From contig JAHCIT010000009.1 in assembly GCA_026129095.1 (NCBI GenBank), positions 1-64,000 on the forward strand: DNA of 64,000 nt. Direction: 5' to 3'. Both the position numbers and the translations under genes were made by a program. How positions within the stretch are numbered: the first letter of the stretch is position 1; each line of letters opens with the position of its first letter. Shown piece by piece: positions 1 to 64,000 of the stretch. The notes below the pieces were generated by a model. It made no database searches, was not told where the DNA came from, and saw nothing but the letters and a program-made list of their open reading frames with translations. This DNA comes from Deltaproteobacteria bacterium (GTDB lineage: Bacteria > JAGRBM01 > JAHCIT01).

Positions 1-33
1 GCTCGACGGCGCAACCCTGCGCGGTGACTATAG

Positions 34-63
34 AAAACCGTTCTCGTTCTGGGCGGAAAACGG
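34..63 (-). terminator. Putative intrinsic terminator of tRNA-Ser
   Basis: On the minus strand, just past the tRNA CCA end, an 8-bp stem (CCGTTTTC with GAGAACGG, one G-U pair) encloses a 10-nt loop and is followed by four T residues. Its position and shape suit a Rho-independent terminator for the tRNA gene. The T tract is short, so efficiency is uncertain. Confidence 0.5.
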
Positions 64-76
64 CGATCGTCTCTTT

Positions 77-166
77 TGGCGGAGGGTGTGAGATTCGAAC
101 TCACGAGGGCCTTGCGACCCTGGCGGTTTTCAAGACCGCTGCCTTAAACCACTCGGCCAACCCTCC
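77..166 (-). tRNA. tRNA-Ser (anticodon TGA)
   Basis: The minus strand folds as a class II tRNA. The acceptor stem begins GGAGGGT and pairs with ACCCTCC. The anticodon loop CTTGAAA gives anticodon TGA, which reads UCN serine codons, mainly UCA. A variable arm follows (CCAGGGTCGCAAGGCCCTCG region), then a T-arm containing GTTCGAATC. A discriminator G (position 80) and an encoded CCA (79-77) follow. The long variable arm is diagnostic for serine. Confidence 0.95.
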
Positions 167-230
167 AGAGTCCCAGAACTTCGTCCGGGACGGTCGCAGT
201 ATGCGCCAAGACGAATACCGACTCAAACTG

Positions 231-848
231 CTATTTTTTCCTGGCGCGCTCAACCCTGCCCTCTTCCACATCAGCCTCCCACGCTTCGTTCAGCAAACGC
301 TGTTCTTCGGCGCGTATCCCCTCCGCCTTACGCCCAGTCATCCGGGTCAGGCTGTGATCCAGCCTTTTACCGGGAAAATACCCGGAACGGATCATGTGGC
401 GCTCCCCCTGGGGATCAAAGAAGACAAAGTGGGGAACCTTGTCTTTCCACCTGGGATCAATCGAATTGAAGATCAGTTCCCGGTCGGTTTCGCTGGCCGG
501 CATAAAGGTTTCCCACTTGACACCCGCACGCTTGAATAACGCCTCTGCCTGCGCCTTCGTTGAATCCCCATCCATTACGATTGTCCAGAGTTCCACCGGT
601 TCCTTGGCCCAACGCGCTTTCCAGACTTCGCCAATTGAGCGGAAATCCTCCTCACAGGTGGTACACCAGGAGCCCCAGATAATGATGACCCGCCATTTGC
701 CAGTGCCCTTCTGGAACTTGGTCTGAAAAGCCTTGCTGTCCATTTTAGGAAACGCATTTGCGGCCAGCGGCATGACCATACCCATGAGAATGGCCGCCAT
801 AATCCCGAAGGCCATACGCCGGACGGTTGCAGAATGACGTGAGATCAT
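231..848 (-). CDS. TlpA/thioredoxin-like exported protein
   Basis: A 205-residue protein predicted to act as a periplasmic thiol-disulfide oxidoreductase. The N-terminus has basic residues, then a hydrophobic core ending LAANA at about residue 32, which fits a Sec signal peptide. A thioredoxin active site WCTTC lies at residues 61-65 (Cys62, Cys65), and VPHFVFFDPQG near 138-148 holds the expected cis-proline. The C-terminal 40 residues are charged and probably helical. The ATG at 848 is chosen because it directly precedes the signal peptide; the frame stays open upstream to 1043. The protein could reduce cytochrome c maturation or other envelope cysteines, but no such partner is adjacent. The divergent neighbour is also a redox enzyme. 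Confidence 0.8.
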   Translation of the reverse strand: MISRHSATVRRMAFGIMAAILMGMVMPLAANAFPKMDSKAFQTKFQKGTGKWRVIIIWGSWCTTCEEDFRSIGEVWKARWAKEPVELWTIVMDGDSTKAQAEALFKRAGVKWETFMPASETDRELIFNSIDPRWKDKVPHFVFFDPQGERHMIRSGYFPGKRLDHSLTRMTGRKAEGIRAEEQRLLNEAWEADVEEGRVERARKK

Positions 849-1002
849 AGGCCTGAGCGTAGCCCTACACTGCCATTTCCGCAACGAACCCGACGCTTTG
901 GGCCATATGGCCAGCCAGTTTCTTCTTGACCACCGGAACCATCCACGGGTAAACGGCGTCGGACGGGGAACGGGGACAACGGCCTCCACAACAGACCGCA
1001 CA

Positions 1003-1992
1003 ATGCCCATGAGCGAAACCAACGACATCTTTGACGTGACCATCCTGGGTGCAGGACCGGTCGGGATGTACGGCGCCTATTATGCCGGTTTCCGGCGGCT
1101 CAAGATGAAGCTGATCGATTCGCTCACGGAAGTGGGCGGCCAGATCACGGCACTGTATCCGGAAAAAGACATCTATGACGTGGCAGGCTTCCCTCGCATC
1201 CGTGGCAAGGATCTGGTCCGGGCCCTTGCCGACCAGATGAACCAGTACGAACCGACCCTGGCGCTGGGTGAGAAGGCGATGGGCCTTACCCGCCGTGAAG
1301 ACGGGCTCCTTGAGATCCGCACTGACAAGCAGGTCCATCTGACACGGGTGCTGCTGATCGCCGGCGGTATCGGCCTGTTCACTCCGAGAAGGTACGCTGA
1401 CGAGAGTATCAACAAGTATGAATGGAAAGGTCTCTACTACGTGATGACCGATCCGCATATCTACCAGGACAAGCGGGTACTCGTCTCGGGTGGCGGCGAT
1501 TCCGCCGTGGACTGGGCGCTCCATCTTCACCGGATTGCCCGTGACGTGGCCATTATTCACCGCCGGGACGAATTCCGGGCGCATGAGGATTCAGTCCACA
1601 AGATGCGTCAGGCGGTCAAGGTGCTCACCCCCTATGTGCTGAAAACTCTCGAAGGCGACAACAAGGTTGAGCGGGCCATTATCACCAACACCAAGACCAA
1701 ACAGGACGAAGTGTTCGAATGCGACATGGTGCTCGGGTGCCTGGGTTTCATTGCCAATGCAGGTCCTATCAGGGAATGGGGGCTTGAGCTGATCAACGAC
1801 GGTGTGAAGGTCAATATCCGGATGGAAACCTCAATTCCCGGCGTCTATGCCGCAGGTGATATTTCCCAGTACGAGGGCAAGCCCAAGATCATCAGTGTCG
1901 GCTTTGGGGAGGCGGCTGTCGCCATCAATAACGCTTCGGTTTACATCGATCCGCAAAAGCGCATTTTCCCCGGCCACTCTTCGGGGCATTGA
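1003..1992 (+). CDS. Ferredoxin/flavodoxin--NADP(+) reductase, thioredoxin-reductase-like type
   Basis: A 329-residue two-Rossmann flavoprotein of the YumC-type ferredoxin-NADP reductase family, moving electrons between NADPH and ferredoxin or flavodoxin in the cytoplasm. The FAD site GAGPVG is at residues 16-21, the NADP site is in the VSGGGDSAVDWA segment, and the C-terminal FAD motif is GVYAAGDI. Where thioredoxin reductase has its CxxC, this protein reads YYVMTDPHIY, so it is not a thioredoxin reductase. Length matches the family. ATG at 1003 or 1009 fits the family N-terminus; the frame continues upstream to 898. It is divergent from the thioredoxin-like gene across 154 bp that contain only a small palindrome (GGCCATATGGCC) and no clear promoter. 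Confidence 0.85.
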   Translation: MPMSETNDIFDVTILGAGPVGMYGAYYAGFRRLKMKLIDSLTEVGGQITALYPEKDIYDVAGFPRIRGKDLVRALADQMNQYEPTLALGEKAMGLTRREDGLLEIRTDKQVHLTRVLLIAGGIGLFTPRRYADESINKYEWKGLYYVMTDPHIYQDKRVLVSGGGDSAVDWALHLHRIARDVAIIHRRDEFRAHEDSVHKMRQAVKVLTPYVLKTLEGDNKVERAIITNTKTKQDEVFECDMVLGCLGFIANAGPIREWGLELINDGVKVNIRMETSIPGVYAAGDISQYEGKPKIISVGFGEAAVAINNASVYIDPQKRIFPGHSSGH

Positions 1993-2064
1993 GATTTTTC
2001 CCGCGGCTGGGTGATGCCGGTACCTCTATCCATTTCAGGCAGTTCCCGCTAGACTCACTCCGCG

Positions 2065-3528
2065 ATGCCGACCTATGGCCTTTCACCGGTACATCCGGTC
2101 ACCCGTAACGAGATTCTGTCTTTCATCCGCTGGGAAACTGCACTTGCCCGCGATCGGGCTCTAAGACCTCATCGCCTCACTTCTTCACAGTTCAACCAGG
2201 TCCGCTATGTCATCAATTTCGCCCGGCTGACGCGCTTCCGGCCCGGCACCGCCGGCAAGGCCACGCGTCCGGAGGGGATATCCCGCTTCGAGATCGACCT
2301 GACACAGGAGCTGACGGTCTTTCGAACCCGGGTTCATCGTGTTCTGGGCGAGGCATTCTCCGGTGGGCGCATCCGCTACACCCAGCTCCTCAACGCCACC
2401 TGGCGGCTATGGGACGACATGCTGGCGCTTCGCCGCCAGATTATCCTCCGTCATGCCGACGAAATGTCCGAAAATGAACTGGATGCCGAGGTCTGCCGCA
2501 AGACGTGGGTCAGCGTTGCGGGCGGCGGTGGTGGCGCAGGATATGTCTATATCGGTGCCTACAAGGTGATGCATGAGCACGGATATGTACCCGGATATAT
2601 CGTGGGGTCATCCATTGGCTCGATTATGGGCCTGTTCCGCGCCCGTGACCGGGAGCCGGATTTCGACGGCATGATGCAGCTCGCCTATGACATGCGCTGG
2701 GACAACTTGTTCAGGGCAATCAGCGTGAAACGCAGGTACGGGCTGCCTGGGCTGCTCCGGCTGTTTCTGCGCGCCGGGATCAGTTCCTACTTCAACCTGC
2801 CTGACGGGCGGCCCATGCGGCTGCCGGATCTCGGGATACCTTATGAGGCCGTCGTCGCAGGACTTCCCAAAGGCGCACTGGGAGAAACGATGGAGGAGTT
2901 CGAGCACCATCTGCACCCGTTCACCCGCCAGATACCCCCATGGCAGTTCCGTGCCCAGATCGCCCGGCAGCTCGTCAAGCTCGTCGCCTACATGAATCCG
3001 CTGCTATGCAAGGAGCTGCTGATCGGCGGCGATGAGCTCACGCGGGATTTCGATGCCGTGGATGCGGCCGGATTTTCGTCAGCCGTGCCAGGCATTCTCC
3101 ATTACGACGTTACCCGCGATGATCCCGTCATGCACGGAATCCTTGCCGAACTGATGCGTCGAGAAGGGCTGGCTGCACTTGTTGATGGAGGTGTGGCTAA
3201 CAACGTCGCATGCCGGACCGCATTCCACAGGGTCATGGATGGCAATATAGGCACCCGGAATGTATTCATTCTGGGATTCGACTGCTTCGCCCCCAAGTGG
3301 ACACAGGAACTGTACCTGCAGGGCATTCAGCGGGTGATCCAGCTCCAGGTTGCCCTGAACAGGCCTTACGCAGCCGATATAGTCGAATTTCCCCGAACAC
3401 TCTCTCCGCTCAATCTGGTCCCTTCGCGTGCCCAGGTCGACTGGGCGGTCGCGGAGGGATCCCGTATCATGCGAAAAGAGATGGACTGGATCCGCATTCT
3501 GATGGAGCCAGTCGAGTTCCGGGCCTGA
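2065..3528 (+). CDS. Patatin-like phospholipase
   Basis: A 487-residue protein with the patatin catalytic parts. A Gly-rich oxyanion segment (AGGGGGAGY, about 152-160) is followed by the nucleophile elbow GSSIG at 181-185 (Ser183), and the dyad Asp lies in DGGVANN (Asp374). The family hydrolyses acyl ester bonds of phospholipids through a Ser-Asp dyad. About 145 residues of Arg-rich, mostly helical sequence precede the catalytic domain and have no motif I know. No signal peptide is visible. A TAGACT -10-like box at 2050-2055 sits only 9 nt before the ATG, but I see no good -35. The gene converges with the lipoprotein gene, 2 bp apart. Confidence 0.85.
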   Translation: MPTYGLSPVHPVTRNEILSFIRWETALARDRALRPHRLTSSQFNQVRYVINFARLTRFRPGTAGKATRPEGISRFEIDLTQELTVFRTRVHRVLGEAFSGGRIRYTQLLNATWRLWDDMLALRRQIILRHADEMSENELDAEVCRKTWVSVAGGGGGAGYVYIGAYKVMHEHGYVPGYIVGSSIGSIMGLFRARDREPDFDGMMQLAYDMRWDNLFRAISVKRRYGLPGLLRLFLRAGISSYFNLPDGRPMRLPDLGIPYEAVVAGLPKGALGETMEEFEHHLHPFTRQIPPWQFRAQIARQLVKLVAYMNPLLCKELLIGGDELTRDFDAVDAAGFSSAVPGILHYDVTRDDPVMHGILAELMRREGLAALVDGGVANNVACRTAFHRVMDGNIGTRNVFILGFDCFAPKWTQELYLQGIQRVIQLQVALNRPYAADIVEFPRTLSPLNLVPSRAQVDWAVAEGSRIMRKEMDWIRILMEPVEFRA

Positions 3529-3530
3529 AA

Positions 3531-4292
3531 TCAGTGCGTGTGGTGATGCAACGACGCCTTGATTGATTCCAGCATCGCAATTGCCATTTCCCCGGTGGTC
3601 ATTCCATCAAAATCCACGCCGTCCAGCCAGGTATCATAGGCCGCACCTGCCAAAACATGGGTACGGCCCGGTTCGTCCAACTGCAAGGGGCTGGAATTAC
3701 CACTTTCGTCTTTCAGTTCGATAGTACCGGTGAACGAACTGGCAGATGTGATCAGAAACGGTTCTTCATCATCATATTCACCTTCCAGGTAAATGCTCAG
3801 TCCGACCATATCCGGATCATCCGGGAGCCCTTCGGCGTCATCATCAGCCGGACCGATCTGGATGCGTATGGCGCAGTATTCTCCGACAGGTGGTGCCAGT
3901 TCCGCAACGGGATATTCCTCGCCAATAATCTCGCTCACGTCAGCCACCACCGGTATACCGCTCTTCAGCGGCGTCGACGGTACATGGACCGGTCCAATAG
4001 CTTCCGCATCCAGATTGCCACAGGGAACCAGTTCCACCGACGTCACTACAATGAATGCCCGGTCCAGCGTGATCAGATATCCTTCATCGTTCTCGAACGG
4101 ATCAACGTGGAGATGGCCTTCGTGCAGGGGCGACAGGCCGGCAGAGAGTGTCATCGTTGTTTCCGCAGCGGAATGCACCCAGAGACCCACTTGCACCTCA
4201 ATTCCCTCATGGGAATGGCTGCAGGCGGTCATTGCACATGACAGCAGGAGTGCCGTGAACAACTTACGGGGTCTTTGTGGTTGAAAAGTCAT
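3531..4292 (-). CDS. Lipoprotein with His-rich ends, possible metal binder
   Basis: A 253-residue predicted lipoprotein: basic start, hydrophobic run and lipobox MTAC, with lipidated Cys at about residue 24. The mature N-terminus reads CSHSHEG, an HEGHLH segment follows, and the protein ends HHHTH. Clustered histidines at both ends suggest metal binding, which is an inference. The middle is acidic and probably beta-rich; I recognise no family. A strong SD (GGGAGGT, 7 nt spacing) supports the ATG. The gene begins inside the last 29 bp of the upstream barrel gene, so the two are almost certainly translationally coupled and may work together. Confidence 0.7.
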   Translation of the reverse strand: MTFQPQRPRKLFTALLLSCAMTACSHSHEGIEVQVGLWVHSAAETTMTLSAGLSPLHEGHLHVDPFENDEGYLITLDRAFIVVTSVELVPCGNLDAEAIGPVHVPSTPLKSGIPVVADVSEIIGEEYPVAELAPPVGEYCAIRIQIGPADDDAEGLPDDPDMVGLSIYLEGEYDDEEPFLITSASSFTGTIELKDESGNSSPLQLDEPGRTHVLAGAAYDTWLDGVDFDGMTTGEMAIAMLESIKASLHHHTH

Positions 4293-5181
4293 ATATCATA
4301 CCTCCCTGTATATAGACACCTTCCTGATGACTCCCATTCAGGCCGTTCGCGGCAGGAATACGGGCAATCACATGAACCAGAAAATCCTCAATGGGACTCC
4401 AGATCACACCGGGTGAAACAAAAAGTATTGCACCACCGGAGTTGGGCTGAATAACCCCGCCTTCCCGGTCCCTGCGGGACCAGCGGGTATCAAGCCCCGC
4501 CTGGACAGCAACCTGCCTGACAATCTGGTACTGGAGAGTTCCCGATGCGAGAAACGCCTTTCCAGCTTCGTACTGAAGACGCCCCTCAGATGGAAGATGT
4601 GCGTAGACAGTCAGATGCATCGACCACGGGTTCCGGTAGTAGCCATACCATCCGCCGATGTTCCCGGCCCATGCACCCGTACCGGGCTGGGCCTCGATCG
4701 CAAGCGGAGCACCTGTACCGTCTTGTTCCGTCCTGCTGGTGGGAAAGCGGAGCCCAGCCAGGATACCGAAAAGATGGCGCCGGTATCCCGCATCCGAACC
4801 GGGCCAGAAAAACAGTTTGGCGGTCAGTTCGATATCGCCAAGGCCAAACGCTCCCTGCTCTGCGAGGTTAGGCTCGGTCATCTCCTTGCGGACAAGCGGA
4901 ACCTGAATACCCGCCATCAAACTTTCTACCGGAGCCCATGCCGCTCCGAGTGTAAAGCGGTCCTCTGTAGACCTGATTCGGCCTGCCTGCATGGCACCCG
5001 TGCTTTCCGAGCGGCGCCGGTACTCAAGCGATGCCCGGAACCGGTTTTCGAAGGGTTTTTCCTGACCGAAAAGGGTCAGTGTCGGATCGCCGCACGCACA
5101 GGAAGCACAGGCAAGAACTGGAGATGGGGAAAGTCCGGTAACCGGCAGCACTGCCAACAGTAACAACATCAACCAGCGCAC
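4264..5181 (-). CDS. Outer-membrane beta-barrel-like protein with CASCACGDPTLT motif
   Basis: A 305-residue exported protein. A signal peptide ends near VLA, and the mature N-terminus is CASCACGDPTLTLFG. The rest alternates polar and hydrophobic residues with many aromatics, as in 10-14-stranded outer-membrane barrels or Phenol_MetA_deg-like transporters. The Cys-rich N-terminal tag resembles a motif I associate with similar proteins of deltaproteobacterial groups, and it could bind a metal or form disulfides. Start is GTG at 5181, or ATG at 5169; both keep the signal peptide. It is cotranscribed with the overlapping His-rich lipoprotein. Function is unknown. Confidence 0.65.
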   Translation of the reverse strand: MRWLMLLLLAVLPVTGLSPSPVLACASCACGDPTLTLFGQEKPFENRFRASLEYRRRSESTGAMQAGRIRSTEDRFTLGAAWAPVESLMAGIQVPLVRKEMTEPNLAEQGAFGLGDIELTAKLFFWPGSDAGYRRHLFGILAGLRFPTSRTEQDGTGAPLAIEAQPGTGAWAGNIGGWYGYYRNPWSMHLTVYAHLPSEGRLQYEAGKAFLASGTLQYQIVRQVAVQAGLDTRWSRRDREGGVIQPNSGGAILFVSPGVIWSPIEDFLVHVIARIPAANGLNGSHQEGVYIQGGMIYDFSTTKTP

Positions 5182-5266
5182 GCCTGCCGTTATCCTGCCC
5201 TTTCGCTTCTGGCATCAGCTACCAGTGCGCAGGTTGCCCTAACAGGCCGCGCCGGATGCGGCAACC

Positions 5267-6508
5267 TCAGGATATCTTTTCCGGCTCGCGAACAACGGCC
5301 GACAGTTCGAGCACGGAAATCTCCGGAGGGCAGTTGAACCGCCAGCGGGGCCCCGCATAGCCAACGCCACGGCTTACGAACAGCCATCCCTGCTCGTTCA
5401 GCCGCCGGTCCGGCGGGAACCAGCCGCGGTCATAAAACGGGCGAAGCAACCGGAACTCCGGCAAAAATGGGATATTCGGCGAGATCATCCCGCCATGCGT
5501 ATGGCCTGCCAGCGTCAGATCAAACGCCCGCTGCACCATCCCGCCCCGCACGACCCACGGACGGTGAGCGAGCAGGATCCGGTATCTGGTCCGGTCGCCC
5601 CACAACCATTGATCATCCTTCATCCCGCCGGCGCTGGCTGGGAGTTTGGGATTCTGGCTTACCGGATCATCTATACCGACAATCTCGATCCCGTGTTTCT
5701 GCAGGAACTGCTCGTCTGCCGAATTCCGCAGAAACCGCACGGCCGTCCGTTCCTCGACAGCCCTCTGGAGCCGGTCTGCACCCCAATAATGATCGTGATT
5801 GCCCGTTATGGCGATAGCCGGAATCTCGTACGGCAGTTCTGAAAGCGGGGCGATGAACGGCTCCAGCCATCGGTCGTTCACCCGGTCGATAAAGTCTCCC
5901 GTCAGCGCAATAAGGTCCGGCCGTTCCTTCACTGCCATCTGGAGCGTGTGTCTCCATGCAACGCTGTCGAACATGGGGCCGACGTGCGGATCGGTCACCT
6001 GCACGATACGAAAGCCGCTCGCGGCAGCCAGATGCAGCGGTACAGGAACCTTCCACCGTTCAATGATGATCTCGTCAGGCCGGACACGCGAGGACGCCAG
6101 AGTCCCAATCCCGGCCAGAACGAAACCGCCACCGGCGGCATTCTTCAGCAGATCTCTGCGGCCAATCGTTACGGCGTTTGCCCGATCGGGTAACGCAGCT
6201 TGCGACCGGCCAAACGACAGGCGCCATATCCATCGTCCCCCGAACAGCACCGTAACCAGCAGCGCCGTTATACCGAACAGATAGTGGCCGGTGACAACTC
6301 CGTTGTAGAAAGCCCGGTAGATGAAATCTTCTTCGCCAGGCAGCACCCACCTGCCGGGAACCTGGCGCTTGATTCCATGGGCCGCGAGGTTCATTCCCGC
6401 AAGCAGTGCCCACAGTGTCCACATGACTCCCTTGCGATGACCTGCAAGGCGCCGTATCCAGTAGACCTCCAGAGCTAGGAAAATGATGAGTCGGAAAAGT
6501 GCTGACAC
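5267..6508 (-). CDS. Membrane-anchored metallophosphoesterase (YkuE-like)
   Basis: A 413-residue protein with three to four N-terminal hydrophobic helices (residues about 3-95), a twin-arginine-like segment (RRDLLKNAAGG, about 117-127) and a calcineurin-like catalytic domain. All metal ligand blocks are present: D173-P-H175, GD(204-205)FID, GNHDHYWG (236-243), a later AHRPW and GHTHGG. Family members are dinuclear-metal phosphodiesterases or phosphatases; YkuE- and LpxH-related ones act at the membrane. The catalytic domain probably faces the periplasm. The start is GTG. About 85 bp separate it from the barrel gene downstream, and 70 bp separate it from the divergent DUF3943 gene. Confidence 0.85.
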   Translation of the reverse strand: MSALFRLIIFLALEVYWIRRLAGHRKGVMWTLWALLAGMNLAAHGIKRQVPGRWVLPGEEDFIYRAFYNGVVTGHYLFGITALLVTVLFGGRWIWRLSFGRSQAALPDRANAVTIGRRDLLKNAAGGGFVLAGIGTLASSRVRPDEIIIERWKVPVPLHLAAASGFRIVQVTDPHVGPMFDSVAWRHTLQMAVKERPDLIALTGDFIDRVNDRWLEPFIAPLSELPYEIPAIAITGNHDHYWGADRLQRAVEERTAVRFLRNSADEQFLQKHGIEIVGIDDPVSQNPKLPASAGGMKDDQWLWGDRTRYRILLAHRPWVVRGGMVQRAFDLTLAGHTHGGMISPNIPFLPEFRLLRPFYDRGWFPPDRRLNEQGWLFVSRGVGYAGPRWRFNCPPEISVLELSAVVREPEKIS

Positions 6509-6578
6509 GCTGGCTAACAGCCTCCTGCCCCGTTTTTACATTGACACGGCTGCCGCAACAGGGTTAGTGACCTGCGTC

Positions 6579-8177
6579 ATGTCCGCAAGCCGCCTGTCCC
6601 TCATCCGGCGATCCTTAGTTTTACTGGTTTTCATCTGTTCTGTTGCAGTTCCAGCCTTCCAGGCTGCTGCCGAAAGTGCAGATGAAACGATTGCCGACAC
6701 GCCGCCAGCCTCTTCTCCATTATCGCCAGAATCGTCTGTTATCTCCGGAGAGGCTGCCGGCAGTTTCAGGCTCTGGGGAGAGGAACGTCGCCCCTCACAG
6801 AGCGAACTCCGCTCCGGGCACAGATTTGACCGTGGCTGGTTTCTGCTGGGTTCACTGGCGGGCGGCTTCTGGCGTGGACACTATCTCACCCCCGGCTCTG
6901 TCGGCGGATATCTGACGCCAGATGGTTTCCGGGGAGAACAGCCTCCTGAAGTGGACATCGTATACAGCGCCAATGTGGCAGGCGGACGTTTCATCACGCC
7001 CTACTGGTCTCTGGAAATCAATTTTGCCGCCGCGGTCGGTCTGAAACGTCAGAAAGGGCGCGTTGCATTCGGTATCTCGGATCCACCGGGCAGCGGCGAC
7101 CGTGTATCATCCATTTCCGCCTATCACCTCAGAAACCGGTTTTATCTCTACGACTTCGACGCCGAACGCCGGTTTTTTGCGATCTTCGGAGCGGGATGGA
7201 CCCAGTTCAACGACTCGTATTATCTGCCCCATACATCAACCACCGAGGCGAAATCGACGATATTTGCACCTTCAATTTCGTCCGGCGCCGGGCTGACCCT
7301 GTTACATACCGAAAATTCCCTCGTTTATGTTGAGGGGAACCACTATCACACCTTCAGCACCAAGAATCTCGATTCCAGCCAGGTCTACACATTTGGCATC
7401 GGCCTGTCTTTCCCGCTGGACTCCAAGGTATATACGGAAGCAGACATAAGCGAGGTGGCATTCTCCAGGCCGGGGCAGCCCGCTCAGGCCGCATGGCTGG
7501 ATGCCGGTCCGCTCTCTCCGGTTCTGCCGGGAATGCACCGGCAACGCATTCTCAGCACCGGAGACCTGCGCCTCATTGCCTATCAGAATGCGACAGGCCC
7601 CGGCATTCCCAGGGACGCACTGATGCCCCCTGTACGCAGCGGCCTGGATTTCACCGTTGATACAATTGTCATTAGCGGCGTCATCATGGGATTCAAGCGG
7701 GCGCTGAATGTCACGTCGGCCAGAGGCCTGCTGCGGGGAGGCTACGAACGGTGGCCGGATAATGTCAGTCAGGTTCCACCCTGGAATGATGGCAACCAGT
7801 TCTACACGAACTGGATTCTCCACCCCTATGCAGGGGCCGTTTACTATATGTATTACCGGGACCGCGGCTACTCACGGCTGGCCAGCAGCCTTGGGTCTTT
7901 CCTTGTTTCCGCAGTGCACGAGTATCTGATCGAATCGATCTATGAGCCTCCCTCTGGAATAGATATCATTCTGACGCCGGGACTCGGTGTGCCTCTCGGA
8001 ATCATCATGGATGATACCTCGGTCCAGTGGGCACGCTCCGATTCCGGTCTTAAGCGCACAGCCGCCTATTTTCTGAACCCAATGCTCGGAATGCCATTCG
8101 CCCGGTTCCGGCGTGGGCCATACTATGATCCGTCAGCAGACAATCCCTGGACGTTAAACTGGAACTGGAACTGGTAA
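6579..8177 (+). CDS. DUF3943 domain exported protein
   Basis: A 532-residue protein with a signal peptide (basic start, hydrophobic core, cleavage near AFQAAAES). The N-terminal half looks like an outer-membrane barrel with many aromatic and small residues. The C-terminal half matches the DUF3943 pattern: an NWILHPYAGAVYYMYYRDRG block, a Ser-rich helix, then EYLIESIYEPPSGIDIILTP and a PLG motif. DUF3943 proteins are diderm envelope proteins of unknown function. The tail ends TLNWNWNW, encoded by a short CTGGAA repeat. The ATG at 6579 is chosen because the signal peptide follows it directly; the frame is open upstream to 6483. TTGACA at 6541 may be a -35, but no good -10 follows. Confidence 0.75.
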   Translation: MSASRLSLIRRSLVLLVFICSVAVPAFQAAAESADETIADTPPASSPLSPESSVISGEAAGSFRLWGEERRPSQSELRSGHRFDRGWFLLGSLAGGFWRGHYLTPGSVGGYLTPDGFRGEQPPEVDIVYSANVAGGRFITPYWSLEINFAAAVGLKRQKGRVAFGISDPPGSGDRVSSISAYHLRNRFYLYDFDAERRFFAIFGAGWTQFNDSYYLPHTSTTEAKSTIFAPSISSGAGLTLLHTENSLVYVEGNHYHTFSTKNLDSSQVYTFGIGLSFPLDSKVYTEADISEVAFSRPGQPAQAAWLDAGPLSPVLPGMHRQRILSTGDLRLIAYQNATGPGIPRDALMPPVRSGLDFTVDTIVISGVIMGFKRALNVTSARGLLRGGYERWPDNVSQVPPWNDGNQFYTNWILHPYAGAVYYMYYRDRGYSRLASSLGSFLVSAVHEYLIESIYEPPSGIDIILTPGLGVPLGIIMDDTSVQWARSDSGLKRTAAYFLNPMLGMPFARFRRGPYYDPSADNPWTLNWNWNW

Positions 8178-8180
8178 GGG

Positions 8181-8209
8181 TTGGTCTCCCTCACCGAACC
8201 GTCTAGAGT
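8181..8209 (+). promoter_or_regulatory. Candidate sigma-70-type promoter
   Basis: TTGGTC (8181-8186), a 17-nt spacer and TAGAGT (8204-8209) lie between the DUF3943 stop and the small lipoprotein gene. Start would fall near 8216, giving a leader of about 40-50 nt. The boxes match the consensus only partly. Confidence 0.4.
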
Positions 8210-8253
8210 TAAAGGCACAGGCTGAGGGCATATTGCGGCTTCCTGCTGCGTGG

Positions 8254-8661
8254 ATGCCATTCATGCCAAACCGTTCAATCTATTGGGGTCTACTTGCCGC
8301 GATGTTTCTCGCCGGTTGTGGCGATTTTATGGGCGGCACCGGTGGTCCTCCCGGCGACGGTGCTGACGAAAGCATCCATATCATTGCCGTAAAAAACAAT
8401 CAGCCTGTTCCAGTCACGGTGGGTTTCGACGCCAGCGCAGGTGTTACGGGCGGGCAGGTCACGAGCGGACAGCGCCGTGAATTCTGCTGCTTCGCCCCCG
8501 GAACCGCACTCCCAAAAGTAACCAGTTCCCTCGGCCCCTGGTATGAAGAGCCGGGTCCAGTGGTAAATTTCACTGATGCCGATACCAAGACAGCAGAATA
8601 TGCTGTTGGCTGGAACTCGATATCGCTGTCAGGATCAATTACCTGTTCGAACTGCCCCTGA
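8254..8661 (+). CDS. Small hypothetical lipoprotein
   Basis: A 135-residue protein starting at ATG 8254, or ATG 8263 three codons later. A short hydrophobic segment leads to the lipobox LAGC, followed by GDFMGG and a Gly/Pro-rich linker. The remaining 90 residues look like a small beta-sandwich with Cys pairs (FCC and a CSNC near the C-terminus) that could form disulfides. No family recognised. It has its own candidate promoter and converges with hpt across 10 bp. Confidence 0.6.
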   Translation: MPFMPNRSIYWGLLAAMFLAGCGDFMGGTGGPPGDGADESIHIIAVKNNQPVPVTVGFDASAGVTGGQVTSGQRREFCCFAPGTALPKVTSSLGPWYEEPGPVVNFTDADTKTAEYAVGWNSISLSGSITCSNCP

Positions 8662-8671
8662 AACTCCGGGG

Positions 8672-9202
8672 TTAGTCGTCTGCCACACTAATAAACGGCA
8701 GGTTTCTGTACTGTTCATTGTCATCCATGCCGTAACCCACCACAAACGGGTTCCCTTCCAGCTCAAATCCCACGAAGTCTATCAGCTTGCGGAGTTCGCC
8801 GGAATCCGGAGCCGTCGCCTTGAACAGCAGGGCGACCGTCCAGAGAGATTCCGGGGATTTCCCCATGAGGTGGCTCCGGATGTATTTAAGCGACATCCCG
8901 CTATCAACAATATCCTCAACGATCAGCACCCGCCGTCCGGAAATATTCAGGCTGATATCGGTGAGCAACCGGATTTCACCCGATGATGTACGCGCAGCGC
9001 CGTAACTGGCCACTCTCAGGAAGTCGATCCGGCAGGGGCGCTCGATCTGCCGCACCAGATCGGACAGAAAGACAAATGACCCCTTCAGGATTCCAATGAC
9101 GTCCAGTTCCCCAGGAGGCAGCGTGCGGTTGATCTCACCGGCAACCGCAGTGACCCGATCGCGCAACTGCATGTCCGTATAAAGAGTACGTATCCCGTTC
9201 AC
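8672..9202 (-). CDS. hpt: Hypoxanthine phosphoribosyltransferase
   Basis: A 176-residue type I phosphoribosyltransferase making IMP or GMP from hypoxanthine or guanine and PRPP in the cytoplasm. The PRPP-binding motif VLIVEDIVDSG is intact, ILKGSF near residue 40 is the PPi loop, and the C-terminal base-binding segment DFVGFELEGNPFVVGYGMD is typical of HPRT. Full length for the family. Start is GTG at 9202. It is the last gene of the salvage operon, 9 bp after cdd, and would reuse the base released by the purine nucleoside phosphorylase upstream. Confidence 0.93.
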   Translation of the reverse strand: MNGIRTLYTDMQLRDRVTAVAGEINRTLPPGELDVIGILKGSFVFLSDLVRQIERPCRIDFLRVASYGAARTSSGEIRLLTDISLNISGRRVLIVEDIVDSGMSLKYIRSHLMGKSPESLWTVALLFKATAPDSGELRKLIDFVGFELEGNPFVVGYGMDDNEQYRNLPFISVADD

Positions 9203-9211
9203 CGGCCTAAC

Positions 9212-9625
9212 CTATCCCAATCTGAATGCGCCGGGTAGAAGCTTCCTGAGTCTTGCCCGCTGAACCGGACCTGCTCCGCGGTCAAGCACGATCTCCAGAT
9301 CAGGAAAAAACTCGCTCAAGACCTGCAAACACGCCCCGCAAGGCCGGGGGTATCCTGCCCCTTTGGCTGACACCGCGAGCCGCTTTATCCTGGATGGTTC
9401 GATGCCGTCGGAGACCATTCGGGAAATAACACTTCTTTCGGCACAGATAGAAAGACCATAAGAGGCATTCTCGATATTGCAGCCGCTGATATACGCCGAC
9501 GTCTCTCCGGCGACACGCAGTTCCATCGCTGCGCCCACATTATAGCGGCTATATGGCGCATATGCCTTTCCCGCGGCATTACGCGCGTTTTCGATCAGCG
9601 GGTCGCGGTGAAAGCGTTTCGACAC
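9212..9625 (-). CDS. cdd: Cytidine deaminase
   Basis: A 137-residue homotetrameric-type cytidine deaminase, converting cytidine or deoxycytidine to the uracil nucleoside. The zinc site is complete: CAERS provides the first Cys and the catalytic Glu, and PCGACLQ provides the other two Cys ligands. The YAPYSRYNVGAA segment is the usual N-terminal substrate loop. Start is GTG at 9625, supported by an AGGAAA ribosome-binding site 9 nt upstream. The first 47 bp overlap the end of the purine nucleoside phosphorylase gene in another frame, which suggests translational coupling. Confidence 0.93.
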   Translation of the reverse strand: MSKRFHRDPLIENARNAAGKAYAPYSRYNVGAAMELRVAGETSAYISGCNIENASYGLSICAERSVISRMVSDGIEPSRIKRLAVSAKGAGYPRPCGACLQVLSEFFPDLEIVLDRGAGPVQRARLRKLLPGAFRLG

Positions 9626-10436
9626 GGAGCGTTTCCTCTATCAGCCGGGCCAGAACTGGCTGCATTTCCTTTGACCTGGCGACCACATCGTCATGGGACA
9701 ATTTCCCGCCAAAACCCCCGGCAAGATTCGTTACCACCGACAACCCCAGCACCCGCATTCCCAGATGCCGAGCAGCGATAGCTTCGATTGCAGTGGACAT
9801 ACCTACGACATCACCGCCGAGCCGGGCAAACGCCTTCACCTCTGCCGGGGTTTCATATGATGGCCCGCGCACCTGGACATAGATGCCGTGCTTCATCCGG
9901 ACAGCTAGCCGGCGCGCTGCTCTCCGGGCAGCCTTCCTGAGTTTGAGATCATAAACCCAGTTCATGTCCGGAAACCTTGTACCCCAGCCTGCCACATGCT
10001 TTCCCTCCAGCGGATTGGCACCGGACAGGTTGATATGGTCATCAAGTATAACGATCTGGCCGGGCTTGTATTCACGGCGAAGCGACCCGGATGCGTTGGT
10101 CAGGACCAGATTCTTCACGCCCCATCGTGCCAGTGCCCGCACCAGCCGCACGCATGTTTCGGCCGAATGGCCTTCGTATAGATGAAGCCTTCCGCAGACC
10201 AGCAAGAAGTCCTTTTCGCCCGGACGGATCAGTTCCCCCCGATGCCCCTCAACAGACGGCCCAGGTATCCCCGGAAGATCAGAAGATGGTACCTTCACGG
10301 CGGGACTGCCCCCCGCAAGCATCTCCGCAACTTCACTTTGCCCTGACCCCAGAACTATCGCGGTGCCCGGAGGAGCACCAAACCGGCCTTCGAGTGCTGC
10401 GCGAAGGGCTTCGACGGCCGAGGTCCACGAATTCAT
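9579..10436 (-). CDS. Purine nucleoside phosphorylase
   Basis: A 285-residue trimeric-class purine nucleoside phosphorylase, cleaving inosine or guanosine with phosphate to base and ribose-1-phosphate. The early VLGSGQSE is the phosphate loop, VCGRLHLYEGHS is the class signature, and the VLTNASGSL and MSTAIEAIAARHLG segments form the base and ribose pocket. The usual VTN-A-G is followed by SHDDV, a slight variant of the typical histidine motif. The C-terminal 20 residues are Arg/Pro-rich. It starts 5 bp after deoA and overlaps cdd. Confidence 0.9.
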   Translation of the reverse strand: MNSWTSAVEALRAALEGRFGAPPGTAIVLGSGQSEVAEMLAGGSPAVKVPSSDLPGIPGPSVEGHRGELIRPGEKDFLLVCGRLHLYEGHSAETCVRLVRALARWGVKNLVLTNASGSLRREYKPGQIVILDDHINLSGANPLEGKHVAGWGTRFPDMNWVYDLKLRKAARRAARRLAVRMKHGIYVQVRGPSYETPAEVKAFARLGGDVVGMSTAIEAIAARHLGMRVLGLSVVTNLAGGFGGKLSHDDVVARSKEMQPVLARLIEETLRVETLSPRPADRKRA

Positions 10437-10441
10437 TCCGT

Positions 10442-11758
10442 CTATCCTATCCGTTTCATTACCAGTGGCTTCGCACGAACGGGTGAAGCGGCCACTGCAA
10501 CGGCTCCCTTCAGGCTCTGAAGCGCATCATCCAACCTGGACCGGTGAGCGTAGTGCAATTCGAGAATTATATCACCGCGGGATACTTTCTGGCCGCTGCC
10601 TGCGTGGACAATGGCACCGGCAGCAGGGACAATTTTGTCTGAACGCCGGGCACGGCCAGCGCCCAGTAACCGCAGGGCTTCGCCGAACCGCCAGGTTTCC
10701 CGCCACTCCACCCATCCATCCCGTGATGCCGGCAGTACGAATGTCCTGTGGCGGGGAACTATCGACCACGGCCGGTTCATCCATTTTGTCTGTCCCCCTT
10801 GCGCCCTGACCATCCGGGCGAATGCCTCAAAGGCGGCTCCCGACGAAAGCACCGTAAAAAGCCTGCGCCGAGCGCTGTCATCGGTTTTTTCCACCTTGGC
10901 CATTCGCAGGAGCTCAGACCCGAGCCGCAGCGCCAGTTCCACGACCCGCGCCGAGCGCGGCGATACGTCTCCCCGGAGAATCTCGACGGCCTCTGCCACT
11001 TCAACTGCATTGCCGGCCGCCAAACCAAGCGGCTCATGCATATCAGTCACGAGCGCCCGGGCATCCAAACCAAGATCACGCGACACGCTCACCAGTGACC
11101 GGGCAAGATGGGCCGCACTCACACTGTCACGCATGAATGCGCCAGAGCCCGCCTTCACGTCATAAACAATATGAGCGACCCCCTCGGCGACCTTCTTGGA
11201 TACGATGCTTGCGGTAATCAGGGGGGTCGATTCGACCGTCGCCGTGGCATCACGGAGAGCATACAGGATGCGATCGGCTGGGGCGATGGAGGCCGACTGG
11301 CCCACGATTGCCCCTCCAGCGTATCTGATCACGGACTGGAATGACCGCAGTTCCAGCGCCGTCCGGAATCCGGGAATGGCTTCCATCTTGTCGATGGTAC
11401 CCCCGGTAAACCCAAGCGCCCTGCCCGCAATTGTCGGAACCCTGAGCCCGCAGGCAACAAGCATTGGTACCAGCAGAAGCGTTATCTTGTCGCCTTCTCC
11501 GCCGGTCGAATGCTTGTCCACCGTCGGAGGCGCGCCTCGCATCTTCCAGTTCAACTGGCGGCCAGAGGCCGCCATCGCACGCGTCAGCTCGACCGTTTCG
11601 TCCGGATCAAGCCCGCTCAGCCTCACCGCCATCAGCCAGGCAGACACCTGGTAATCAGGTACCGTATCGCGTACCAGTTCGCTCACAAATCTGGCAATGG
11701 CACCCGGTGGATGAGAACGGCTTTCTGCCTTGGTGCGGATAAAATCAACCACATTCAT
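10442..11758 (-). CDS. deoA: Thymidine/pyrimidine nucleoside phosphorylase
   Basis: A 438-residue member of the glycosyltransferase 3 superfamily that splits thymidine (and possibly uridine) into base and deoxyribose- or ribose-1-phosphate. Motifs seen: VDKHSTGGEGD at the phosphate site, GRALGFTGGTIDKMEAIPGF (family signature) and VGQSASIAPADRILYALRD. Length is normal. DeoA and Pdp cannot be separated reliably by eye. Its ATG overlaps the stop of the redoxin-like gene upstream (ATGA), and it leads the four salvage genes deoA-pnp-cdd-hpt. Confidence 0.9.
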   Translation of the reverse strand: MNVVDFIRTKAESRSHPPGAIARFVSELVRDTVPDYQVSAWLMAVRLSGLDPDETVELTRAMAASGRQLNWKMRGAPPTVDKHSTGGEGDKITLLLVPMLVACGLRVPTIAGRALGFTGGTIDKMEAIPGFRTALELRSFQSVIRYAGGAIVGQSASIAPADRILYALRDATATVESTPLITASIVSKKVAEGVAHIVYDVKAGSGAFMRDSVSAAHLARSLVSVSRDLGLDARALVTDMHEPLGLAAGNAVEVAEAVEILRGDVSPRSARVVELALRLGSELLRMAKVEKTDDSARRRLFTVLSSGAAFEAFARMVRAQGGQTKWMNRPWSIVPRHRTFVLPASRDGWVEWRETWRFGEALRLLGAGRARRSDKIVPAAGAIVHAGSGQKVSRGDIILELHYAHRSRLDDALQSLKGAVAVAASPVRAKPLVMKRIG

Positions 11759-12453
11759 GCGGGAATATCCCCAGACTTGCCGGCCACCGTGGCTTCATCC
11801 GGAATTACAATGCCCAGTTCCCGCTCCAGCCGGTTTAGTGCTGCCTCCGGGCCGAGCCGTTCACACAGATGCGATGAATAGAACGCCATGCGTAAGACCC
11901 GATTCTGGTCCGCATAGAAGAATGCAGGAACGACAGGGACACTGCTGCTTTCGGCAGCAATGGGGACGCATCCAAACTGTTCCGCGATCTTCCGGTCCGG
12001 ATCGGCGTGAATAACAACCGGCGCATCTCCGAGCGACAGCTTGAGCTTCTCTTCCATGTCATTCGCCACCAGATGGAGGCTGATGCCGCCCAGGAGCAGC
12101 TCTTCAGCCAGTGGACCCAGACCGTTGAGTTCCAGCCGGGAAAACGGCTCGTTTGTACCGGCATTCAGAACGATGACTGCTGGCCAGTTGGCACCCGGCA
12201 GGACTGCCGGCACCGGCATTCCGGCCGAAAGCCGTTTTTGCGGCCCAGCAAGCGGGGGATCTGGGAAACGCAAATAGATGAGGTAGAGGAATGACGGGAG
12301 TGCGAATCCAACGACCAGCGGGTTCCCGCCGTACATGACAACAAGGATGGCATTCAGAATGGCTGCGAGTGAAAGTCCGACAGGAAGAGGCGGATACCGT
12401 GAAAAGTCCCATGCGCGCCAGCAGGCCCACCAATGGGACACTGGCGCTGACAC
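11755..12453 (-). CDS. Membrane protein with cysteine-less redoxin fold
   Basis: A 232-residue protein. Two hydrophobic helices fill about residues 22-62, followed by a cytoplasmic or periplasmic domain. That domain looks like an AhpC/TSA-type redoxin: strand PAVIVLN, helix, strand ISLHLVAND, a DPDRKIAEQFGC segment, then PAFFYADQNRVLRMAF. The position where peroxiredoxins carry the peroxidatic Cys reads NAGTNEPFSR, so no catalytic thiol is present. Function is unknown; it may bind rather than catalyse. Start is GTG at 12453. The codons back to the preceding gene's stop continue in frame as a hydrophobic stretch, so the true start may be a rare CTG upstream. The stop overlaps deoA. Confidence 0.6.
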   Translation of the reverse strand: MSAPVSHWWACWRAWDFSRYPPLPVGLSLAAILNAILVVMYGGNPLVVGFALPSFLYLIYLRFPDPPLAGPQKRLSAGMPVPAVLPGANWPAVIVLNAGTNEPFSRLELNGLGPLAEELLLGGISLHLVANDMEEKLKLSLGDAPVVIHADPDRKIAEQFGCVPIAAESSSVPVVPAFFYADQNRVLRMAFYSSHLCERLGPEAALNRLERELGIVIPDEATVAGKSGDIPA

Positions 12454-12513
12454 CGAAAAGGCGAGCGTAAGCAGGAGGGCGTGATTTAGCTGGATTGCAG
12501 ACAGAGGTTTTTC

Positions 12514-13356
12514 CTATCGGTTCAAGGACCAGTCGTACCGTCTGAACTCAAATCTTGCACTATGCGCATGCTCCCTTAGCCATTCGGCGGTTTTGGCATT
12601 ATCCAGCCATGACGCCAAAAACCGGGACAGGCCCGAAGGCATGCCCCCAAAATCATCCGCATAGTATTTGAAAATGGACGAGGTCGTCACCAGCTTTGTT
12701 CCACTATCAACCACCGTTTCGGCATTGATAAAGGCCCGGGTTGCCATACTGAGCTGGGTGTCGAGCCCCGTTTCTTCATAGAAGCCAATAGGCGGGCACC
12801 TTTTGGAGCCGCACACCAGCGCAAAATGAATACGGGGATCCAATCGCCCGAGGGCAAGGACGAGCTGAGACGAACCGGGTGCGAAGTACGGTCCAGATAA
12901 AGGATATGGCGGACGGGCGTTTGCCCGGAGAATCCCGTGCTCAATCATGTCAGCAGTCAGAATATGCCCGCCCACATCGTATGCCACACGGGAAAAAACG
13001 AGCGGAACCTCCCATACTGTGCTGCGTATGCCCAGTTCTGTAATCGCATCAATAATCATGGCATTATAAAGGTTGATCCAGAACGCCTTGGCTGCATCAT
13101 CCCTCTTCAGATTCAATGGATTGAACTGGCGCAGGTTCGCGGTGAGGGAGCGAATACCCTGCCATTCGGAACTCTCCCGAAGCCTCTGGTAGTCCACCCG
13201 GCCGGTTGCCGGATCGTAGAAGTCCCCTTTAAGCGATATCAGCCTCGACTGGAGTTCAGCCGCAAGAGTGGCTTCTGACGGTCCGGCCCTGGACGCTTCA
13301 GCCCGGTTCAGGATGATTTTCCAGCTCAACCCTTTCGGGAATGGCCTCAGTCTCAC
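12514..13356 (-). CDS. DUF547 domain protein
   Basis: A 280-residue protein matching DUF547: an AFWINLYNAMII block near residue 107, a central CGSKRCPP segment with two Cys, and the C-terminal ending RYDWSLN. DUF547 folds resemble papain-like or transglutaminase proteins; function in bacteria is not settled. No clear signal peptide is seen with the GTG start at 13356 (upstream GAGGGAG, about 10 nt away). It is the first gene of the minus-strand cluster leading into nucleoside salvage and is divergent from bactofilin across 145 bp. Confidence 0.75.
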   Translation of the reverse strand: MRLRPFPKGLSWKIILNRAEASRAGPSEATLAAELQSRLISLKGDFYDPATGRVDYQRLRESSEWQGIRSLTANLRQFNPLNLKRDDAAKAFWINLYNAMIIDAITELGIRSTVWEVPLVFSRVAYDVGGHILTADMIEHGILRANARPPYPLSGPYFAPGSSQLVLALGRLDPRIHFALVCGSKRCPPIGFYEETGLDTQLSMATRAFINAETVVDSGTKLVTTSSIFKYYADDFGGMPSGLSRFLASWLDNAKTAEWLREHAHSARFEFRRYDWSLNR

Positions 13357-13501
13357 TGCTTGGACGCTCCCTCGCTGGTTCCATAAGCATTAACGGGACT
13401 TGGCCAGCCCGTCGGAATCCTTTATAACTCCCAATGACTGTCCCGTGAAACACCCTGTCAGCCATATGGTTGGCGGCCCTATTTTCAGAGGTTCTGGGTC
13501 C

Positions 13502-13954
13502 ATGTTCAACAACAAGAAAGATTCCACCTCCACCGGGAGCAAGGTCGCGGGACTGATTGGCGGTACGCCCAAGCATACATTGACGGCACTCCTCGATGCC
13601 GGAACGGCATTTGAAGGACGACTGACCTTTTCGGGGACTATCCATATCAATGGCAAGTTCACTGGAGAAATATCCGGTAATGACCACCTTGTTGTTCTGG
13701 ATAAGGGAACCGTCAACGGCGAAATCGAGGTAGGCACCCTGGAAATCGCCGGTGAAGTCACCGGCCAGGTCCGGGTTCGCGAGAAGATAATCATTACCTC
13801 TACTGGCCGCTTCCGTGGAGAACTGGAAGCCCCTGCGGGCAGCCTCGAAATCCACAACGGCGCGAACTTCGAGGGCACCTGCCGGATGGGTGCGACTACT
13901 TCGGGTACCTCCCGGCTTACCCTTGCCGCCGCAGAACCCAGTCGTGGGAAATAG
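13502..13954 (+). CDS. Bactofilin
   Basis: A 150-residue cytoskeletal bactofilin (DUF583). After a short disordered Lys/Ser/Thr tail, residues about 30-130 form the right-handed beta-helix with regular Gly and hydrophobic repeats (GTAFEGRLTFSGTIHINGKF, LEIAGEVTGQV). Bactofilins polymerise without nucleotide and place cell-wall or polarity factors at the membrane. ATG at 13502 has AGAGG about 10 nt upstream; the frame is open to 13400 but upstream codons do not look like this family. No M23 peptidase or ParA partner is adjacent, unlike many bactofilin loci. Confidence 0.9.
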   Translation: MFNNKKDSTSTGSKVAGLIGGTPKHTLTALLDAGTAFEGRLTFSGTIHINGKFTGEISGNDHLVVLDKGTVNGEIEVGTLEIAGEVTGQVRVREKIIITSTGRFRGELEAPAGSLEIHNGANFEGTCRMGATTSGTSRLTLAAAEPSRGK

Positions 13955-13964
13955 CGGGATTTCG

Positions 13965-13982
13965 CCAGCCTGGAATGGCTGG
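13965..13982 (+). other. Inverted repeat after bactofilin
   Basis: CCAGCC (13965-13970), loop TGGAAT and GGCTGG (13977-13982) form a perfect 6-bp stem 10 nt after the bactofilin stop. No T tract follows, so it may act as an mRNA 3' end or weak terminator only. Confidence 0.4.
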
Positions 13983-14024
13983 AATGGGTATTCCGGTCAG
14001 CGTTCACCAATCGTTCAAACAGTC

Positions 14025-14053
14025 TTGACTTGAAGCAGTCCGGCGGATATTCG
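14025..14053 (+). promoter_or_regulatory. Candidate promoter of the ATP synthase operon
   Basis: TTGACT (14025-14030), a 17-nt spacer and TATTCG (14048-14053) lie in the 208-bp gap before the b' gene. The -35 is near consensus and the -10 weak. The predicted leader of about 100 nt includes a 6-bp hairpin (CGGAAC with GTTCCG, 14069-14088). Confidence 0.45.
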
Positions 14054-14162
14054 CTAGGCCGCTTGGAACGGAACAACGCGCAGTTCCGCCAACTGCCGGA
14101 TGCTTCTGACGCCCTGTTTCCGGCCCAAAATCACGTTCTTTGCACACTCAAAGGGGAGATGA

Positions 14163-14633
14163 GTGGACTCTCTGATCGAAACGCTCAGCCATCCGCTTCC
14201 CGGCTTTGAAGGCCAGATACCACTTTCCTTCTTTTTCATGCTCCCGATCTTCTGGATCGCGGTTGTCGCCCTGAACAAACTGATGTTCGAGCCGGTGCTT
14301 GCGACGGTTGAACGCCGCAAAGCCGCCTCCACGGGTGCCAGTCAAGGTGCAGCTACCCTTCAGGTGGAGGCCGACACACTCGCCCGTGACTATGCGGCCC
14401 GCGTGAAAAACGCGACCGACGAAGCCATGACCATGCGGGAAAAACTCATCGGGCAAGCCCGCTCCGAGTGTGAGCAGAAACTCCTTCAGGCCCGCACCGA
14501 AGCGGAGCGGAATCTCGACAATTCGCGCAATACCATCCGCAACGAGGCCGAGACCACCCGGGTTGAGCTTCGCAATGAAATCGAGCGCATCGCGACCGAA
14601 ATGGCCCGCAAGGTAATCGGAGGGGCTGCATGA
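14163..14633 (+). CDS. atpF': ATP synthase F0 subunit b'
   Basis: A 156-residue peripheral-stalk subunit. One transmembrane helix (about residues 18-40, IPLSFFFMLPIFWIAVVALN) is followed by a long charged coiled coil that bridges F0 and F1. It is the first of two b-type genes in tandem; the pair would form a b/b' heterodimer, as in cyanobacteria, alphaproteobacteria and some deltaproteobacterial groups. Start is GTG at 14163 with a good AAGGGGA ribosome-binding site. The stop overlaps the next ATG (ATGA). Confidence 0.88.
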   Translation: MDSLIETLSHPLPGFEGQIPLSFFFMLPIFWIAVVALNKLMFEPVLATVERRKAASTGASQGAATLQVEADTLARDYAARVKNATDEAMTMREKLIGQARSECEQKLLQARTEAERNLDNSRNTIRNEAETTRVELRNEIERIATEMARKVIGGAA

Positions 14634-15193
14634 TCTGCCGTCCGGTTACCCTCGGGTTAACATTCGCACTCCTTCCGGTATCAGCGGCTTATGCAGCCGG
14701 AAACGGGGAGCACTCCTTCGGCCATACGGTCATTGTTGGAGTGGTAAACTCGGGCATACTTTTCACGGCCCTGATCTTCGCACTCCGCAAGCCGCTAAGA
14801 GAGTATTTTTCCACACGTGCCCGCGACTTGAAGGAAGCCATCGAAGCAGCCGGCAAGGCCAGGGTCGAAGCAGAGCGCCTGCTCGCTGAGGCCAAAGACA
14901 AAATTGCCAAGGCCGATGCCGATGTAGCAACCCTCCGCCAGCGGTTTGAGACGGAAGCAAAGGCCGAGAGTGAACATCTCCGCCGGGAAGCCGAAAAGAC
15001 TGCCACCCGGATAGTTGAGGATGCCAGGGCCATGGCCGAAGGCGAGCGCGAGCGCGCACTGATCGCCCTGCGGGCCGAGGCCAACCGGCTGGCAACCGAA
15101 CTGGCCGAGCAGAAAGCCCGGTCCACCATTACTGCCAACGACCAGACACGGCTCGCCGGGGAGTTCGTGACCCGTCTTGGAGGCGTGCAATGA
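14630..15193 (+). CDS. atpF: ATP synthase F0 subunit b
   Basis: A 187-residue second b-type stalk subunit. The N-terminal hydrophobic segment ends SAAYAAGNGEHSFGH and could be a signal peptide or a first helix; a membrane helix (about 32-50) and an Ala/Glu/Arg-rich coiled coil follow. An N-terminal signal-like extension is also seen in b subunits of myxobacterial type. It overlaps the b' gene by 4 bp and the delta gene by 4 bp, so the three genes are translationally coupled. Confidence 0.88.
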   Translation: MICRPVTLGLTFALLPVSAAYAAGNGEHSFGHTVIVGVVNSGILFTALIFALRKPLREYFSTRARDLKEAIEAAGKARVEAERLLAEAKDKIAKADADVATLRQRFETEAKAESEHLRREAEKTATRIVEDARAMAEGERERALIALRAEANRLATELAEQKARSTITANDQTRLAGEFVTRLGGVQ

Positions 15194-15729
15194 TCAACCG
15201 CGCCGTTGCCAAACGCTATGCCCGTGCGCTGATTGAAGAAACCGGCGCCGCGGCACCGGCGGCACTAGCCGCCTTGACAGATCTGGATGCCGAGATTCGG
15301 GGGCACGCACATCTCGAAAAACTGCTCTATGGGGGGCTATTCAGTACGGCCCAGCGGCTGGCCGTATTTGAGGACATTGCGGGCAAGCTTGGGATGCCCA
15401 AGGCTGCCGTCAACCTGGTCAAAATACTGATCGTGCACAATCGTACACGGGTACTCCCGGTTATTATTGATGAATTCCAGCGTCTTGCCGACGAAAAAGC
15501 CGGCATCGCCAGGGCCCAGATCGCAAGTGCCTCAGAACTGTCCGGTGAAATCCGTAGCAAGCTGCAAGTCCAGCTGGAACGGATTGCAAGACGCAAGGTC
15601 GAGTGCAGTTACGCGCTCGATCCGGATCTGATCGGCGGGGTTCGGGCACGTATCGGTGACACCGTGCTGGACGGGACCGTCCGGACGCAACTCCAGAAGC
15701 TGTCACGGCGCATTGAGCAGGGAACCTGA
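15190..15729 (+). CDS. atpH: ATP synthase F1 subunit delta
   Basis: A 179-residue delta (OSCP) subunit that ties the peripheral stalk to the F1 head. The N-terminal helical signature VAKRYARALIEE and the C-terminal DPDLIGGVRARIGDTVLDGTV motif are both present. Length is normal. It overlaps the b gene and is followed by a 107-bp spacer before the alpha gene. Confidence 0.93.
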   Translation: MINRAVAKRYARALIEETGAAAPAALAALTDLDAEIRGHAHLEKLLYGGLFSTAQRLAVFEDIAGKLGMPKAAVNLVKILIVHNRTRVLPVIIDEFQRLADEKAGIARAQIASASELSGEIRSKLQVQLERIARRKVECSYALDPDLIGGVRARIGDTVLDGTVRTQLQKLSRRIEQGT

Positions 15730-15802
15730 GCAGGTTCCGGAACAGGATTTAACGCCGTGTGGCGTCCCAATACGGGCTCTGCATGGACAAACTGACGCAA
15801 GC

Positions 15803-17363
<1,561 letters not shown>

Positions 17364-17413
17364 TCCCAGCAACCGGAGCAGCCACCTAACCCATCACACG
17401 GAGCCTTGTCCCG

Positions 17414-18283
17414 ATGCCGAGCCTGAAAACCTACCGCACGCGCATCAAGTCTGTGAAGAACACGCAGAAGATCACGCGTGCGATGAAGCTCGTTTCGGCC
17501 GCCAAGCTCCGCCGCGCCCAGATGGCCGCTCTCAATCACCGGGAATATGCCAACGGTCTGCGCCGGATCATTACTGAGATGGCCCGGCGCGCTGAACATC
17601 GTGGCCACCCCCTGCTCCAGCAACCGGAAAATGGAGCTGACCTGATTGTTCTGGTAACCTCAGACAGGGGCCTGTGCGGCGGCTTCAACGGGAATCTCAG
17701 TCGGCGCCTTCGCGGGCAGATCATGCCTGACGACCAGTTACCCTCCCCTGAGAATATCCAGATCCGTTTTGTGGGCCGCAAGGGGCAGGAGTTTTTCAAG
17801 GCCTGGGGCTGGAAATCTGATTCCAGCGTCCCGTCCACATCCCCGACATCGCCCAAAGCCGCCCAGGAACTGGAACGGTTCGTGGTAGAAGGATTTACGG
17901 GTGGGAAATACCGGTCGGTCACTATCGCCTACAACAAGTTTAAGTCGGCAATTGCCCAGGAAATCACTTTCGAGAAGCTCCTGCCCATCAGTGTTGAAAA
18001 CGATCCGGCAGTTCCGGCACCACCAGACTACATCTATGAGCCTGCCCGTGAGGAGATACTCTCCACGCTGCTGCCACGATATGTGGCAAGCTGCATACAG
18101 CAGGCAATTCTGGAATCGGTGGCGTCTGAACATGCCGCCCGGATGACGGCGATGGAGAGCGCGACAAAGAACTGTTCGGAAGCGATTGGCTCGCTAACGC
18201 TCCAGATGAACCGTGCCCGCCAGGCACTGATCACCAAGGAGTTGATGGAGATCATCGGCGGCGCCGAGTCGCTCAAGGGTTGA
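17414..18283 (+). CDS. atpG: ATP synthase F1 subunit gamma
   Basis: A 289-residue central-stalk subunit. The N-terminal helix MPSLKTYRTRIKSVKNTQKI and the C-terminal helix with MTAMESATKN are the two long coiled-coil arms that rotate inside the alpha-beta hexamer; SDRGLCGGFN is the conserved middle signature. Spacing to atpA is 50 bp and to atpD 63 bp. Confidence 0.96.
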   Translation: MPSLKTYRTRIKSVKNTQKITRAMKLVSAAKLRRAQMAALNHREYANGLRRIITEMARRAEHRGHPLLQQPENGADLIVLVTSDRGLCGGFNGNLSRRLRGQIMPDDQLPSPENIQIRFVGRKGQEFFKAWGWKSDSSVPSTSPTSPKAAQELERFVVEGFTGGKYRSVTIAYNKFKSAIAQEITFEKLLPISVENDPAVPAPPDYIYEPAREEILSTLLPRYVASCIQQAILESVASEHAARMTAMESATKNCSEAIGSLTLQMNRARQALITKELMEIIGGAESLKG

Positions 18284-18298
18284 AATTTCTAGCGAAAC

Positions 18299-19837
<1,539 letters not shown>

Positions 19838-19870
19838 GTGGCCCGGCGCTAGCGAGGGAGTCAACCAGAA

Positions 19871-20293
19871 ATGGCCGTAGCTGGACCGTTCCACTGTGAG
19901 GTGATTACCCCTTTCCGGAAGGCGGCATCACTTGATGTCATAGAGGTGATTGCTCCGGCGGCCAGCGGGGAAGTCGGTATACTTCCTGGCCACACGCCTT
20001 TCCTGGCAATGCTGGGCAGCGGCCCCCTTCGCCTGCGTGAACCGGGCGGCAAGGAGCACATCTTCGCCTGCCACGGTGGCTTCCTGCAGGTAAGTGAAAA
20101 GGGGGTTGTCGTGCTTGCCGACAAGGCCGAATCCCTCGACGAACTCGATCCTGTGGAGATCGAAAAACAGCGTAACGAGCTTGAGCACGTGCTGAAATCC
20201 ATCTCGTTCACGAGCGAGGATTACGCCCGGACGGTTTCCAATATCGAGGAAAACCGGACCCGTGCCCACGTTGCACGCCAAAAGACGCACTAA
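19871..20293 (+). CDS. atpC: ATP synthase F1 subunit epsilon
   Basis: A 140-residue epsilon subunit of the central stalk. The N-terminal beta-sandwich has the usual GEVGILPGHTPFLAMLGSG block, and the C-terminal two-helix regulatory hairpin follows. It is the last gene of the operon. Subunits a and c (atpB, atpE) are absent here and must lie elsewhere. The stop is 2 bp from the stop of the convergent copper ATPase gene, with no visible terminator between. Confidence 0.94.
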   Translation: MAVAGPFHCEVITPFRKAASLDVIEVIAPAASGEVGILPGHTPFLAMLGSGPLRLREPGGKEHIFACHGGFLQVSEKGVVVLADKAESLDELDPVEIEKQRNELEHVLKSISFTSEDYARTVSNIEENRTRAHVARQKTH

Positions 20294-20295
20294 CT

Positions 20296-22767
20296 CTATT
20301 TGTATTTCCATCGGTCCCCGGCGGGACCATAGTTAGTCGTGTGGAGATAGCCAGGGTCCATATCGGTATACCCAGCAGCACGTACCGTTTCGATCAGACG
20401 GACACGTGAAACACGGTTTGGATCGAACCTGACGTTCAGTATCTGTTTCCTGCGATCCATCCGGGCCTCCAGAAACCCATTCAGTTCTGCCAGATGGCTT
20501 CTCAGCTTTCGTTCGTCTTCATCACTCTGGACATTGCAGGTCAGCACTCTGGCTTCATTCTCCGGCAGAGCCTCCTCGATACTAGGCACCCACTCCGTAG
20601 CCGCGGATGGTGTTTCCGTACCCCCCGGCTGGAACCGGGTGAGCCGGAGGGCATTTGTTACTACCAGCACCGACGAAAGCGACATGGCGAGCGCCCCATA
20701 CATGGGGGGAAGGAGGCCTGCCGCAGCTACGGGAATCGCAACGGCATTGAACAGGAATGCCCAGACAAGATTCTGCCGTATATTGGACGCGCACTCCCTG
20801 GCCCCTTCCAGTGCGTCAGCGAGCAGATTCATATCATTTCGCAGAAGGACGATATCCGCTGCAGCCTGGGCGGCGCTGGTGCCCGTCCCCATCCCGATGG
20901 ACAGATCGGCTGCCTGCAGGGCCGCCGTGTCATTGATCCCGTCACCAACCATGGCTACCGGGCCCAGTTCCGAGCGTATCTTCTGGATACGGTCGAGCTT
21001 GGCCGCTGGTAACTCATTCGCATGAAACCGGGAGATCCCAAGCGTCTTTGCCACCAGCCCCGCGGCCTGTTCGTTGTCGCCAGTGGAAAGCACCGGCTCT
21101 ATTCCAGAAGCCCGGAGCCGCGAAACAGCGTTTTCCGCTCCACTACGTATCGGGTCATTCAGGTAGAATATGCCGCCAAGTTTGCCATCTATTGCGACAT
21201 AGCTACGTGTGGCGTGCGGATGCAGTCCGATCATCCGGAGCAGGTGCGACCGGTCAATCTGATGCCGGGTGACGACATATTCCCGGGAACCCACTGCCAC
21301 GGCCTTCCCGTTCCACTGGGCGGAGATTCCTTCGCCGGGAAAGTTCATTATCTCCGTAAGTGTTATATCCGCGAGATTTCGGGGCGAGAGATACCGCTCA
21401 ATGGCCCGGGCAAGGGGATGCTCGCTTCGCCGCTCCAATGCCAGTGCAACAGCCAGCACCTCATCCTGCGGGATAATCCGTGACTGGTGGACATATTCAA
21501 CCACCTCCGGAAGACCTTGCGTAAGCGTCCCCGTCTTATCCAGAACAATTGCCCTGAGCTGCGGCGATTGCTCAATGGCTTTGCCGCTCCGGATCAGGAT
21601 CCCCCGCCTGGCCGCCCAACCCGCCAGTGCGGAAACCGCCGCAGGCGTGGCCAGTCCCAAAGCGCAAGGGCAGGCAATCACCAGCACCGTGACCGCCGGG
21701 ACAAGAGCTTCTGCCAAGTCTCCGGTGAGATACCACCAGATACCAAATGTTAGCCCCGCAATCGCGGCAGTCACCGGAACGAACCAGGCCGAAACCCGGT
21801 CGGCCAGCTTCTGGATGCCAGGGCGGATATTCTGGCCTTCACGGGCCAGCCGGATGAGATTCCCGTGGAAACTCGATTCTCCGGTAGCTGTCACCCGGAT
21901 CGTCAGCGGGGCGTCATTATTGACAGATCCGGCGATAATTCTCGACCCAGACTCCTTCAGAACCGGCAGTGGCTCTCCGGTCAGAAGTGCGGTACTGACT
22001 GACGAACGTCCGCCGGTTACCTCCCCATCTGCCGGGACCGCCTCCCCCGGGCGGACAATGATGAGATCGCCGGGAACAAGTGCCGTGGCAGGCACATCAT
22101 CAGGTTCACTGCCGGCGCCAAGCCGGTGAGCCCACTGGGGAATTGCCTTTTCCAGCTCCTCAAGTGATTCCCCCGTCCGCCGGGAAACCTTTTCCTCCAG
22201 ATATTTCCCCATCGTGACAAATGAGAGAATGAGGCCCGCTGCCGGGAAATCCACCAGCCGGTGATCGTCCAGCGCTATTCCAGCCCAGCCGGCCATGAAG
22301 GCTGTTCCGCTACCCATGGCGACCAGAGAGTCCATGTTCAGGGTCCCCCGCACCGCTGCCCGGAAAGCCCGGCTGTAAATGGCACGGCCAGGCCCCACAA
22401 CGATAGCGGTAGCCAACGCACCGGATACCAGCATCACGGCAGCCCCGTGACCGGCAAAATGAAGGGCCAGAAGCGGAACTGAGAGAATCAGGGCGATAAT
22501 TGCATTCTGGCGAGCTGCGTTCACCCGGATGGCAGAGCCGGATTCATCGGTATTGCTTGAGCCCATCGGGCGAAGTTCATAGCCAAGGGACCGAACCGCC
22601 GTCTCCATAGCTTTGATATCAGCCTCACCACTTACCTGCGCCTGCTTGGCAGCAAAGTTGACGGCGCAGGATTCCACGCCGGGGATGCTTCTCAAGGCAT
22701 CCTCGACACGCACTGCACACGATGCACAGTGCATCCCTTCAACCTGATAGTGGTGAACACTGCCCAT
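20296..22767 (-). CDS. copA: Copper-type P1B ATPase
   Basis: An 823-residue heavy-metal P-type ATPase, probably exporting Cu(I). An N-terminal HMA domain carries GMHCASC. The membrane ion path has CPC (IACPCALGLATP), the phosphorylation site is DKTGTL, the HP motif is in RSEHPLARAI, and the ATP-hinge is MVGDGINDTAAL. After the last helices comes an extra C-terminal domain (about residues 730-800) with the length and strand pattern of a second HMA domain, but lacking CxxC. ATG at 22767 is chosen; a GTG lies three codons upstream. It follows glgB by 43 bp. Confidence 0.93.
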   Translation of the reverse strand: MGSVHHYQVEGMHCASCAVRVEDALRSIPGVESCAVNFAAKQAQVSGEADIKAMETAVRSLGYELRPMGSSNTDESGSAIRVNAARQNAIIALILSVPLLALHFAGHGAAVMLVSGALATAIVVGPGRAIYSRAFRAAVRGTLNMDSLVAMGSGTAFMAGWAGIALDDHRLVDFPAAGLILSFVTMGKYLEEKVSRRTGESLEELEKAIPQWAHRLGAGSEPDDVPATALVPGDLIIVRPGEAVPADGEVTGGRSSVSTALLTGEPLPVLKESGSRIIAGSVNNDAPLTIRVTATGESSFHGNLIRLAREGQNIRPGIQKLADRVSAWFVPVTAAIAGLTFGIWWYLTGDLAEALVPAVTVLVIACPCALGLATPAAVSALAGWAARRGILIRSGKAIEQSPQLRAIVLDKTGTLTQGLPEVVEYVHQSRIIPQDEVLAVALALERRSEHPLARAIERYLSPRNLADITLTEIMNFPGEGISAQWNGKAVAVGSREYVVTRHQIDRSHLLRMIGLHPHATRSYVAIDGKLGGIFYLNDPIRSGAENAVSRLRASGIEPVLSTGDNEQAAGLVAKTLGISRFHANELPAAKLDRIQKIRSELGPVAMVGDGINDTAALQAADLSIGMGTGTSAAQAAADIVLLRNDMNLLADALEGARECASNIRQNLVWAFLFNAVAIPVAAAGLLPPMYGALAMSLSSVLVVTNALRLTRFQPGGTETPSAATEWVPSIEEALPENEARVLTCNVQSDEDERKLRSHLAELNGFLEARMDRRKQILNVRFDPNRVSRVRLIETVRAAGYTDMDPGYLHTTNYGPAGDRWKYK

Positions 22768-22810
22768 GATTGCCACTATCTTAACACGGCAAAAACCGGC
22801 GGGGGTAGGT

Positions 22811-24718
22811 TTATTGCCCGTCGGCCTGTTTCAAAAAGATCGCACCCAGGGGAGGAAGCGTCAGTCGCGCTGACCACTGGTGCCCATGCGCAGGAATCTG
22901 CTCGGTATCGATACCGCCAAGATTTCCCTGCCCGCTGCCACCATAGTAACGGGAATCGGTATTCAGCAGTTCGGCCCACCGCCCGCCCATCGGCAGTCCG
23001 ATCCGGTACCCATGCCGGGGCACAGGAGTCAGGTTGAATACCACAGCTACCAGTCGGTCCGGCTTCGTACCCCGCCGAAGGAAACTGACGACGCTTTGCT
23101 GGCTGTCGTGACAGTCAATCCACTGAAATCCATCAGGAGCCGCATCAAGCTCGTGCAAGGCCGGCTCACCACGATAGAGACGGTTCAGGTCACCCATCAG
23201 GCGCTGCATTCCCGCATGCAGCCCCGTGTCGGCCAGATGCCAGTCAAGGCTCTGGTCGTGATCCCATTCCCGGCGTTGACCGAATTCGGAACCCATGAAT
23301 AGCAGCTTTTTTCCCGGCTGGGCGAATTGCGCGGCGAACAGGAGCCGCAGGTTGGCAAACTGCTGCCACTCATCCCCTGGCATCTTTCCCAGCAAGGAGC
23401 CTTTTCCGTGAACTACCTCGTCATGCGAAAGCGGCAAAACAAAATTTTCAGTAAATGCATAAAGCATCCGGAACGTGATCTGGTTGTGATGAAACTGGCG
23501 GAATACCGAATCAAGGGAAAAGTATTCCAGCATGTCGTGCATCCAGCCCATGTCCCACTTGAGCCCGAACCCCAGCCCCCCGACATAAACAGGCTTGGAC
23601 ACCATAGGCCAGGCCGTCGATTCTTCGGCGACTGTCTGCACGTCCGGGTACTGGGCATAGATGGTCTCATTCAGCCATCTCAGGAATGAAATGGCCTCCA
23701 GGTTTTCCTTGCCCCCATACCGGTTCGGGATCCATTCGCCTTCCTTGCGCGAATAGTCGAGGTAAAGCATAGATGCGACGGCATCCACCCGAAGGCCATC
23801 GGCATGATATTTATCCAGCCAGAAAACTGCGCTGCTCGCCAGGAATGATCTCACCTCATGGCGGCCATAGTTGAAGATATAACTGCGCCAGTCCGGATGA
23901 TAACCGAGCCTCGGGTCCGCATGCTCATAAAGATGCGTGCCATCAAAGTAGGCAAGCCCATGTTCATCGGAAGGAAAGTGTGACGGCACCCAGTCGAGAA
24001 TAACGCCGATCCCCTCCTGATGCAGGTGATCGATCAGGTACATGAAATCCTGCGGATTGCCGTACCGGCTGGAAGGGGCGAAATACCCTGTCGTCTGATA
24101 GCCCCACGACGCATAAAACGGATGTTCCATGACCGGCAGCAGTTCGACATGGGTAAAGCCCATACGGCGGACATAAGCCGCCAGGCGGGGAGCAACCTCC
24201 CGGCACGACAGGATTCGGTCCGGTTCGGAAGGATCCCGTATCCACGAACCCAGGTGAACTTCGTAAATGGAAACCGGCGCCTGCAGTGAGTGATAGTCCC
24301 GCCGGGAAGCCATCCAGGCCCGATCATTCCACTCATAATCAAGGTTCCAGATTACTGATGCCGTTTGTGGCGGTATCTCTGCAAAATTTGCGAATGGATC
24401 GGTCTTGTCCACCGAATAGCTGCCGATACGCGATTCAATGAAATACTTGTAGCGTTGCCCGGCTGCAGCCCCAGGTACGAATAGTTCCCATACACCGGAA
24501 CTGCCCCTCGGCTCCATCGCATGGCGGCTCTTGTCCCACCCGTTAAACTCGCCGATTACCGCGATCCGGCCGGCGTTCGGTGCCCATACCGCAAACTGGA
24601 CGCCCGCAATACCATCCTGAACTACCGGATGGGCGCCAAATTTTTCGTACAAGCGGAAATGCGTCCCCTCGTTGAAGAGGTACAGGTCGTGATCCGTCAG
24701 CTTCGCTGGATGGGTCAC
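22811..24718 (-). CDS. glgB: 1,4-alpha-glucan branching enzyme
   Basis: A 635-residue GH13 enzyme that makes alpha-1,6 branches in glycogen. An N-terminal CBM48 domain ([20 protein letters not shown]) is followed by the barrel with [15 protein letters not shown] (nucleophile Asp), VAEESTAWP (acid Glu) and [13 protein letters not shown] (third Asp), then a C-terminal beta domain. Length matches the shorter GlgB class. It starts 6 bp after the 4-alpha-glucanotransferase, so both act on the same glucan pool. Confidence 0.95.
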
Positions 24719-24724
24719 AGCGTG

Positions 24725-26845
24725 TCAGCCTCCAGAACTGCCAGTAGAACCGTTCCGTATACGATTTACGAGCGCCAGCAGTTCCATAACCGCCTTGTCG
24801 CCAGCCATCGCCCCTATATCGAGGCGGGAGCGACGGCTCCAGTTGGGACATTCGTGCTGGGTACCGGGGGTGTTCTGGGGGTGTTCCTCCCCCCACAGGT
24901 CTTCCAGATTGATCAGCATAAGCCACGCGGGGCTCGCAGCCAGCCACTGAAGGCAGGCCCGCAAGACCCCTTGAGGACTTTCATCGCTTTCTGCCATCAA
25001 TCCCTGTCGCCGCAGGTAGGCAACCACCGACTGCCGGAGCCGGGCCCTCTGCTCCCGTTCATTGCCTGCCATACTCTCGTCAATATGACCCATTACGAGC
25101 CGGCGCTCGATATCGCTGCCGCTCCAGAAGGCGGCAAATGGCGGCAGATCGTGTGTATTGAAACTGGCCGCCATTGAAGGCAACGGTGGCTCGATTGCGG
25201 CTTCTGCGTTTTCACGGCAGGCGAACTGCATGACATAGAGCCGCTGGAATGAACGGCGCTCCATGCCGGAACGAACTTCATCAGGAACGGTCCCCAGATC
25301 CTCTCCGATAACTACCGCGCCCTGTTTTTTGGCCTCTAGTGCCGTTATCGCCTGGAACTCGTCAGCTTCATACCGGACATAGACACCCTCGGTGGCCGGA
25401 GCACCCTGGGGAATCCAGTAAAGCCGGTGCATGGCCATCACATGATCTATCCGGAGCAGTTTTGCGTGGCGGAAATGGTGCTGAAGGACTGCCCGCCAGT
25501 ATGCGTATCCTGCTTCCCTGAGCTGTTCAGGGTGCATGGGGGAAAACCCCCAGTTCTGGCCGCCCATAAAAAACGGATCGGGCGGCGCCCCCGTTGCAAT
25601 TCCGGTAGCGAACAGGTTTCGGTACTTCCACGCATCATAGCCGTCCGGATGGACGCCGACAGGAAGATCCAGATAGAGCCGGACACCGGCCTTTCGGCAA
25701 CTTTCTGATGCTGAACCAAGCTGTCGCTCCGAGATCCACTGGGCGTAAATGTAGTAGTCCTGTACCGCAGGGTCGTAGTCCGCATGCAATAGCTGGCCAT
25801 TACGCGCAGATTCCGGCCAGTTCCACCATGCCGTGTCGTGTTTTTCCATCGCGGCCCGGAAGGCCGCGTAGTCTGCCACGTCAGGCCGGCTTTTACGCCA
25901 TTCTTCAAATATGTCCCGGCGCTGACCGGTCCGGTCCATCAGGATCCGTGAAAGAGGCTCCAGCAGTTCGCGCTGAAGACGGTATGCCTCCCGCCAGTCG
26001 ACCAACTCGCCTTCACTAAAGGTTCGCAGCCGGTCCATGCGGCCGGCCATTGAAGCCAGCAGCCCTGAATGCTTTGCCACAGAGTATTCGTGCGTGGCCT
26101 CGGCATCTATGTATATTTCATTCCAGAACAGGCGGCTGACCGGTGCATAAGGGCTTGGATCGAACGGCTTGTCCATGAATGTGGGAAGCAGTGGAAGCGT
26201 GGCGACTGCAGCCCCGCCCTGCCTGCCGATCCATTCACCCAAACGCCCCAGCCCGGTGTAGGTTGCCGAGCCACTACCCAGCGAATAAAGCGGCAGGAAA
26301 CCGCCCCACGCCCGTCCAATACCGGTTTCTGCCGGAGACGGCGCCCTTGACGGGGCCTTCACCAGCAGGCTTTGTGCGCCCAGATGTCCGTCAGTAAGTT
26401 CCAGCCGGTAGTAATCAGGAACCAGCGAGTCTGGCAGCTCCATTCTTTTGGGAATGGTCCCCGCCTCTTCAAACCGCTCGACATTCGCATCGGGAAGTTG
26501 CTCCGGGTAAAAATCAGACGAATAAACTGGAGATCCATCTTCGGTCAGGATATTCAGTTTCCAGGCGCGCGAAAGGCCCTCCACCGGCAAACGGAAGGCA
26601 ACCGCCCCCGGTTCACCATCCCAGTGGACGACAACCGGGGGGAGTAGGTTCCCGCCTAAGGTTCTCCGTCGCCTGATAGTCGCATCAGAGCAGCTGGCCA
26701 GACCTTCAAGCCCGGCACCAAGCGAATTCAGGATCTGGCGGAGTCCCTCTTCGCTGGCATGACGCTCAACGCCCCCGATATCAAAATATGACGTCTGAAC
26801 GCCATAAAGCCGGGCAAGCTCCCAAATCGTGTTATCTGCGGCCAC
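24725..26845 (-). CDS. malQ: 4-alpha-glucanotransferase (amylomaltase)
   Basis: A 706-residue GH77 enzyme that transfers alpha-1,4-glucan segments between maltodextrins. It has the longer MalQ architecture, with about 180 extra N-terminal residues before the barrel. Catalytic parts: KLLRIDHVM (nucleophile Asp), VIGEDLGTVPDEV (acid Glu) and FNTHDLPPFAAFW (stabilising Asp); DLPVGVHPDGYDAW is the usual entry loop. GTG at 26845 is preferred over an upstream TTG (26881) because AGGGAG lies just before it. It forms a pair with glgB. Confidence 0.92.
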   Translation of the reverse strand: MAADNTIWELARLYGVQTSYFDIGGVERHASEEGLRQILNSLGAGLEGLASCSDATIRRRRTLGGNLLPPVVVHWDGEPGAVAFRLPVEGLSRAWKLNILTEDGSPVYSSDFYPEQLPDANVERFEEAGTIPKRMELPDSLVPDYYRLELTDGHLGAQSLLVKAPSRAPSPAETGIGRAWGGFLPLYSLGSGSATYTGLGRLGEWIGRQGGAAVATLPLLPTFMDKPFDPSPYAPVSRLFWNEIYIDAEATHEYSVAKHSGLLASMAGRMDRLRTFSEGELVDWREAYRLQRELLEPLSRILMDRTGQRRDIFEEWRKSRPDVADYAAFRAAMEKHDTAWWNWPESARNGQLLHADYDPAVQDYYIYAQWISERQLGSASESCRKAGVRLYLDLPVGVHPDGYDAWKYRNLFATGIATGAPPDPFFMGGQNWGFSPMHPEQLREAGYAYWRAVLQHHFRHAKLLRIDHVMAMHRLYWIPQGAPATEGVYVRYEADEFQAITALEAKKQGAVVIGEDLGTVPDEVRSGMERRSFQRLYVMQFACRENAEAAIEPPLPSMAASFNTHDLPPFAAFWSGSDIERRLVMGHIDESMAGNEREQRARLRQSVVAYLRRQGLMAESDESPQGVLRACLQWLAASPAWLMLINLEDLWGEEHPQNTPGTQHECPNWSRRSRLDIGAMAGDKAVMELLALVNRIRNGSTGSSGG

Positions 26846-26910
26846 TTCCCGCTCCCTATCACGAGAAATGGTGTTTCCCAATCCGTCAGCTGGCGATGAC
26901 GATTGTCAGG

Positions 26911-26934
26911 AACACCGCAGGGAAGGCGGGTGTT
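26911..26934 (-). terminator. Possible hairpin terminator after secF
   Basis: Directly after the secF stop, AACACC pairs with GGTGTT around a 12-nt loop; allowing a bulged G adds two more pairs. No T tract follows on the minus strand, so it may be a processing or stability hairpin instead. Confidence 0.35.
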
Positions 26935-28170
26935 TCAGGCTCGCTGGGCGCGGGGTTTCTTTCGCGTAGAATCCCGCCGGGACTGCCGGGACTGAAGATA
27001 TCTGGTTACCAGGATAAATACTGGCGACGCCACGAATATCGACGAATAGGTTCCAAAGATGACACCCCAGAGCATGATAAAGGCAAAATCGTGAATCACG
27101 CCACCGCCAAAGATCAGCAGTGCCGCTGCTGAAACCGCCGTCGTTCCGCCCGTAATGATCGTGCGGGACAGTGTATCACTGGCACATTGGTCGAAAAGAT
27201 CCCATAGATCAGCGGTGCGATGGCGGCTGAGCCGCTCACGAATCCGGTCAAATACAACAATCGTGTCATTCACCGAGTAGCCAACCACGGTCAGGAATGC
27301 CGCCAGGACCGGAAGTGAAAATTCGTACCCGAAAAGCACAAACATGGCCATCACCATAACGACGTCATGGAATGTGGCGAAAACTGCGCCAGTTCCGAAA
27401 CCAACCGCCGATGCAAAATCCAGCTGGGAAAACCGGATCAGGATGTAGATGAACAGGAACAGCATGGCATAAACGACAGATTCAATGGCTTTCCGCGACA
27501 GATCCTTCACGGCCGCGGGGCCTGCACCCTCCTGGCGGAGGATTTCATATCCGCGCTCACCGAAACCCTTGGTCAATGCCGCCCGGACCGCGGCCGCCCG
27601 TTCTGAAATATCCTCACCTTCCATCTTCACCTTGATCAGGTATTCGGGGCCGGTGAGATTCAGGGGCTCGTCCGCTGCTTCCGGCAAAACCGCCGTCGCC
27701 TTGCCTGCCTCTTCGGAAATTTCCGTGCCGTCTTTAGCCGGTTCGGCTGCCGCTGTTGCAGCGGCTTTTCCGACCGGAGGCTCAGCCTCACTGCCAGACG
27801 CTGTTTCTTCTCCTGCCGCTGTTTCTGCTTGCTTCTCCGCAGTAGCAATGGAACCGGCAGAAACAACTTCTCCCGTTTTCTGGCCCTCCGCCGTCAGCCC
27901 CTGGATCAGAACATCGGTCAATCCGGCTTCAGAAAGCTTCTTGCGGACTGCTGCCGTGTTCACACCAGGCTCAAACCGGACCTGAAGATCCAATCCGCCG
28001 GCGAAGTCGATCCCGTAGCGGAACTGGCCCGAAAAATACTGCCAGCCGGCAAACACGAACAGGAGCATGGAAAACGCACCGCAAATCTTTGCTGCCCTGG
28101 AAAAACGAATCAGGGTGCCCGGTTTGACAAAGGATGTGAACGGGAACTCGGGGAGCTTCTTGCCAGACAT
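26935..28170 (-). CDS. secF: Protein translocase subunit SecF, with large insertion
   Basis: A 411-residue inner-membrane protein of the SecDF complex, which uses proton motive force to pull exported proteins across. The first helix (about 28-47), FRYGIDFAGGL, and the later helices with GTGAVFATFHDVVMV and GYSVNDTIVVFDRIRERL are typical. The periplasmic domain contains an inserted stretch, about residues 95-172, rich in Ala, Glu, Thr and Pro, which explains why the protein is about 100 residues longer than usual. It lies 18 bp after secD. Confidence 0.93.
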   Translation of the reverse strand: MSGKKLPEFPFTSFVKPGTLIRFSRAAKICGAFSMLLFVFAGWQYFSGQFRYGIDFAGGLDLQVRFEPGVNTAAVRKKLSEAGLTDVLIQGLTAEGQKTGEVVSAGSIATAEKQAETAAGEETASGSEAEPPVGKAAATAAAEPAKDGTEISEEAGKATAVLPEAADEPLNLTGPEYLIKVKMEGEDISERAAAVRAALTKGFGERGYEILRQEGAGPAAVKDLSRKAIESVVYAMLFLFIYILIRFSQLDFASAVGFGTGAVFATFHDVVMVMAMFVLFGYEFSLPVLAAFLTVVGYSVNDTIVVFDRIRERLSRHRTADLWDLFDQCASDTLSRTIITGGTTAVSAAALLIFGGGVIHDFAFIMLWGVIFGTYSSIFVASPVFILVTRYLQSRQSRRDSTRKKPRAQRA

Positions 28171-28188
28171 GTATGTTCGTCCTCCGCC

Positions 28189-29793
28189 CTACAGGCTCAG
28201 TTGCTTGGGCCGCGCCGACTGGACGAGGCCGTCATAGAAAATCCGCGTGCACCAGTAGGCGGTAAACAGGTTTGCCACCAGCCCGATGACCAGAACCACG
28301 GCAAAGCCCTTGATTGGCCCGGTTCCGAAAATAAACAGCACGAACCCTGTAATCAGCGTCGTAAGGTTTGAATCGAAAATCGTCGTGAATGCCCGGTCAT
28401 AGCCGGCTTCCACCGCGCCCCGGATCGTCTTGCCCGAATAAATCTCCTCACGGATCCGCTCAAAGATCAGCACGTTCGCATCCACGCCCATGCCGACAGA
28501 AAGAGCGAGGCCCGCAATACCCGGGAGCGTAAAAACGGCGTTAAATGCCATCATAACGCCCAGAACGATCAGGACGTTCATCATGACAGCCATATTGGCC
28601 ACCAGGCCGCCGACCCGGTAGTAGACCGCCATGAAGGCCAGGACAGCGAAGGCACCAATCAGCATGGCCCTGACGCCTTGACGGATCGAATCCCGTCCAA
28701 GCGTGGGGCCCACCGTGCGCTCTTCGACAATCGTGATCTTCACCGGCAGTGGACCGGACCGAAGCACGACGGCCAAGTCCTGCGCCGATTGCTGGGTGAA
28801 ATTGCCCGAAATGATTCCATCGCGTGTAATCCGTGCCCGGATGACCGGCGCCGATTTGATCACATCGTCGAGAACAATCGCCAGCTGCTTCCCACGATGA
28901 GCCCCGGTCATCTCGCCAAACTGTTGCGCCCCTTCGGCACCAAACCGGAACCCCGTTGCAGGAGCACCGTCCTGGTCAGCCGTCAGGAATGCGTTTTCCA
29001 GGAGCGATCCGTCAACAAAGGGAGTCGTCTTGACCAGGTACCATGACGCTTCCTTCCCCGTTGTATCATCGACTTCGGGATAGACCTCAAAGCCCGCCGG
29101 TACTTCGCCGCCGTGCGGCTCCAGCAGTTGCCGCCGCGTCGGGGCTTCGGACTCCACCAGCATGAACTTCAGCACCGCTGTCCGCTGGATCACACCCTTC
29201 CACCGGGCCGATGAGGCCTGGCCAGCGAGCTGGACGACAATCTTGTGCATCCCCTGCGGATGGATGATCGGTTCAGTGACACCCATTTCGTTAATCCGGC
29301 GGTCCACCGTATCGATCGTCTGGGCGATCGTCCGGGCGCGGACATCACGCAGATATATCGACTCAATTGTTACATCCGCCTGGGTGCCGCTAATGCTCAG
29401 GCTGGCAATGTTACCAAGGTAATCCTTGATGATGGAGCGGGCGGTCTTTGCCTTCTCTTCGTCAGGGAAACGGATGGCCAACCGGTCAGGGTGCCTCTCG
29501 AATACTGCCCCTTCAATACCCTTTTCTTTTAACTGGCTATCCAGCCCGGATTCGATCACCCGGTGCTCATGGTCCAAAAGATCCTGATCATCCAGACGAA
29601 GAACCAGATGCACTCCACCCTGCAAGTCGAGGCCCAGTACCGGCGGCCATTTGAACAGGAACAGGAGGGCGATGAGGCTCATTACAATAGCCACGCCAGT
29701 CGCCCGGAACCGCACCGCGGCCGGCGCAAGAAATACGGCGCCAATGAGGGCTACGGCCACAACCCCCACCACGATCTTGATTACTAACTCCAC
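28189..29793 (-). CDS. secD: Protein translocase subunit SecD
   Basis: A 534-residue SecD. One N-terminal helix, LGLDLQGGVHLVLRL, a large periplasmic domain with the P1 head, and five C-terminal helices containing GMGVDANVLIFERIREE. Length fits the family without the long E. coli additions. Start is GTG at 29793 with an AGGAAAGG ribosome-binding site. The 118-bp gap to yajC holds a 6-bp hairpin (CACGGC with GCCGTG, 29872-29889). Confidence 0.95.
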   Translation of the reverse strand: MELVIKIVVGVVAVALIGAVFLAPAAVRFRATGVAIVMSLIALLFLFKWPPVLGLDLQGGVHLVLRLDDQDLLDHEHRVIESGLDSQLKEKGIEGAVFERHPDRLAIRFPDEEKAKTARSIIKDYLGNIASLSISGTQADVTIESIYLRDVRARTIAQTIDTVDRRINEMGVTEPIIHPQGMHKIVVQLAGQASSARWKGVIQRTAVLKFMLVESEAPTRRQLLEPHGGEVPAGFEVYPEVDDTTGKEASWYLVKTTPFVDGSLLENAFLTADQDGAPATGFRFGAEGAQQFGEMTGAHRGKQLAIVLDDVIKSAPVIRARITRDGIISGNFTQQSAQDLAVVLRSGPLPVKITIVEERTVGPTLGRDSIRQGVRAMLIGAFAVLAFMAVYYRVGGLVANMAVMMNVLIVLGVMMAFNAVFTLPGIAGLALSVGMGVDANVLIFERIREEIYSGKTIRGAVEAGYDRAFTTIFDSNLTTLITGFVLFIFGTGPIKGFAVVLVIGLVANLFTAYWCTRIFYDGLVQSARPKQLSL

Positions 29794-29911
29794 TGGATTT
29801 CCTTTCCTTCCCGAAGCGGCTCCGCCGGTTGGCCAGACCAGAAAAAGTCATGGCTCATCTGACCGCACACTCACGGCCCTGGAGCCGTGTGGGCAATCAC
29901 CGTATTTTCCC

Positions 29912-30274
29912 TTAAGACTTGCCGGATTCGGCTTCCTTCTCTTTGTCTTTCTTGTTGCGAACCGAGGCAACAGCCGAACGTTCAAAATCAACACGCACAT
30001 TCTGGGCGATCTCGATCGTAAAGATTCCATTCTCAATCCGGGTGACCTTGCCATGAATGCCGCTGCTGGTCACCACGCGATCACCAACCTTGATCGCTTC
30101 CAGCATCGTCTTGACCTCTTTTTCCCGTTTTACCTGTGGGCGGATCATCAGGAAATAGAACAGCAGGATCAGAATCGGGAACCAGCCGAGCATGGCCCAC
30201 ACACTCGGCTGCTCCCCCTCTGCCGGGGGTGCTGCCATGGTCAAAGTTCCAATGATTTCAATCAGGTGAGTCAC
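29912..30274 (-). CDS. yajC: Preprotein translocase accessory protein YajC
   Basis: A 120-residue YajC. One hydrophobic helix (about residues 27-45, AMLGWFPILILLFYFLMIRP) is followed by the small cytoplasmic domain KEVKTMLEAIKVGDRVVTSSG and a Lys/Glu-rich tail. GTG at 30274 has GAGGAT upstream; an alternative ATG lies 12 codons later. The first 17 bp overlap the tgt stop region, linking queuosine and secretion genes as in many bacteria. Confidence 0.93.
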   Translation of the reverse strand: MTHLIEIIGTLTMAAPPAEGEQPSVWAMLGWFPILILLFYFLMIRPQVKREKEVKTMLEAIKVGDRVVTSSGIHGKVTRIENGIFTIEIAQNVRVDFERSAVASVRNKKDKEKEAESGKS

Positions 30275-31418
30275 TTGTCATCCTCGCAAGGCGCGAACCC
30301 TTATATTCCACAAACCGCCCATCATCAATAGCGTCCCGGGCCTCCTTTAGCAGGGTTTGATAGAAGTGGAGGTTATGTAAGGCGAGCAGTCTTGGAGCCA
30401 GCATTTCGTCGGCCAGATAGAGATGCCGCAGGTAGGCCCGCGAGAAGTTCCGGCAAGCCTGACAGTCACATGTTTCATCAAGCGGACGGGGGTCGTTCCT
30501 GTACTGAAGGTTCTTGATCTTGACGACGCCCCCGCTGGTAAAGGCCTGCCCGTTACGGCCATTGCGGGTCGGGATCACGCAATCGAACATATCCACGCCC
30601 CGTTCGATGGAATTCAGGATATCTTCTGGACGGCCAATCCCCATCAAATACCGTGGCCGGGCCGGGTCCATTGCTTGTGCGGTCGCCTCCACAGTGTCCA
30701 GAAACTGCGTTGCCCCTTCACCGAGCCCAAGACCCCCGATGGCGAGACCATCAAACCGGCGGCCATCCAGTTCCATCCTGCCCAGAAGCTCCGCATGGGC
30801 CACCCGGCGTCTCGGATCAGCAGCGCCCTGCACTATCCCGAACAGGGCCAGATGCGGCTTTCGCCATGCTCTCAGTGAACGCTCCGCCCAGCGCGAAGTG
30901 CGAGCGATGGCCTGATCAAGCAGCTTTTCCGGAGCATCGTGAGGAGGACATTCGTCCAGGACCATCATGATGTCGGACCCCAGACGCTCTTGGATATCAA
31001 TGACACGTTCAGGGGTCAGTTGTCCGGTACTGCCATCCAGATGGGACTTGAACTCTACACCTGTGTCGTCGAGTTTTCTCAGACTTTCCAGCGAATAAAC
31101 CTGATACCCGCCAGAATCGGTCAGTATGGGCTTGCCCCATCCCATAAACCGGTGCAGGCCACCCAGTTCCTCAATCAGCTCCACACCCGGACGTAGAAAC
31201 AGGTGATATGTGTTTGACAGGATGATCTGCGCGCCCATGCCCGTGAGTTCATCGGGGGTGATTCCCTTGACAGTCCCTGCCGTCCCCACGGGCATGAATA
31301 CCGGAGTCTCCACTTCACCATGAAAAAGCCGCAAACGGCCGCGCCTGGCCAGGCCGACGGTCTTCGTCAGCTCGAAACCGGGCCGGAAGTTGTCAGGCGA
31401 TGAAACAGGCGTCGCCAT
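30258..31418 (-). CDS. tgt: Queuine tRNA-ribosyltransferase
   Basis: A 386-residue enzyme that exchanges guanine 34 of GUN-anticodon tRNAs for preQ1, a queuosine precursor. Motifs: LTDSGGYQVYSL (active-site Asp region), RNGRNGQAF and the zinc site CDCQACRNFSRAYLRH. ATG at 31418 is chosen on family length; the frame stays open to 31454. It overlaps queA by 26 bp and yajC by 17 bp. Confidence 0.95.
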   Translation of the reverse strand: MATPVSSPDNFRPGFELTKTVGLARRGRLRLFHGEVETPVFMPVGTAGTVKGITPDELTGMGAQIILSNTYHLFLRPGVELIEELGGLHRFMGWGKPILTDSGGYQVYSLESLRKLDDTGVEFKSHLDGSTGQLTPERVIDIQERLGSDIMMVLDECPPHDAPEKLLDQAIARTSRWAERSLRAWRKPHLALFGIVQGAADPRRRVAHAELLGRMELDGRRFDGLAIGGLGLGEGATQFLDTVEATAQAMDPARPRYLMGIGRPEDILNSIERGVDMFDCVIPTRNGRNGQAFTSGGVVKIKNLQYRNDPRPLDETCDCQACRNFSRAYLRHLYLADEMLAPRLLALHNLHFYQTLLKEARDAIDDGRFVEYKGSRLARMTSDSPD

Positions 31419-32427
31419 AGCTGTAAAACCTGTAACCCATTCCAACCGCCTCACGGTAGGCCTTGAGGATATTTTCCCGGCCCGCGAACGCCGCCACGAG
31501 CATCAGCAGACTGGATTGGGGCAGGTGGAAATTGGTAATGAGCCCGTCAATACAGCGAAACGTATAAGGTTCATGAATAAACAGCCGGGTGGACCCCGTG
31601 AGGGCTGGCGGTGTCACGCGCCATGCCGACTCCAGTGCCCGAGTCGTTGTGGTCCCAACGGCAATCACCCGTCTGTTTTCTGATCTCGCCTGCACAATCG
31701 CCCTAGCTGTTTCAGCAGGGATTTCATAGGTTTCCGACTCCAGCACACCCTGCTCAAGCACTTCATTGCGGACCGGCTGGAAGGTGCCCCAGCCCACGGC
31801 CAGATCAAGAAACCGTATAACGACATTCTCCCTGCGAATCCGGTCCAGAAGCTCTGGAGTAAAGTGAAGCCCCGCGGTGGGCGCGGCCACAGACCTGGCC
31901 TGCCCTGCGTAGACTGTTTGATACCGTTCCCGATCCATCGGCTCCGCCTTACGTTTAAAATACGGCGGGATCGGCATCTCCCCCACGCGGGAAAACCACT
32001 CGTCAGCAGTCAGTCCGGTGTCCGGAGTCAGCTTTACCAGCAGATGTTCTCCCAAACGTTCCCCAACCGACACGGTTGCCTGCGGCAGAATGAGGGGTTC
32101 GCCCGGTTTCAGCTTTGTCGTTGGCTTGGCCCGGACCTTCCATATGCCCGGCGCATGTTCTTCCAGAAACAGCAACTCGACGCCGCCGCCCGTGGCCCGC
32201 TTTCCCCGGACCCGTGCCTGGCGAACTTTCGTACGATTCAGGACCAGCACATCGCCCGGCCTGAGAAGGGCCGGCAGATCCCGGAATACCCGGTGCTGCA
32301 GCGCGCCAGTCTGCCTGTCGATTACCAGCAGGCGCGATTCGTCCCGCTGGGCCGCCGGATACCGGGCGATCTGGCCCTCCGGCAGGTCAAAATCGAAATC
32401 CTCAAGTTTCGGGACAGATTCAGTCAC
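31393..32427 (-). CDS. queA: S-adenosylmethionine:tRNA ribosyltransferase-isomerase
   Basis: A 344-residue enzyme that adds the epoxycyclopentanediol group from SAM to preQ1-tRNA, the next queuosine step after Tgt. Recognised by FDFDLPEGQIARYPA, LNRTKVRQARVRG, AGLHFTPELLDRI, GWGTFQPVR and the C-terminal TNFHLPQSSLLMLVAAF. GTG at 32427 is preferred; a TTG lies six codons upstream. It overlaps the SpoIID-domain gene by 8 bp. Confidence 0.95.
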   Translation of the reverse strand: MTESVPKLEDFDFDLPEGQIARYPAAQRDESRLLVIDRQTGALQHRVFRDLPALLRPGDVLVLNRTKVRQARVRGKRATGGGVELLFLEEHAPGIWKVRAKPTTKLKPGEPLILPQATVSVGERLGEHLLVKLTPDTGLTADEWFSRVGEMPIPPYFKRKAEPMDRERYQTVYAGQARSVAAPTAGLHFTPELLDRIRRENVVIRFLDLAVGWGTFQPVRNEVLEQGVLESETYEIPAETARAIVQARSENRRVIAVGTTTTRALESAWRVTPPALTGSTRLFIHEPYTFRCIDGLITNFHLPQSSLLMLVAAFAGRENILKAYREAVGMGYRFYSYGDACFIA

Positions 32428-33541
32428 GCTCGATCCGCACGCCAAGGTAGTAAAAGCCGAGAATGGCAGGGTAATCCCGTCCCTCTAGAGCCATCCCCTG
32501 TGCCCCCCACTGGCAGAGGCCCACTCCATGCCCGTAGCCGGACCCGATAAAATCCACTTTTCCGCCGATCATATCTGCACGGCAGCGCAGGCTCCGAAGC
32601 ACTGTAGTCCCGGCGGCCGAACGAAACTTTGGCGCATCCACTTTCTCCGTCCCGGCATCCGTCGTAAGGACAAACTCGCGGGCCCGCTTCGATGAAGTTT
32701 TCGCGCCCACCTTGATTGCCATCAATTGGCTGCCCTTCGCTCCTGCCTGCGCAGCGGCGGCCATGACCGTTTCTGTCTCTACCTTCGCAGACCACAAATA
32801 CTCCGGAGCTTCCCGGCAGAATTCACATTCCACGCTCCGTAAATAAGGTGTATCGCGCCCCCACAAGGCAGAACCGGATTCGGTCATTCCACCACAACAG
32901 GAGTGAAAAACCGTTTCCGCTATTTTCCCGTCATGGGAGAGCCACTGGCCACTGGTTTCAGCAACCGCCCTGGTGATATTTGCATGATCGCAAACGCCAC
33001 CGTACGCCTTGTCCTGCGGGCCTGCGACAAAATCATAGTCCGCGTTCCGGCTCCGCCGCCCGCGGCGCAGCCGCTCCATTGCATAAGAACGTGCACACAC
33101 TGCCTGAGCCTGATGAGCCGCACTCTCCCACGAGGCATAGGTCTCGGCCATCACCACGCCCGGCAGATAATCTTCCATCTGGAGCGTCTCCAGCAGCCGA
33201 ATCAGGTCGCCCTCAGCCTTCAGTACCAGTTCGCCAGCATACCGGCTTCCGCCGATCAGGATTTCAGGATTTACAGAGGCGGAACTCCCCAGTTTCTTGC
33301 CGTCGGCAACGATGGCTCCGCCCGATGCGGATACTGTTACCGGGCCGGTGCCAAACTCCCGTCGCCCAATCCGGAGAGGGAACCCGCGCAAGGTGACCGG
33401 CCCCCTGCCTTCGTGGATAAGTATTGTCACACGGGGCCCGCTGGACGCTGTTGCCCTGCGACGCCAGGCAAACGCGGCCGTGGCAGTAACCGCAACCGCG
33501 CTTCGGACAAAGACCCTGCGAAAGATATTCCGGCTGCCCAT
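32420..33541 (-). CDS. SpoIID/LytB-domain protein
   Basis: A 373-residue exported protein; residues 1-32 are basic then hydrophobic with ATA at the probable cleavage site. Residues about 110-370 match the SpoIID domain: MEDYLPGVVMAE, QAQAVCARSYAM, FHSCCGGMTES and C-terminal SGYGHGVGLCQWGAQGMA. SpoIID cuts denuded peptidoglycan glycan strands; diderm members probably act on septal or other wall. Whether catalytic residues are all kept cannot be judged by eye. ATG at 33541 fits the signal peptide, 4 bp after the CaiB-type gene. Confidence 0.85.
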   Translation of the reverse strand: MGSRNIFRRVFVRSAVAVTATAAFAWRRRATASSGPRVTILIHEGRGPVTLRGFPLRIGRREFGTGPVTVSASGGAIVADGKKLGSSASVNPEILIGGSRYAGELVLKAEGDLIRLLETLQMEDYLPGVVMAETYASWESAAHQAQAVCARSYAMERLRRGRRSRNADYDFVAGPQDKAYGGVCDHANITRAVAETSGQWLSHDGKIAETVFHSCCGGMTESGSALWGRDTPYLRSVECEFCREAPEYLWSAKVETETVMAAAAQAGAKGSQLMAIKVGAKTSSKRAREFVLTTDAGTEKVDAPKFRSAAGTTVLRSLRCRADMIGGKVDFIGSGYGHGVGLCQWGAQGMALEGRDYPAILGFYYLGVRIERD

Positions 33542-33545
33542 CGGC

Positions 33546-34733
33546 CTAGATTGCGCCTTCACCGCGTAGCCGGTCCACGTCGGTCTTGCCATAACCAAGT
33601 CCGGTCAGCACCGCGACGGTGTGCTCACCAAGCCCTGGTGCCGGGCGCTGATGCGTTGCCGGGGTTTCCGAAAGCTGGAACCCAAGTGCCGGATGCCGGA
33701 GCGGCTCACCCGCCGAATTAGGTGCTGTATAAACCATTCTGCTCGCAGCGATCTGGGGGTCTTCACCCGACTCCTTCACTGACTGGACCGGTCCAAAGCA
33801 GATATCTTCATCCTCCAGGAGTCCGAGCCAGTGCGCGGACGGCTTCGAAAGGAAAAGCTCGGTCACTTCCTTCTTCAGTTTTTCATTGACGGGCAGCTCT
33901 TCGGAAAGGTGGACAGCAATCCACTCTGGATGCCCTACGCGATTGCAGAAGTTTTCCCAGAACTTCGCTTCCAACGCGCCCAGCGTCACATACCGGCCGT
34001 CACCGCAACGGTACACACCATAGCAGGCATAGCGGCCCGTCAGGTTTGTATCCCCACGGTGAATCTCCTGGCCGGGACGATCCATCTGCTCGGCCCAATG
34101 AAGCAGATTGAGGGAAAACGATGCCTGCATCATCCCGACGTCAACGAACTGGCCCTTGCCGGTCCGGTCACGGGCCCGGAGGGCTGCCAGTATCCCCACG
34201 ACCCCTTGCAGAGCGCCTCCTGCCAGATCGGCGACCTGTGTGCCAATAAGGGATGGCGTCCCGTCCTTCGGGCCGGTCATGTCGATAATCCCCGCATAGC
34301 CCAGATAGTTGAGGTCATGTCCAGGGCGGTTGCGATAGGGGCCTTCCTGGCCATAACCGGTAATGGCGCAATAGATGATCTTCGGATTCAGGGCCCGAAG
34401 CGTTTCATATCCCACGCCCAGGCGATCCATGACGCCGGGGCGAAAACTTTCCAGAACGACATCGGCGTCTGCACAAAGCTTCTTCAGTATCTCCCGGCCG
34501 GCTGACGTCTTCAGGTTGAGCGTCATTGACCGCTTGTTGCGATTAAGGATTTCAAACGAGGTGCGTAACTTTCCACCCTTCTTGAACCCCTGGTAGCGGG
34601 AATAGTCTCCCGTACCCGGTTCTTCGATCTTGATGACATCAGCCCCCAGATCAGCAAGCACCATCGAACAGTACGGTCCTGGCAGAAGCCGGGACAAATC
34701 AATGACTTTCAGTCCTTCAAGCGCGTTGGACAT
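33546..34733 (-). CDS. CaiB/BaiF-type CoA-transferase (class III)
   Basis: A 395-residue class III CoA-transferase or alpha-methylacyl-CoA racemase relative. Seen: LKVIDLSRLLPGPYCSMVLADLGADVIKIE at the N-terminus (split here only for recognition), LNRNKRSMTLNLK, and GHDLNYLG, whose Asp is the expected catalytic residue. The exact acyl-CoA cannot be inferred. It lies 4 bp after a class I CoA-transferase gene, suggesting both handle related acyl-CoA compounds. Confidence 0.88.
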   Translation of the reverse strand: MSNALEGLKVIDLSRLLPGPYCSMVLADLGADVIKIEEPGTGDYSRYQGFKKGGKLRTSFEILNRNKRSMTLNLKTSAGREILKKLCADADVVLESFRPGVMDRLGVGYETLRALNPKIIYCAITGYGQEGPYRNRPGHDLNYLGYAGIIDMTGPKDGTPSLIGTQVADLAGGALQGVVGILAALRARDRTGKGQFVDVGMMQASFSLNLLHWAEQMDRPGQEIHRGDTNLTGRYACYGVYRCGDGRYVTLGALEAKFWENFCNRVGHPEWIAVHLSEELPVNEKLKKEVTELFLSKPSAHWLGLLEDEDICFGPVQSVKESGEDPQIAASRMVYTAPNSAGEPLRHPALGFQLSETPATHQRPAPGLGEHTVAVLTGLGYGKTDVDRLRGEGAI

Positions 34734-34737
34734 CCCC

Positions 34738-36498
34738 TTATTTCTCCCTAAAGAGCCCCCGGGGATCGAACAGCCTGAGCAGCGCGATCTCCTCCGTAGT
34801 GGCCGGTTCCAGCTCCCTCAGTTCGGGATGCCGTTTCAGTGTCCAGCCGAAGGACGGCTCGATATCGGCGGCAATATCAGCGCCCCTGGCTACACCCCAG
34901 AGCGCCAGTTCTCCATCCAGTTTCTTCAGCACGGCCTTATCGGTTGCCACATATTCCACGCGGCGGCCGGGGCTCGTGACGTACGGAAGTTCCTTCACAA
35001 ACCGGTTTTTGGCCAGCACTGTCACGACTACGGTAGCTTCCGCGCCGCTTGCAACGTCGTTTGCGCCGCCTGAACCGGTCAGCACGGCACCGTCAGCAAG
35101 CCGCGTCGAGTTCAGGTTACCGGCAGGATCAATCTGGGCAGCGGCCAGTGCACCAAGGCATTTCGATCCGCGTCCGGAGACCATCGTCCCGAGAATGTCC
35201 AGTATTCCACCTGTCAACGTGCAGGTGGGTGCATTACGGAAGTTGAACAGGAACGGGTCGGCCGGTCTCGGTGTGAAGCCGAAATATCCGAGTTCGGCCA
35301 TCAGGCTGACAGCGCCGCCATCCTGCCGGATAAAATACTCGGCAAGCCATGCGGCCAGGTTTGACGGCCCTACCCCGGCGAGAATGCTCTGATACCCTTC
35401 CGTGCGGATCAGGTCGCGCATAATCCGGGCACCGAACACGATGCCCTTTTCGGCTGGAGTAATCCCCTCTGATGGCGCCTTAAGCTCCGGGAGCCGGGCG
35501 TCGATCTCCGGTTTCCAGCTATCGGGCCGGGTATTTGTATAAATATAGTCGATCCGCTCACGCCCCAGCTTTTCCTGATAATCAGCGGGAGACTTGATTC
35601 CGTAAACCCACTTTTCGATCCATTCGTCGTAAACATCACGCCCCTTGCGGGCGGCAAGACGTGTTTCTTCCAGAAAAGGGTAATCGTCAGCGTACCCTCG
35701 TCCACCCGGATATCCGTGGCTCGGCATGCCTTTCGGATGGCAGCCCAGCGGGAAATCGACCACCGCCAGCACCTTGTGGGCTGGAATAAATACGTGGTCG
35801 CTGTAACGCCGGATTTCTTCGGTCGGGACGATCTTTTCCGCCCCCACGATGACGCCCTTGCTGGCTGCCTGTGCCCCCCACGGTCCTTCGCCCAGGGGAA
35901 AAGAAAGAATGACATTCCCGGCTGCATCGGCGGCAATGGCCTGAACGAAGGATATTTCCGGTACCAGCGCCGGGATCAGGGTGATTTTCTCGCCGGGACG
36001 ATCCGGGTCTTCAATCACCCGGACACCGGTATTTTTCTCCATCGAACTTCCGGCGATCGACCGGGTAACGGTATGCGAGAGCCCTTGCGCTCCCGCCCAT
36101 AGGCGCTGGCTGTAGCTCAGCAGGGACCAGTGTTCGATTTCGATACTGTGTTTTTTTATGGCTTCACGGGCGATGGGGTTTGGGCCCGGAACAGGATAGG
36201 TATCCCCTACGAATGTCGTAACCAGCTTCCGGTACAACCCCGCATCGAGCGAGGCGATCGCCGTGTCGCTGACCGATGCCTGCAGCATCGTAAAATCCGG
36301 TTTCCGGCCCCGGAACACCCGGGCGACCGCGTTCATGAGCTGAAAGCCCCGGCCGTGGCCAGCCATGAAGTGCAGTGACGCTCCCGGCTCGACGAAGCGC
36401 TGAACGGCTTCCTCTGCGGTCATCAGCTTGCTGGCTCCCGCTTGCGCCGGAATAGTGAACCGTGACGCCAGCAGCGACTTGTATTCCATGAAATTCAT
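34738..36498 (-). CDS. Class I CoA-transferase, fused alpha and beta domains
   Basis: A 586-residue protein containing two CoA-transferase halves: residues about 25-300 (with FMAGHGRGFQLMNAV and SFVQAIAADAAGNVILSFP) and about 350-560 (with AELGYFGFTPRPADPF, whose Glu sits where the catalytic glutamate is expected, and ASGAEATVVVT). Glutaconate-, 3-oxoacid- and acetate CoA-transferases share this layout; the substrate is not clear. It opens the minus-strand operon that continues into CaiB, SpoIID, queuosine and Sec genes. GGAG precedes the ATG; a second ATG is three codons in. Confidence 0.83.
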   Translation of the reverse strand: MNFMEYKSLLASRFTIPAQAGASKLMTAEEAVQRFVEPGASLHFMAGHGRGFQLMNAVARVFRGRKPDFTMLQASVSDTAIASLDAGLYRKLVTTFVGDTYPVPGPNPIAREAIKKHSIEIEHWSLLSYSQRLWAGAQGLSHTVTRSIAGSSMEKNTGVRVIEDPDRPGEKITLIPALVPEISFVQAIAADAAGNVILSFPLGEGPWGAQAASKGVIVGAEKIVPTEEIRRYSDHVFIPAHKVLAVVDFPLGCHPKGMPSHGYPGGRGYADDYPFLEETRLAARKGRDVYDEWIEKWVYGIKSPADYQEKLGRERIDYIYTNTRPDSWKPEIDARLPELKAPSEGITPAEKGIVFGARIMRDLIRTEGYQSILAGVGPSNLAAWLAEYFIRQDGGAVSLMAELGYFGFTPRPADPFLFNFRNAPTCTLTGGILDILGTMVSGRGSKCLGALAAAQIDPAGNLNSTRLADGAVLTGSGGANDVASGAEATVVVTVLAKNRFVKELPYVTSPGRRVEYVATDKAVLKKLDGELALWGVARGADIAADIEPSFGWTLKRHPELRELEPATTEEIALLRLFDPRGLFREK

Positions 36499-36525
36499 TA
36501 ACTCCGGGGCCGGTGCCTATAGCCG

Positions 36526-36554
36526 TTTACCCCATGCCTTTCGCGGGGTATAGT
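36526..36554 (+). promoter_or_regulatory. Candidate promoter of the START-like lipoprotein gene
   Basis: TTTACC (36526-36531), a 17-nt spacer and TATAGT (36549-36554). The -10 matches five of six consensus bases. Start near 36561 would give a 47-nt leader before ATG 36608. Confidence 0.5.
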
Positions 36555-36607
36555 TGCGCGAACCGGATTTGACAGGCAAGGCAGGAACCAGAGCACTTGG
36601 CTCCATT

Positions 36608-37327
36608 ATGGGCATTTCCCGAATAAAAGAACGACTGTTCCCGCTCGCGGCAGGCATCGCGGTCGTGCTGGTGCTTGGCGCCTGCGGCGCCAAGACGCTC
36701 CCAAAAGACCTTTCGGATACCAACCGGTACGCGCAGCTTCGCCAGTCTCTCGCCAAGGGAGAAAAATACATCGTCCTGACCGAGGTGGAAGGGACCAATG
36801 TCAAGCATGGGAAGATCATTGGAGTTGTCGATGCGCCCATAGACCTCGTGTGGGCGGTAACAACCGATTACCGGAACCTCTCGAAGATCATGCCGGTGCT
36901 GGAGGACGTCCAGCTCACCGAAGCCAAAGGCCGGACGGTAGTGTACCAGATGAGGTTTGGCCTTACCGGCGTGCCGCTCAAATACAACGTCACGTCATCG
37001 TTCGTGCACTTTCCGGAAGCCTACCGCGTCGAGTGGACCTACATACGCGGAGATATCCGGAACACCTATGGAAGTTACTCGATGCGGCCGTTCGGGACCG
37101 ACCGGACGGAAGTCACCTTATCGATGCTGATGGACCTGTCCGGAACCGCAGTTGGGCCGTTTGCACAGACTGGCGCCGGCGTCGTGCTCCCGATGATGGC
37201 CGATCGCTTGCGGGAACTGGTAAAGTCAGATGTATACAAGCAGGGACCTCCGCCCCTGCCTGAATATGCCCGGAGGTCGAGCGCACCTCCGACCCCGATC
37301 GACATGCGATTCGCTGAATTTGACTGA
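36608..37327 (+). CDS. START/SRPBCC-like lipoprotein
   Basis: A 239-residue predicted lipoprotein with lipobox LGAC at about residues 23-26. The mature part matches SRPBCC/polyketide-cyclase-like folds: IIGVVDAPIDLVWAVTTDYRNLSKIMPVLEDV is the characteristic first segment (helix-grip start), followed by long antiparallel strands and a C-terminal helix. Such folds bind hydrophobic ligands, so a lipid-binding envelope role is possible but unproven. ATG at 36608 puts the lipobox at normal distance. It precedes the MshEN-like gene by 32 bp. Confidence 0.7.
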   Translation: MGISRIKERLFPLAAGIAVVLVLGACGAKTLPKDLSDTNRYAQLRQSLAKGEKYIVLTEVEGTNVKHGKIIGVVDAPIDLVWAVTTDYRNLSKIMPVLEDVQLTEAKGRTVVYQMRFGLTGVPLKYNVTSSFVHFPEAYRVEWTYIRGDIRNTYGSYSMRPFGTDRTEVTLSMLMDLSGTAVGPFAQTGAGVVLPMMADRLRELVKSDVYKQGPPPLPEYARRSSAPPTPIDMRFAEFD

Positions 37328-37359
37328 AATTTACCCGGAGCCCCGACGAGGAAACAAGC

Positions 37360-38136
37360 TTGCCAGCCGTAAGAAAAAAACTGGGTGAAATACTTATTAG
37401 CATGCAGGCCCTCACGGCCGACAAACTGGCCAAGGCGCTGGAAATGCAAAAGATCGGTCGGCAACCGATCGGCACGATCCTGATCCGGCGCGGCTTCTGC
37501 AAAAAAGCCGATGTGCTGACCGCCGTCGGCATGCAGATGGGATTGGAACCCGTAGACCTCGAGAATTTCATCCCGCCGCATAACGTTGCCGCATTCATTG
37601 ATTCACGGACCTGTGAGACCAATGGATGCATGATCGCGGAAATCGACGAAACAACCCGTCCCAAGAAAACCATCACATTCGCAGTTACCCACCTGACCGA
37701 TATGGCCATGGTGGATACGCTGGCCCGCAAACTGAATGCCGTGATCCGGCAGAAGGCTGCCCTTCATCACCAGATCGAGGAAGCGATCAAGAAGGTCTAC
37801 TACGCCCAGGATTTCGGTTACGACCTGTCATTTCATGAGAATTCCGGCGGTTTCCGGCATGTAAAAACAGCAGAAAAGGCACATGCCGGGCCGCCAGTGA
37901 TGGCGGCCTCACCGGCGCCTGATCCCAACGCCATGTCCCACCCTTTTGACGACGAACAGGCCCTTTCGTTCCGGCGGCCACGGGCTGCGGATACCGACAA
38001 GGAAATCGATGCCCTGCGCGAGCAGGTCAATACCCTTCAGATGCACCTCAACACCGTGATCCGTATTCTTGCCAAAAAGGGCCAGATTACACGCGAGGAA
38101 TTCGCGGCCGAGCTGGCCAAACTCTCCGGGCGATAA
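37360..38136 (+). CDS. Stand-alone MshEN (GspE N-terminal)-like protein
   Basis: A 258-residue protein. Residues about 5-145 match the N-terminal domain of type II secretion/type IV pilus ATPases (KLGEILISMQALTADKLAKAL, QPIGTILIRRGFCKKADVL), but no ATPase domain follows. Instead there is a Pro/Ala-rich linker and a C-terminal coiled coil (about 212-258). MshEN domains of this kind can bind cyclic di-GMP; the binding residues cannot be confirmed by eye. Start is TTG at 37360 with GAGGAAA upstream. No pilus gene is nearby. Confidence 0.7.
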   Translation: MPAVRKKLGEILISMQALTADKLAKALEMQKIGRQPIGTILIRRGFCKKADVLTAVGMQMGLEPVDLENFIPPHNVAAFIDSRTCETNGCMIAEIDETTRPKKTITFAVTHLTDMAMVDTLARKLNAVIRQKAALHHQIEEAIKKVYYAQDFGYDLSFHENSGGFRHVKTAEKAHAGPPVMAASPAPDPNAMSHPFDDEQALSFRRPRAADTDKEIDALREQVNTLQMHLNTVIRILAKKGQITREEFAAELAKLSGR

Positions 38137-38155
38137 TCACCGGCTTCCCCTTGCC

Positions 38156-38184
38156 TTGCGCCCGACAGGCCGCACCTTTAGACT
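38156..38184 (+). promoter_or_regulatory. Candidate promoter of mnmA-rnc-era-der
   Basis: TTGCGC (38156-38161), a 17-nt spacer and TAGACT (38179-38184). The transcript would begin near 38191, at a hairpin (GCCCTG, loop ACTGG, CAGGGC; 38191-38207) that would cap the mRNA 5' end. Confidence 0.45.
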
Positions 38185-38241
38185 CGCCACGCCCTGACTG
38201 GCAGGGCCAAACTGGAGCCTGCAGGTACACGCAGCTAGCAC

Positions 38242-39384
38242 ATGTCCCGCATACTGATCGCCATGTCCGGAGGCGTTGATTCCTCCGTAGCCGCCGCGCT
38301 GTTAAAGCGTGCGGGGCACGATGTCGTGGGTGTCACCATGCGCCTCACGGACACCAGCCCCACCCTGGTTCGGGGCGCCCATAGTTGCTGTGCTCCGGAA
38401 GATATCGAGGACGCCCGCCGGGTGGCCGATGCCATTGGAATCCCTTTTTTTGTGGTGAACTACCGTGAACGGTTCCGCGAGCAGGTCATCGACTATTTCG
38501 TCGATTCCTACGCCCGGGGGGAAACGCCCAATCCGTGCGCCAAGTGCAATGAGTACGTGAAGTTCGATGCATTGTGGGATCATGCCATGAAGCTCGGCTG
38601 CGAGATGCTTGCAACCGGACATTATGCCCGGATTACGCCGGATGGGCGGCTTGCCCGCGGCCATGATGCAGACAAGGACCAGAGCTACTTTCTTTTCACC
38701 CTGACCGCGGAGCAGATCGCCCGGACCCTGTTCCCGGTGGGTACACTGGCCAAGACCGAAGTCCGCCGGCTGGCTGCCGAGATGAATCTTCCCGTGGCGG
38801 TAAAGCCAGACTCCCAGGAAGTCTGTTTTGTTCCAGCCAACGATACACGTGGCTTTGTGTCGGATGAGCTACGGAAGAAGGCATCCTTGCTCGGGAAAGG
38901 CACCATCGAAACTGCCGATGGCCGCGTGATAGGTCATCATGACGGCATTCACCAGTTCACTGTCGGACAGCGCCGGGGGCTCGGAGTTTCCGGCACGGGC
39001 GATCCGGTGTTCGTGATCCGGATCGACCCGGAACTGAACCGCATCATCGTTGGAGATGACAGGGAAACCTACTCCCCGGACGCCTTGGTCCGGCTGTCGC
39101 GTCCGGATTTTTTCGAGCCCGGCTCGGAGTTCACCGCAAGTGTCCAGATTCGTCACCGCCACCACCCTGCAACTGCCCGTATCCAGGTTCATATGGATGC
39201 TAGCCATGCAACCGTATGGTTCGATGAGCCCCAGCGTGCCGTGACGCCGGGGCAGGCGGCGGTATTTTATGATGGCGACACTGTCATTGGCGGTGGCTGG
39301 ATCCAGAGGGCTCGTGCGATGGGTGCCCCTATTGGGCGCACGGAGCTCCGGCCGGCCGCTCTCCCACGGGACATTCATTCCTGA
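38242..39384 (+). CDS. mnmA: tRNA-specific 2-thiouridylase
   Basis: A 380-residue PP-loop enzyme that installs the 2-thio group on U34 of Glu, Gln and Lys tRNAs. The PP-loop AMSGGVDSSVAAAL is at the N-terminus, the two catalytic Cys are in NPCAKCNEYVKF and SQEVCFVP, and HHDGIHQFTVGQRRGLG is typical. Its stop overlaps the rnc ATG. Confidence 0.95.
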   Translation: MSRILIAMSGGVDSSVAAALLKRAGHDVVGVTMRLTDTSPTLVRGAHSCCAPEDIEDARRVADAIGIPFFVVNYRERFREQVIDYFVDSYARGETPNPCAKCNEYVKFDALWDHAMKLGCEMLATGHYARITPDGRLARGHDADKDQSYFLFTLTAEQIARTLFPVGTLAKTEVRRLAAEMNLPVAVKPDSQEVCFVPANDTRGFVSDELRKKASLLGKGTIETADGRVIGHHDGIHQFTVGQRRGLGVSGTGDPVFVIRIDPELNRIIVGDDRETYSPDALVRLSRPDFFEPGSEFTASVQIRHRHHPATARIQVHMDASHATVWFDEPQRAVTPGQAAVFYDGDTVIGGGWIQRARAMGAPIGRTELRPAALPRDIHS

Positions 39385-40109
39385 TGAGCGATCTGCCTTC
39401 CGATACACTAAACGCCATTGAAACGGTGCTTGGACACAGGTTCCGGGATCCAGCTCACCTGGCTACCGCTCTCTCCCACACCTCCTGGGTACATGAAAGC
39501 CAGGCTGGCGATCCAGCACTTGCCTCCAACCAGCGGTATGAATTTCTTGGTGACGCCGTGCTCGGGCTCGTTGTTTCCGGAATCCTTCTGGAAAAATACC
39601 CCGAGGCCCGCGAAGGTGATCTATCGAAACTCCGCGCCCAGCTCGTCTGCATGCCTGCCCTCGCACGGCTTGCCCTTCACTGGAGCCTAGATACGCATAT
39701 ACGGCTTTCCGCTGGTGAAATACTCCAGGGCGGACGCAAGAAACCCTCTGTGCTTGCCGATGCCGCTGAAGCCCTCATTGCCGCAGTCTATCTGGATGGA
39801 GGGATTGGCGCCGTCACATCCGTCATCGAGCGGTCATGGCAGATTCTGTCAGGTCCGGCCGGCTCGATGGATCTTACGGACTGGAAAAGCCGGCTGCAGG
39901 AGTATGCCCAGAAGGGAGGGGGCACGCTTCCCGAATACCAGATTCTGTCCGCCGAAGGCCCCGACCACGCCAAGATTTTTACCATCAAATGCAGCGTCTC
40001 CGGACGGGACGCGACCGGTACCGGGCCGAGCAAGAAAGCCGCCGAACAGGACGCTGCACGTAAAGTCCTGCTGTCCCTGACCGACCAATCGAAGGACTGG
40101 GAGCTCTGA
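39384..40109 (+). CDS. rnc: Ribonuclease III
   Basis: A 241-residue dsRNA endonuclease. The catalytic signature reads NQRYEFLGDAVLGL, near-canonical, with the second Asp/Glu cluster in DAAEALIAAVYLDGG. The C-terminal dsRNA-binding domain (about 160-230) ends SKKAAEQDAARKVL. Coupled to mnmA by overlap; era follows after 36 bp. Confidence 0.95.
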   Translation: MSDLPSDTLNAIETVLGHRFRDPAHLATALSHTSWVHESQAGDPALASNQRYEFLGDAVLGLVVSGILLEKYPEAREGDLSKLRAQLVCMPALARLALHWSLDTHIRLSAGEILQGGRKKPSVLADAAEALIAAVYLDGGIGAVTSVIERSWQILSGPAGSMDLTDWKSRLQEYAQKGGGTLPEYQILSAEGPDHAKIFTIKCSVSGRDATGTGPSKKAAEQDAARKVLLSLTDQSKDWEL

Positions 40110-40145
40110 ACCGATGCGGGCATTGACGGACCATGGAGGACACTC

Positions 40146-41069
40146 GTGAACGAAAAACCCTTCCACTCGGGTTACGTTGCCATCGCGGGTCGTCCCAATG
40201 CCGGGAAATCGACCTTGCTCAACCGGCTGCTTGAGCAACCACTCTCCCTTGTCACGGCAAAACCCCAGACGACCCGCCAACGGATACTGGGCATCTGTAA
40301 CGTTGAGCCATCGGAAGAACTCCCCGGCGGCGCACAGATTCTCTTCATTGATACTCCGGGACTGCACAAGCCCACGCAACCGCTCAACCGGTTTCTGGTC
40401 CGTGAAGCCCTGAGCGGGATCGAGGATTCCGATCTGATCCTTTACCTGCTGGATGGCCCCCGCGGGGTTACAGAAGACGACCGGTTCGCCTTTGGCGAAC
40501 TCAAGAAACGCAAACAGCCCAAATACCTGGTGATTAACAAGGTCGATCTGATCAAGCCCAAGGACCGGCTCCTTCCCTTTATTGAAGAGTTGTCTGCCCT
40601 TGGGTTGTTCGATGAGATCATCCCCATATCGGCCCGGAAGGATGCCGGCTTCACAAGGCTGAAAACCCTCGTCGCCCGGCAGATGCCGCCTGGCGAACCC
40701 TATTACCCCGCCGATCAGGTTACGGACCGCGATACGCGTTTTGTCACATCAGAATCTATTCGAGGTGCACTTTTCCGGCGTTTAGGCAAGGAACTTCCTT
40801 ATTCTGTTGCCGTTGAGGTAACGGACTACCACGAAAGCAGGAAACTGGACCGGATCCGGGCGGTCATTTACGTGGAGCGCGATTCCCAGAAGCGGATTGT
40901 GATCGGTGAAAAGGGTTCCATGGTCAAGGAAGTCGGCACCGAAGCCCGTAAATATCTGGAAAAACTGCTCGGGAAGAAAGTGTTTCTTGAGCTGGAAGTA
41001 AAGGTGCTGAAGGACTGGACTTCAGATCCACGGGCGCTCAAGCGCCTTGGCTATCATCAAGGTGGATAG
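40146..41069 (+). CDS. era: GTPase Era
   Basis: A 307-residue ribosome-assembly GTPase acting in 30S maturation. G1 GRPNAGKST, G3 DTPGLHKP, G4 NKVD, and C-terminal KH domain with VIGEKGSMVKEVGTEARKYL. Start is GTG, with a strong GGAGG six nucleotides upstream. Confidence 0.95.
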   Translation: MNEKPFHSGYVAIAGRPNAGKSTLLNRLLEQPLSLVTAKPQTTRQRILGICNVEPSEELPGGAQILFIDTPGLHKPTQPLNRFLVREALSGIEDSDLILYLLDGPRGVTEDDRFAFGELKKRKQPKYLVINKVDLIKPKDRLLPFIEELSALGLFDEIIPISARKDAGFTRLKTLVARQMPPGEPYYPADQVTDRDTRFVTSESIRGALFRRLGKELPYSVAVEVTDYHESRKLDRIRAVIYVERDSQKRIVIGEKGSMVKEVGTEARKYLEKLLGKKVFLELEVKVLKDWTSDPRALKRLGYHQGG

Positions 41070-41090
41070 TTCTTTGAAGTAATCCTCATC

Positions 41091-42494
41091 ATGCCGAGAA
41101 AGAAAACCACAGCCTCTTCGCCGCCCACCCGCTGGCTGCCTTCGGCAGCCCGGCCAGTTGTTGCCATCGTGGGGCGCCCGAACGTCGGCAAATCGACTCT
41201 TTTCAACCGGCTGACACGGACACGACGGGCTCTCGTCCACGACCGGCCTGGTGTCACACGGGATCGCAACTACGGGATACTGCGTGAAGCCACCCGCGAA
41301 GCCGTACTCGTGGATACGGGAGGTTTTGAGGCAGATCCATCAAAAGACCGCCTTGTCTCCCGGGTTCGGGAGCAGGCACGGCTCGCCATTGAAGAGGCCA
41401 ATCTGGTCCTGTTTGTCATCGACGTTCAGGGCGGAGTTTCACCTGGCGACCGGGAAATCTTCCAGATGCTGCGGCAGAGCCACAAGCCCGTCTTCGTCGT
41501 GGTGAACAAGACCGATATCCGGTCGGTTACGCCCGAAGATGCCTATGAACTCGGTTGCGACGAGATCATTCCGGTCTCGGCCGAGCATGGCCGTGGCACG
41601 GGGGAACTCCTGGAAAAGATATGGGAAGCGATTCCCGACTGGTCCCCTCCCGAAATCCCCGATGGCACAGAGCGCCCGCTCGCCGTTGCCATCGTTGGAC
41701 GGCCGAATGTGGGCAAATCGACCCTTATCAACCGGATACTCGGCGAAGAGCGGCTCGTCGCATCCGATGTGGCTGGCACAACACGCGATACGATTGATAC
41801 CATCGTTGAACGTAACGGCAAGACCTATGTTTTCATTGATACCGCCGGTATTCGCCGCAAGGGACGAATCGGCGACCGGCTGGAGAAGTACAGTGTCATC
41901 AAGGCACTGGAATCCGTCTCCCGGTGTGATGTGGCCTGCGTGCTGATCGACTGCGGTGAAGGATTGACCGAGCAGGACATGAATGTGGCGGGACTCGTCG
42001 AGGAAGAATCTCGCGGCTGCGTGCTCGTTGCAAGCAAGTGGGATTTGCGCCCCAAGGGCGACAAGGAACGCAAGCAGTTTGAAAAGGATGTCCGGTATTT
42101 CCTGAAAGGTCTCCACTACGCCCCGCTTGTCGTCACGTCCAGCGTGACCGGGATGGGCTTTCCGGAACTGATGTCTGCAATTGATCGCGTAGGCGCGGCC
42201 TGCCGGAAACGTATTTCCACTGCCCAGCTCAACAAACTCCTTGAGGACATCAAGGCCGAGCGGTCGCTGTCGTCCCATAAGGGCCCACGCGTCAAGCTGA
42301 ACTACATCAGCCAGGTCCGTTCTTCACCGCCCACCTTTGTCATTTTCACCAACAATCCCGAGGGCATTCATTTTTCCGACAAGCGGTGGATAGCCAACCG
42401 GCTGCGCGACACGTTCGGGTTTGAAGGAGTGCCACTCAGGATTATCTACCGGCAGAAAGTGCGGAAGGACTATTCCCAGGGGCGTGGGGCATGA
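41091..42494 (+). CDS. der: GTPase Der (EngA)
   Basis: A 467-residue ribosome-assembly protein with two tandem GTPase domains, each with GRPNVGKST, DTGG or DTAG, and NKTD or SKWD, plus the C-terminal KH-like domain. It acts in 50S maturation. A short basic N-terminal extension precedes the first domain. It ends the mnmA-rnc-era-der operon; its stop abuts that of the convergent kinase gene. Confidence 0.95.
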   Translation: MPRKKTTASSPPTRWLPSAARPVVAIVGRPNVGKSTLFNRLTRTRRALVHDRPGVTRDRNYGILREATREAVLVDTGGFEADPSKDRLVSRVREQARLAIEEANLVLFVIDVQGGVSPGDREIFQMLRQSHKPVFVVVNKTDIRSVTPEDAYELGCDEIIPVSAEHGRGTGELLEKIWEAIPDWSPPEIPDGTERPLAVAIVGRPNVGKSTLINRILGEERLVASDVAGTTRDTIDTIVERNGKTYVFIDTAGIRRKGRIGDRLEKYSVIKALESVSRCDVACVLIDCGEGLTEQDMNVAGLVEEESRGCVLVASKWDLRPKGDKERKQFEKDVRYFLKGLHYAPLVVTSSVTGMGFPELMSAIDRVGAACRKRISTAQLNKLLEDIKAERSLSSHKGPRVKLNYISQVRSSPPTFVIFTNNPEGIHFSDKRWIANRLRDTFGFEGVPLRIIYRQKVRKDYSQGRGA

Positions 42495-43604
42495 CTACGC
42501 CCCACTGAGCTCCGGATCGAGGCGGGAGAGCACTTCCCAGGCCGGCGCATAGTCGGAATGCGAGACAAGATTTCGCTTCAAAAATCCCTGCAGCCTCGGA
42601 ATGAACGGCAGGTAAGCGGGGTTTTTCTTCACCCGATCAATATAAACGAACCGTCCCAGGGCCTTCATGTTTCGCTGAATCGCCTGGTCAACGAAAAGGC
42701 GGGAAAATTTCCGGTGATCCAACCTGTAGTGCCTGTCTGCTGTCGCCCGGGCTTCCGCATAAACGTCCACGAGCCGTGCCACCACATTCTCCGGCACTGT
42801 AACGTAGGCATCCCGAAGCAGTGAGGCGAGATCGTAGACGTCAGGCCCCATCAGCGAATCCTGAAAATCGATCACACCGATCCCACCTCCCTCCAAAACC
42901 ATCAGGTTCTTCGAATGATAGTCACGGTGGGTTAGGACCTGGGGTTCGGCAAAAAGCCGTGTCACGATTGGTTCAAATACATCCGCCAGAGCTTTCCGGT
43001 CAGCAGCGGACAGCTTTATCCCGAGACGGACCTCGATACCGTATTCGAGATAGTGGTCGAACTCCCACAAAAAAAGTTTTGGCGAAAACTGCTGATGGAA
43101 GCCGGTGCAATCTCCTATGGACCGGTCCGATCCCTTCGTGTGGTACCGGGCCATTTCGCGCACAGCTGTTTCATACGCCGCCAGCACATCAGGTGTAAAC
43201 CCCTTTGCTGTGGCTGCATAAAGACTGGTATCACCAAAATCCTCAATCAGCAGGTAACCCACTTCATCTGCCCGGAAATAGATAACCGGCACACGTACCC
43301 CGGCCACGAGAAGATGGCGGTCCATGGAACAGAATGGGTCTTCTCCAGGGCCATTGCCCTCGGTTGCCTCCTCTGACCCAAGGGGCCTGCCAACATTGTT
43401 CATCTGCATCAGAACGACTGTGCGAGGCACGTCGTCGTGCGGTTCCAGATGGATCCGGTAATACTTCCTGACGCTTGCATCCCCTTCGATGGGTGAAATC
43501 GCCCAAACACGCCAGCCGGGTGCAACATTTCCGGCCAGAAGATTCGCCACATCAGCAATGGGGGTTTCGGGCGTTATTCTTGCGACGGGATCCGGGAGTG
43601 GCAT
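42495..43604 (-). CDS. AmgK-like aminoglycoside phosphotransferase-family kinase
   Basis: A 369-residue protein of the APH/choline kinase fold. The catalytic loop is VLTHRDYHSKNLMV, the metal Asp is in VIDFQDSLMGPDVYDLASLL, and the N-lobe has ASVRKYYRI. This wording is close to AmgK, the anomeric MurNAc/GlcNAc kinase of cell-wall recycling. The usual partner MurU is not in the window. It lies 44 bp after the last of the four radical SAM genes on the same strand and so probably belongs to their operon; its substrate may be a sugar they act on. Confidence 0.78.
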   Translation of the reverse strand: MPLPDPVARITPETPIADVANLLAGNVAPGWRVWAISPIEGDASVRKYYRIHLEPHDDVPRTVVLMQMNNVGRPLGSEEATEGNGPGEDPFCSMDRHLLVAGVRVPVIYFRADEVGYLLIEDFGDTSLYAATAKGFTPDVLAAYETAVREMARYHTKGSDRSIGDCTGFHQQFSPKLFLWEFDHYLEYGIEVRLGIKLSAADRKALADVFEPIVTRLFAEPQVLTHRDYHSKNLMVLEGGGIGVIDFQDSLMGPDVYDLASLLRDAYVTVPENVVARLVDVYAEARATADRHYRLDHRKFSRLFVDQAIQRNMKALGRFVYIDRVKKNPAYLPFIPRLQGFLKRNLVSHSDYAPAWEVLSRLDPELSGA

Positions 43605-43648
43605 AGAGCGGCAGTTAAAACCACCGGACGATGCACGGCAAGCCCTTA

Positions 43649-45466
43649 TCAGGCCACCCGGCTCGTTCTAGCCGATTTTTCAACCTGCCAGTTGTCGAGG
43701 GTTCCCATGATCGGATCGCTGGCAGAGGCGAGATGCGGCGCAGCCCAGTAGGCAGATGAATAGTCCGTATTTCCCACTGGATCGGTGCGAAGTTCGATCC
43801 GGACTGTTTTCCCGCCAAAAGCTGAAAGATCCAGGTCGAAATGGTGCCAGGCACGATGCGACGGGTCGGTCTTCGGCGCCAGCGACCGGTCGAACAGGAG
43901 TGTTCGTAAAAACCGGCCACCCGCGTATACACGGAACCGGACACCATCAGTTCGGCTCCAGACTTCAGGGACAATACCGATACCAAACCTCAGGCGCGAG
44001 TCCGGTTTTACCCCCACCCGATAGATCAGCCGCGTCGGTGGATGGGCGCACAGGGCACTGCGTTCCTCATAGTTGAGCTTTGGCGCAGCGATATAGACGT
44101 AGCTGGGGTCTGGTGTCACCACCGTGGCCGTATCACGATGCTGGAGCAGGTCGTAATAGCCGCGACGGGCCTTTTCCTCGGCGATCTCGATACCCGAACG
44201 AGCAAACTCCCGGTAAAGCTCCAGCAGCCTTTCACGGCTGATAGTAGGGAGGTCCAGAAAGCTGTTCTCGTCGAAATAGCTCGGGTCTGTATCCTGCCGG
44301 AGGATCCCCTGTTCTTTCGCCTCGCGGTACAACGACGTACCAGGAAACGGCGTGAATATTGTTACTATGGTCCGGTTGGGGCGTATTTCCCGGTTGAGGT
44401 CGATAGAATCCCGGACCGTCTGTTCGGTTTCGCCCGGTATCCCGATGATGTTGTAGGTGGCCGTCTCGATCCCAAGCCTGTCGGCCTCACGGAAACACTT
44501 GCGGATATCGTCATTTGATATCCTTTTGATGAGCACTTTCCTTCGTAACTCCTCGTTACCGGTTTCTACCCCTGCCACGACCGAATACAGTCCCACATCG
44601 CGCAGGAGTTCCAGGCGTTCGGCATCAATTGTTTTTACCTGTAGCTGGATACGGAAAGGCATCCGCACACGGTCTCCGTAGATACGGGCAAATGCTTTCG
44701 TCCACTCCCGGTTCAAGGTAAAAATGTCGTCAATGAAATAGAACGTCCGGTTTCCATAGGTATCGCGGACATATTCACATTCGCGAACGACATCTTCAGG
44801 TGTCCGCCAGCGCAAGTTCGAGCCCAGCTCCCGGTTCTGGTCTATCTTCACTTCATTCGAACAATATGAGCACCGGTATGGACATCCCCGGCCCGCCATG
44901 ACGTTCGCCTCGCCATTCATCATCTCAATGACGCGGCTGAAGTCGAACAGTTCGTGATCCGGCCATCCGAGGCGGTCCAGATCCTCTACCAGCGGCCCCA
45001 TTGGATTCTGTTCCCATGCGCCAGCAGCAGTTTTCAGCCAGAAGTTGGCCAGGCCTGTTGGCCGACGGTTCCCAGCGCCCAGTTCCTGAACGTACTGGAC
45101 GAACTGGTCTTCACCTTCCCCGATGCAGATGGCGTCCAGTTCCGGCGCCTGTATGAGCGTCTCGTGGGGAGCCAGCGTCGGGTGGATACCCCCTGCAATT
45201 ACCTGCAAGCCAAAATGGGCTTTTGCCCAGCGAATCATGGGCACAACGAACCGCCACTGCCCGGAGGTTGTCGAGATGGCGAGAAGGTCCGGTTTCTCTT
45301 GCTGAATACGCTGGCAGAACTTTTCTTCAGAAGGCATCTCGGCCAGATGATACAGTGAACGGTCCGCTCCAGCCCGCTTCAATGCACCCGATAGCATCCC
45401 GATCCCCATCTGGTAATAGTGGGGCGTCCTGGACGCGATATCAGGATAGAGGAACAGCACTTTCAT
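43649..45466 (-). CDS. B12-binding radical SAM protein with C-terminal beta-sandwich (copy 1)
   Basis: A 605-residue protein. Residues about 1-145 are a cobalamin-binding Rossmann domain (ITTSGQ-like start, VIAGGIHPTLAPHE at 89-101, GEGED at 116-120), about 185-410 a radical SAM barrel with RGCPYRCSYCSN (Cys195, 199, 202), and about 460-590 a beta-sandwich domain shared with the three neighbours. No DxHxxG base-off histidine motif is visible in the B12 domain. A 25-residue tail after the sandwich is unlike the others. B12 radical SAM enzymes methylate or rearrange unactivated carbons; substrate unknown. It overlaps the upstream copy by 4 bp. Confidence 0.8.
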   Translation of the reverse strand: MKVLFLYPDIASRTPHYYQMGIGMLSGALKRAGADRSLYHLAEMPSEEKFCQRIQQEKPDLLAISTTSGQWRFVVPMIRWAKAHFGLQVIAGGIHPTLAPHETLIQAPELDAICIGEGEDQFVQYVQELGAGNRRPTGLANFWLKTAAGAWEQNPMGPLVEDLDRLGWPDHELFDFSRVIEMMNGEANVMAGRGCPYRCSYCSNEVKIDQNRELGSNLRWRTPEDVVRECEYVRDTYGNRTFYFIDDIFTLNREWTKAFARIYGDRVRMPFRIQLQVKTIDAERLELLRDVGLYSVVAGVETGNEELRRKVLIKRISNDDIRKCFREADRLGIETATYNIIGIPGETEQTVRDSIDLNREIRPNRTIVTIFTPFPGTSLYREAKEQGILRQDTDPSYFDENSFLDLPTISRERLLELYREFARSGIEIAEEKARRGYYDLLQHRDTATVVTPDPSYVYIAAPKLNYEERSALCAHPPTRLIYRVGVKPDSRLRFGIGIVPEVWSRTDGVRFRVYAGGRFLRTLLFDRSLAPKTDPSHRAWHHFDLDLSAFGGKTVRIELRTDPVGNTDYSSAYWAAPHLASASDPIMGTLDNWQVEKSARTSRVA

Positions 45467-47364
45467 GCGGCCGCGCTCCTGCTGGATGACTCGGCCCGGC
45501 TGGCATCAAGCTCCGGTCCCGCCGCAAATGTGACATGTGGACGGGTTTCAGCCGCATTCCTGTATTCGATCCACGGGTGCCCCCACCCCGCCCATGCCCA
45601 GGTGCCATGCCCCTCGGCAGCGGTTGTCTGGAAGATGAATTCGACCTCGCCGGGGGTCTCTCCGGAAAGGTCAATCTCCACGGGAAGCCAGCTACGGTCG
45701 GCGGGATTCCGGCGCGGGAAAACAGTCTGGTCCAGCAGTTTCTTTTTCATCCGCCACGGGCGCTTCAGGTACAACCGGAACCGGATTCCGTCTGCATCTG
45801 GCTTGTCCCAGACCATCGGATTGACCGCAAGCGCGCACTTGAATACCGATGCGGAATTAAGCCTGACGCGGAATGCCGCTTCTGCCGGGGGATGCTCGAA
45901 CAGCACGAAACGGCGGTCATTGTTCACGTCAAATGACTGGATGGAGATGTGCTTCTGTTCGGTTTCGGCAATTCGCGCCTCGATGATTTCTGCAAGAAAA
46001 TCAAAATAACCCCGCCGCTGCTTGCGGAAGAAACTCGTCGTGATGGTTTTTTCAAACTTCTGCCCCAGTTCCATCAGCTTTTCAGGCGGCATGCCGGGCA
46101 GATCAAGCACCGACCTGAACCGGTGCAGTTCTGCCTCAAAAAAGTTCGAGAACGTCCGCTCGGAAAGACGCTCGCCCACGACTTCGGGATTTTTCAGATA
46201 CCCTTCGGCGACAGACCGGCGGTAAAGTTCCGTACCCGGATAGGGATAGAACACGCAGACATTGGAAAAATCCGGCGCCAGCTTCCGGTGGAAACCGATG
46301 GTCGCCTCGATATCCTCCGGCTTCTCTCCGGGAAACCCGATCTGGTAGAAGGCCCACGTCTTTATCCCGGCATCACGGCAAACGCGAAATGCCTCCCACA
46401 TCCGCTCATCCGACATACGGCGATTGAGAATCTCCTGCCGCACCCGCTGGGAACCTGACTCGATGCCTGCGTGAATCAGCGTGCAACCGGCATCAGCAAG
46501 CAGCCCGATAAGATCTGGCTTGGCCTGCTCGACCCGCATCAGGAACGAAAATTCCATGCCGACTTCCCGTTTCCATGTGTCGGCGAACTCTTCCATCCAG
46601 CCCCGCTTCGAGATGAATACCTCATCAAAAAACTGGATATGCTTCACGTTCCAGCGGCTGATCAGGTACTTGGCTTCCTCGATCACACTTCGGACGCTGC
46701 GCTTGCGATAGATTTCATTCCCCTGCCCGTAGTTCTCCAGGTAGAACTTGTTGCAGCAGTAATGGCAATCGTACGGACACCCGCGGCCCGACAGCATGAG
46801 AGCCGCAGACTGCCCGTGCCCGTAAGCCAGATGGTAAAAATCGAAAATGTCCCGGTCCGGATAAGGCAAGTCGTCGAGCTGCCGGTTGAGTTCCTGCTTG
46901 GCGTTCCGGACAAATCCGCCATCTGCCGTGCGGGCCCACAGGTTCGGTATATCCGTCGCGGACACGCCCCGGGCATGCCGGTCAACCAGCTCCAGCAGGG
47001 CTTCCTCGCCTTCGCCCACGCAAACGTAATCAATATGCGGAGTCTCGATGAAGCAGCTTTCGGGGGCCATCATCGCATGGAAACCGCCAACAACAACCGG
47101 AAGGCCCGTATCCTCCTTGACCCACTTCACATAACGCTTGGCCTCGCTCCACATGTTTGTAACAAGCGAGAAGCCCACCATATCGGCTCCGAAATCGGAG
47201 ATCCGGCGGGCCAGGTCCTCCCGGCTGATTTCACGAACCAGGTGTATCAGCGCCGTTTCGTGTCCGGCGGCCTTCAGCGTCGCTGAGAGGTATCCGACCC
47301 CGAAATTGTAAGTCGGATTATCATAATTGCCCGGATAGTCCGGATAGATGAACATGAATTTCAT
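45463..47364 (-). CDS. B12-binding radical SAM protein with C-terminal beta-sandwich (copy 2)
   Basis: A 633-residue paralogue. B12 domain with VVVGGFHAMMAPE (90-102) and GEGEE (117-121); radical SAM core with RGCPYDCHYCCN (Cys196, 200, 203), which has an extra Cys after the third ligand; C-terminal sandwich from about 480. GGFHAMM replaces the GGxHPT of copies 1 and 4, and PGEKPED-type residues in the SAM barrel differ too, so this copy probably has its own substrate or position. Its C-terminus adds a Ser/Ala-rich tail of about 30 residues. It starts 11 bp after copy 3. Confidence 0.8.
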   Translation of the reverse strand: MKFMFIYPDYPGNYDNPTYNFGVGYLSATLKAAGHETALIHLVREISREDLARRISDFGADMVGFSLVTNMWSEAKRYVKWVKEDTGLPVVVGGFHAMMAPESCFIETPHIDYVCVGEGEEALLELVDRHARGVSATDIPNLWARTADGGFVRNAKQELNRQLDDLPYPDRDIFDFYHLAYGHGQSAALMLSGRGCPYDCHYCCNKFYLENYGQGNEIYRKRSVRSVIEEAKYLISRWNVKHIQFFDEVFISKRGWMEEFADTWKREVGMEFSFLMRVEQAKPDLIGLLADAGCTLIHAGIESGSQRVRQEILNRRMSDERMWEAFRVCRDAGIKTWAFYQIGFPGEKPEDIEATIGFHRKLAPDFSNVCVFYPYPGTELYRRSVAEGYLKNPEVVGERLSERTFSNFFEAELHRFRSVLDLPGMPPEKLMELGQKFEKTITTSFFRKQRRGYFDFLAEIIEARIAETEQKHISIQSFDVNNDRRFVLFEHPPAEAAFRVRLNSASVFKCALAVNPMVWDKPDADGIRFRLYLKRPWRMKKKLLDQTVFPRRNPADRSWLPVEIDLSGETPGEVEFIFQTTAAEGHGTWAWAGWGHPWIEYRNAAETRPHVTFAAGPELDASRAESSSRSAAA

Positions 47365-47375
47365 GCGTCCGGCCC

Positions 47376-49250
47376 CTACCTCTGGGCAGCTCCCGCAAAG
47401 TCCACCCGTGGCCGCATGTTGATCGGCTCCGTGGTAAGCGAGACCGCGTTAAAAACCCGCCACTGGCGCGTCTTGAGATCGACATGCGGACGGCCCCAGT
47501 AGACCGTCGCATATTCAGCAGATGGAGCATCGACACTGGTCTTGAACACCAGTGTCACACGCTTCCCCGCCCACGGCGAAAGATCCACCTCGAAAGGCAC
47601 CCACGTACGGTGGCTTTCGATCCTGCGTGGCGACAACGTCCCCTTCCACAGGGATTTCTGCCAGAACGTCCTCTGGATGCCGATTTCAAACCGGATCTCA
47701 TCCGGCACATGACGCTCCCAGCAGTTCGCATCCATGCCAATTTCAAACCGGAGGGCAGAACCCGCCGGAACGTCTATCGTCCAGCGATAAATGGCAGGAG
47801 GGTGTGCCTGCAGGCACACCCTCGCACCGGCCGCCAGCGTCACGATACCGAGCCCCGTATGGCCATCAGGAGCCTGGACCCGGACGCTTCCATTACGGCT
47901 GGGGCCGCCAAACTCGTCTGTCATGTCCCGCAGGCTGCCTTCACGGGCGGCAGCAACGGCCGAATTGAGTAGCACTTCGTAAAACTCAAGCTGTTTGGCT
48001 GCAATCCGCTCCGGGGCGATCGTAACCCCGTTGTAGGAACCGATACGCTTGATATCGATCCAGTGAAGCGGCTTGGCGAAGTTGCTCTCTTCGTATTTCT
48101 GGAACAGCGCCGTCCCCGGCATCGGGTTGTAGATCGTCGCCTGAAGGACGTCCGGCATCGCTTCGCGAAGGAAGTCCAGCGTCTTGTCAATACTGGCCTC
48201 GGTTTCGCCAGGTACGGCGTACATGTTGTTCAGCTTGACCCGGATACCCCGGCGCTTGCACCCGCGAATAACTTCAAGTGCCTCCTCGTTGGTAAAATAT
48301 TTCCGGAGAACCTCTTTCCGGAACTGCGGATCCCCACTCTCCATGCCGAATTCGATGCCGACGCACCCGGCCTTCTGGAGCAGATCCAGTATCTCCTCAT
48401 TGATGCCCTTGAAATGGGCGCTGATCATGAACGGGATGCCACATTCCCTGGCCCAGGTATTACAGAATGCAGCTGTCCACGGCTTGAACATCGTGAACAT
48501 CTCGTCATCGAACAGTATGGACCGGATATCGTGCTGCTGGCGCATCGCGTTCACTTCAAGGCATATCGATTCCGGAGAACGCACCCGAAGCAGCTTCTTG
48601 CCGCCATACATGTCGAGCAATGCTGCGTTCGAGCAATAAGTGCAGTGGTACGGACAGCCGCGTTGCACTTTCATCTGGAACATCCCGCCGTTGCGGCGCA
48701 GGATGTCCTTCATGTCAAAAATGCTCCGGTCTGCCCACGGAAGATCATCGAGTTTTTCGACCGCCTGACCATGGCCGCCGTCAATTGCCACTCCCGTGTG
48801 CTCGTCAGGAAGCCATACGCCTGGGATTTCGGGCCGTTGGTCGCCTGAAGCGAGCGCCGTCAGATACTGTGGAAATGAGACATCCGCCTCGCCCACGAAC
48901 ACCGCGCCCCAGAGGGGGTCGGCCGCCTCGCCCTCGGCAAAGCCTTGCTGCGGCAGAAAAGTTGTATGGATACCGCCCACGATCCGGGGGCCAAGTCCGG
49001 CCTCACGTGCCCAGCAGGCCATTTGCCGGATCAACGGCCACTGAATCGAAGTGGAACTGAAGGCGAACAGGTCAGCACCGGATGCGGCCAGGGACTGGAT
49101 AAACTCGTCCCTGGCCGGCATCAAATGATAGTTCGAGAGGCCGGTTTCCCATCCCAGTCGCCTGGCAAGTGCCGAGAGCTGCCCGACCCCGTTGTGATAA
49201 TGCGGGTCGTTGCAGGTCCCAACGTTTGTGTAGATAAAATGGACCCGCAC
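47376..49250 (-). CDS. B12-binding radical SAM protein with C-terminal beta-sandwich (copy 3)
   Basis: A 624-residue paralogue and the most divergent of the four. The B12 domain has VGGIHTTFLPQQ (91-102) and GEAD at 120-123 in place of GEGE, with a larger loop before it (EAADPLWG). The radical SAM motif is RGCPYHCTYCSN (Cys199, 203, 206). The C-terminal sandwich starts near 470 (AHPPAIYRWTI, then RTWVPFEVDLS and WGRPHV), followed by a 30-residue tail. Spacing is 15 bp from copy 4 and 11 bp to copy 2. Confidence 0.8.
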   Translation of the reverse strand: MRVHFIYTNVGTCNDPHYHNGVGQLSALARRLGWETGLSNYHLMPARDEFIQSLAASGADLFAFSSTSIQWPLIRQMACWAREAGLGPRIVGGIHTTFLPQQGFAEGEAADPLWGAVFVGEADVSFPQYLTALASGDQRPEIPGVWLPDEHTGVAIDGGHGQAVEKLDDLPWADRSIFDMKDILRRNGGMFQMKVQRGCPYHCTYCSNAALLDMYGGKKLLRVRSPESICLEVNAMRQQHDIRSILFDDEMFTMFKPWTAAFCNTWARECGIPFMISAHFKGINEEILDLLQKAGCVGIEFGMESGDPQFRKEVLRKYFTNEEALEVIRGCKRRGIRVKLNNMYAVPGETEASIDKTLDFLREAMPDVLQATIYNPMPGTALFQKYEESNFAKPLHWIDIKRIGSYNGVTIAPERIAAKQLEFYEVLLNSAVAAAREGSLRDMTDEFGGPSRNGSVRVQAPDGHTGLGIVTLAAGARVCLQAHPPAIYRWTIDVPAGSALRFEIGMDANCWERHVPDEIRFEIGIQRTFWQKSLWKGTLSPRRIESHRTWVPFEVDLSPWAGKRVTLVFKTSVDAPSAEYATVYWGRPHVDLKTRQWRVFNAVSLTTEPINMRPRVDFAGAAQR

Positions 49251-49265
49251 GAAGCCTCTCCGGCG

Positions 49266-51035
49266 TCAGTTTGCCGCACGTGACACGATAATCGGTTCGC
49301 CCCAATACGACGAGCAATACTCAGGCGATCCGGGGGCCTTCGTGATGAAGGCCAGATCGACTGTTTTCCCGGCCAGGGACGAAAGATCTATTTCAGCATC
49401 ATGCCAGCATCGGTCGTCCTTGTTGTTCTTGGGATCAATCTGCTTTTCGAACAGGGTCCGCTTGCGGAACATCGACCGGGCCTCCACCCGAAACTTCACC
49501 GGGCCGCCCTTGTCAGGTGACCAGACGGTCGGCGCCATCGTCACCCCGAATCGCAGTACCGAATTGGGCTTCAGTGTGACCCGGTAGCGAATCTCGCTGT
49601 CCGGATGGCAAAGGAGCGATGGCCGTTCGTCGGTATCCACGCGGACCAGTTCAACGTTGATATAACGCGGATCTGAGGTACGCAGCTGGGCACGGGGGAG
49701 TTCCTCAAAGAAGTCGTAATACGAACCCATTTTCTGCCTGCGTTTCATCGCGCTGAGCTGGTTTCCCAGCCGGTAAAATTCGTAATAGAGCTCTGTGAGC
49801 TTCTGCTTGGAAATTGTCGGCAGGTCCATGAACCCGACATGGGAGAAATAATTGTCGTGTTCGTATTCCTTGAGGTAGCCCTCCGACACACACACTTCAT
49901 GAAGCTTGGTCCCGGGGAACGGGGTGAATTTGAAAACCAGCGTGTGATCGGGGTTAGCCTGCCGAAGGATATCCATGGACTTCTGAATTGACTGTTCGGT
50001 TTCCCCGGGCACACCGACAATGTTGTAACTGCAGGTTTCGATTCCGACTTCGTCGCAGAACCGGAACGTATTGATGATCTGCTCATCGGTCAGGTTCCGG
50101 TTCATGACCTCGCGCCGGATGTAGTCATCGCCCGATTCGATGGCGATAATTGCCTGGTAACAACCTGCCTCTGCCAGCCGTCGGGCTGTTTCGCGGCCGA
50201 AGGTCTGCATCTGCACCTGCATGTTGAATGGCAGGTCAAATCTCTTTTTGTACTCGTCGAGAAACGCATACAGCCACTTCTTGTTCTCGGTGATGATATC
50301 GTCCGAGAACGTTATGTAACGGGCCTCTTCCGGATAGCGGTCAACAATACCCTGTATCTCGTCAATGACGCTTTCCACCGACCTCTGGCGAATGAAACGG
50401 CCATTACCGGAATAAAGCCGCATCTGGGCTTCGTTTGAACAGTAGGTGCAGCGGTACGGGCAGCCACGGGAAGTCATGATCTGCACGTTTCCATACTGAA
50501 GCCGGAGCGCCTTCGCATAATCGAGGCACTCGCGGTACGGCGGCGGCAGGCTGTCGAGGGGGTCCACCAGCTCGCGCATCTCGTTGACAATCACACGGCC
50601 ATCGGAAGCACGGGTCCAGATATTGGGTATGCGGTCAGTCGGCTTGCCCTGGGAAACAGCCTCCACAAGATCGAGCAACGCATGCTCGCCCTCGCCACGA
50701 CAAATGAAATCCATGTTGGGTTCGGCAATGCATTCATCCGGTGACAGTGTCGGGTGAACTCCACCGGCCACCGTAGGCACCGGATGCTCTTCCTTGATCC
50801 AGGCAGCCATCTGCCGGACGTATCGCCACTGGACGTACACCGACGAGAAACCGATCAGTTGAGGATCAAACTCCTTGATTGCCGCCATGAGCTTCTGGCG
50901 GTTTAGCTGAGGTACCCGCTCGAAACGGGGCTCATGACCGGCAGCCTTCAGCGTGGCAGCCAGGGAGCCCACACCAAGCTGATAGTATATTGGCGTAAGG
51001 GTATCGATATCCGGGTACAACAGCATTACGCGCAT
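49266..51035 (-). CDS. B12-binding radical SAM protein with C-terminal beta-sandwich (copy 4)
   Basis: A 589-residue paralogue and the first gene of the operon. B12 domain with VAGGVHPTLSPDE (89-101) and GEGEH (114-118); radical SAM motif RGCPYRCTYCSN (Cys192, 196, 199); C-terminal sandwich with LLCHPDSEIRYRVTL, PTVWS, CWHDAEIDLSSLAGKTV and YWGEP. It is most similar to copy 1 and lacks its tail, so it may be the simplest form. The 418-bp gap upstream is shared with divergent rpmH; a weak -35/-10 pair (TTGATG, 17 nt, TTAACT) is visible for this strand. Confidence 0.82.
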   Translation of the reverse strand: MRVMLLYPDIDTLTPIYYQLGVGSLAATLKAAGHEPRFERVPQLNRQKLMAAIKEFDPQLIGFSSVYVQWRYVRQMAAWIKEEHPVPTVAGGVHPTLSPDECIAEPNMDFICRGEGEHALLDLVEAVSQGKPTDRIPNIWTRASDGRVIVNEMRELVDPLDSLPPPYRECLDYAKALRLQYGNVQIMTSRGCPYRCTYCSNEAQMRLYSGNGRFIRQRSVESVIDEIQGIVDRYPEEARYITFSDDIITENKKWLYAFLDEYKKRFDLPFNMQVQMQTFGRETARRLAEAGCYQAIIAIESGDDYIRREVMNRNLTDEQIINTFRFCDEVGIETCSYNIVGVPGETEQSIQKSMDILRQANPDHTLVFKFTPFPGTKLHEVCVSEGYLKEYEHDNYFSHVGFMDLPTISKQKLTELYYEFYRLGNQLSAMKRRQKMGSYYDFFEELPRAQLRTSDPRYINVELVRVDTDERPSLLCHPDSEIRYRVTLKPNSVLRFGVTMAPTVWSPDKGGPVKFRVEARSMFRKRTLFEKQIDPKNNKDDRCWHDAEIDLSSLAGKTVDLAFITKAPGSPEYCSSYWGEPIIVSRAAN

Positions 51036-51453
51036 GGTTTTACCGTCCTCAATTCACGCCGCATCGGCGGTCTTTCTTCAGTTGCCGGGTCCAGCCCTGC
51101 GGGAGCTGGGTGCCCTCGCCTCCGCATCCCCTAAAAAGACCGGCGGCGTCCTGAACTGGCTATATTCCCCAAGTTAAGCATGTGCCGGGCCCTCCATCAA
51201 CCGGAAAACCTGAAAACCCCAGTGATCCGAACCACTTGAAATATTCTCTAAGGGGCAACCGGGCCAATCCATATCACTTTGCCAGATCCGGAAGACCCGT
51301 ATTTGACATTCCATGCAAAAACCGGTCTTTATGCGGCTCCGGTGGACCGGAGTACGCTTCAACAGGCGGTGACTTCAGGCCTTACGGCTCCCCCCACTGG
51401 AACTGAAAAACAACTCCCGTCTGGAAGACGGGGAGAGGCAGCCACAAACAGTC
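51036..51453. other. Divergent intergenic region between radical SAM operon and rpmH
   Basis: A 418-bp gap with no convincing gene. It must hold promoters for both directions. Seen: TTGACA at 51303-51308 toward rpmH with only weak -10 candidates (TTTATG, 19 nt on), a hairpin (CTCCGG with CCGGAG, 51337-51352), and a stronger one (CCCGTCT with AGACGGG, loop GGA, 51416-51432) ending at the probable rpmH ribosome-binding region. No DnaA box (TTATCCACA-like) was found, so no origin is seen here. Confidence 0.5.
51414..51435 (+). other. rpmH leader hairpin
   Basis: CTCCCGTCT pairs with AGACGGGGAG around loop GGA, with one bulged G. The right arm includes the GGGGAG that is the only strong purine run before the rpmH ATG, so the hairpin may hide the ribosome-binding site and regulate L34 synthesis. 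This role is an inference. Confidence 0.4.
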
Positions 51454-51603
51454 ATGAAACGTACGTATCAGCCTCATAATCGCCGTCGTGCCCGCAACCA
51501 CGGTTACCGGGCCCGTGCAGCGACAGCTAGCGGCCGCAAGATCCTGAAAAATCGCCGGACCAAGGGCCGCAAGCGGCTCGCCGTGCGTATTGCCAGCAAA
51601 TAG
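51454..51603 (+). CDS. rpmH: Ribosomal protein L34
   Basis: A 49-residue basic protein of the large subunit with the unmistakable L34 sequence: [20 protein letters not shown] at the start, then [18 protein letters not shown]. Slightly longer than the usual 44-46 residues. It begins the rpmH-rnpA-yidD-yidC-jag block. A short TTCCC/GGGAA hairpin follows the stop (51615-51629). Confidence 0.97.
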
Positions 51604-51755
51604 GTGGAAGCCCCTTCCCTGACGGGGAACCCACATCTGGCCTCAATCAAATCCTGCCATCTGAAATAGTGCCGGCAGGTATAAAAGCGGGAAGCAAGGG
51701 GTTCAGGGATACACAGTTCCGGTGAAGTCCCGGTTTTCGTGATCGCCCATCCGCC

Positions 51756-52082
51756 ATGATTTCGCACCGGTTTCCCAAAGCGGCCCGGATATCACGCTCA
51801 GGCGAGTTCGAGGCCATCTGGAAAGCAGGCAAACGGCAGCGGATAGGTTCACTGGAAGCCCGTTACGAACCAGGCCAGCGGCCACAACTGGGAATCGCCG
51901 TTGACCGCCGGACCGGTAACGCGGCAGTCAGAAACCGCCTCAAACGATGGATACGAGAGCACTTCAGAACACATCCCGACCTGTTCAGCCAGCCCTGGCG
52001 GCTGGTTCTGGTAGTCCGCAGGGACATGCCGAGGGCATCGCTCACAAGAGATTTCGACCGGTTATGGGCGCGGTGCAAATAG
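51756..52082 (+). CDS. rnpA: Ribonuclease P protein component
   Basis: A 108-residue protein subunit of RNase P that helps the catalytic RNA cut tRNA 5' leaders. The RNR motif reads VRNRLKRWIREHFR, and the start FPKAARISRSGEF matches the family. A TATAAA box at 51680-51685 in the 152-bp gap after rpmH may be part of an internal promoter. It overlaps yidD by 19 bp. Confidence 0.93.
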   Translation: MISHRFPKAARISRSGEFEAIWKAGKRQRIGSLEARYEPGQRPQLGIAVDRRTGNAAVRNRLKRWIREHFRTHPDLFSQPWRLVLVVRRDMPRASLTRDFDRLWARCK

Positions 52083-52333
52083 CCGGAAAGCTGCTGGCGC
52101 TACCGCTCATCCTGATCGTCCAGGCTTACCAATGGACGATCAGGCCGCTGCTGGGAAACCGCTGCCGCTTCTATCCGTCATGCTCTGACTATTCACTTGG
52201 AGCGTTCAAACGCCACGGAGCAGTATTCGGAACGGTCCTGACGGTCCGGCGGCTGGCCTGCTGCCATCCGTTTCATCCGGGCGGTGTCGATCCCGTTCCC
52301 GACCGGCTCACGCTCTTCACAAGGAACTCATAA
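52064..52333 (+). CDS. yidD: Membrane protein insertion efficiency factor YidD
   Basis: An 89-residue YidD. Amphipathic N-terminal helix, then CRFYPSCSDYSLGAFKRHG and GGVDPVP, the family hallmarks. It assists YidC-dependent insertion. ATG at 52064 gives the usual length; the gene starts inside rnpA and ends exactly where yidC starts. Confidence 0.93.
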   Translation: MGAVQIAGKLLALPLILIVQAYQWTIRPLLGNRCRFYPSCSDYSLGAFKRHGAVFGTVLTVRRLACCHPFHPGGVDPVPDRLTLFTRNS

Positions 52334-54091
52334 GTGAAAGACGAAACCCGCCACCGCCTGTTCATCATCCTGTCGATGGCTGTTATTATTGGCTGGTATG
52401 CCTTGGTGGTACCACCGAGAAAGCCGGCACAGAGTCCCGTCAAGGACGACAAGACTGCCCCGACCACCCAAATTACCGATGCTCAACCGGTGCCTGCTGC
52501 CGGGGCACCCGATGATAGTTCAAGTTCCCCGGAGTCGCTTCAGCCGGTCACAGCTCTGGAGCGCGAAATACTTGTTGATACACAACTCTATACGGCCGTT
52601 GTTACCACCCAAGGCGGGATTCTCCGGCGGTTTGAACTCAAGTCGTATCAGTCGAATGACCGCTCAGGACTCAAGGATATTATCGACCAGTCGGTTGTTC
52701 ACCCTCCCCTGTTTGCCCGCATCCGAGGGCTCAAGGCGGCTGAACAGGGTGACCATTTACCTTACGTGTACGATGGCCCTTCCGAAATCATGCTGGCCGG
52801 AAAGACCGAAGAAGTCCGCCTGCCACTTCGTTACCGGGATTCAGCTGGCGTAGAAGTCCATAAGGATATCTTTTTCAGCCCGACGACTTACAGCGTCAGA
52901 GCAGAGTACCGGGTTATTGCACCTGCCGTCACTACCGCCAGAAAGTTCCAGCCCGTTTACGTCCTCGCACTCGATCATTCCAAGGCACCCAAAACATCGA
53001 CGGCACGCATGGGAACCCATGCAATCGTCGGTGCATCCGGCACTGATCGCCATGAGTTTGGCGCCCTCGCCGACAAGAGCATAAAAATCACCGATGATCC
53101 CCGCTTCGCCGGTTTCGAGGATCACTACTTCCTGACGGCAATTCTGCCGGAAAATCCCAAGCATTCGGCGCTGATCGCATCACGCACATCCCCTAGCCAG
53201 TGGGAGACCGCTGTGGAAGGTCCGGAATTGCTGGCTGGAACCGATGCCGCTACGGCCGAGGTCTCGGCGGTCCGGTACTATCTCGGACCTAAAACCGACG
53301 CGGCCCTGCTTGCTGTAGATCAAAAGCTGGAAGCAGCCATCAACTACGGATTTGGCCAGACTCTGATCAAGCCCATAGCGAAATTCCTGCTTCTGCTTCT
53401 CCGGATATTTCATGGCGTCGCAGGTGACTGGGGACTGGCCATCCTGATGCTCACAGTCATCGTCCGCGTTGCATTGTTCCCGCTCGCCATCAAGCAGTTT
53501 CACTCGATGCAGGCAATGGCGACACTCAAGCCGAAAATGGATGCACTCAAGGAGAAGTACAAAGACGACAAGGTGGCATTGAACCAGGCCACCATGGACC
53601 TGTTCCGGGAGCATAAGGTCAATCCGCTATCCGGCTGTCTTCCGATTCTTCCGCAGATACCGATATTCCTGGGGTTGTATGTCAGTCTGGATACCTCACT
53701 GGAACTCCGGCACGCCGCATTCCTGGGCACCTGGATCCAGGATCTGGCGATTCACGACCCATACTATGTTCTGCCGCTGATTACCTGCGCGACCATGGCG
53801 ATCTCCATGAAACTGACGCCTTCTCAAATGGACCCAATCCAGCAGAAAGTCATGATGATCATGCCCATCGTGATGTTTTTCCTGTTTATGAATATTGCTG
53901 CCGGACTGGTGCTCTACTGGAGCGCATCCAACGTGTTCTCGATTGGTCAGCAGCTTTATTTTAACGCCAGGAACAAGCGGCTCTCTGCCGCACGGGAGCA
54001 GGATCCATCAGCCCAGGTGGTGCCGACGACAGCCAAAGAGGTCTCCGGAGAACCGGCAGGCCCACGAAACCGCAAGAAACCGCGCCGCTGA
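52334..54091 (+). CDS. yidC: Membrane protein insertase YidC
   Basis: A 585-residue diderm YidC (Oxa1 family) that inserts and folds inner-membrane proteins. N-terminal helix (about 8-23), a long periplasmic domain, then the conserved five-helix core containing GLAILMLTVIVRVALFPLA, LNPLSGCLPILPQIPIF-type helix, and LYWSASNVFSIGQQ. The tail is basic. GTG start, no gap after yidD; jag follows after 79 bp. Confidence 0.96.
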   Translation: MKDETRHRLFIILSMAVIIGWYALVVPPRKPAQSPVKDDKTAPTTQITDAQPVPAAGAPDDSSSSPESLQPVTALEREILVDTQLYTAVVTTQGGILRRFELKSYQSNDRSGLKDIIDQSVVHPPLFARIRGLKAAEQGDHLPYVYDGPSEIMLAGKTEEVRLPLRYRDSAGVEVHKDIFFSPTTYSVRAEYRVIAPAVTTARKFQPVYVLALDHSKAPKTSTARMGTHAIVGASGTDRHEFGALADKSIKITDDPRFAGFEDHYFLTAILPENPKHSALIASRTSPSQWETAVEGPELLAGTDAATAEVSAVRYYLGPKTDAALLAVDQKLEAAINYGFGQTLIKPIAKFLLLLLRIFHGVAGDWGLAILMLTVIVRVALFPLAIKQFHSMQAMATLKPKMDALKEKYKDDKVALNQATMDLFREHKVNPLSGCLPILPQIPIFLGLYVSLDTSLELRHAAFLGTWIQDLAIHDPYYVLPLITCATMAISMKLTPSQMDPIQQKVMMIMPIVMFFLFMNIAAGLVLYWSASNVFSIGQQLYFNARNKRLSAAREQDPSAQVVPTTAKEVSGEPAGPRNRKKPRR

Positions 54092-54170
54092 CCGTACGAG
54101 ACATCAGCGAATACAGAACTCAAAGGAAAGGGACGGCAAGCAGCCGTCAGGGAGCAAAGGAACAAAGAAA

Positions 54171-55205
54171 ATGAGCAACGAATACCAGGAATTCCGGGGC
54201 AAGAATCTGAATGAAATTCTCGAACGTATCGGGAATCTCTGGAACTGTACGCTGAATGGAATTGACTACGAACTTGTACGTGAAGGATCCCGGGGCGTCA
54301 TGGGACTCGGCGCCCGCGACGTAGTGATCCGCGCCCGCCGGATCGAACCGCTGGATGACGATGCCTCGCAGGAAGAACGTGCCAGCGGCGCCCCCACGCC
54401 AAGCGAACCAAAGGATTTTTCACCGCAACCGGACGGGAATACACGGCGTCAGGACCGTGGACGCGGACGCGGCCGGGAACGGGGCAACGAGCGCGGAAAT
54501 GACTGGGGCAATGAGCGCCCTCCCCGCCGTGATGCACAGAATATCCGCAACGACCGTCCTCCCCGTGATGAGCGCGACGAAGAGCGGCCCCAGCAGCCGG
54601 AGCGGAAATACGTGCGTCCGGAGGTCACTCCTCTTCCTGCCGAAGCCCTTGAAAAGGCGAAGCAGGTGGCCGAGCGGCTCGCCCGTTATCTCGCTCCGGA
54701 AACAACCATTGAAATCCGGCCGGGCAATGTCCTTGAGCTGATCAGCGAAAACGGCGCACTCCTTATCGGCCGGCACGGCCAGACCCTCGACGCCATCCAG
54801 TATCTCGTGAACAAGATATCCTCACGCGGCGTCGAGCTGCCGGCAGACACCTACATCATCGTGGATACCGAAGGGTACCGTGAACGCCGCGAACAGGCCT
54901 TGTTCAGACTGGCCATCCGGCTCGCCCAGAAGGCCCGCCAGTCAGGCCGGCTCCAGTCCGTTGAGCCCATGCCGGCCCATGAGCGCCGGATCATCCATGT
55001 GACGCTTCAGGACGAACCTGAAGTCCGGACGGAGAGCCTTGGGGACGGTGACCTGAAACGGGTTGTCGTGGTTCCCGCTCGCCGGGCGGGCGGTAGCGAC
55101 CGGGGACCGGGTCCGCAGGGACCTGGCCGCAATCGGGGCAACCGCCGCCGGCGCGGACGTGGCCGGGGCCCGCGTCCATCAGGTGGAAGTCCCAGCGGCG
55201 AATAG
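54171..55205 (+). CDS. jag: Jag/SpoIIIJ-associated RNA-binding protein
   Basis: A 344-residue Jag. The Jag-N domain (about 4-60, FRGKNLNEILERIGNLWNCT), a disordered Arg/Asp/Glu/Gly linker (about 65-155), a KH domain (VLELISENGALLIGRHGQTLD) and an R3H domain (YRERREQALFRLAIRLAQKA) are in order, then a Gly/Arg-rich tail (GPGRNRGNRRRRGRGRGPR). Such RG-rich segments often bind RNA. The linker and tail make it longer than the usual 200-260 residues. ATG at 54171 fits the Jag-N start. Confidence 0.92.
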   Translation: MSNEYQEFRGKNLNEILERIGNLWNCTLNGIDYELVREGSRGVMGLGARDVVIRARRIEPLDDDASQEERASGAPTPSEPKDFSPQPDGNTRRQDRGRGRGRERGNERGNDWGNERPPRRDAQNIRNDRPPRDERDEERPQQPERKYVRPEVTPLPAEALEKAKQVAERLARYLAPETTIEIRPGNVLELISENGALLIGRHGQTLDAIQYLVNKISSRGVELPADTYIIVDTEGYRERREQALFRLAIRLAQKARQSGRLQSVEPMPAHERRIIHVTLQDEPEVRTESLGDGDLKRVVVVPARRAGGSDRGPGPQGPGRNRGNRRRRGRGRGPRPSGGSPSGE

Positions 55206-55232
55206 TCCACGCCCCATTTACCTCTCAACTAT

Positions 55233-55255
55233 GGCACCGCTTTCACAGCGGTGCC
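55233..55255 (+). terminator. Strong hairpin after jag
   Basis: GGCACCGCT pairs perfectly with AGCGGTGCC around TTCAC, 27 nt past the jag stop. No T tract follows, so it is either a nonclassical terminator or a 3'-end stabiliser. Confidence 0.5.
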
Positions 55256-55260
55256 CGGCT

Positions 55261-55415
55261 CCGCTTTCCTGCGAGCGGTACAGATATATTACCGGCCGGT
55301 TTTACACCGGCATTCGGATGCGTGTAATATTTCACAATGCTGGCATGCGCAGGGTGAGTACCATTGGCTCTGGCGCACTCTGGAATGATTGCTCCGGAAA
55401 CCGGAGCAGATTCCA
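55261..55415 (+). other. Hairpin cluster upstream of the GYF-like gene
   Basis: Three further inverted repeats follow the jag hairpin: CCGCT/AGCGG (55261-55278), GCCGGT/ACCGGC around TTTAC (55295-55311), and a larger one made of TGGAAT/ATTCCA outside GCTCCGG/CCGGAGC with loop AAA (55381-55415). They may be structured leader or attenuator elements. Confidence 0.4.
55301..55330 (+). promoter_or_regulatory. Candidate promoter of the GYF-like gene
   Basis: TTTACA (55301-55306), an 18-nt spacer and TAATAT (55325-55330). Start would be near 55337, giving a leader of about 108 nt that carries the large hairpin at 55381-55415. Confidence 0.4.
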
Positions 55416-55444
55416 TTGTCAGCGGCCGGGGGCGGTCCTGGATA

Positions 55445-56320
55445 GTGCCGACAGTAATTTCCAGTAAGCAGACCTACATCACGCGGAGTCCGGATGGTCT
55501 CATGATCGGTCCGGTCAGCCGCCGGGTGGTGGTCGAGCTGATTCGCGATCGCAAGGTCTCCGTAGGGCATACGTTTTCTGTCGACGGAGGGCCACAGGTT
55601 CCCATTTACGAAGACGACGAATTCCGGCAATACCTCTCCAAGTTCGGTCCCGTTCCCGCAAAAGGCGGTGCCGCGGCTGCCGATAAGCCGGTGGCTCCGG
55701 CCGGACCCCGTCCTTCGGCAGCTGCTGCACCCGCGGTTTCGGTCCCACCCGTTGTCTCTGAGCAAACCCAGCATGATCTGGAAATGCTTGACGACGAGGA
55801 TGATGACGATGACGACAGCGATTTCACCCTGAGTTTTCACGAAGTAAAGGACGTCGTACTCAGCCTGAGCCGGCAGCGCCAGAAGCTGGAAGACGACGAA
55901 GGAGTGCTCGAAACCCTTGATGACGTGCCCCTGGCCGAGATCGTCTCCGCAGATGACGAGGATGTCGTCGCCATAGGTGACGAGATGGAGCTCCCGCCTG
56001 ACGAAGTGTTTGAGGAAGTCGAAGTGCTGGAACTGGAAGCCGCTGAGACTGGACCGGTCCGGCAGGCCGCCAAAGTACCGACCTCGGGCCGCGCCCGGCT
56101 CAAGGCGGAGCTGACCAACCCCAGTAATCGCTACAAGATCCAGAACCCCGATGGCCTGATGCTGGGACCGGTCCGGATCCCTACAGTCCGGGATCTTGTG
56201 GAAGCCGGTGCCATTGATCGCCGGGCAAAAATCTCAAAAAACGACGGGCCCTATGTGGATGCCTGGAGCCTGCCAGAGGTACGCTTCCTGATCGTCCGGC
56301 TCAGCCAGAAAAAAGGCTAG
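55445..56320 (+). CDS. Protein with two GYF-like (DUF4339-type) domains and acidic linker
   Basis: A 291-residue protein. Residues about 8-62 and about 230-285 are related: each has a Tyr or Asn start, then PDGLM-GPV, a helix with a charged pattern, and a D/N-GP turn. The pattern resembles GYF_2/DUF4339 domains, which bind Pro-rich partners; this is a tentative match. Between them lies an Ala/Pro linker and a very acidic stretch (DDEDDDDDDSDF and many Glu/Asp). No signal peptide is seen. Start is GTG at 55445; the frame is open upstream to 55364. It converges with the cyclophilin gene. Confidence 0.65.
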   Translation: MPTVISSKQTYITRSPDGLMIGPVSRRVVVELIRDRKVSVGHTFSVDGGPQVPIYEDDEFRQYLSKFGPVPAKGGAAAADKPVAPAGPRPSAAAAPAVSVPPVVSEQTQHDLEMLDDEDDDDDDSDFTLSFHEVKDVVLSLSRQRQKLEDDEGVLETLDDVPLAEIVSADDEDVVAIGDEMELPPDEVFEEVEVLELEAAETGPVRQAAKVPTSGRARLKAELTNPSNRYKIQNPDGLMLGPVRIPTVRDLVEAGAIDRRAKISKNDGPYVDAWSLPEVRFLIVRLSQKKG

Positions 56321-56347
56321 GTCTTTCCCGCGACGCTTGCGCCGGTT

Positions 56348-56851
56348 TTACTTCTCTATCTTGACCTTGCTGATCGTCACCGGTGTGACCGGCCGGTCAC
56401 CGGGACCAGTTGGCGTCTTGGATATCTTCATCACGACATCCAGGCCATCCGTCACCTCGCCGAATATCGCATGCTTGCCATCCAGCCAGGCGGTCGGTGC
56501 AACCGTAATGAAGAACTGGGATCCATTTGTATTCGGCCCCGCGTTCGCCATGGACAACATTCCCGGTTTGGAGTGCTTGAGCGACGGGTGGAACTCGTCC
56601 GCAAACCGGTAGCCCGGACCGCCCCGTCCGCTGCCTTCCGGGCAACCGCCCTGGAGCATGAACCCGTCAATCACGCGATGAAAGACGAGGCCATCATAAA
56701 AGGGCTTGTTCTTCTGGACCTGGCCCTTGGGATCGGTCCACTCCTTGCTGCCCGTGGCCAAGCCAACGAAATTCGCAACGGTATTGGGCGCCTTGTCGTC
56801 AAAAAGCCTGATGGTGAAATCGCCCATCGATGTCTCAAATACTGCGTTCAT
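56348..56851 (-). CDS. Cyclophilin-type peptidyl-prolyl isomerase
   Basis: A 167-residue cytoplasmic-type cyclophilin that speeds proline cis-trans isomerisation. Active-site segments: FHRVIDGFMLQGG, ANAGPNTNGSQFFIT and the Trp in TAWLDGKHAIFGEV. Length is typical and no signal peptide is present. The gene is divergent from lemA across 166 bp, in which a GATAAT (56965-56970) may be the lemA -10 box. Confidence 0.93.
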   Translation of the reverse strand: MNAVFETSMGDFTIRLFDDKAPNTVANFVGLATGSKEWTDPKGQVQKNKPFYDGLVFHRVIDGFMLQGGCPEGSGRGGPGYRFADEFHPSLKHSKPGMLSMANAGPNTNGSQFFITVAPTAWLDGKHAIFGEVTDGLDVVMKISKTPTGPGDRPVTPVTISKVKIEK

Positions 56852-57017
56852 GCATAATCCCTTCTGGCACGGAAACCTTGAGACAGGAAGCTACCACACC
56901 CGGCCGGGCTGGCAACAAGTTACGCCCCGATTTTGCGTTTGATATCGACAGGAAGCCTCCGGCGGATAATAATAGCCGCGCCATCTGGCCATATATTTCC
57001 GGAACTGGAGTACTCCT

Positions 57018-57581
57018 ATGGGACTCATGGTCACCGTCCTGATTATTGCCTTTCCACTCATCATTGGAATCGTCATTTTCAATTCGCTGGTTGCCCTCCG
57101 GGCACAGGCACGTAACGGATGGGCCCAGATCGACGTCCAGCTGAAGCGCCGGGCAGATCTCGTTCCCAATCTCGTGGAAAGCGTCAAAGGCGCCATGAGC
57201 CATGAACGGGAGACGCTGGAGAATGTGGTCCGGCTCCGGAATCAGGCGGTCGCTCTCCAGAAAGACGGTGACACTCCCGAACGGATACAGGCCGAAGGTG
57301 CCCTCTCGACAGCGCTTGGACGATTGTTCGCGCTCATGGAAAACTATCCCGACATCAAGGCAACCCAGAATATCGCCGCCCTTCAGGAAGAGCTCACCAG
57401 CACCGAAAACCGGATCGGCTTCGCACGCCAGCACTATAACGACGTCGCCACCAGCTTTAACGCCCGGATAGAGCAGATACCGGCCAATATTGTGGCCTCA
57501 ATAGCCGGCATGACAGGTTTTCCACTCTGGGCGATTGAAGACGCGGCCGACCGCGCCGCGCCCAGGGTTGCGCTCAGGTGA
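57018..57581 (+). CDS. lemA: LemA family protein
   Basis: A 187-residue membrane protein with one N-terminal helix (about 3-24) and a four-helix bundle containing WAQIDVQLKRRADLVPNLVE, the family signature, and FARQHYNDVATSFNARI. Function is not settled. Its stop overlaps the GTG start of the M48 protease, a pairing seen in many bacteria. Confidence 0.9.
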   Translation: MGLMVTVLIIAFPLIIGIVIFNSLVALRAQARNGWAQIDVQLKRRADLVPNLVESVKGAMSHERETLENVVRLRNQAVALQKDGDTPERIQAEGALSTALGRLFALMENYPDIKATQNIAALQEELTSTENRIGFARQHYNDVATSFNARIEQIPANIVASIAGMTGFPLWAIEDAADRAAPRVALR

Positions 57582-58708
57582 ACTTTCACGCAGCCCAGAC
57601 ACTGAACCGCAAGCGTACGATCTGGCTGGTCATCATTCTGACCGGGCTGCTTGTGGCCACAGCCTGGGTCTTGAATGCCTGGATACTGGGTGATTTCTTA
57701 GCTTTCTTTGGTGGCTTTGGTTCGGGATGTGGTGGCACTGGCGGTTTCAGTTCGCTCGATCACATGCCGCCGGAACTGGCACGTCAACTCGGTGAAGGAC
57801 AGGGGGCTTCATGCCAGCCCTCCAGCCTGCCGTTCATCCTGACGCCTGCAGGGACGGCGATGGCCGCCCTCCTTTTTGCCGTGGGCACTGCCAGCTTCAG
57901 TTACTACTGGGGGGACCGGGCCGTCCTGTATGTTTCCAGTGCACGGCCAGCAAACCCCGCAGAACTCAAGGAAAAGCAGTTCATCAACGTCGCCGAGGAA
58001 ATGTCCATTGCCGCCGGCCTCCCCCTGCCTACCCTATGGATCTTGCCGGATACCGATCTCAATGCATTTGCAACCGGACGTGATCCCGCACGGTCCGCTA
58101 TCGCCGTGACCGAGGGGCTTCTAGACCAGCTGAGCCGTGACGAACTGCAGGCCGTGGTCGCCCACGAAATGGGCCATATACGGAACCGTGACACCCTGCT
58201 GCTTCTGTTCGTTACCTGCATGCTGGGAGTCATTCTTCTCCTGACCGAACTCATGGTACGTGGAGCCCGCCACCGGGTGGCGGTTTCGGGCGGACGGGGA
58301 GGCAAGGCGGCCATCTGGGTGGCGGTGGCCACCATCACCATCTGGTTTGTGGGGAGATTCTTTGCGCGGATCGCTGCCATGGCAGTCTCCCGGGAACGCG
58401 AGTACCTGGCAGATGCCACTTCTGCCGAACTGACACGCAATCCGCAGGCCCTTTCCAGCGCTTTGCAGAAAATCCATGCCTCAGTTGAACCCACCCGGCT
58501 GTCGCATCCGGCCACCGCGCCGATGTTTATTGACGATCCCCGTGGATCAAAACTGAATGAAAAGGAGTCGCGCTGGGCCGCCCTCATGTCAACCCATCCG
58601 CCTATCGCCAGCAGGGTCCGGCGTCTCGATGCAATGGCATTCGCACGGGTCAAGCGTGAACGGATGGATGCGGGGCTTGATCCCTTGACGGGAAAGTCCG
58701 AAACCTGA
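57578..58708 (+). CDS. M48 family membrane metalloprotease (HtpX-like)
   Basis: A 376-residue zinc protease of the membrane. Two N-terminal helices, two more around residues about 205-275, and the catalytic HEMGHIRNRD; the third zinc ligand lies in REREYLADATSAEL. The first loop is Gly-rich with Cys (FFGGFGSGCGGTGGF) and followed by a second one, so the N-terminal 95 residues are unlike HtpX itself. It is coupled to lemA and probably degrades damaged or misassembled membrane proteins. Confidence 0.88.
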   Translation: MNFHAAQTLNRKRTIWLVIILTGLLVATAWVLNAWILGDFLAFFGGFGSGCGGTGGFSSLDHMPPELARQLGEGQGASCQPSSLPFILTPAGTAMAALLFAVGTASFSYYWGDRAVLYVSSARPANPAELKEKQFINVAEEMSIAAGLPLPTLWILPDTDLNAFATGRDPARSAIAVTEGLLDQLSRDELQAVVAHEMGHIRNRDTLLLLFVTCMLGVILLLTELMVRGARHRVAVSGGRGGKAAIWVAVATITIWFVGRFFARIAAMAVSREREYLADATSAELTRNPQALSSALQKIHASVEPTRLSHPATAPMFIDDPRGSKLNEKESRWAALMSTHPPIASRVRRLDAMAFARVKRERMDAGLDPLTGKSET

Positions 58709-58711
58709 AGC

Positions 58712-60007
58712 CTATCGTCCCGCCCGGCTGACACGAATAACGTATAGCGTGCCCTTGTTGTCCACCACCGCCAGCAACCCCCGCTCCAGATCGGAGCCAA
58801 GGTACCCCCACAGGGCCCCACGCGCTTCGCGCGTCGAGACAAGCTGCCCTGTTTCAGGGTCATAGAACCGGATATCGCCGTTGCTGCGGGGAACGGCGAT
58901 GAGTCCTTCAATCACAACCGGCTGTCCGAAAATACCATCGGGACGCTGGTTGCAGTCCAGACTCCAGATGAAAAACATCTTGAAGTAGTCCCATTTACCG
59001 CATGGCCGGAACCGGAAAGGCTCGGCGAGCCATCTTTCTGTCCCATCAAGACTCCATGCCTTCAACTCACCGTTCTGGTTTCCCGCGGCGACAATGCCGG
59101 CAGCCGGATCAACCGCCGCGCCGCTGGTCGCCTTGAAATCCTTCTGCCAGAGCACGATCCCGTCGTCATCGCGAATCCGGCCGATCAACCGGGAGGCGGT
59201 CGTGAAGTAACTGGATCCCAGATAGTTCCCCATATGGAAGTCGGTGTCATAAAGATCTATGCCTCGTCCGGCAATTCCGCGTTTTGCCAGTTCCCGTGAC
59301 CAGAGGACTTTTCCGGTAGATGCCTGCACGGCAACTACCCGCGCATCCCAGCGGCCATAAACGAGCTGGTCGAAGCCGGTAAGTGTCACTCCCGCCGCCC
59401 CACGAACGGTGGGACGTCCGTCAAGCAACGCCTCGCCGGGAAGCGTCCAGAGAACATCTCCCTGCTCAATATCGACGGCATACAGGGAGCCATCAACCAC
59501 CGGCACGAATGCACGATTTTCATGAACGACGATCCTGCCGTTCACCGGAGCATTGACCTGGAATTTCCACCGGGTTTCACCCGACTTGCGATCGAGCCCC
59601 GCGACCCAGCCGGCCAGTGAACCTGTCACGACCGTCTCGCCGGCTACGCCAGCCCGGCCCGCCAGCGGACCAATGCCAGGATCCACCGACCATCTCCGCT
59701 TCCCCGTCTCTGCTTCATATGCGCGGAACACACCACTGGATGTCCCAACCAGAAGATCCTCACCGGCAAAAAGTGGTTCTGACGCTTCTCCAGCCGGGAA
59801 CCAGTGGTACTGAAGGTCGGACGGAACGACTCCAAGCCACATTTCCCTGACCTTCAGGCCCTGTTCGACCGGCAGTTGTGCGGTCCAGAGAATGTCAATA
59901 CTGTACCGAGACCGGTACGCCCGCTCGACTTCGATCCCGCTCAGGCCATCAACAAAGGCGCAGCCACCCGCAGCAATTACAGCAACGAAAACCAGAATTG
60001 CGCGCAC
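58712..60007 (-). CDS. PQQ-repeat beta-propeller lipoprotein (BamB-like)
   Basis: A 431-residue predicted lipoprotein (AAGGC lipobox at about residues 12-16) with repeated strand motifs of the PQQ/quinoprotein propeller: GKRRWSVD, GETRWKFQ, GDVLWTLP, GKVLWSRE, GIVLWQKD and ERWLAE. BamB links to the BamA barrel assembly machine; this protein is longer than BamB and lacks an obvious BamA-binding motif by eye. GTG start. It follows the YfgM-like gene by 13 bp, the order seen in yfgM-bamB operons, though der is elsewhere. Confidence 0.78.
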   Translation of the reverse strand: MRAILVFVAVIAAGGCAFVDGLSGIEVERAYRSRYSIDILWTAQLPVEQGLKVREMWLGVVPSDLQYHWFPAGEASEPLFAGEDLLVGTSSGVFRAYEAETGKRRWSVDPGIGPLAGRAGVAGETVVTGSLAGWVAGLDRKSGETRWKFQVNAPVNGRIVVHENRAFVPVVDGSLYAVDIEQGDVLWTLPGEALLDGRPTVRGAAGVTLTGFDQLVYGRWDARVVAVQASTGKVLWSRELAKRGIAGRGIDLYDTDFHMGNYLGSSYFTTASRLIGRIRDDDGIVLWQKDFKATSGAAVDPAAGIVAAGNQNGELKAWSLDGTERWLAEPFRFRPCGKWDYFKMFFIWSLDCNQRPDGIFGQPVVIEGLIAVPRSNGDIRFYDPETGQLVSTREARGALWGYLGSDLERGLLAVVDNKGTLYVIRVSRAGR

Positions 60008-60020
60008 AAGGTCCGCTCTG

Positions 60021-60821
60021 TTACCGGTTACCGGCCGCTGACTGACTGGAGTTCAACTCGTCCAGAAGAAAACCGACGCCATGCTCTTCCGCATATTGCG
60101 GCTCGGTATTGCGAAGTTCTTCCAGAATTGAACGTGCATCCGAGGCCATGCCCGCAGCCCTGAAATTAAGGGCAGCCTGATACAGGGCCTGCGACTTGAG
60201 CACCGCATCTCCGCCACTCTTGGCCACAGCCCGGAATGCCGCCCCTGCCTCGGCGTATTTCCCGGCCTCCGACAATGCGGCGGCACGGGTGTATCCGGCC
60301 AGCGCGCCGACCGGCTCCCACGCAGGCCTCGCCTGCTCAATCTTCGCAAAAGCGGCTGCTGCCTCGTCGGGCTGGTTCACCTCCAGCTTCGTTACCGCAG
60401 AGTAGAAGGCACCCATGAGTTCCGGGCCCCGTGGCTTCACATTGGCCACGGCATCGGCACCGAGCTGTTCCTGTACTGCCCGCGCCCGCGCTTCACGGTT
60501 TTCATAGCGCTTGGCATTGGTTCCACCCTTGGCCGCCGCCTGAAGTTCCTCCAGCGAAGCAAAGCCGGTTTCCACGCCGATCGGCCGCCGGTAGACCGCA
60601 ATAGCCCGGTCCACCTGCTCAAACGAGTTACGGGCGGCGGAGTCCGCCATCCGGTCGTAGAAAATCCATCCAAGTACCACGATGATGATGCCACCGAGCA
60701 CGGCTGCCGTGAGAATGACATTCTGTTCAAGCCACAGAAGCATTTTGTCCCCCAGACTATCAGGGGTGATCGTTGTGCGAACCTGTACGGTGCCGGATGG
60801 CTGGGTCTGCTGATTGGCCAC
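60021..60821 (-). CDS. YfgM-like TPR membrane protein
   Basis: A 266-residue protein with one membrane helix (about 34-55) near the N-terminus and a periplasmic alpha-helical part with TPR-like repeats (about 120-255). YfgM-type proteins assist envelope protein folding with BamB and PpiD. GTG start with AAGGAG upstream. The next gene downstream is the BamB-like propeller, supporting the assignment. Confidence 0.75.
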   Translation of the reverse strand: MANQQTQPSGTVQVRTTITPDSLGDKMLLWLEQNVILTAAVLGGIIIVVLGWIFYDRMADSAARNSFEQVDRAIAVYRRPIGVETGFASLEELQAAAKGGTNAKRYENREARARAVQEQLGADAVANVKPRGPELMGAFYSAVTKLEVNQPDEAAAAFAKIEQARPAWEPVGALAGYTRAAALSEAGKYAEAGAAFRAVAKSGGDAVLKSQALYQAALNFRAAGMASDARSILEELRNTEPQYAEEHGVGFLLDELNSSQSAAGNR

Positions 60822-60880
60822 GGTAAACTGGTCTCCTTGGAAAATCCCCGCCTCTTAAATAGGGCAGGCGCGGTTATTAG

Positions 60881-60895
60881 GCCACAACCTGTGGC
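60881..60895 (-). other. Hairpin after the 1000-residue gene
   Basis: GCCACA and TGTGGC form a perfect stem around a 3-nt loop, 26 nt past the stop of the upstream gene on the minus strand. No T tract follows; it may be a weak terminator in the 99-bp gap before the YfgM-like gene. Confidence 0.35.
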
Positions 60896-60920
60896 AAGTT
60901 CAATATGGGGTTCCCGGACC

Positions 60921-63900
60921 CTAAAATGTCGAGCCGATAATTACCCGGAATGCCGTTTCCCCGCCAGAATCGAGGCCTTTGGCAATCGAGAGCCTGACAC
61001 GCATGGGCAGATAGTACAACACCCGGCCGTCCATCCAGACTTCACCACCCGTCCCCTTGGAAAACCGGGAGGTGTCGAACTGCCCGCGATCCCATGCCTG
61101 TCCGGCATCAAAGAACCCGATCAGGCGGATACTGTCCAGATGTAATGGCAAGGTACGGATTCCCCGGTGTACCCGCCAGAGTGTCCAGCGGTATTCAGCG
61201 TTGAATGCCAGGAAACGATCCCCGGCAAAGCTGGCATCAGGATATCCGCGAAGGAGCGGTATCCGGCCGCTCGTCAGCACAGCGGGCCCCTCCCCTATCG
61301 GTCCGCCCAGTACGAATGGCCGGACCATGATTCTGGGCTTGAAACTCGTGCCTGCCGCGCTTCGAAGGGCAATCGACTGCCGGGAAACGAACGGCACTGG
61401 CAGATATACCCGGCCATCAACCGATACATTCGCACCAGTCCGGTCGGAACCGGCCTCCTTCAGCACGCCTTCAGCCGCCGCGCTCAGATTGATTCCCTTG
61501 CGCGGCCCGGGGCTTTGTGGCGAATACTGGAGGGACGAATAGTCGGCAACGATCCGCGTCCCGACGAGATCAAGCGCACGGAACAGTTCCGGGTTCACAC
61601 CCGGACGCGAGGCTGCCAAGGCCGTCAGTGCACCATCGAAATCACGGCGGCGTTCATAGAAAGCCGTCGCCGAGACAGAGAGCCCCTGACGGGCATCCTC
61701 CAGAAAAGGCACTTGTGCCACAGATAGTGCCGCACTTGTGGTAAACCCGCCACTAACCCGAACCCGGTCGTTCCAGAGATCGCGCTCCTCTTCAATCGTG
61801 CTGCCTCCGCTGCCGATGCGTGGAACCCGCGCCCGCCCAAAAGAAACAAGATCGCGGGAAAACTGCACGTATGGCAGGGGGCGTCCAGGGACCGGCAACC
61901 GGTGCCCACCCGCCGTGAAAAAGGCCCGTGGAGCTTCACTGTTCAGCCCCCAGTATACGGTTCCGGACCAAAACCCCCGGCGAAGGATATCCTGTCCGCC
62001 GGTAAACCCGCCCACCAGAAAGTCATTTGGGGTCTGCGCCCAGAGCGGAAGCCAGAAACGGGGCAGGAACATCGGCCACGGCGAGTAAGGCCGGGGTTCG
62101 ACGTTCGCCACGGGGACAACAGGAGGCAGGGGTAACGGCGCCCCGGTCCGGTAATGATGACCGGGAACCGGCATCGCATCCTCCACCCTGACTACCGAAA
62201 CCCCCTCGCCACGGCCCAGATACTCCCGGTAAGCGACCCGGCTACCGTCTGGAGAAACCGCTGGGTCGAGTGCACCACCCACGGCATCTGTCAGCTGGCC
62301 GGTTTCTCCGGATTGCGGATCAACCACATAGACGTTGAATACCCCGCTCACGTCACTGGAAAAAACGATCCAGCCGTTAGGCAGGAATACCGGCTGGATA
62401 TTGCGGGCACCGGTAAAACCGAGAACTGCCTGTTCCTCGAAGGCTGTCGCCTCCATCAGAACCAGCTGAACCACGCCTGCTCGCCGGCGGGCGGCTATGA
62501 GATGTTTGCCATCTGGTGAAAACGATGGTGAGGACCAGACTACTCCGGACTCGGCAGCGCGAACGACCACCGGCTCACTGGTGCCATCACCGACCAGAAG
62601 TTCCGTGACTGGCGGACGGTTCCGAACGAACGCCCACCGGTTTCCGCCGGGATGAACGGCCGCTTCGAATCCTCGCAGGCCGCCTTCAAATGGCTCCAGT
62701 TTCTCCCCCGTCCACCGGAACAGGGAACTCAGGTGAACGCCGGGACGTGGATGCACCACCCGCTCGATCAGCCAGGCGCCGCCCGCTTCAGGCGGTTGCA
62801 CAACGCTCCGGAACCGGCCTGGATACCGCATCTCCATGCTGTCCGAATCGATTTCACTGCCCGTATCCGGATCCAGATACCAGGTACGCAATCCCCGGTC
62901 AGGATCCAGCCCGCGCACCATGATCCCCTGCCGGAGCCAGCGAAGACCTGTCAGATGACCTTCCAGATTCATTATTGGCAGAGGCGTAGACGGCGGACGC
63001 TTGCTCGCAGCAGCACTGGCCGCCTCGGCACGAAGTTCACGATGCCACGCATCCCATAGTTCCCGGAATCCCCGCCCGCAGACCTGCGAAATGGACTGCT
63101 CAATGAGAAACGGCACCAGTTTACGGGAATGACGGACGACCATCTCTTCCACGGCCCCCTCAGGGCAGGTCCTGTCAAGGTAATCAATGAATGCCGCGCC
63201 ATAGAGATAGGGCCCCAGTCCGCCGGGATATGGCACGCCCAGTACGGAAACCTCATCCGGCTGGGGTAGGGCATTTCTCAGTGCGGCCGCCCGTATCAGG
63301 CCACGCGCCAGCGGGTCCACCACCCGACCTATCCGGCCCGCATTGGCGTTGTCAGGTTTTGATTCCTGCCATACAGCCAGTCCTTCAATGACGAACACCG
63401 GTACGGAAGCCCCGGGAGAACCGAGTCCCGGGGCATTGCCAAAAAGGAACCGGGGGATGCTTGCCCAACCTTCCGTCCGGTCGAGATGGTGAATATGGGT
63501 CAGTTCGTGCCGGACAAGCAGGTCGATCCAGTCGTCATATCCAGACAGATACTCCCCTTCCCGGGGAGCGGACAGGAATATCTGCACCTGAGGATAGGGA
63601 AACGGAACGGCAAACCCATTGGGATCGTCGCTAATATCGTTGACTACAAGCCGGACCGGTGCCGAAGGAATCCAGTTGAAACGTTCGGCCACAAGGCGGG
63701 CCGAGCGTTCCGCACGGGCCAGCACTTCACGGCCCTGGGCCTCATCGCGCTCAGGCACATAAACCCAGACCCGCTCCCCCCGAAGCTCGATCCACGGAAC
63801 GGATGTATCGGGAGGCTCAAAAAGCTCGACTTCCTGCGCCACTGCACGACTGCACGACAGGATCACAACAGCCAAGGGTATCGCCAGAAACGGGACGGCC

Positions 63901-63923
63901 AGGCGGAAGCAGGTATTGGACAC
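60921..63923 (-). CDS. HExxH peptidase / TolB-like propeller / Omp85-like barrel fusion
   Basis: A 1000-residue exported protein. A signal peptide ends near AVA (about residue 28). Residues about 60-290 resemble a gluzincin-type (peptidase MA-like) domain with HELTH at 139-143 and Glu180 in FVIEGLAVW. Residues about 320-600 carry repeats like TolB/PD40 (WSSPSFSPDGKHLIAARR, LDPAVSPDGSRVAYRE). From about 640 to the end comes an aromatic-rich barrel with LRGYPDASF (from 891), the Omp85-type motif, ending in Phe. It may place a protease and propeller at the outer membrane. GTG start; a promoter lies only 6 bp upstream. Confidence 0.75.
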   Translation of the reverse strand: MSNTCFRLAVPFLAIPLAVVILSCSRAVAQEVELFEPPDTSVPWIELRGERVWVYVPERDEAQGREVLARAERSARLVAERFNWIPSAPVRLVVNDISDDPNGFAVPFPYPQVQIFLSAPREGEYLSGYDDWIDLLVRHELTHIHHLDRTEGWASIPRFLFGNAPGLGSPGASVPVFVIEGLAVWQESKPDNANAGRIGRVVDPLARGLIRAAALRNALPQPDEVSVLGVPYPGGLGPYLYGAAFIDYLDRTCPEGAVEEMVVRHSRKLVPFLIEQSISQVCGRGFRELWDAWHRELRAEAASAAASKRPPSTPLPIMNLEGHLTGLRWLRQGIMVRGLDPDRGLRTWYLDPDTGSEIDSDSMEMRYPGRFRSVVQPPEAGGAWLIERVVHPRPGVHLSSLFRWTGEKLEPFEGGLRGFEAAVHPGGNRWAFVRNRPPVTELLVGDGTSEPVVVRAAESGVVWSSPSFSPDGKHLIAARRRAGVVQLVLMEATAFEEQAVLGFTGARNIQPVFLPNGWIVFSSDVSGVFNVYVVDPQSGETGQLTDAVGGALDPAVSPDGSRVAYREYLGRGEGVSVVRVEDAMPVPGHHYRTGAPLPLPPVVPVANVEPRPYSPWPMFLPRFWLPLWAQTPNDFLVGGFTGGQDILRRGFWSGTVYWGLNSEAPRAFFTAGGHRLPVPGRPLPYVQFSRDLVSFGRARVPRIGSGGSTIEEERDLWNDRVRVSGGFTTSAALSVAQVPFLEDARQGLSVSATAFYERRRDFDGALTALAASRPGVNPELFRALDLVGTRIVADYSSLQYSPQSPGPRKGINLSAAAEGVLKEAGSDRTGANVSVDGRVYLPVPFVSRQSIALRSAAGTSFKPRIMVRPFVLGGPIGEGPAVLTSGRIPLLRGYPDASFAGDRFLAFNAEYRWTLWRVHRGIRTLPLHLDSIRLIGFFDAGQAWDRGQFDTSRFSKGTGGEVWMDGRVLYYLPMRVRLSIAKGLDSGGETAFRVIIGSTF

Positions 63924-63929
63924 GCGGGA

Positions 63930-63957
63930 ACTATAAAGCTGGCTTTCCAGTGGTCAA
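63930..63957 (-). promoter_or_regulatory. Promoter of the 1000-residue fusion gene
   Basis: On the minus strand TTGACC (63957-63952), a 16-nt spacer and TATAGT (63935-63930). Both boxes match five of six consensus bases. The expected start is near 63923, exactly at the GTG, so the message may be leaderless. Inside the spacer lies a small inverted repeat, CTGG/CCAG. Confidence 0.6.
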
Positions 63958-64000
63958 ACGAACCCCTATTCGTTCCGGGACACAAGTTATGGAAGTGCCG

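Follow-up and report, generated by a model that had tools for sequence, protein, structure and literature searches.

Tandem cobalamin-binding radical SAM proteins with a shared carbohydrate-binding-module-like tail: possible enzymes of surface polysaccharide modification

Four genes for B12-binding radical SAM proteins lie in series, followed by a gene for a small-molecule kinase, in the window analyzed here (the whole stretch of 64,000 nucleotides of contig JAHCIT010000009.1), and the question raised by this arrangement is what substrate could require four such enzymes side by side. The genes, called from open reading frames and Pfam matches, are all encoded on the minus strand in the order A (49266..51035, 589 amino acids, first in the operon), B (47376..49250, 624 amino acids, a divergent copy), C (45463..47364, 633 amino acids), D (43649..45466, 605 amino acids) and an APH-type kinase (42495..43604, 369 amino acids), with B, C and D having the same type of architecture as A. 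They are separated by gaps of 15 and 11 bp, a 4-bp overlap between C and D, and 44 bp. These open reading frame calls agree exactly with an earlier sequence-only reading of the locus, including its four full-length head-to-tail paralogues, its kinase and its operon-like layout, and judged by this layout A–D and the kinase likely form one operon. Four paralogues of 590–630 amino acids in series are not a product of chance. Minus-strand terminator-like sites were not found in the operon gaps, a promoter scan gave matches below chance expectation, and no B12 riboswitch was found near the operon; cobalamin riboswitches are present in both genomes of the phylum (the source genome, G000, and a second genome, G001). 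Beyond A, a divergent block rpmH-rnpA-yidD-yidC (yidD and yidC by Pfam) starts at an rpmH-like open reading frame of 49 amino acids (51454..51603, plus strand, recognized by eye from the sequence), which is context and not part of the system, and on the other side the kinase gene ends facing der, tail to tail. No glycosyltransferase or transporter genes are present at the window locus, and a search of a plasmid collection returned no full-length homologue of A–D. Elsewhere in the window (55364-56320), a gene encodes a 318-amino-acid protein without a Pfam match, in which two similar GYF-like end segments flank an acidic middle, and a similar counterpart occupies the same place in G001 (L021:14277-15167).

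The domain content points to a well-known enzyme class. In A, a B12-binding domain (residues 12–123, 50667..51002, minus strand, PF02310 at 68.2 bits) precedes a radical SAM core (residues 188–355, 49971..50474, minus strand, PF04055 at 77.2 bits) with its CxxxCxxC motif at residues 192–199. PF04055 is over its cut-off in all four proteins (71–82 bits), and the motif is intact in each, as the sequence-only reading had said. Its further statement that each copy has a cobalamin-binding domain also holds, with A, C and D over the PF02310 cut-off and B matching below it (26.4 vs. 32.1 bits, E 6.8e-06). The predicted model of A (pLDDT 85.1) matches MgmA, TsrM, AprD4, OxsB, CysS and TokK in Foldseek, with MgmA, a protein glutamine C-methylase, as the top match. 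By domains, motif and predicted fold, A–D therefore qualify as class 1 cobalamin-dependent radical SAM enzymes, and cobalamin binding is predicted for them. The residue under the cobalt differs among TokK, TsrM and OxsB (PMC13331322), and the alignment of A–D with TokK and OxsB is ambiguous by two positions at this point. The locus is real, well formed and uncharacterized; its enzyme class is ordinary, while its architecture and setting are unusual.

The unusual element of the architecture is the C-terminal domain, located at 49287..49664 in A and, by homology to the tail of A, at 47472..47861 in B, 45559..45951 in C and 43730..44101 in D (all minus strand). The proposal that all four proteins carry the same kind of C-terminal domain is borne out by sequence profile homology, and within the source genome a profile search found this tail on A–D only. 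Pfam has no match for it in any of the four proteins, including no match to a carbohydrate-binding module (CBM) family, and a PDB sequence search with the tail profile gave no significant match. The AlphaFold2 model of the tail of A (pLDDT 94.5) is nearly all beta, and its Foldseek matches in the PDB are mainly CBM51, CBM6, CBM4, CBM16, a xanthanase, a porphyran-binding module and other sugar-binding modules (best E 7.6e-05; TM by query mostly 0.43–0.72; identity about 15% or less), with the tail tip of phage lambda and some further beta-sandwich proteins also listed. Because beta-sandwiches readily match each other, the resemblance of the predicted fold to CBMs is only suggestive, and sugar binding is a prediction from the model.

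Radical SAM proteins with the same tail also occur in two other small phyla, each genome having two copies. In one phylum (G036, G065, and G066), the copies are adjacent tandem pairs, and no exporter was found beside them in the stretches read. In the other (G041, G060, and G061), the two copies lie within one cluster in G041 and G061 (L025 and L033, respectively), where the tailed radical SAM genes are found beside ABC_tran+Wzt_C genes, tailed GT2 glycosyltransferase genes and SPASM radical SAM genes, with an ABC2_membrane gene also seen in L025, and with a hexapeptide transferase, a methyltransferase and a GT4 added in the G061 cluster. Judging from gene content, the make-up of these two loci is that of an exported-polysaccharide cluster of the Wzm/Wzt type. 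The GT2 glycosyltransferases that adjoin radical SAM genes (L025:6586-8037, L033:2504-3946, and in L032) carry the same tail by sequence profile, and G041 also has weak tail matches on membrane proteins of the YfhO type and on proteins with a sulfatase fold. A single origin of the tailed radical SAM proteins was not rejected (AU p 0.127), and therefore we do not claim shuffling of the module. Serial arrays of B12-binding radical SAM genes are not unique as such, since tail-free arrays of eight (L096:3412-16974, Zixiibacteriota SURF_9) and of at least six (L111:5351-15853, candidate division LCP-89) were found. Several genes of these two arrays are 1:1 counterparts of each other, and both arrays are beside glycosyltransferase-like and membrane protein genes. 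Further radical SAM genes surround the tailed ones in places: three, two of them with SPASM, are in the polysaccharide-export cluster of G061 (L033:1445-8125), and behind the tailed pair of G036 (L023:14854-19836) come a B12-binding radical SAM gene without the tail, one for a radical SAM protein with SPASM, and one in which ferredoxin-like motifs are fused to a methyltransferase.

Since the tails resemble sugar-binding modules, and the relatives are paired and in one phylum lie in export clusters, a cell-surface sugar polymer is the probable target. Taken together, we hypothesize, at a confidence that falls somewhat short of an even chance, that A–D are cytoplasmic cobalamin radical SAM enzymes which modify carbons of a surface polysaccharide or of a precursor, use their tails for docking and are specialized by site, with the substrate, the reaction and the role of the tail all being inferred. 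The suggestion of the sequence-only reading that the substrate is perhaps a glycan gains support from the CBM-like tail, the tailed GT2 enzymes and the export-cluster setting of the relatives, and its suggestion of a single scaffold for all four is plausible. In such a system, A–D would have diverged by old duplication, and each would have its own carbon position or residue to modify, in one surface polysaccharide or in a lipid-linked or nucleotide-sugar precursor of it. The likeliest chemistry would be C-methylation from methylcobalamin, for which GenD1 and GenK (PMC4340712) and MoeK5 (PMC8992657) are precedents on sugars within the enzyme class. In the course typical of this class, SAM would be cleaved at the [4Fe-4S] cluster, hydrogen abstracted from a sugar carbon, and a methyl group supplied by methylcobalamin, while the CBM-like beta-sandwich might keep the glycan close to the radical active site during its growth. 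Some copies might instead remove oxygen at a diol or perform another radical rearrangement; dehydration is kept as a possibility because the best PDB sequence match is AprD4, a dehydratase and not a methylase. In the relatives, the product would then probably be exported via a Wzm/Wzt-type ABC exporter.

Which genes belong to this putative system can be judged within the phylum from one further genome, G001, of the same order and another family. Its locus retains A (G001:C571:8242-10014, 58% identity), C (G001:C571:6359-8245, 61%) and D (G001:C571:4574-6328, 50%) as 1:1 orthologues in the same order beside rnpA-yidD-yidC-jag, each paired with its G001 partner at 100/100 in trees. No counterpart of B exists at this locus, a MASE1 histidine kinase gene is downstream of D, and no homologue of the window kinase was found in G001 at E ≤ 1e-6, an absence that is likely but not certain given an assembly 96% complete in 630 contigs. 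Consequently, the conserved unit is the A-C-D triplet without the kinase, and the expectation that quartet and kinase stay together across species failed. The pattern that the sequence-only reading had set against its own proposal, homologues scattered singly and without a kinase neighbor, was found in its second half only: the homologues occur in pairs or triplets, and the kinase neighbor is absent from the loci read. Because A, C and D pair with G001 at 100/100 while B is long-branched and altered, the functional core is A-C-D, with B a diverged extra. The kinase is outside the conserved system, and its nearest homologues in G036 and G041 do not share a contig with the radical SAM pair. Both the kinase and B may be late gains of the source lineage, or losses in its sister.

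The kinase bears on the first alternative, in which the scaffold is a small specialized metabolite, aminoglycoside-like or a phosphosugar, that is phosphorylated by the APH-type enzyme. It has the APH domain (PF01636) with HRDYHSKN and DFQD motifs, and its PDB relative is the APH-family protein 3csv. The label AmgK-like given to it earlier is apt insofar as its best NCBIfam matches are AmgK models, but they are far below the curated cut-offs (115 of 550 and 100.5 of 500 bits), and no MurU was found over its cut-off in the source genome (best 86 vs. 250 bits, with the matches on other contigs). The AmgK recycling pathway was accordingly rejected. For a small metabolite speak the APH-type kinase 44 bp downstream of D, AprD4 of apramycin biosynthesis as the closest PDB sequence match, and the methylation of aminoglycoside sugars by GenK and GenD1 (PMC4340712). 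However, the operon has no adjoining scaffold-making gene (glycosyltransferase, aminotransferase, or cyclase), G001 keeps the triplet yet lacks the kinase, and the loci of the G041 phylum resemble exported-polysaccharide clusters, so that we regard this alternative as improbable, although it survives best among those considered.

A shade less probable is a methylation or ring change on a hopanoid or other membrane lipid, as known for HpnJ, HpnR and ladderane-type proteins. In NCBIfam, A and C score best with HpnJ, D has BchE, HpnJ and a ladderane model among its best matches, and a squalene-hopene cyclase is encoded in both G000 and G001. However, these scores are far under the curated cut-offs, with best values of 151.1 vs. 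577.6 bits for HpnJ, 132.4 vs. 481.35 for BchE and 120.7 vs. 360 for the ladderane type, and no curated cut-off for an HpnJ, HpnR, BchE or ladderane-type equivalog was reached by A–D. The tail, moreover, is CBM-like and common to GT2 enzymes. Across the eight genomes with the family, Wzt_C is over its cut-off in all eight (vs. 2 of 14 controls, which are not a matched background), while the cyclase is over its cut-off only in G000 and G001; four of the six cyclase-negative genomes are more than 90% complete. This distribution favors a polysaccharide over a hopanoid as the candidate common substrate of the family; the hopanoid named as a possible scaffold in the sequence-only reading thus loses ground for the family, while it may still apply to the source genome, which does have a cyclase. 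The exporter of G000 (ABC2_membrane and ABC_tran/Wzt_C) is on contig C16, away from the quartet (L029, G000:C16:18000-33000), and is adjoined by two tail-free B12-binding radical SAM genes (L029 1487-3710, plus strand, and 6109-9290, minus strand), and for this reason we only infer its link to the quartet.

Of much the same low probability as the lipid is the absence of any common pathway, the tandem duplicates having been retained because they serve unrelated substrates, or being in part redundant. Identity among the copies is only about 27–38% (30, 34, and 38% from A to B, C, and D), C is placed outside the A/B/D branch in trees, and B, besides being absent from the G001 locus, is fast-evolving, with a branch of ~2.0 changes per site, an uncertain placement, and changes in 11 columns where nine other members of the family do not vary, although it retains CxxxCxxC. 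Against separate pathways stand the head-to-tail layout, the 4-bp overlap, the one tail on every copy, and the joint retention of A-C-D in the same order and place in two families. The pair copies of the other phyla are orthologous copy by copy between genomes of their own phylum, and because these copies and A, C and D form 1:1 orthologue sets, the copies seem to be specialized, pointing to fixed, separate roles of the tailed copies, as the polysaccharide reading would have it. Modification of a protein or RiPP precursor peptide by A–D is the least probable of all, since, although ApyD and other RiPP B12-binding radical SAM models match below cut-off, MgmA tops the Foldseek list and SPASM radical SAM genes adjoin the relatives, a precursor would not fit between the operon genes, whose gaps do not exceed 44 bp, only weak short open reading frames and no obvious precursor lie between A and rpmH, and no RiPP export or protease genes were noticed in the loci read.

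Extending the polysaccharide reading beyond this locus, one could envisage a tailoring system in three poorly sampled phyla, in which several site-specialized cobalamin radical SAM enzymes, joined in one phylum by a GT2 glycosyltransferase, share a CBM-like docking module and C-modify a surface polysaccharide several times before ABC export; this wider proposition is doubtful, though less so than the alternatives above. If it holds, uncultured bacteria should carry unusual surface sugars with C-methyl groups or other modifications at carbon, and the shared tail would be a sequence handle to group glycan-acting members of a very large, mostly uncharacterized enzyme class. Sugar methylation by cobalamin radical SAM enzymes is known from antibiotics; multi-enzyme tailoring of an exported polysaccharide was not found in the literature, and literature searches found nothing on the layout of a tandem quartet with tails.

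Among known systems, Wzm/Wzt clusters are where the tailed relatives in L025 and L033 sit, whereas the window operon is outside any such cluster, and we know of no Wzm/Wzt cluster described with two or more B12-binding radical SAM genes and a shared CBM-like tail; nor, to our knowledge, is such a tail described for GenK, GenD1, or MoeK5. AmgK, an N-acetylmuramate/N-acetylglucosamine kinase, is similar to the window kinase by best NCBIfam matches, but the latter is not beside a MurU-like gene. HpnJ, BchE, the ladderane-type TIGR04072 and TIGR04295, the best NCBIfam neighbors, have the same two-domain core as A–D, but A–D fall far short of every one of these curated cut-offs, the models are 422–497 long with no room for a tail, and the first three act on lipids or tetrapyrroles. 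AprD4 (6FD2), the radical SAM diol dehydratase of apramycin, comes first when the family profile is searched against PDB sequences (E 1.6e-31) and has a sugar-type substrate, but its chain of 457 amino acids has no room for the tail, and A–D score below the NCBIfam AprD4 cut-off (64–80 of 500 bits). The closest functional likeness may be to GenK and GenD1 of gentamicin and MoeK5 of moenomycin, which likewise combine cobalamin and radical SAM, with Cx4Cx2C in GenD1 vs. CxxxCxxC in A–D (PMC4340712; PMC8992657). Like A–D in their proposed roles, GenK and GenD1 work on sugars and differ in the position of the common scaffold that they modify (PMC4340712), but the products of GenK, GenD1 and MoeK5 are small soluble antibiotics or one glycolipid, whereas for A–D we propose an exported polysaccharide.
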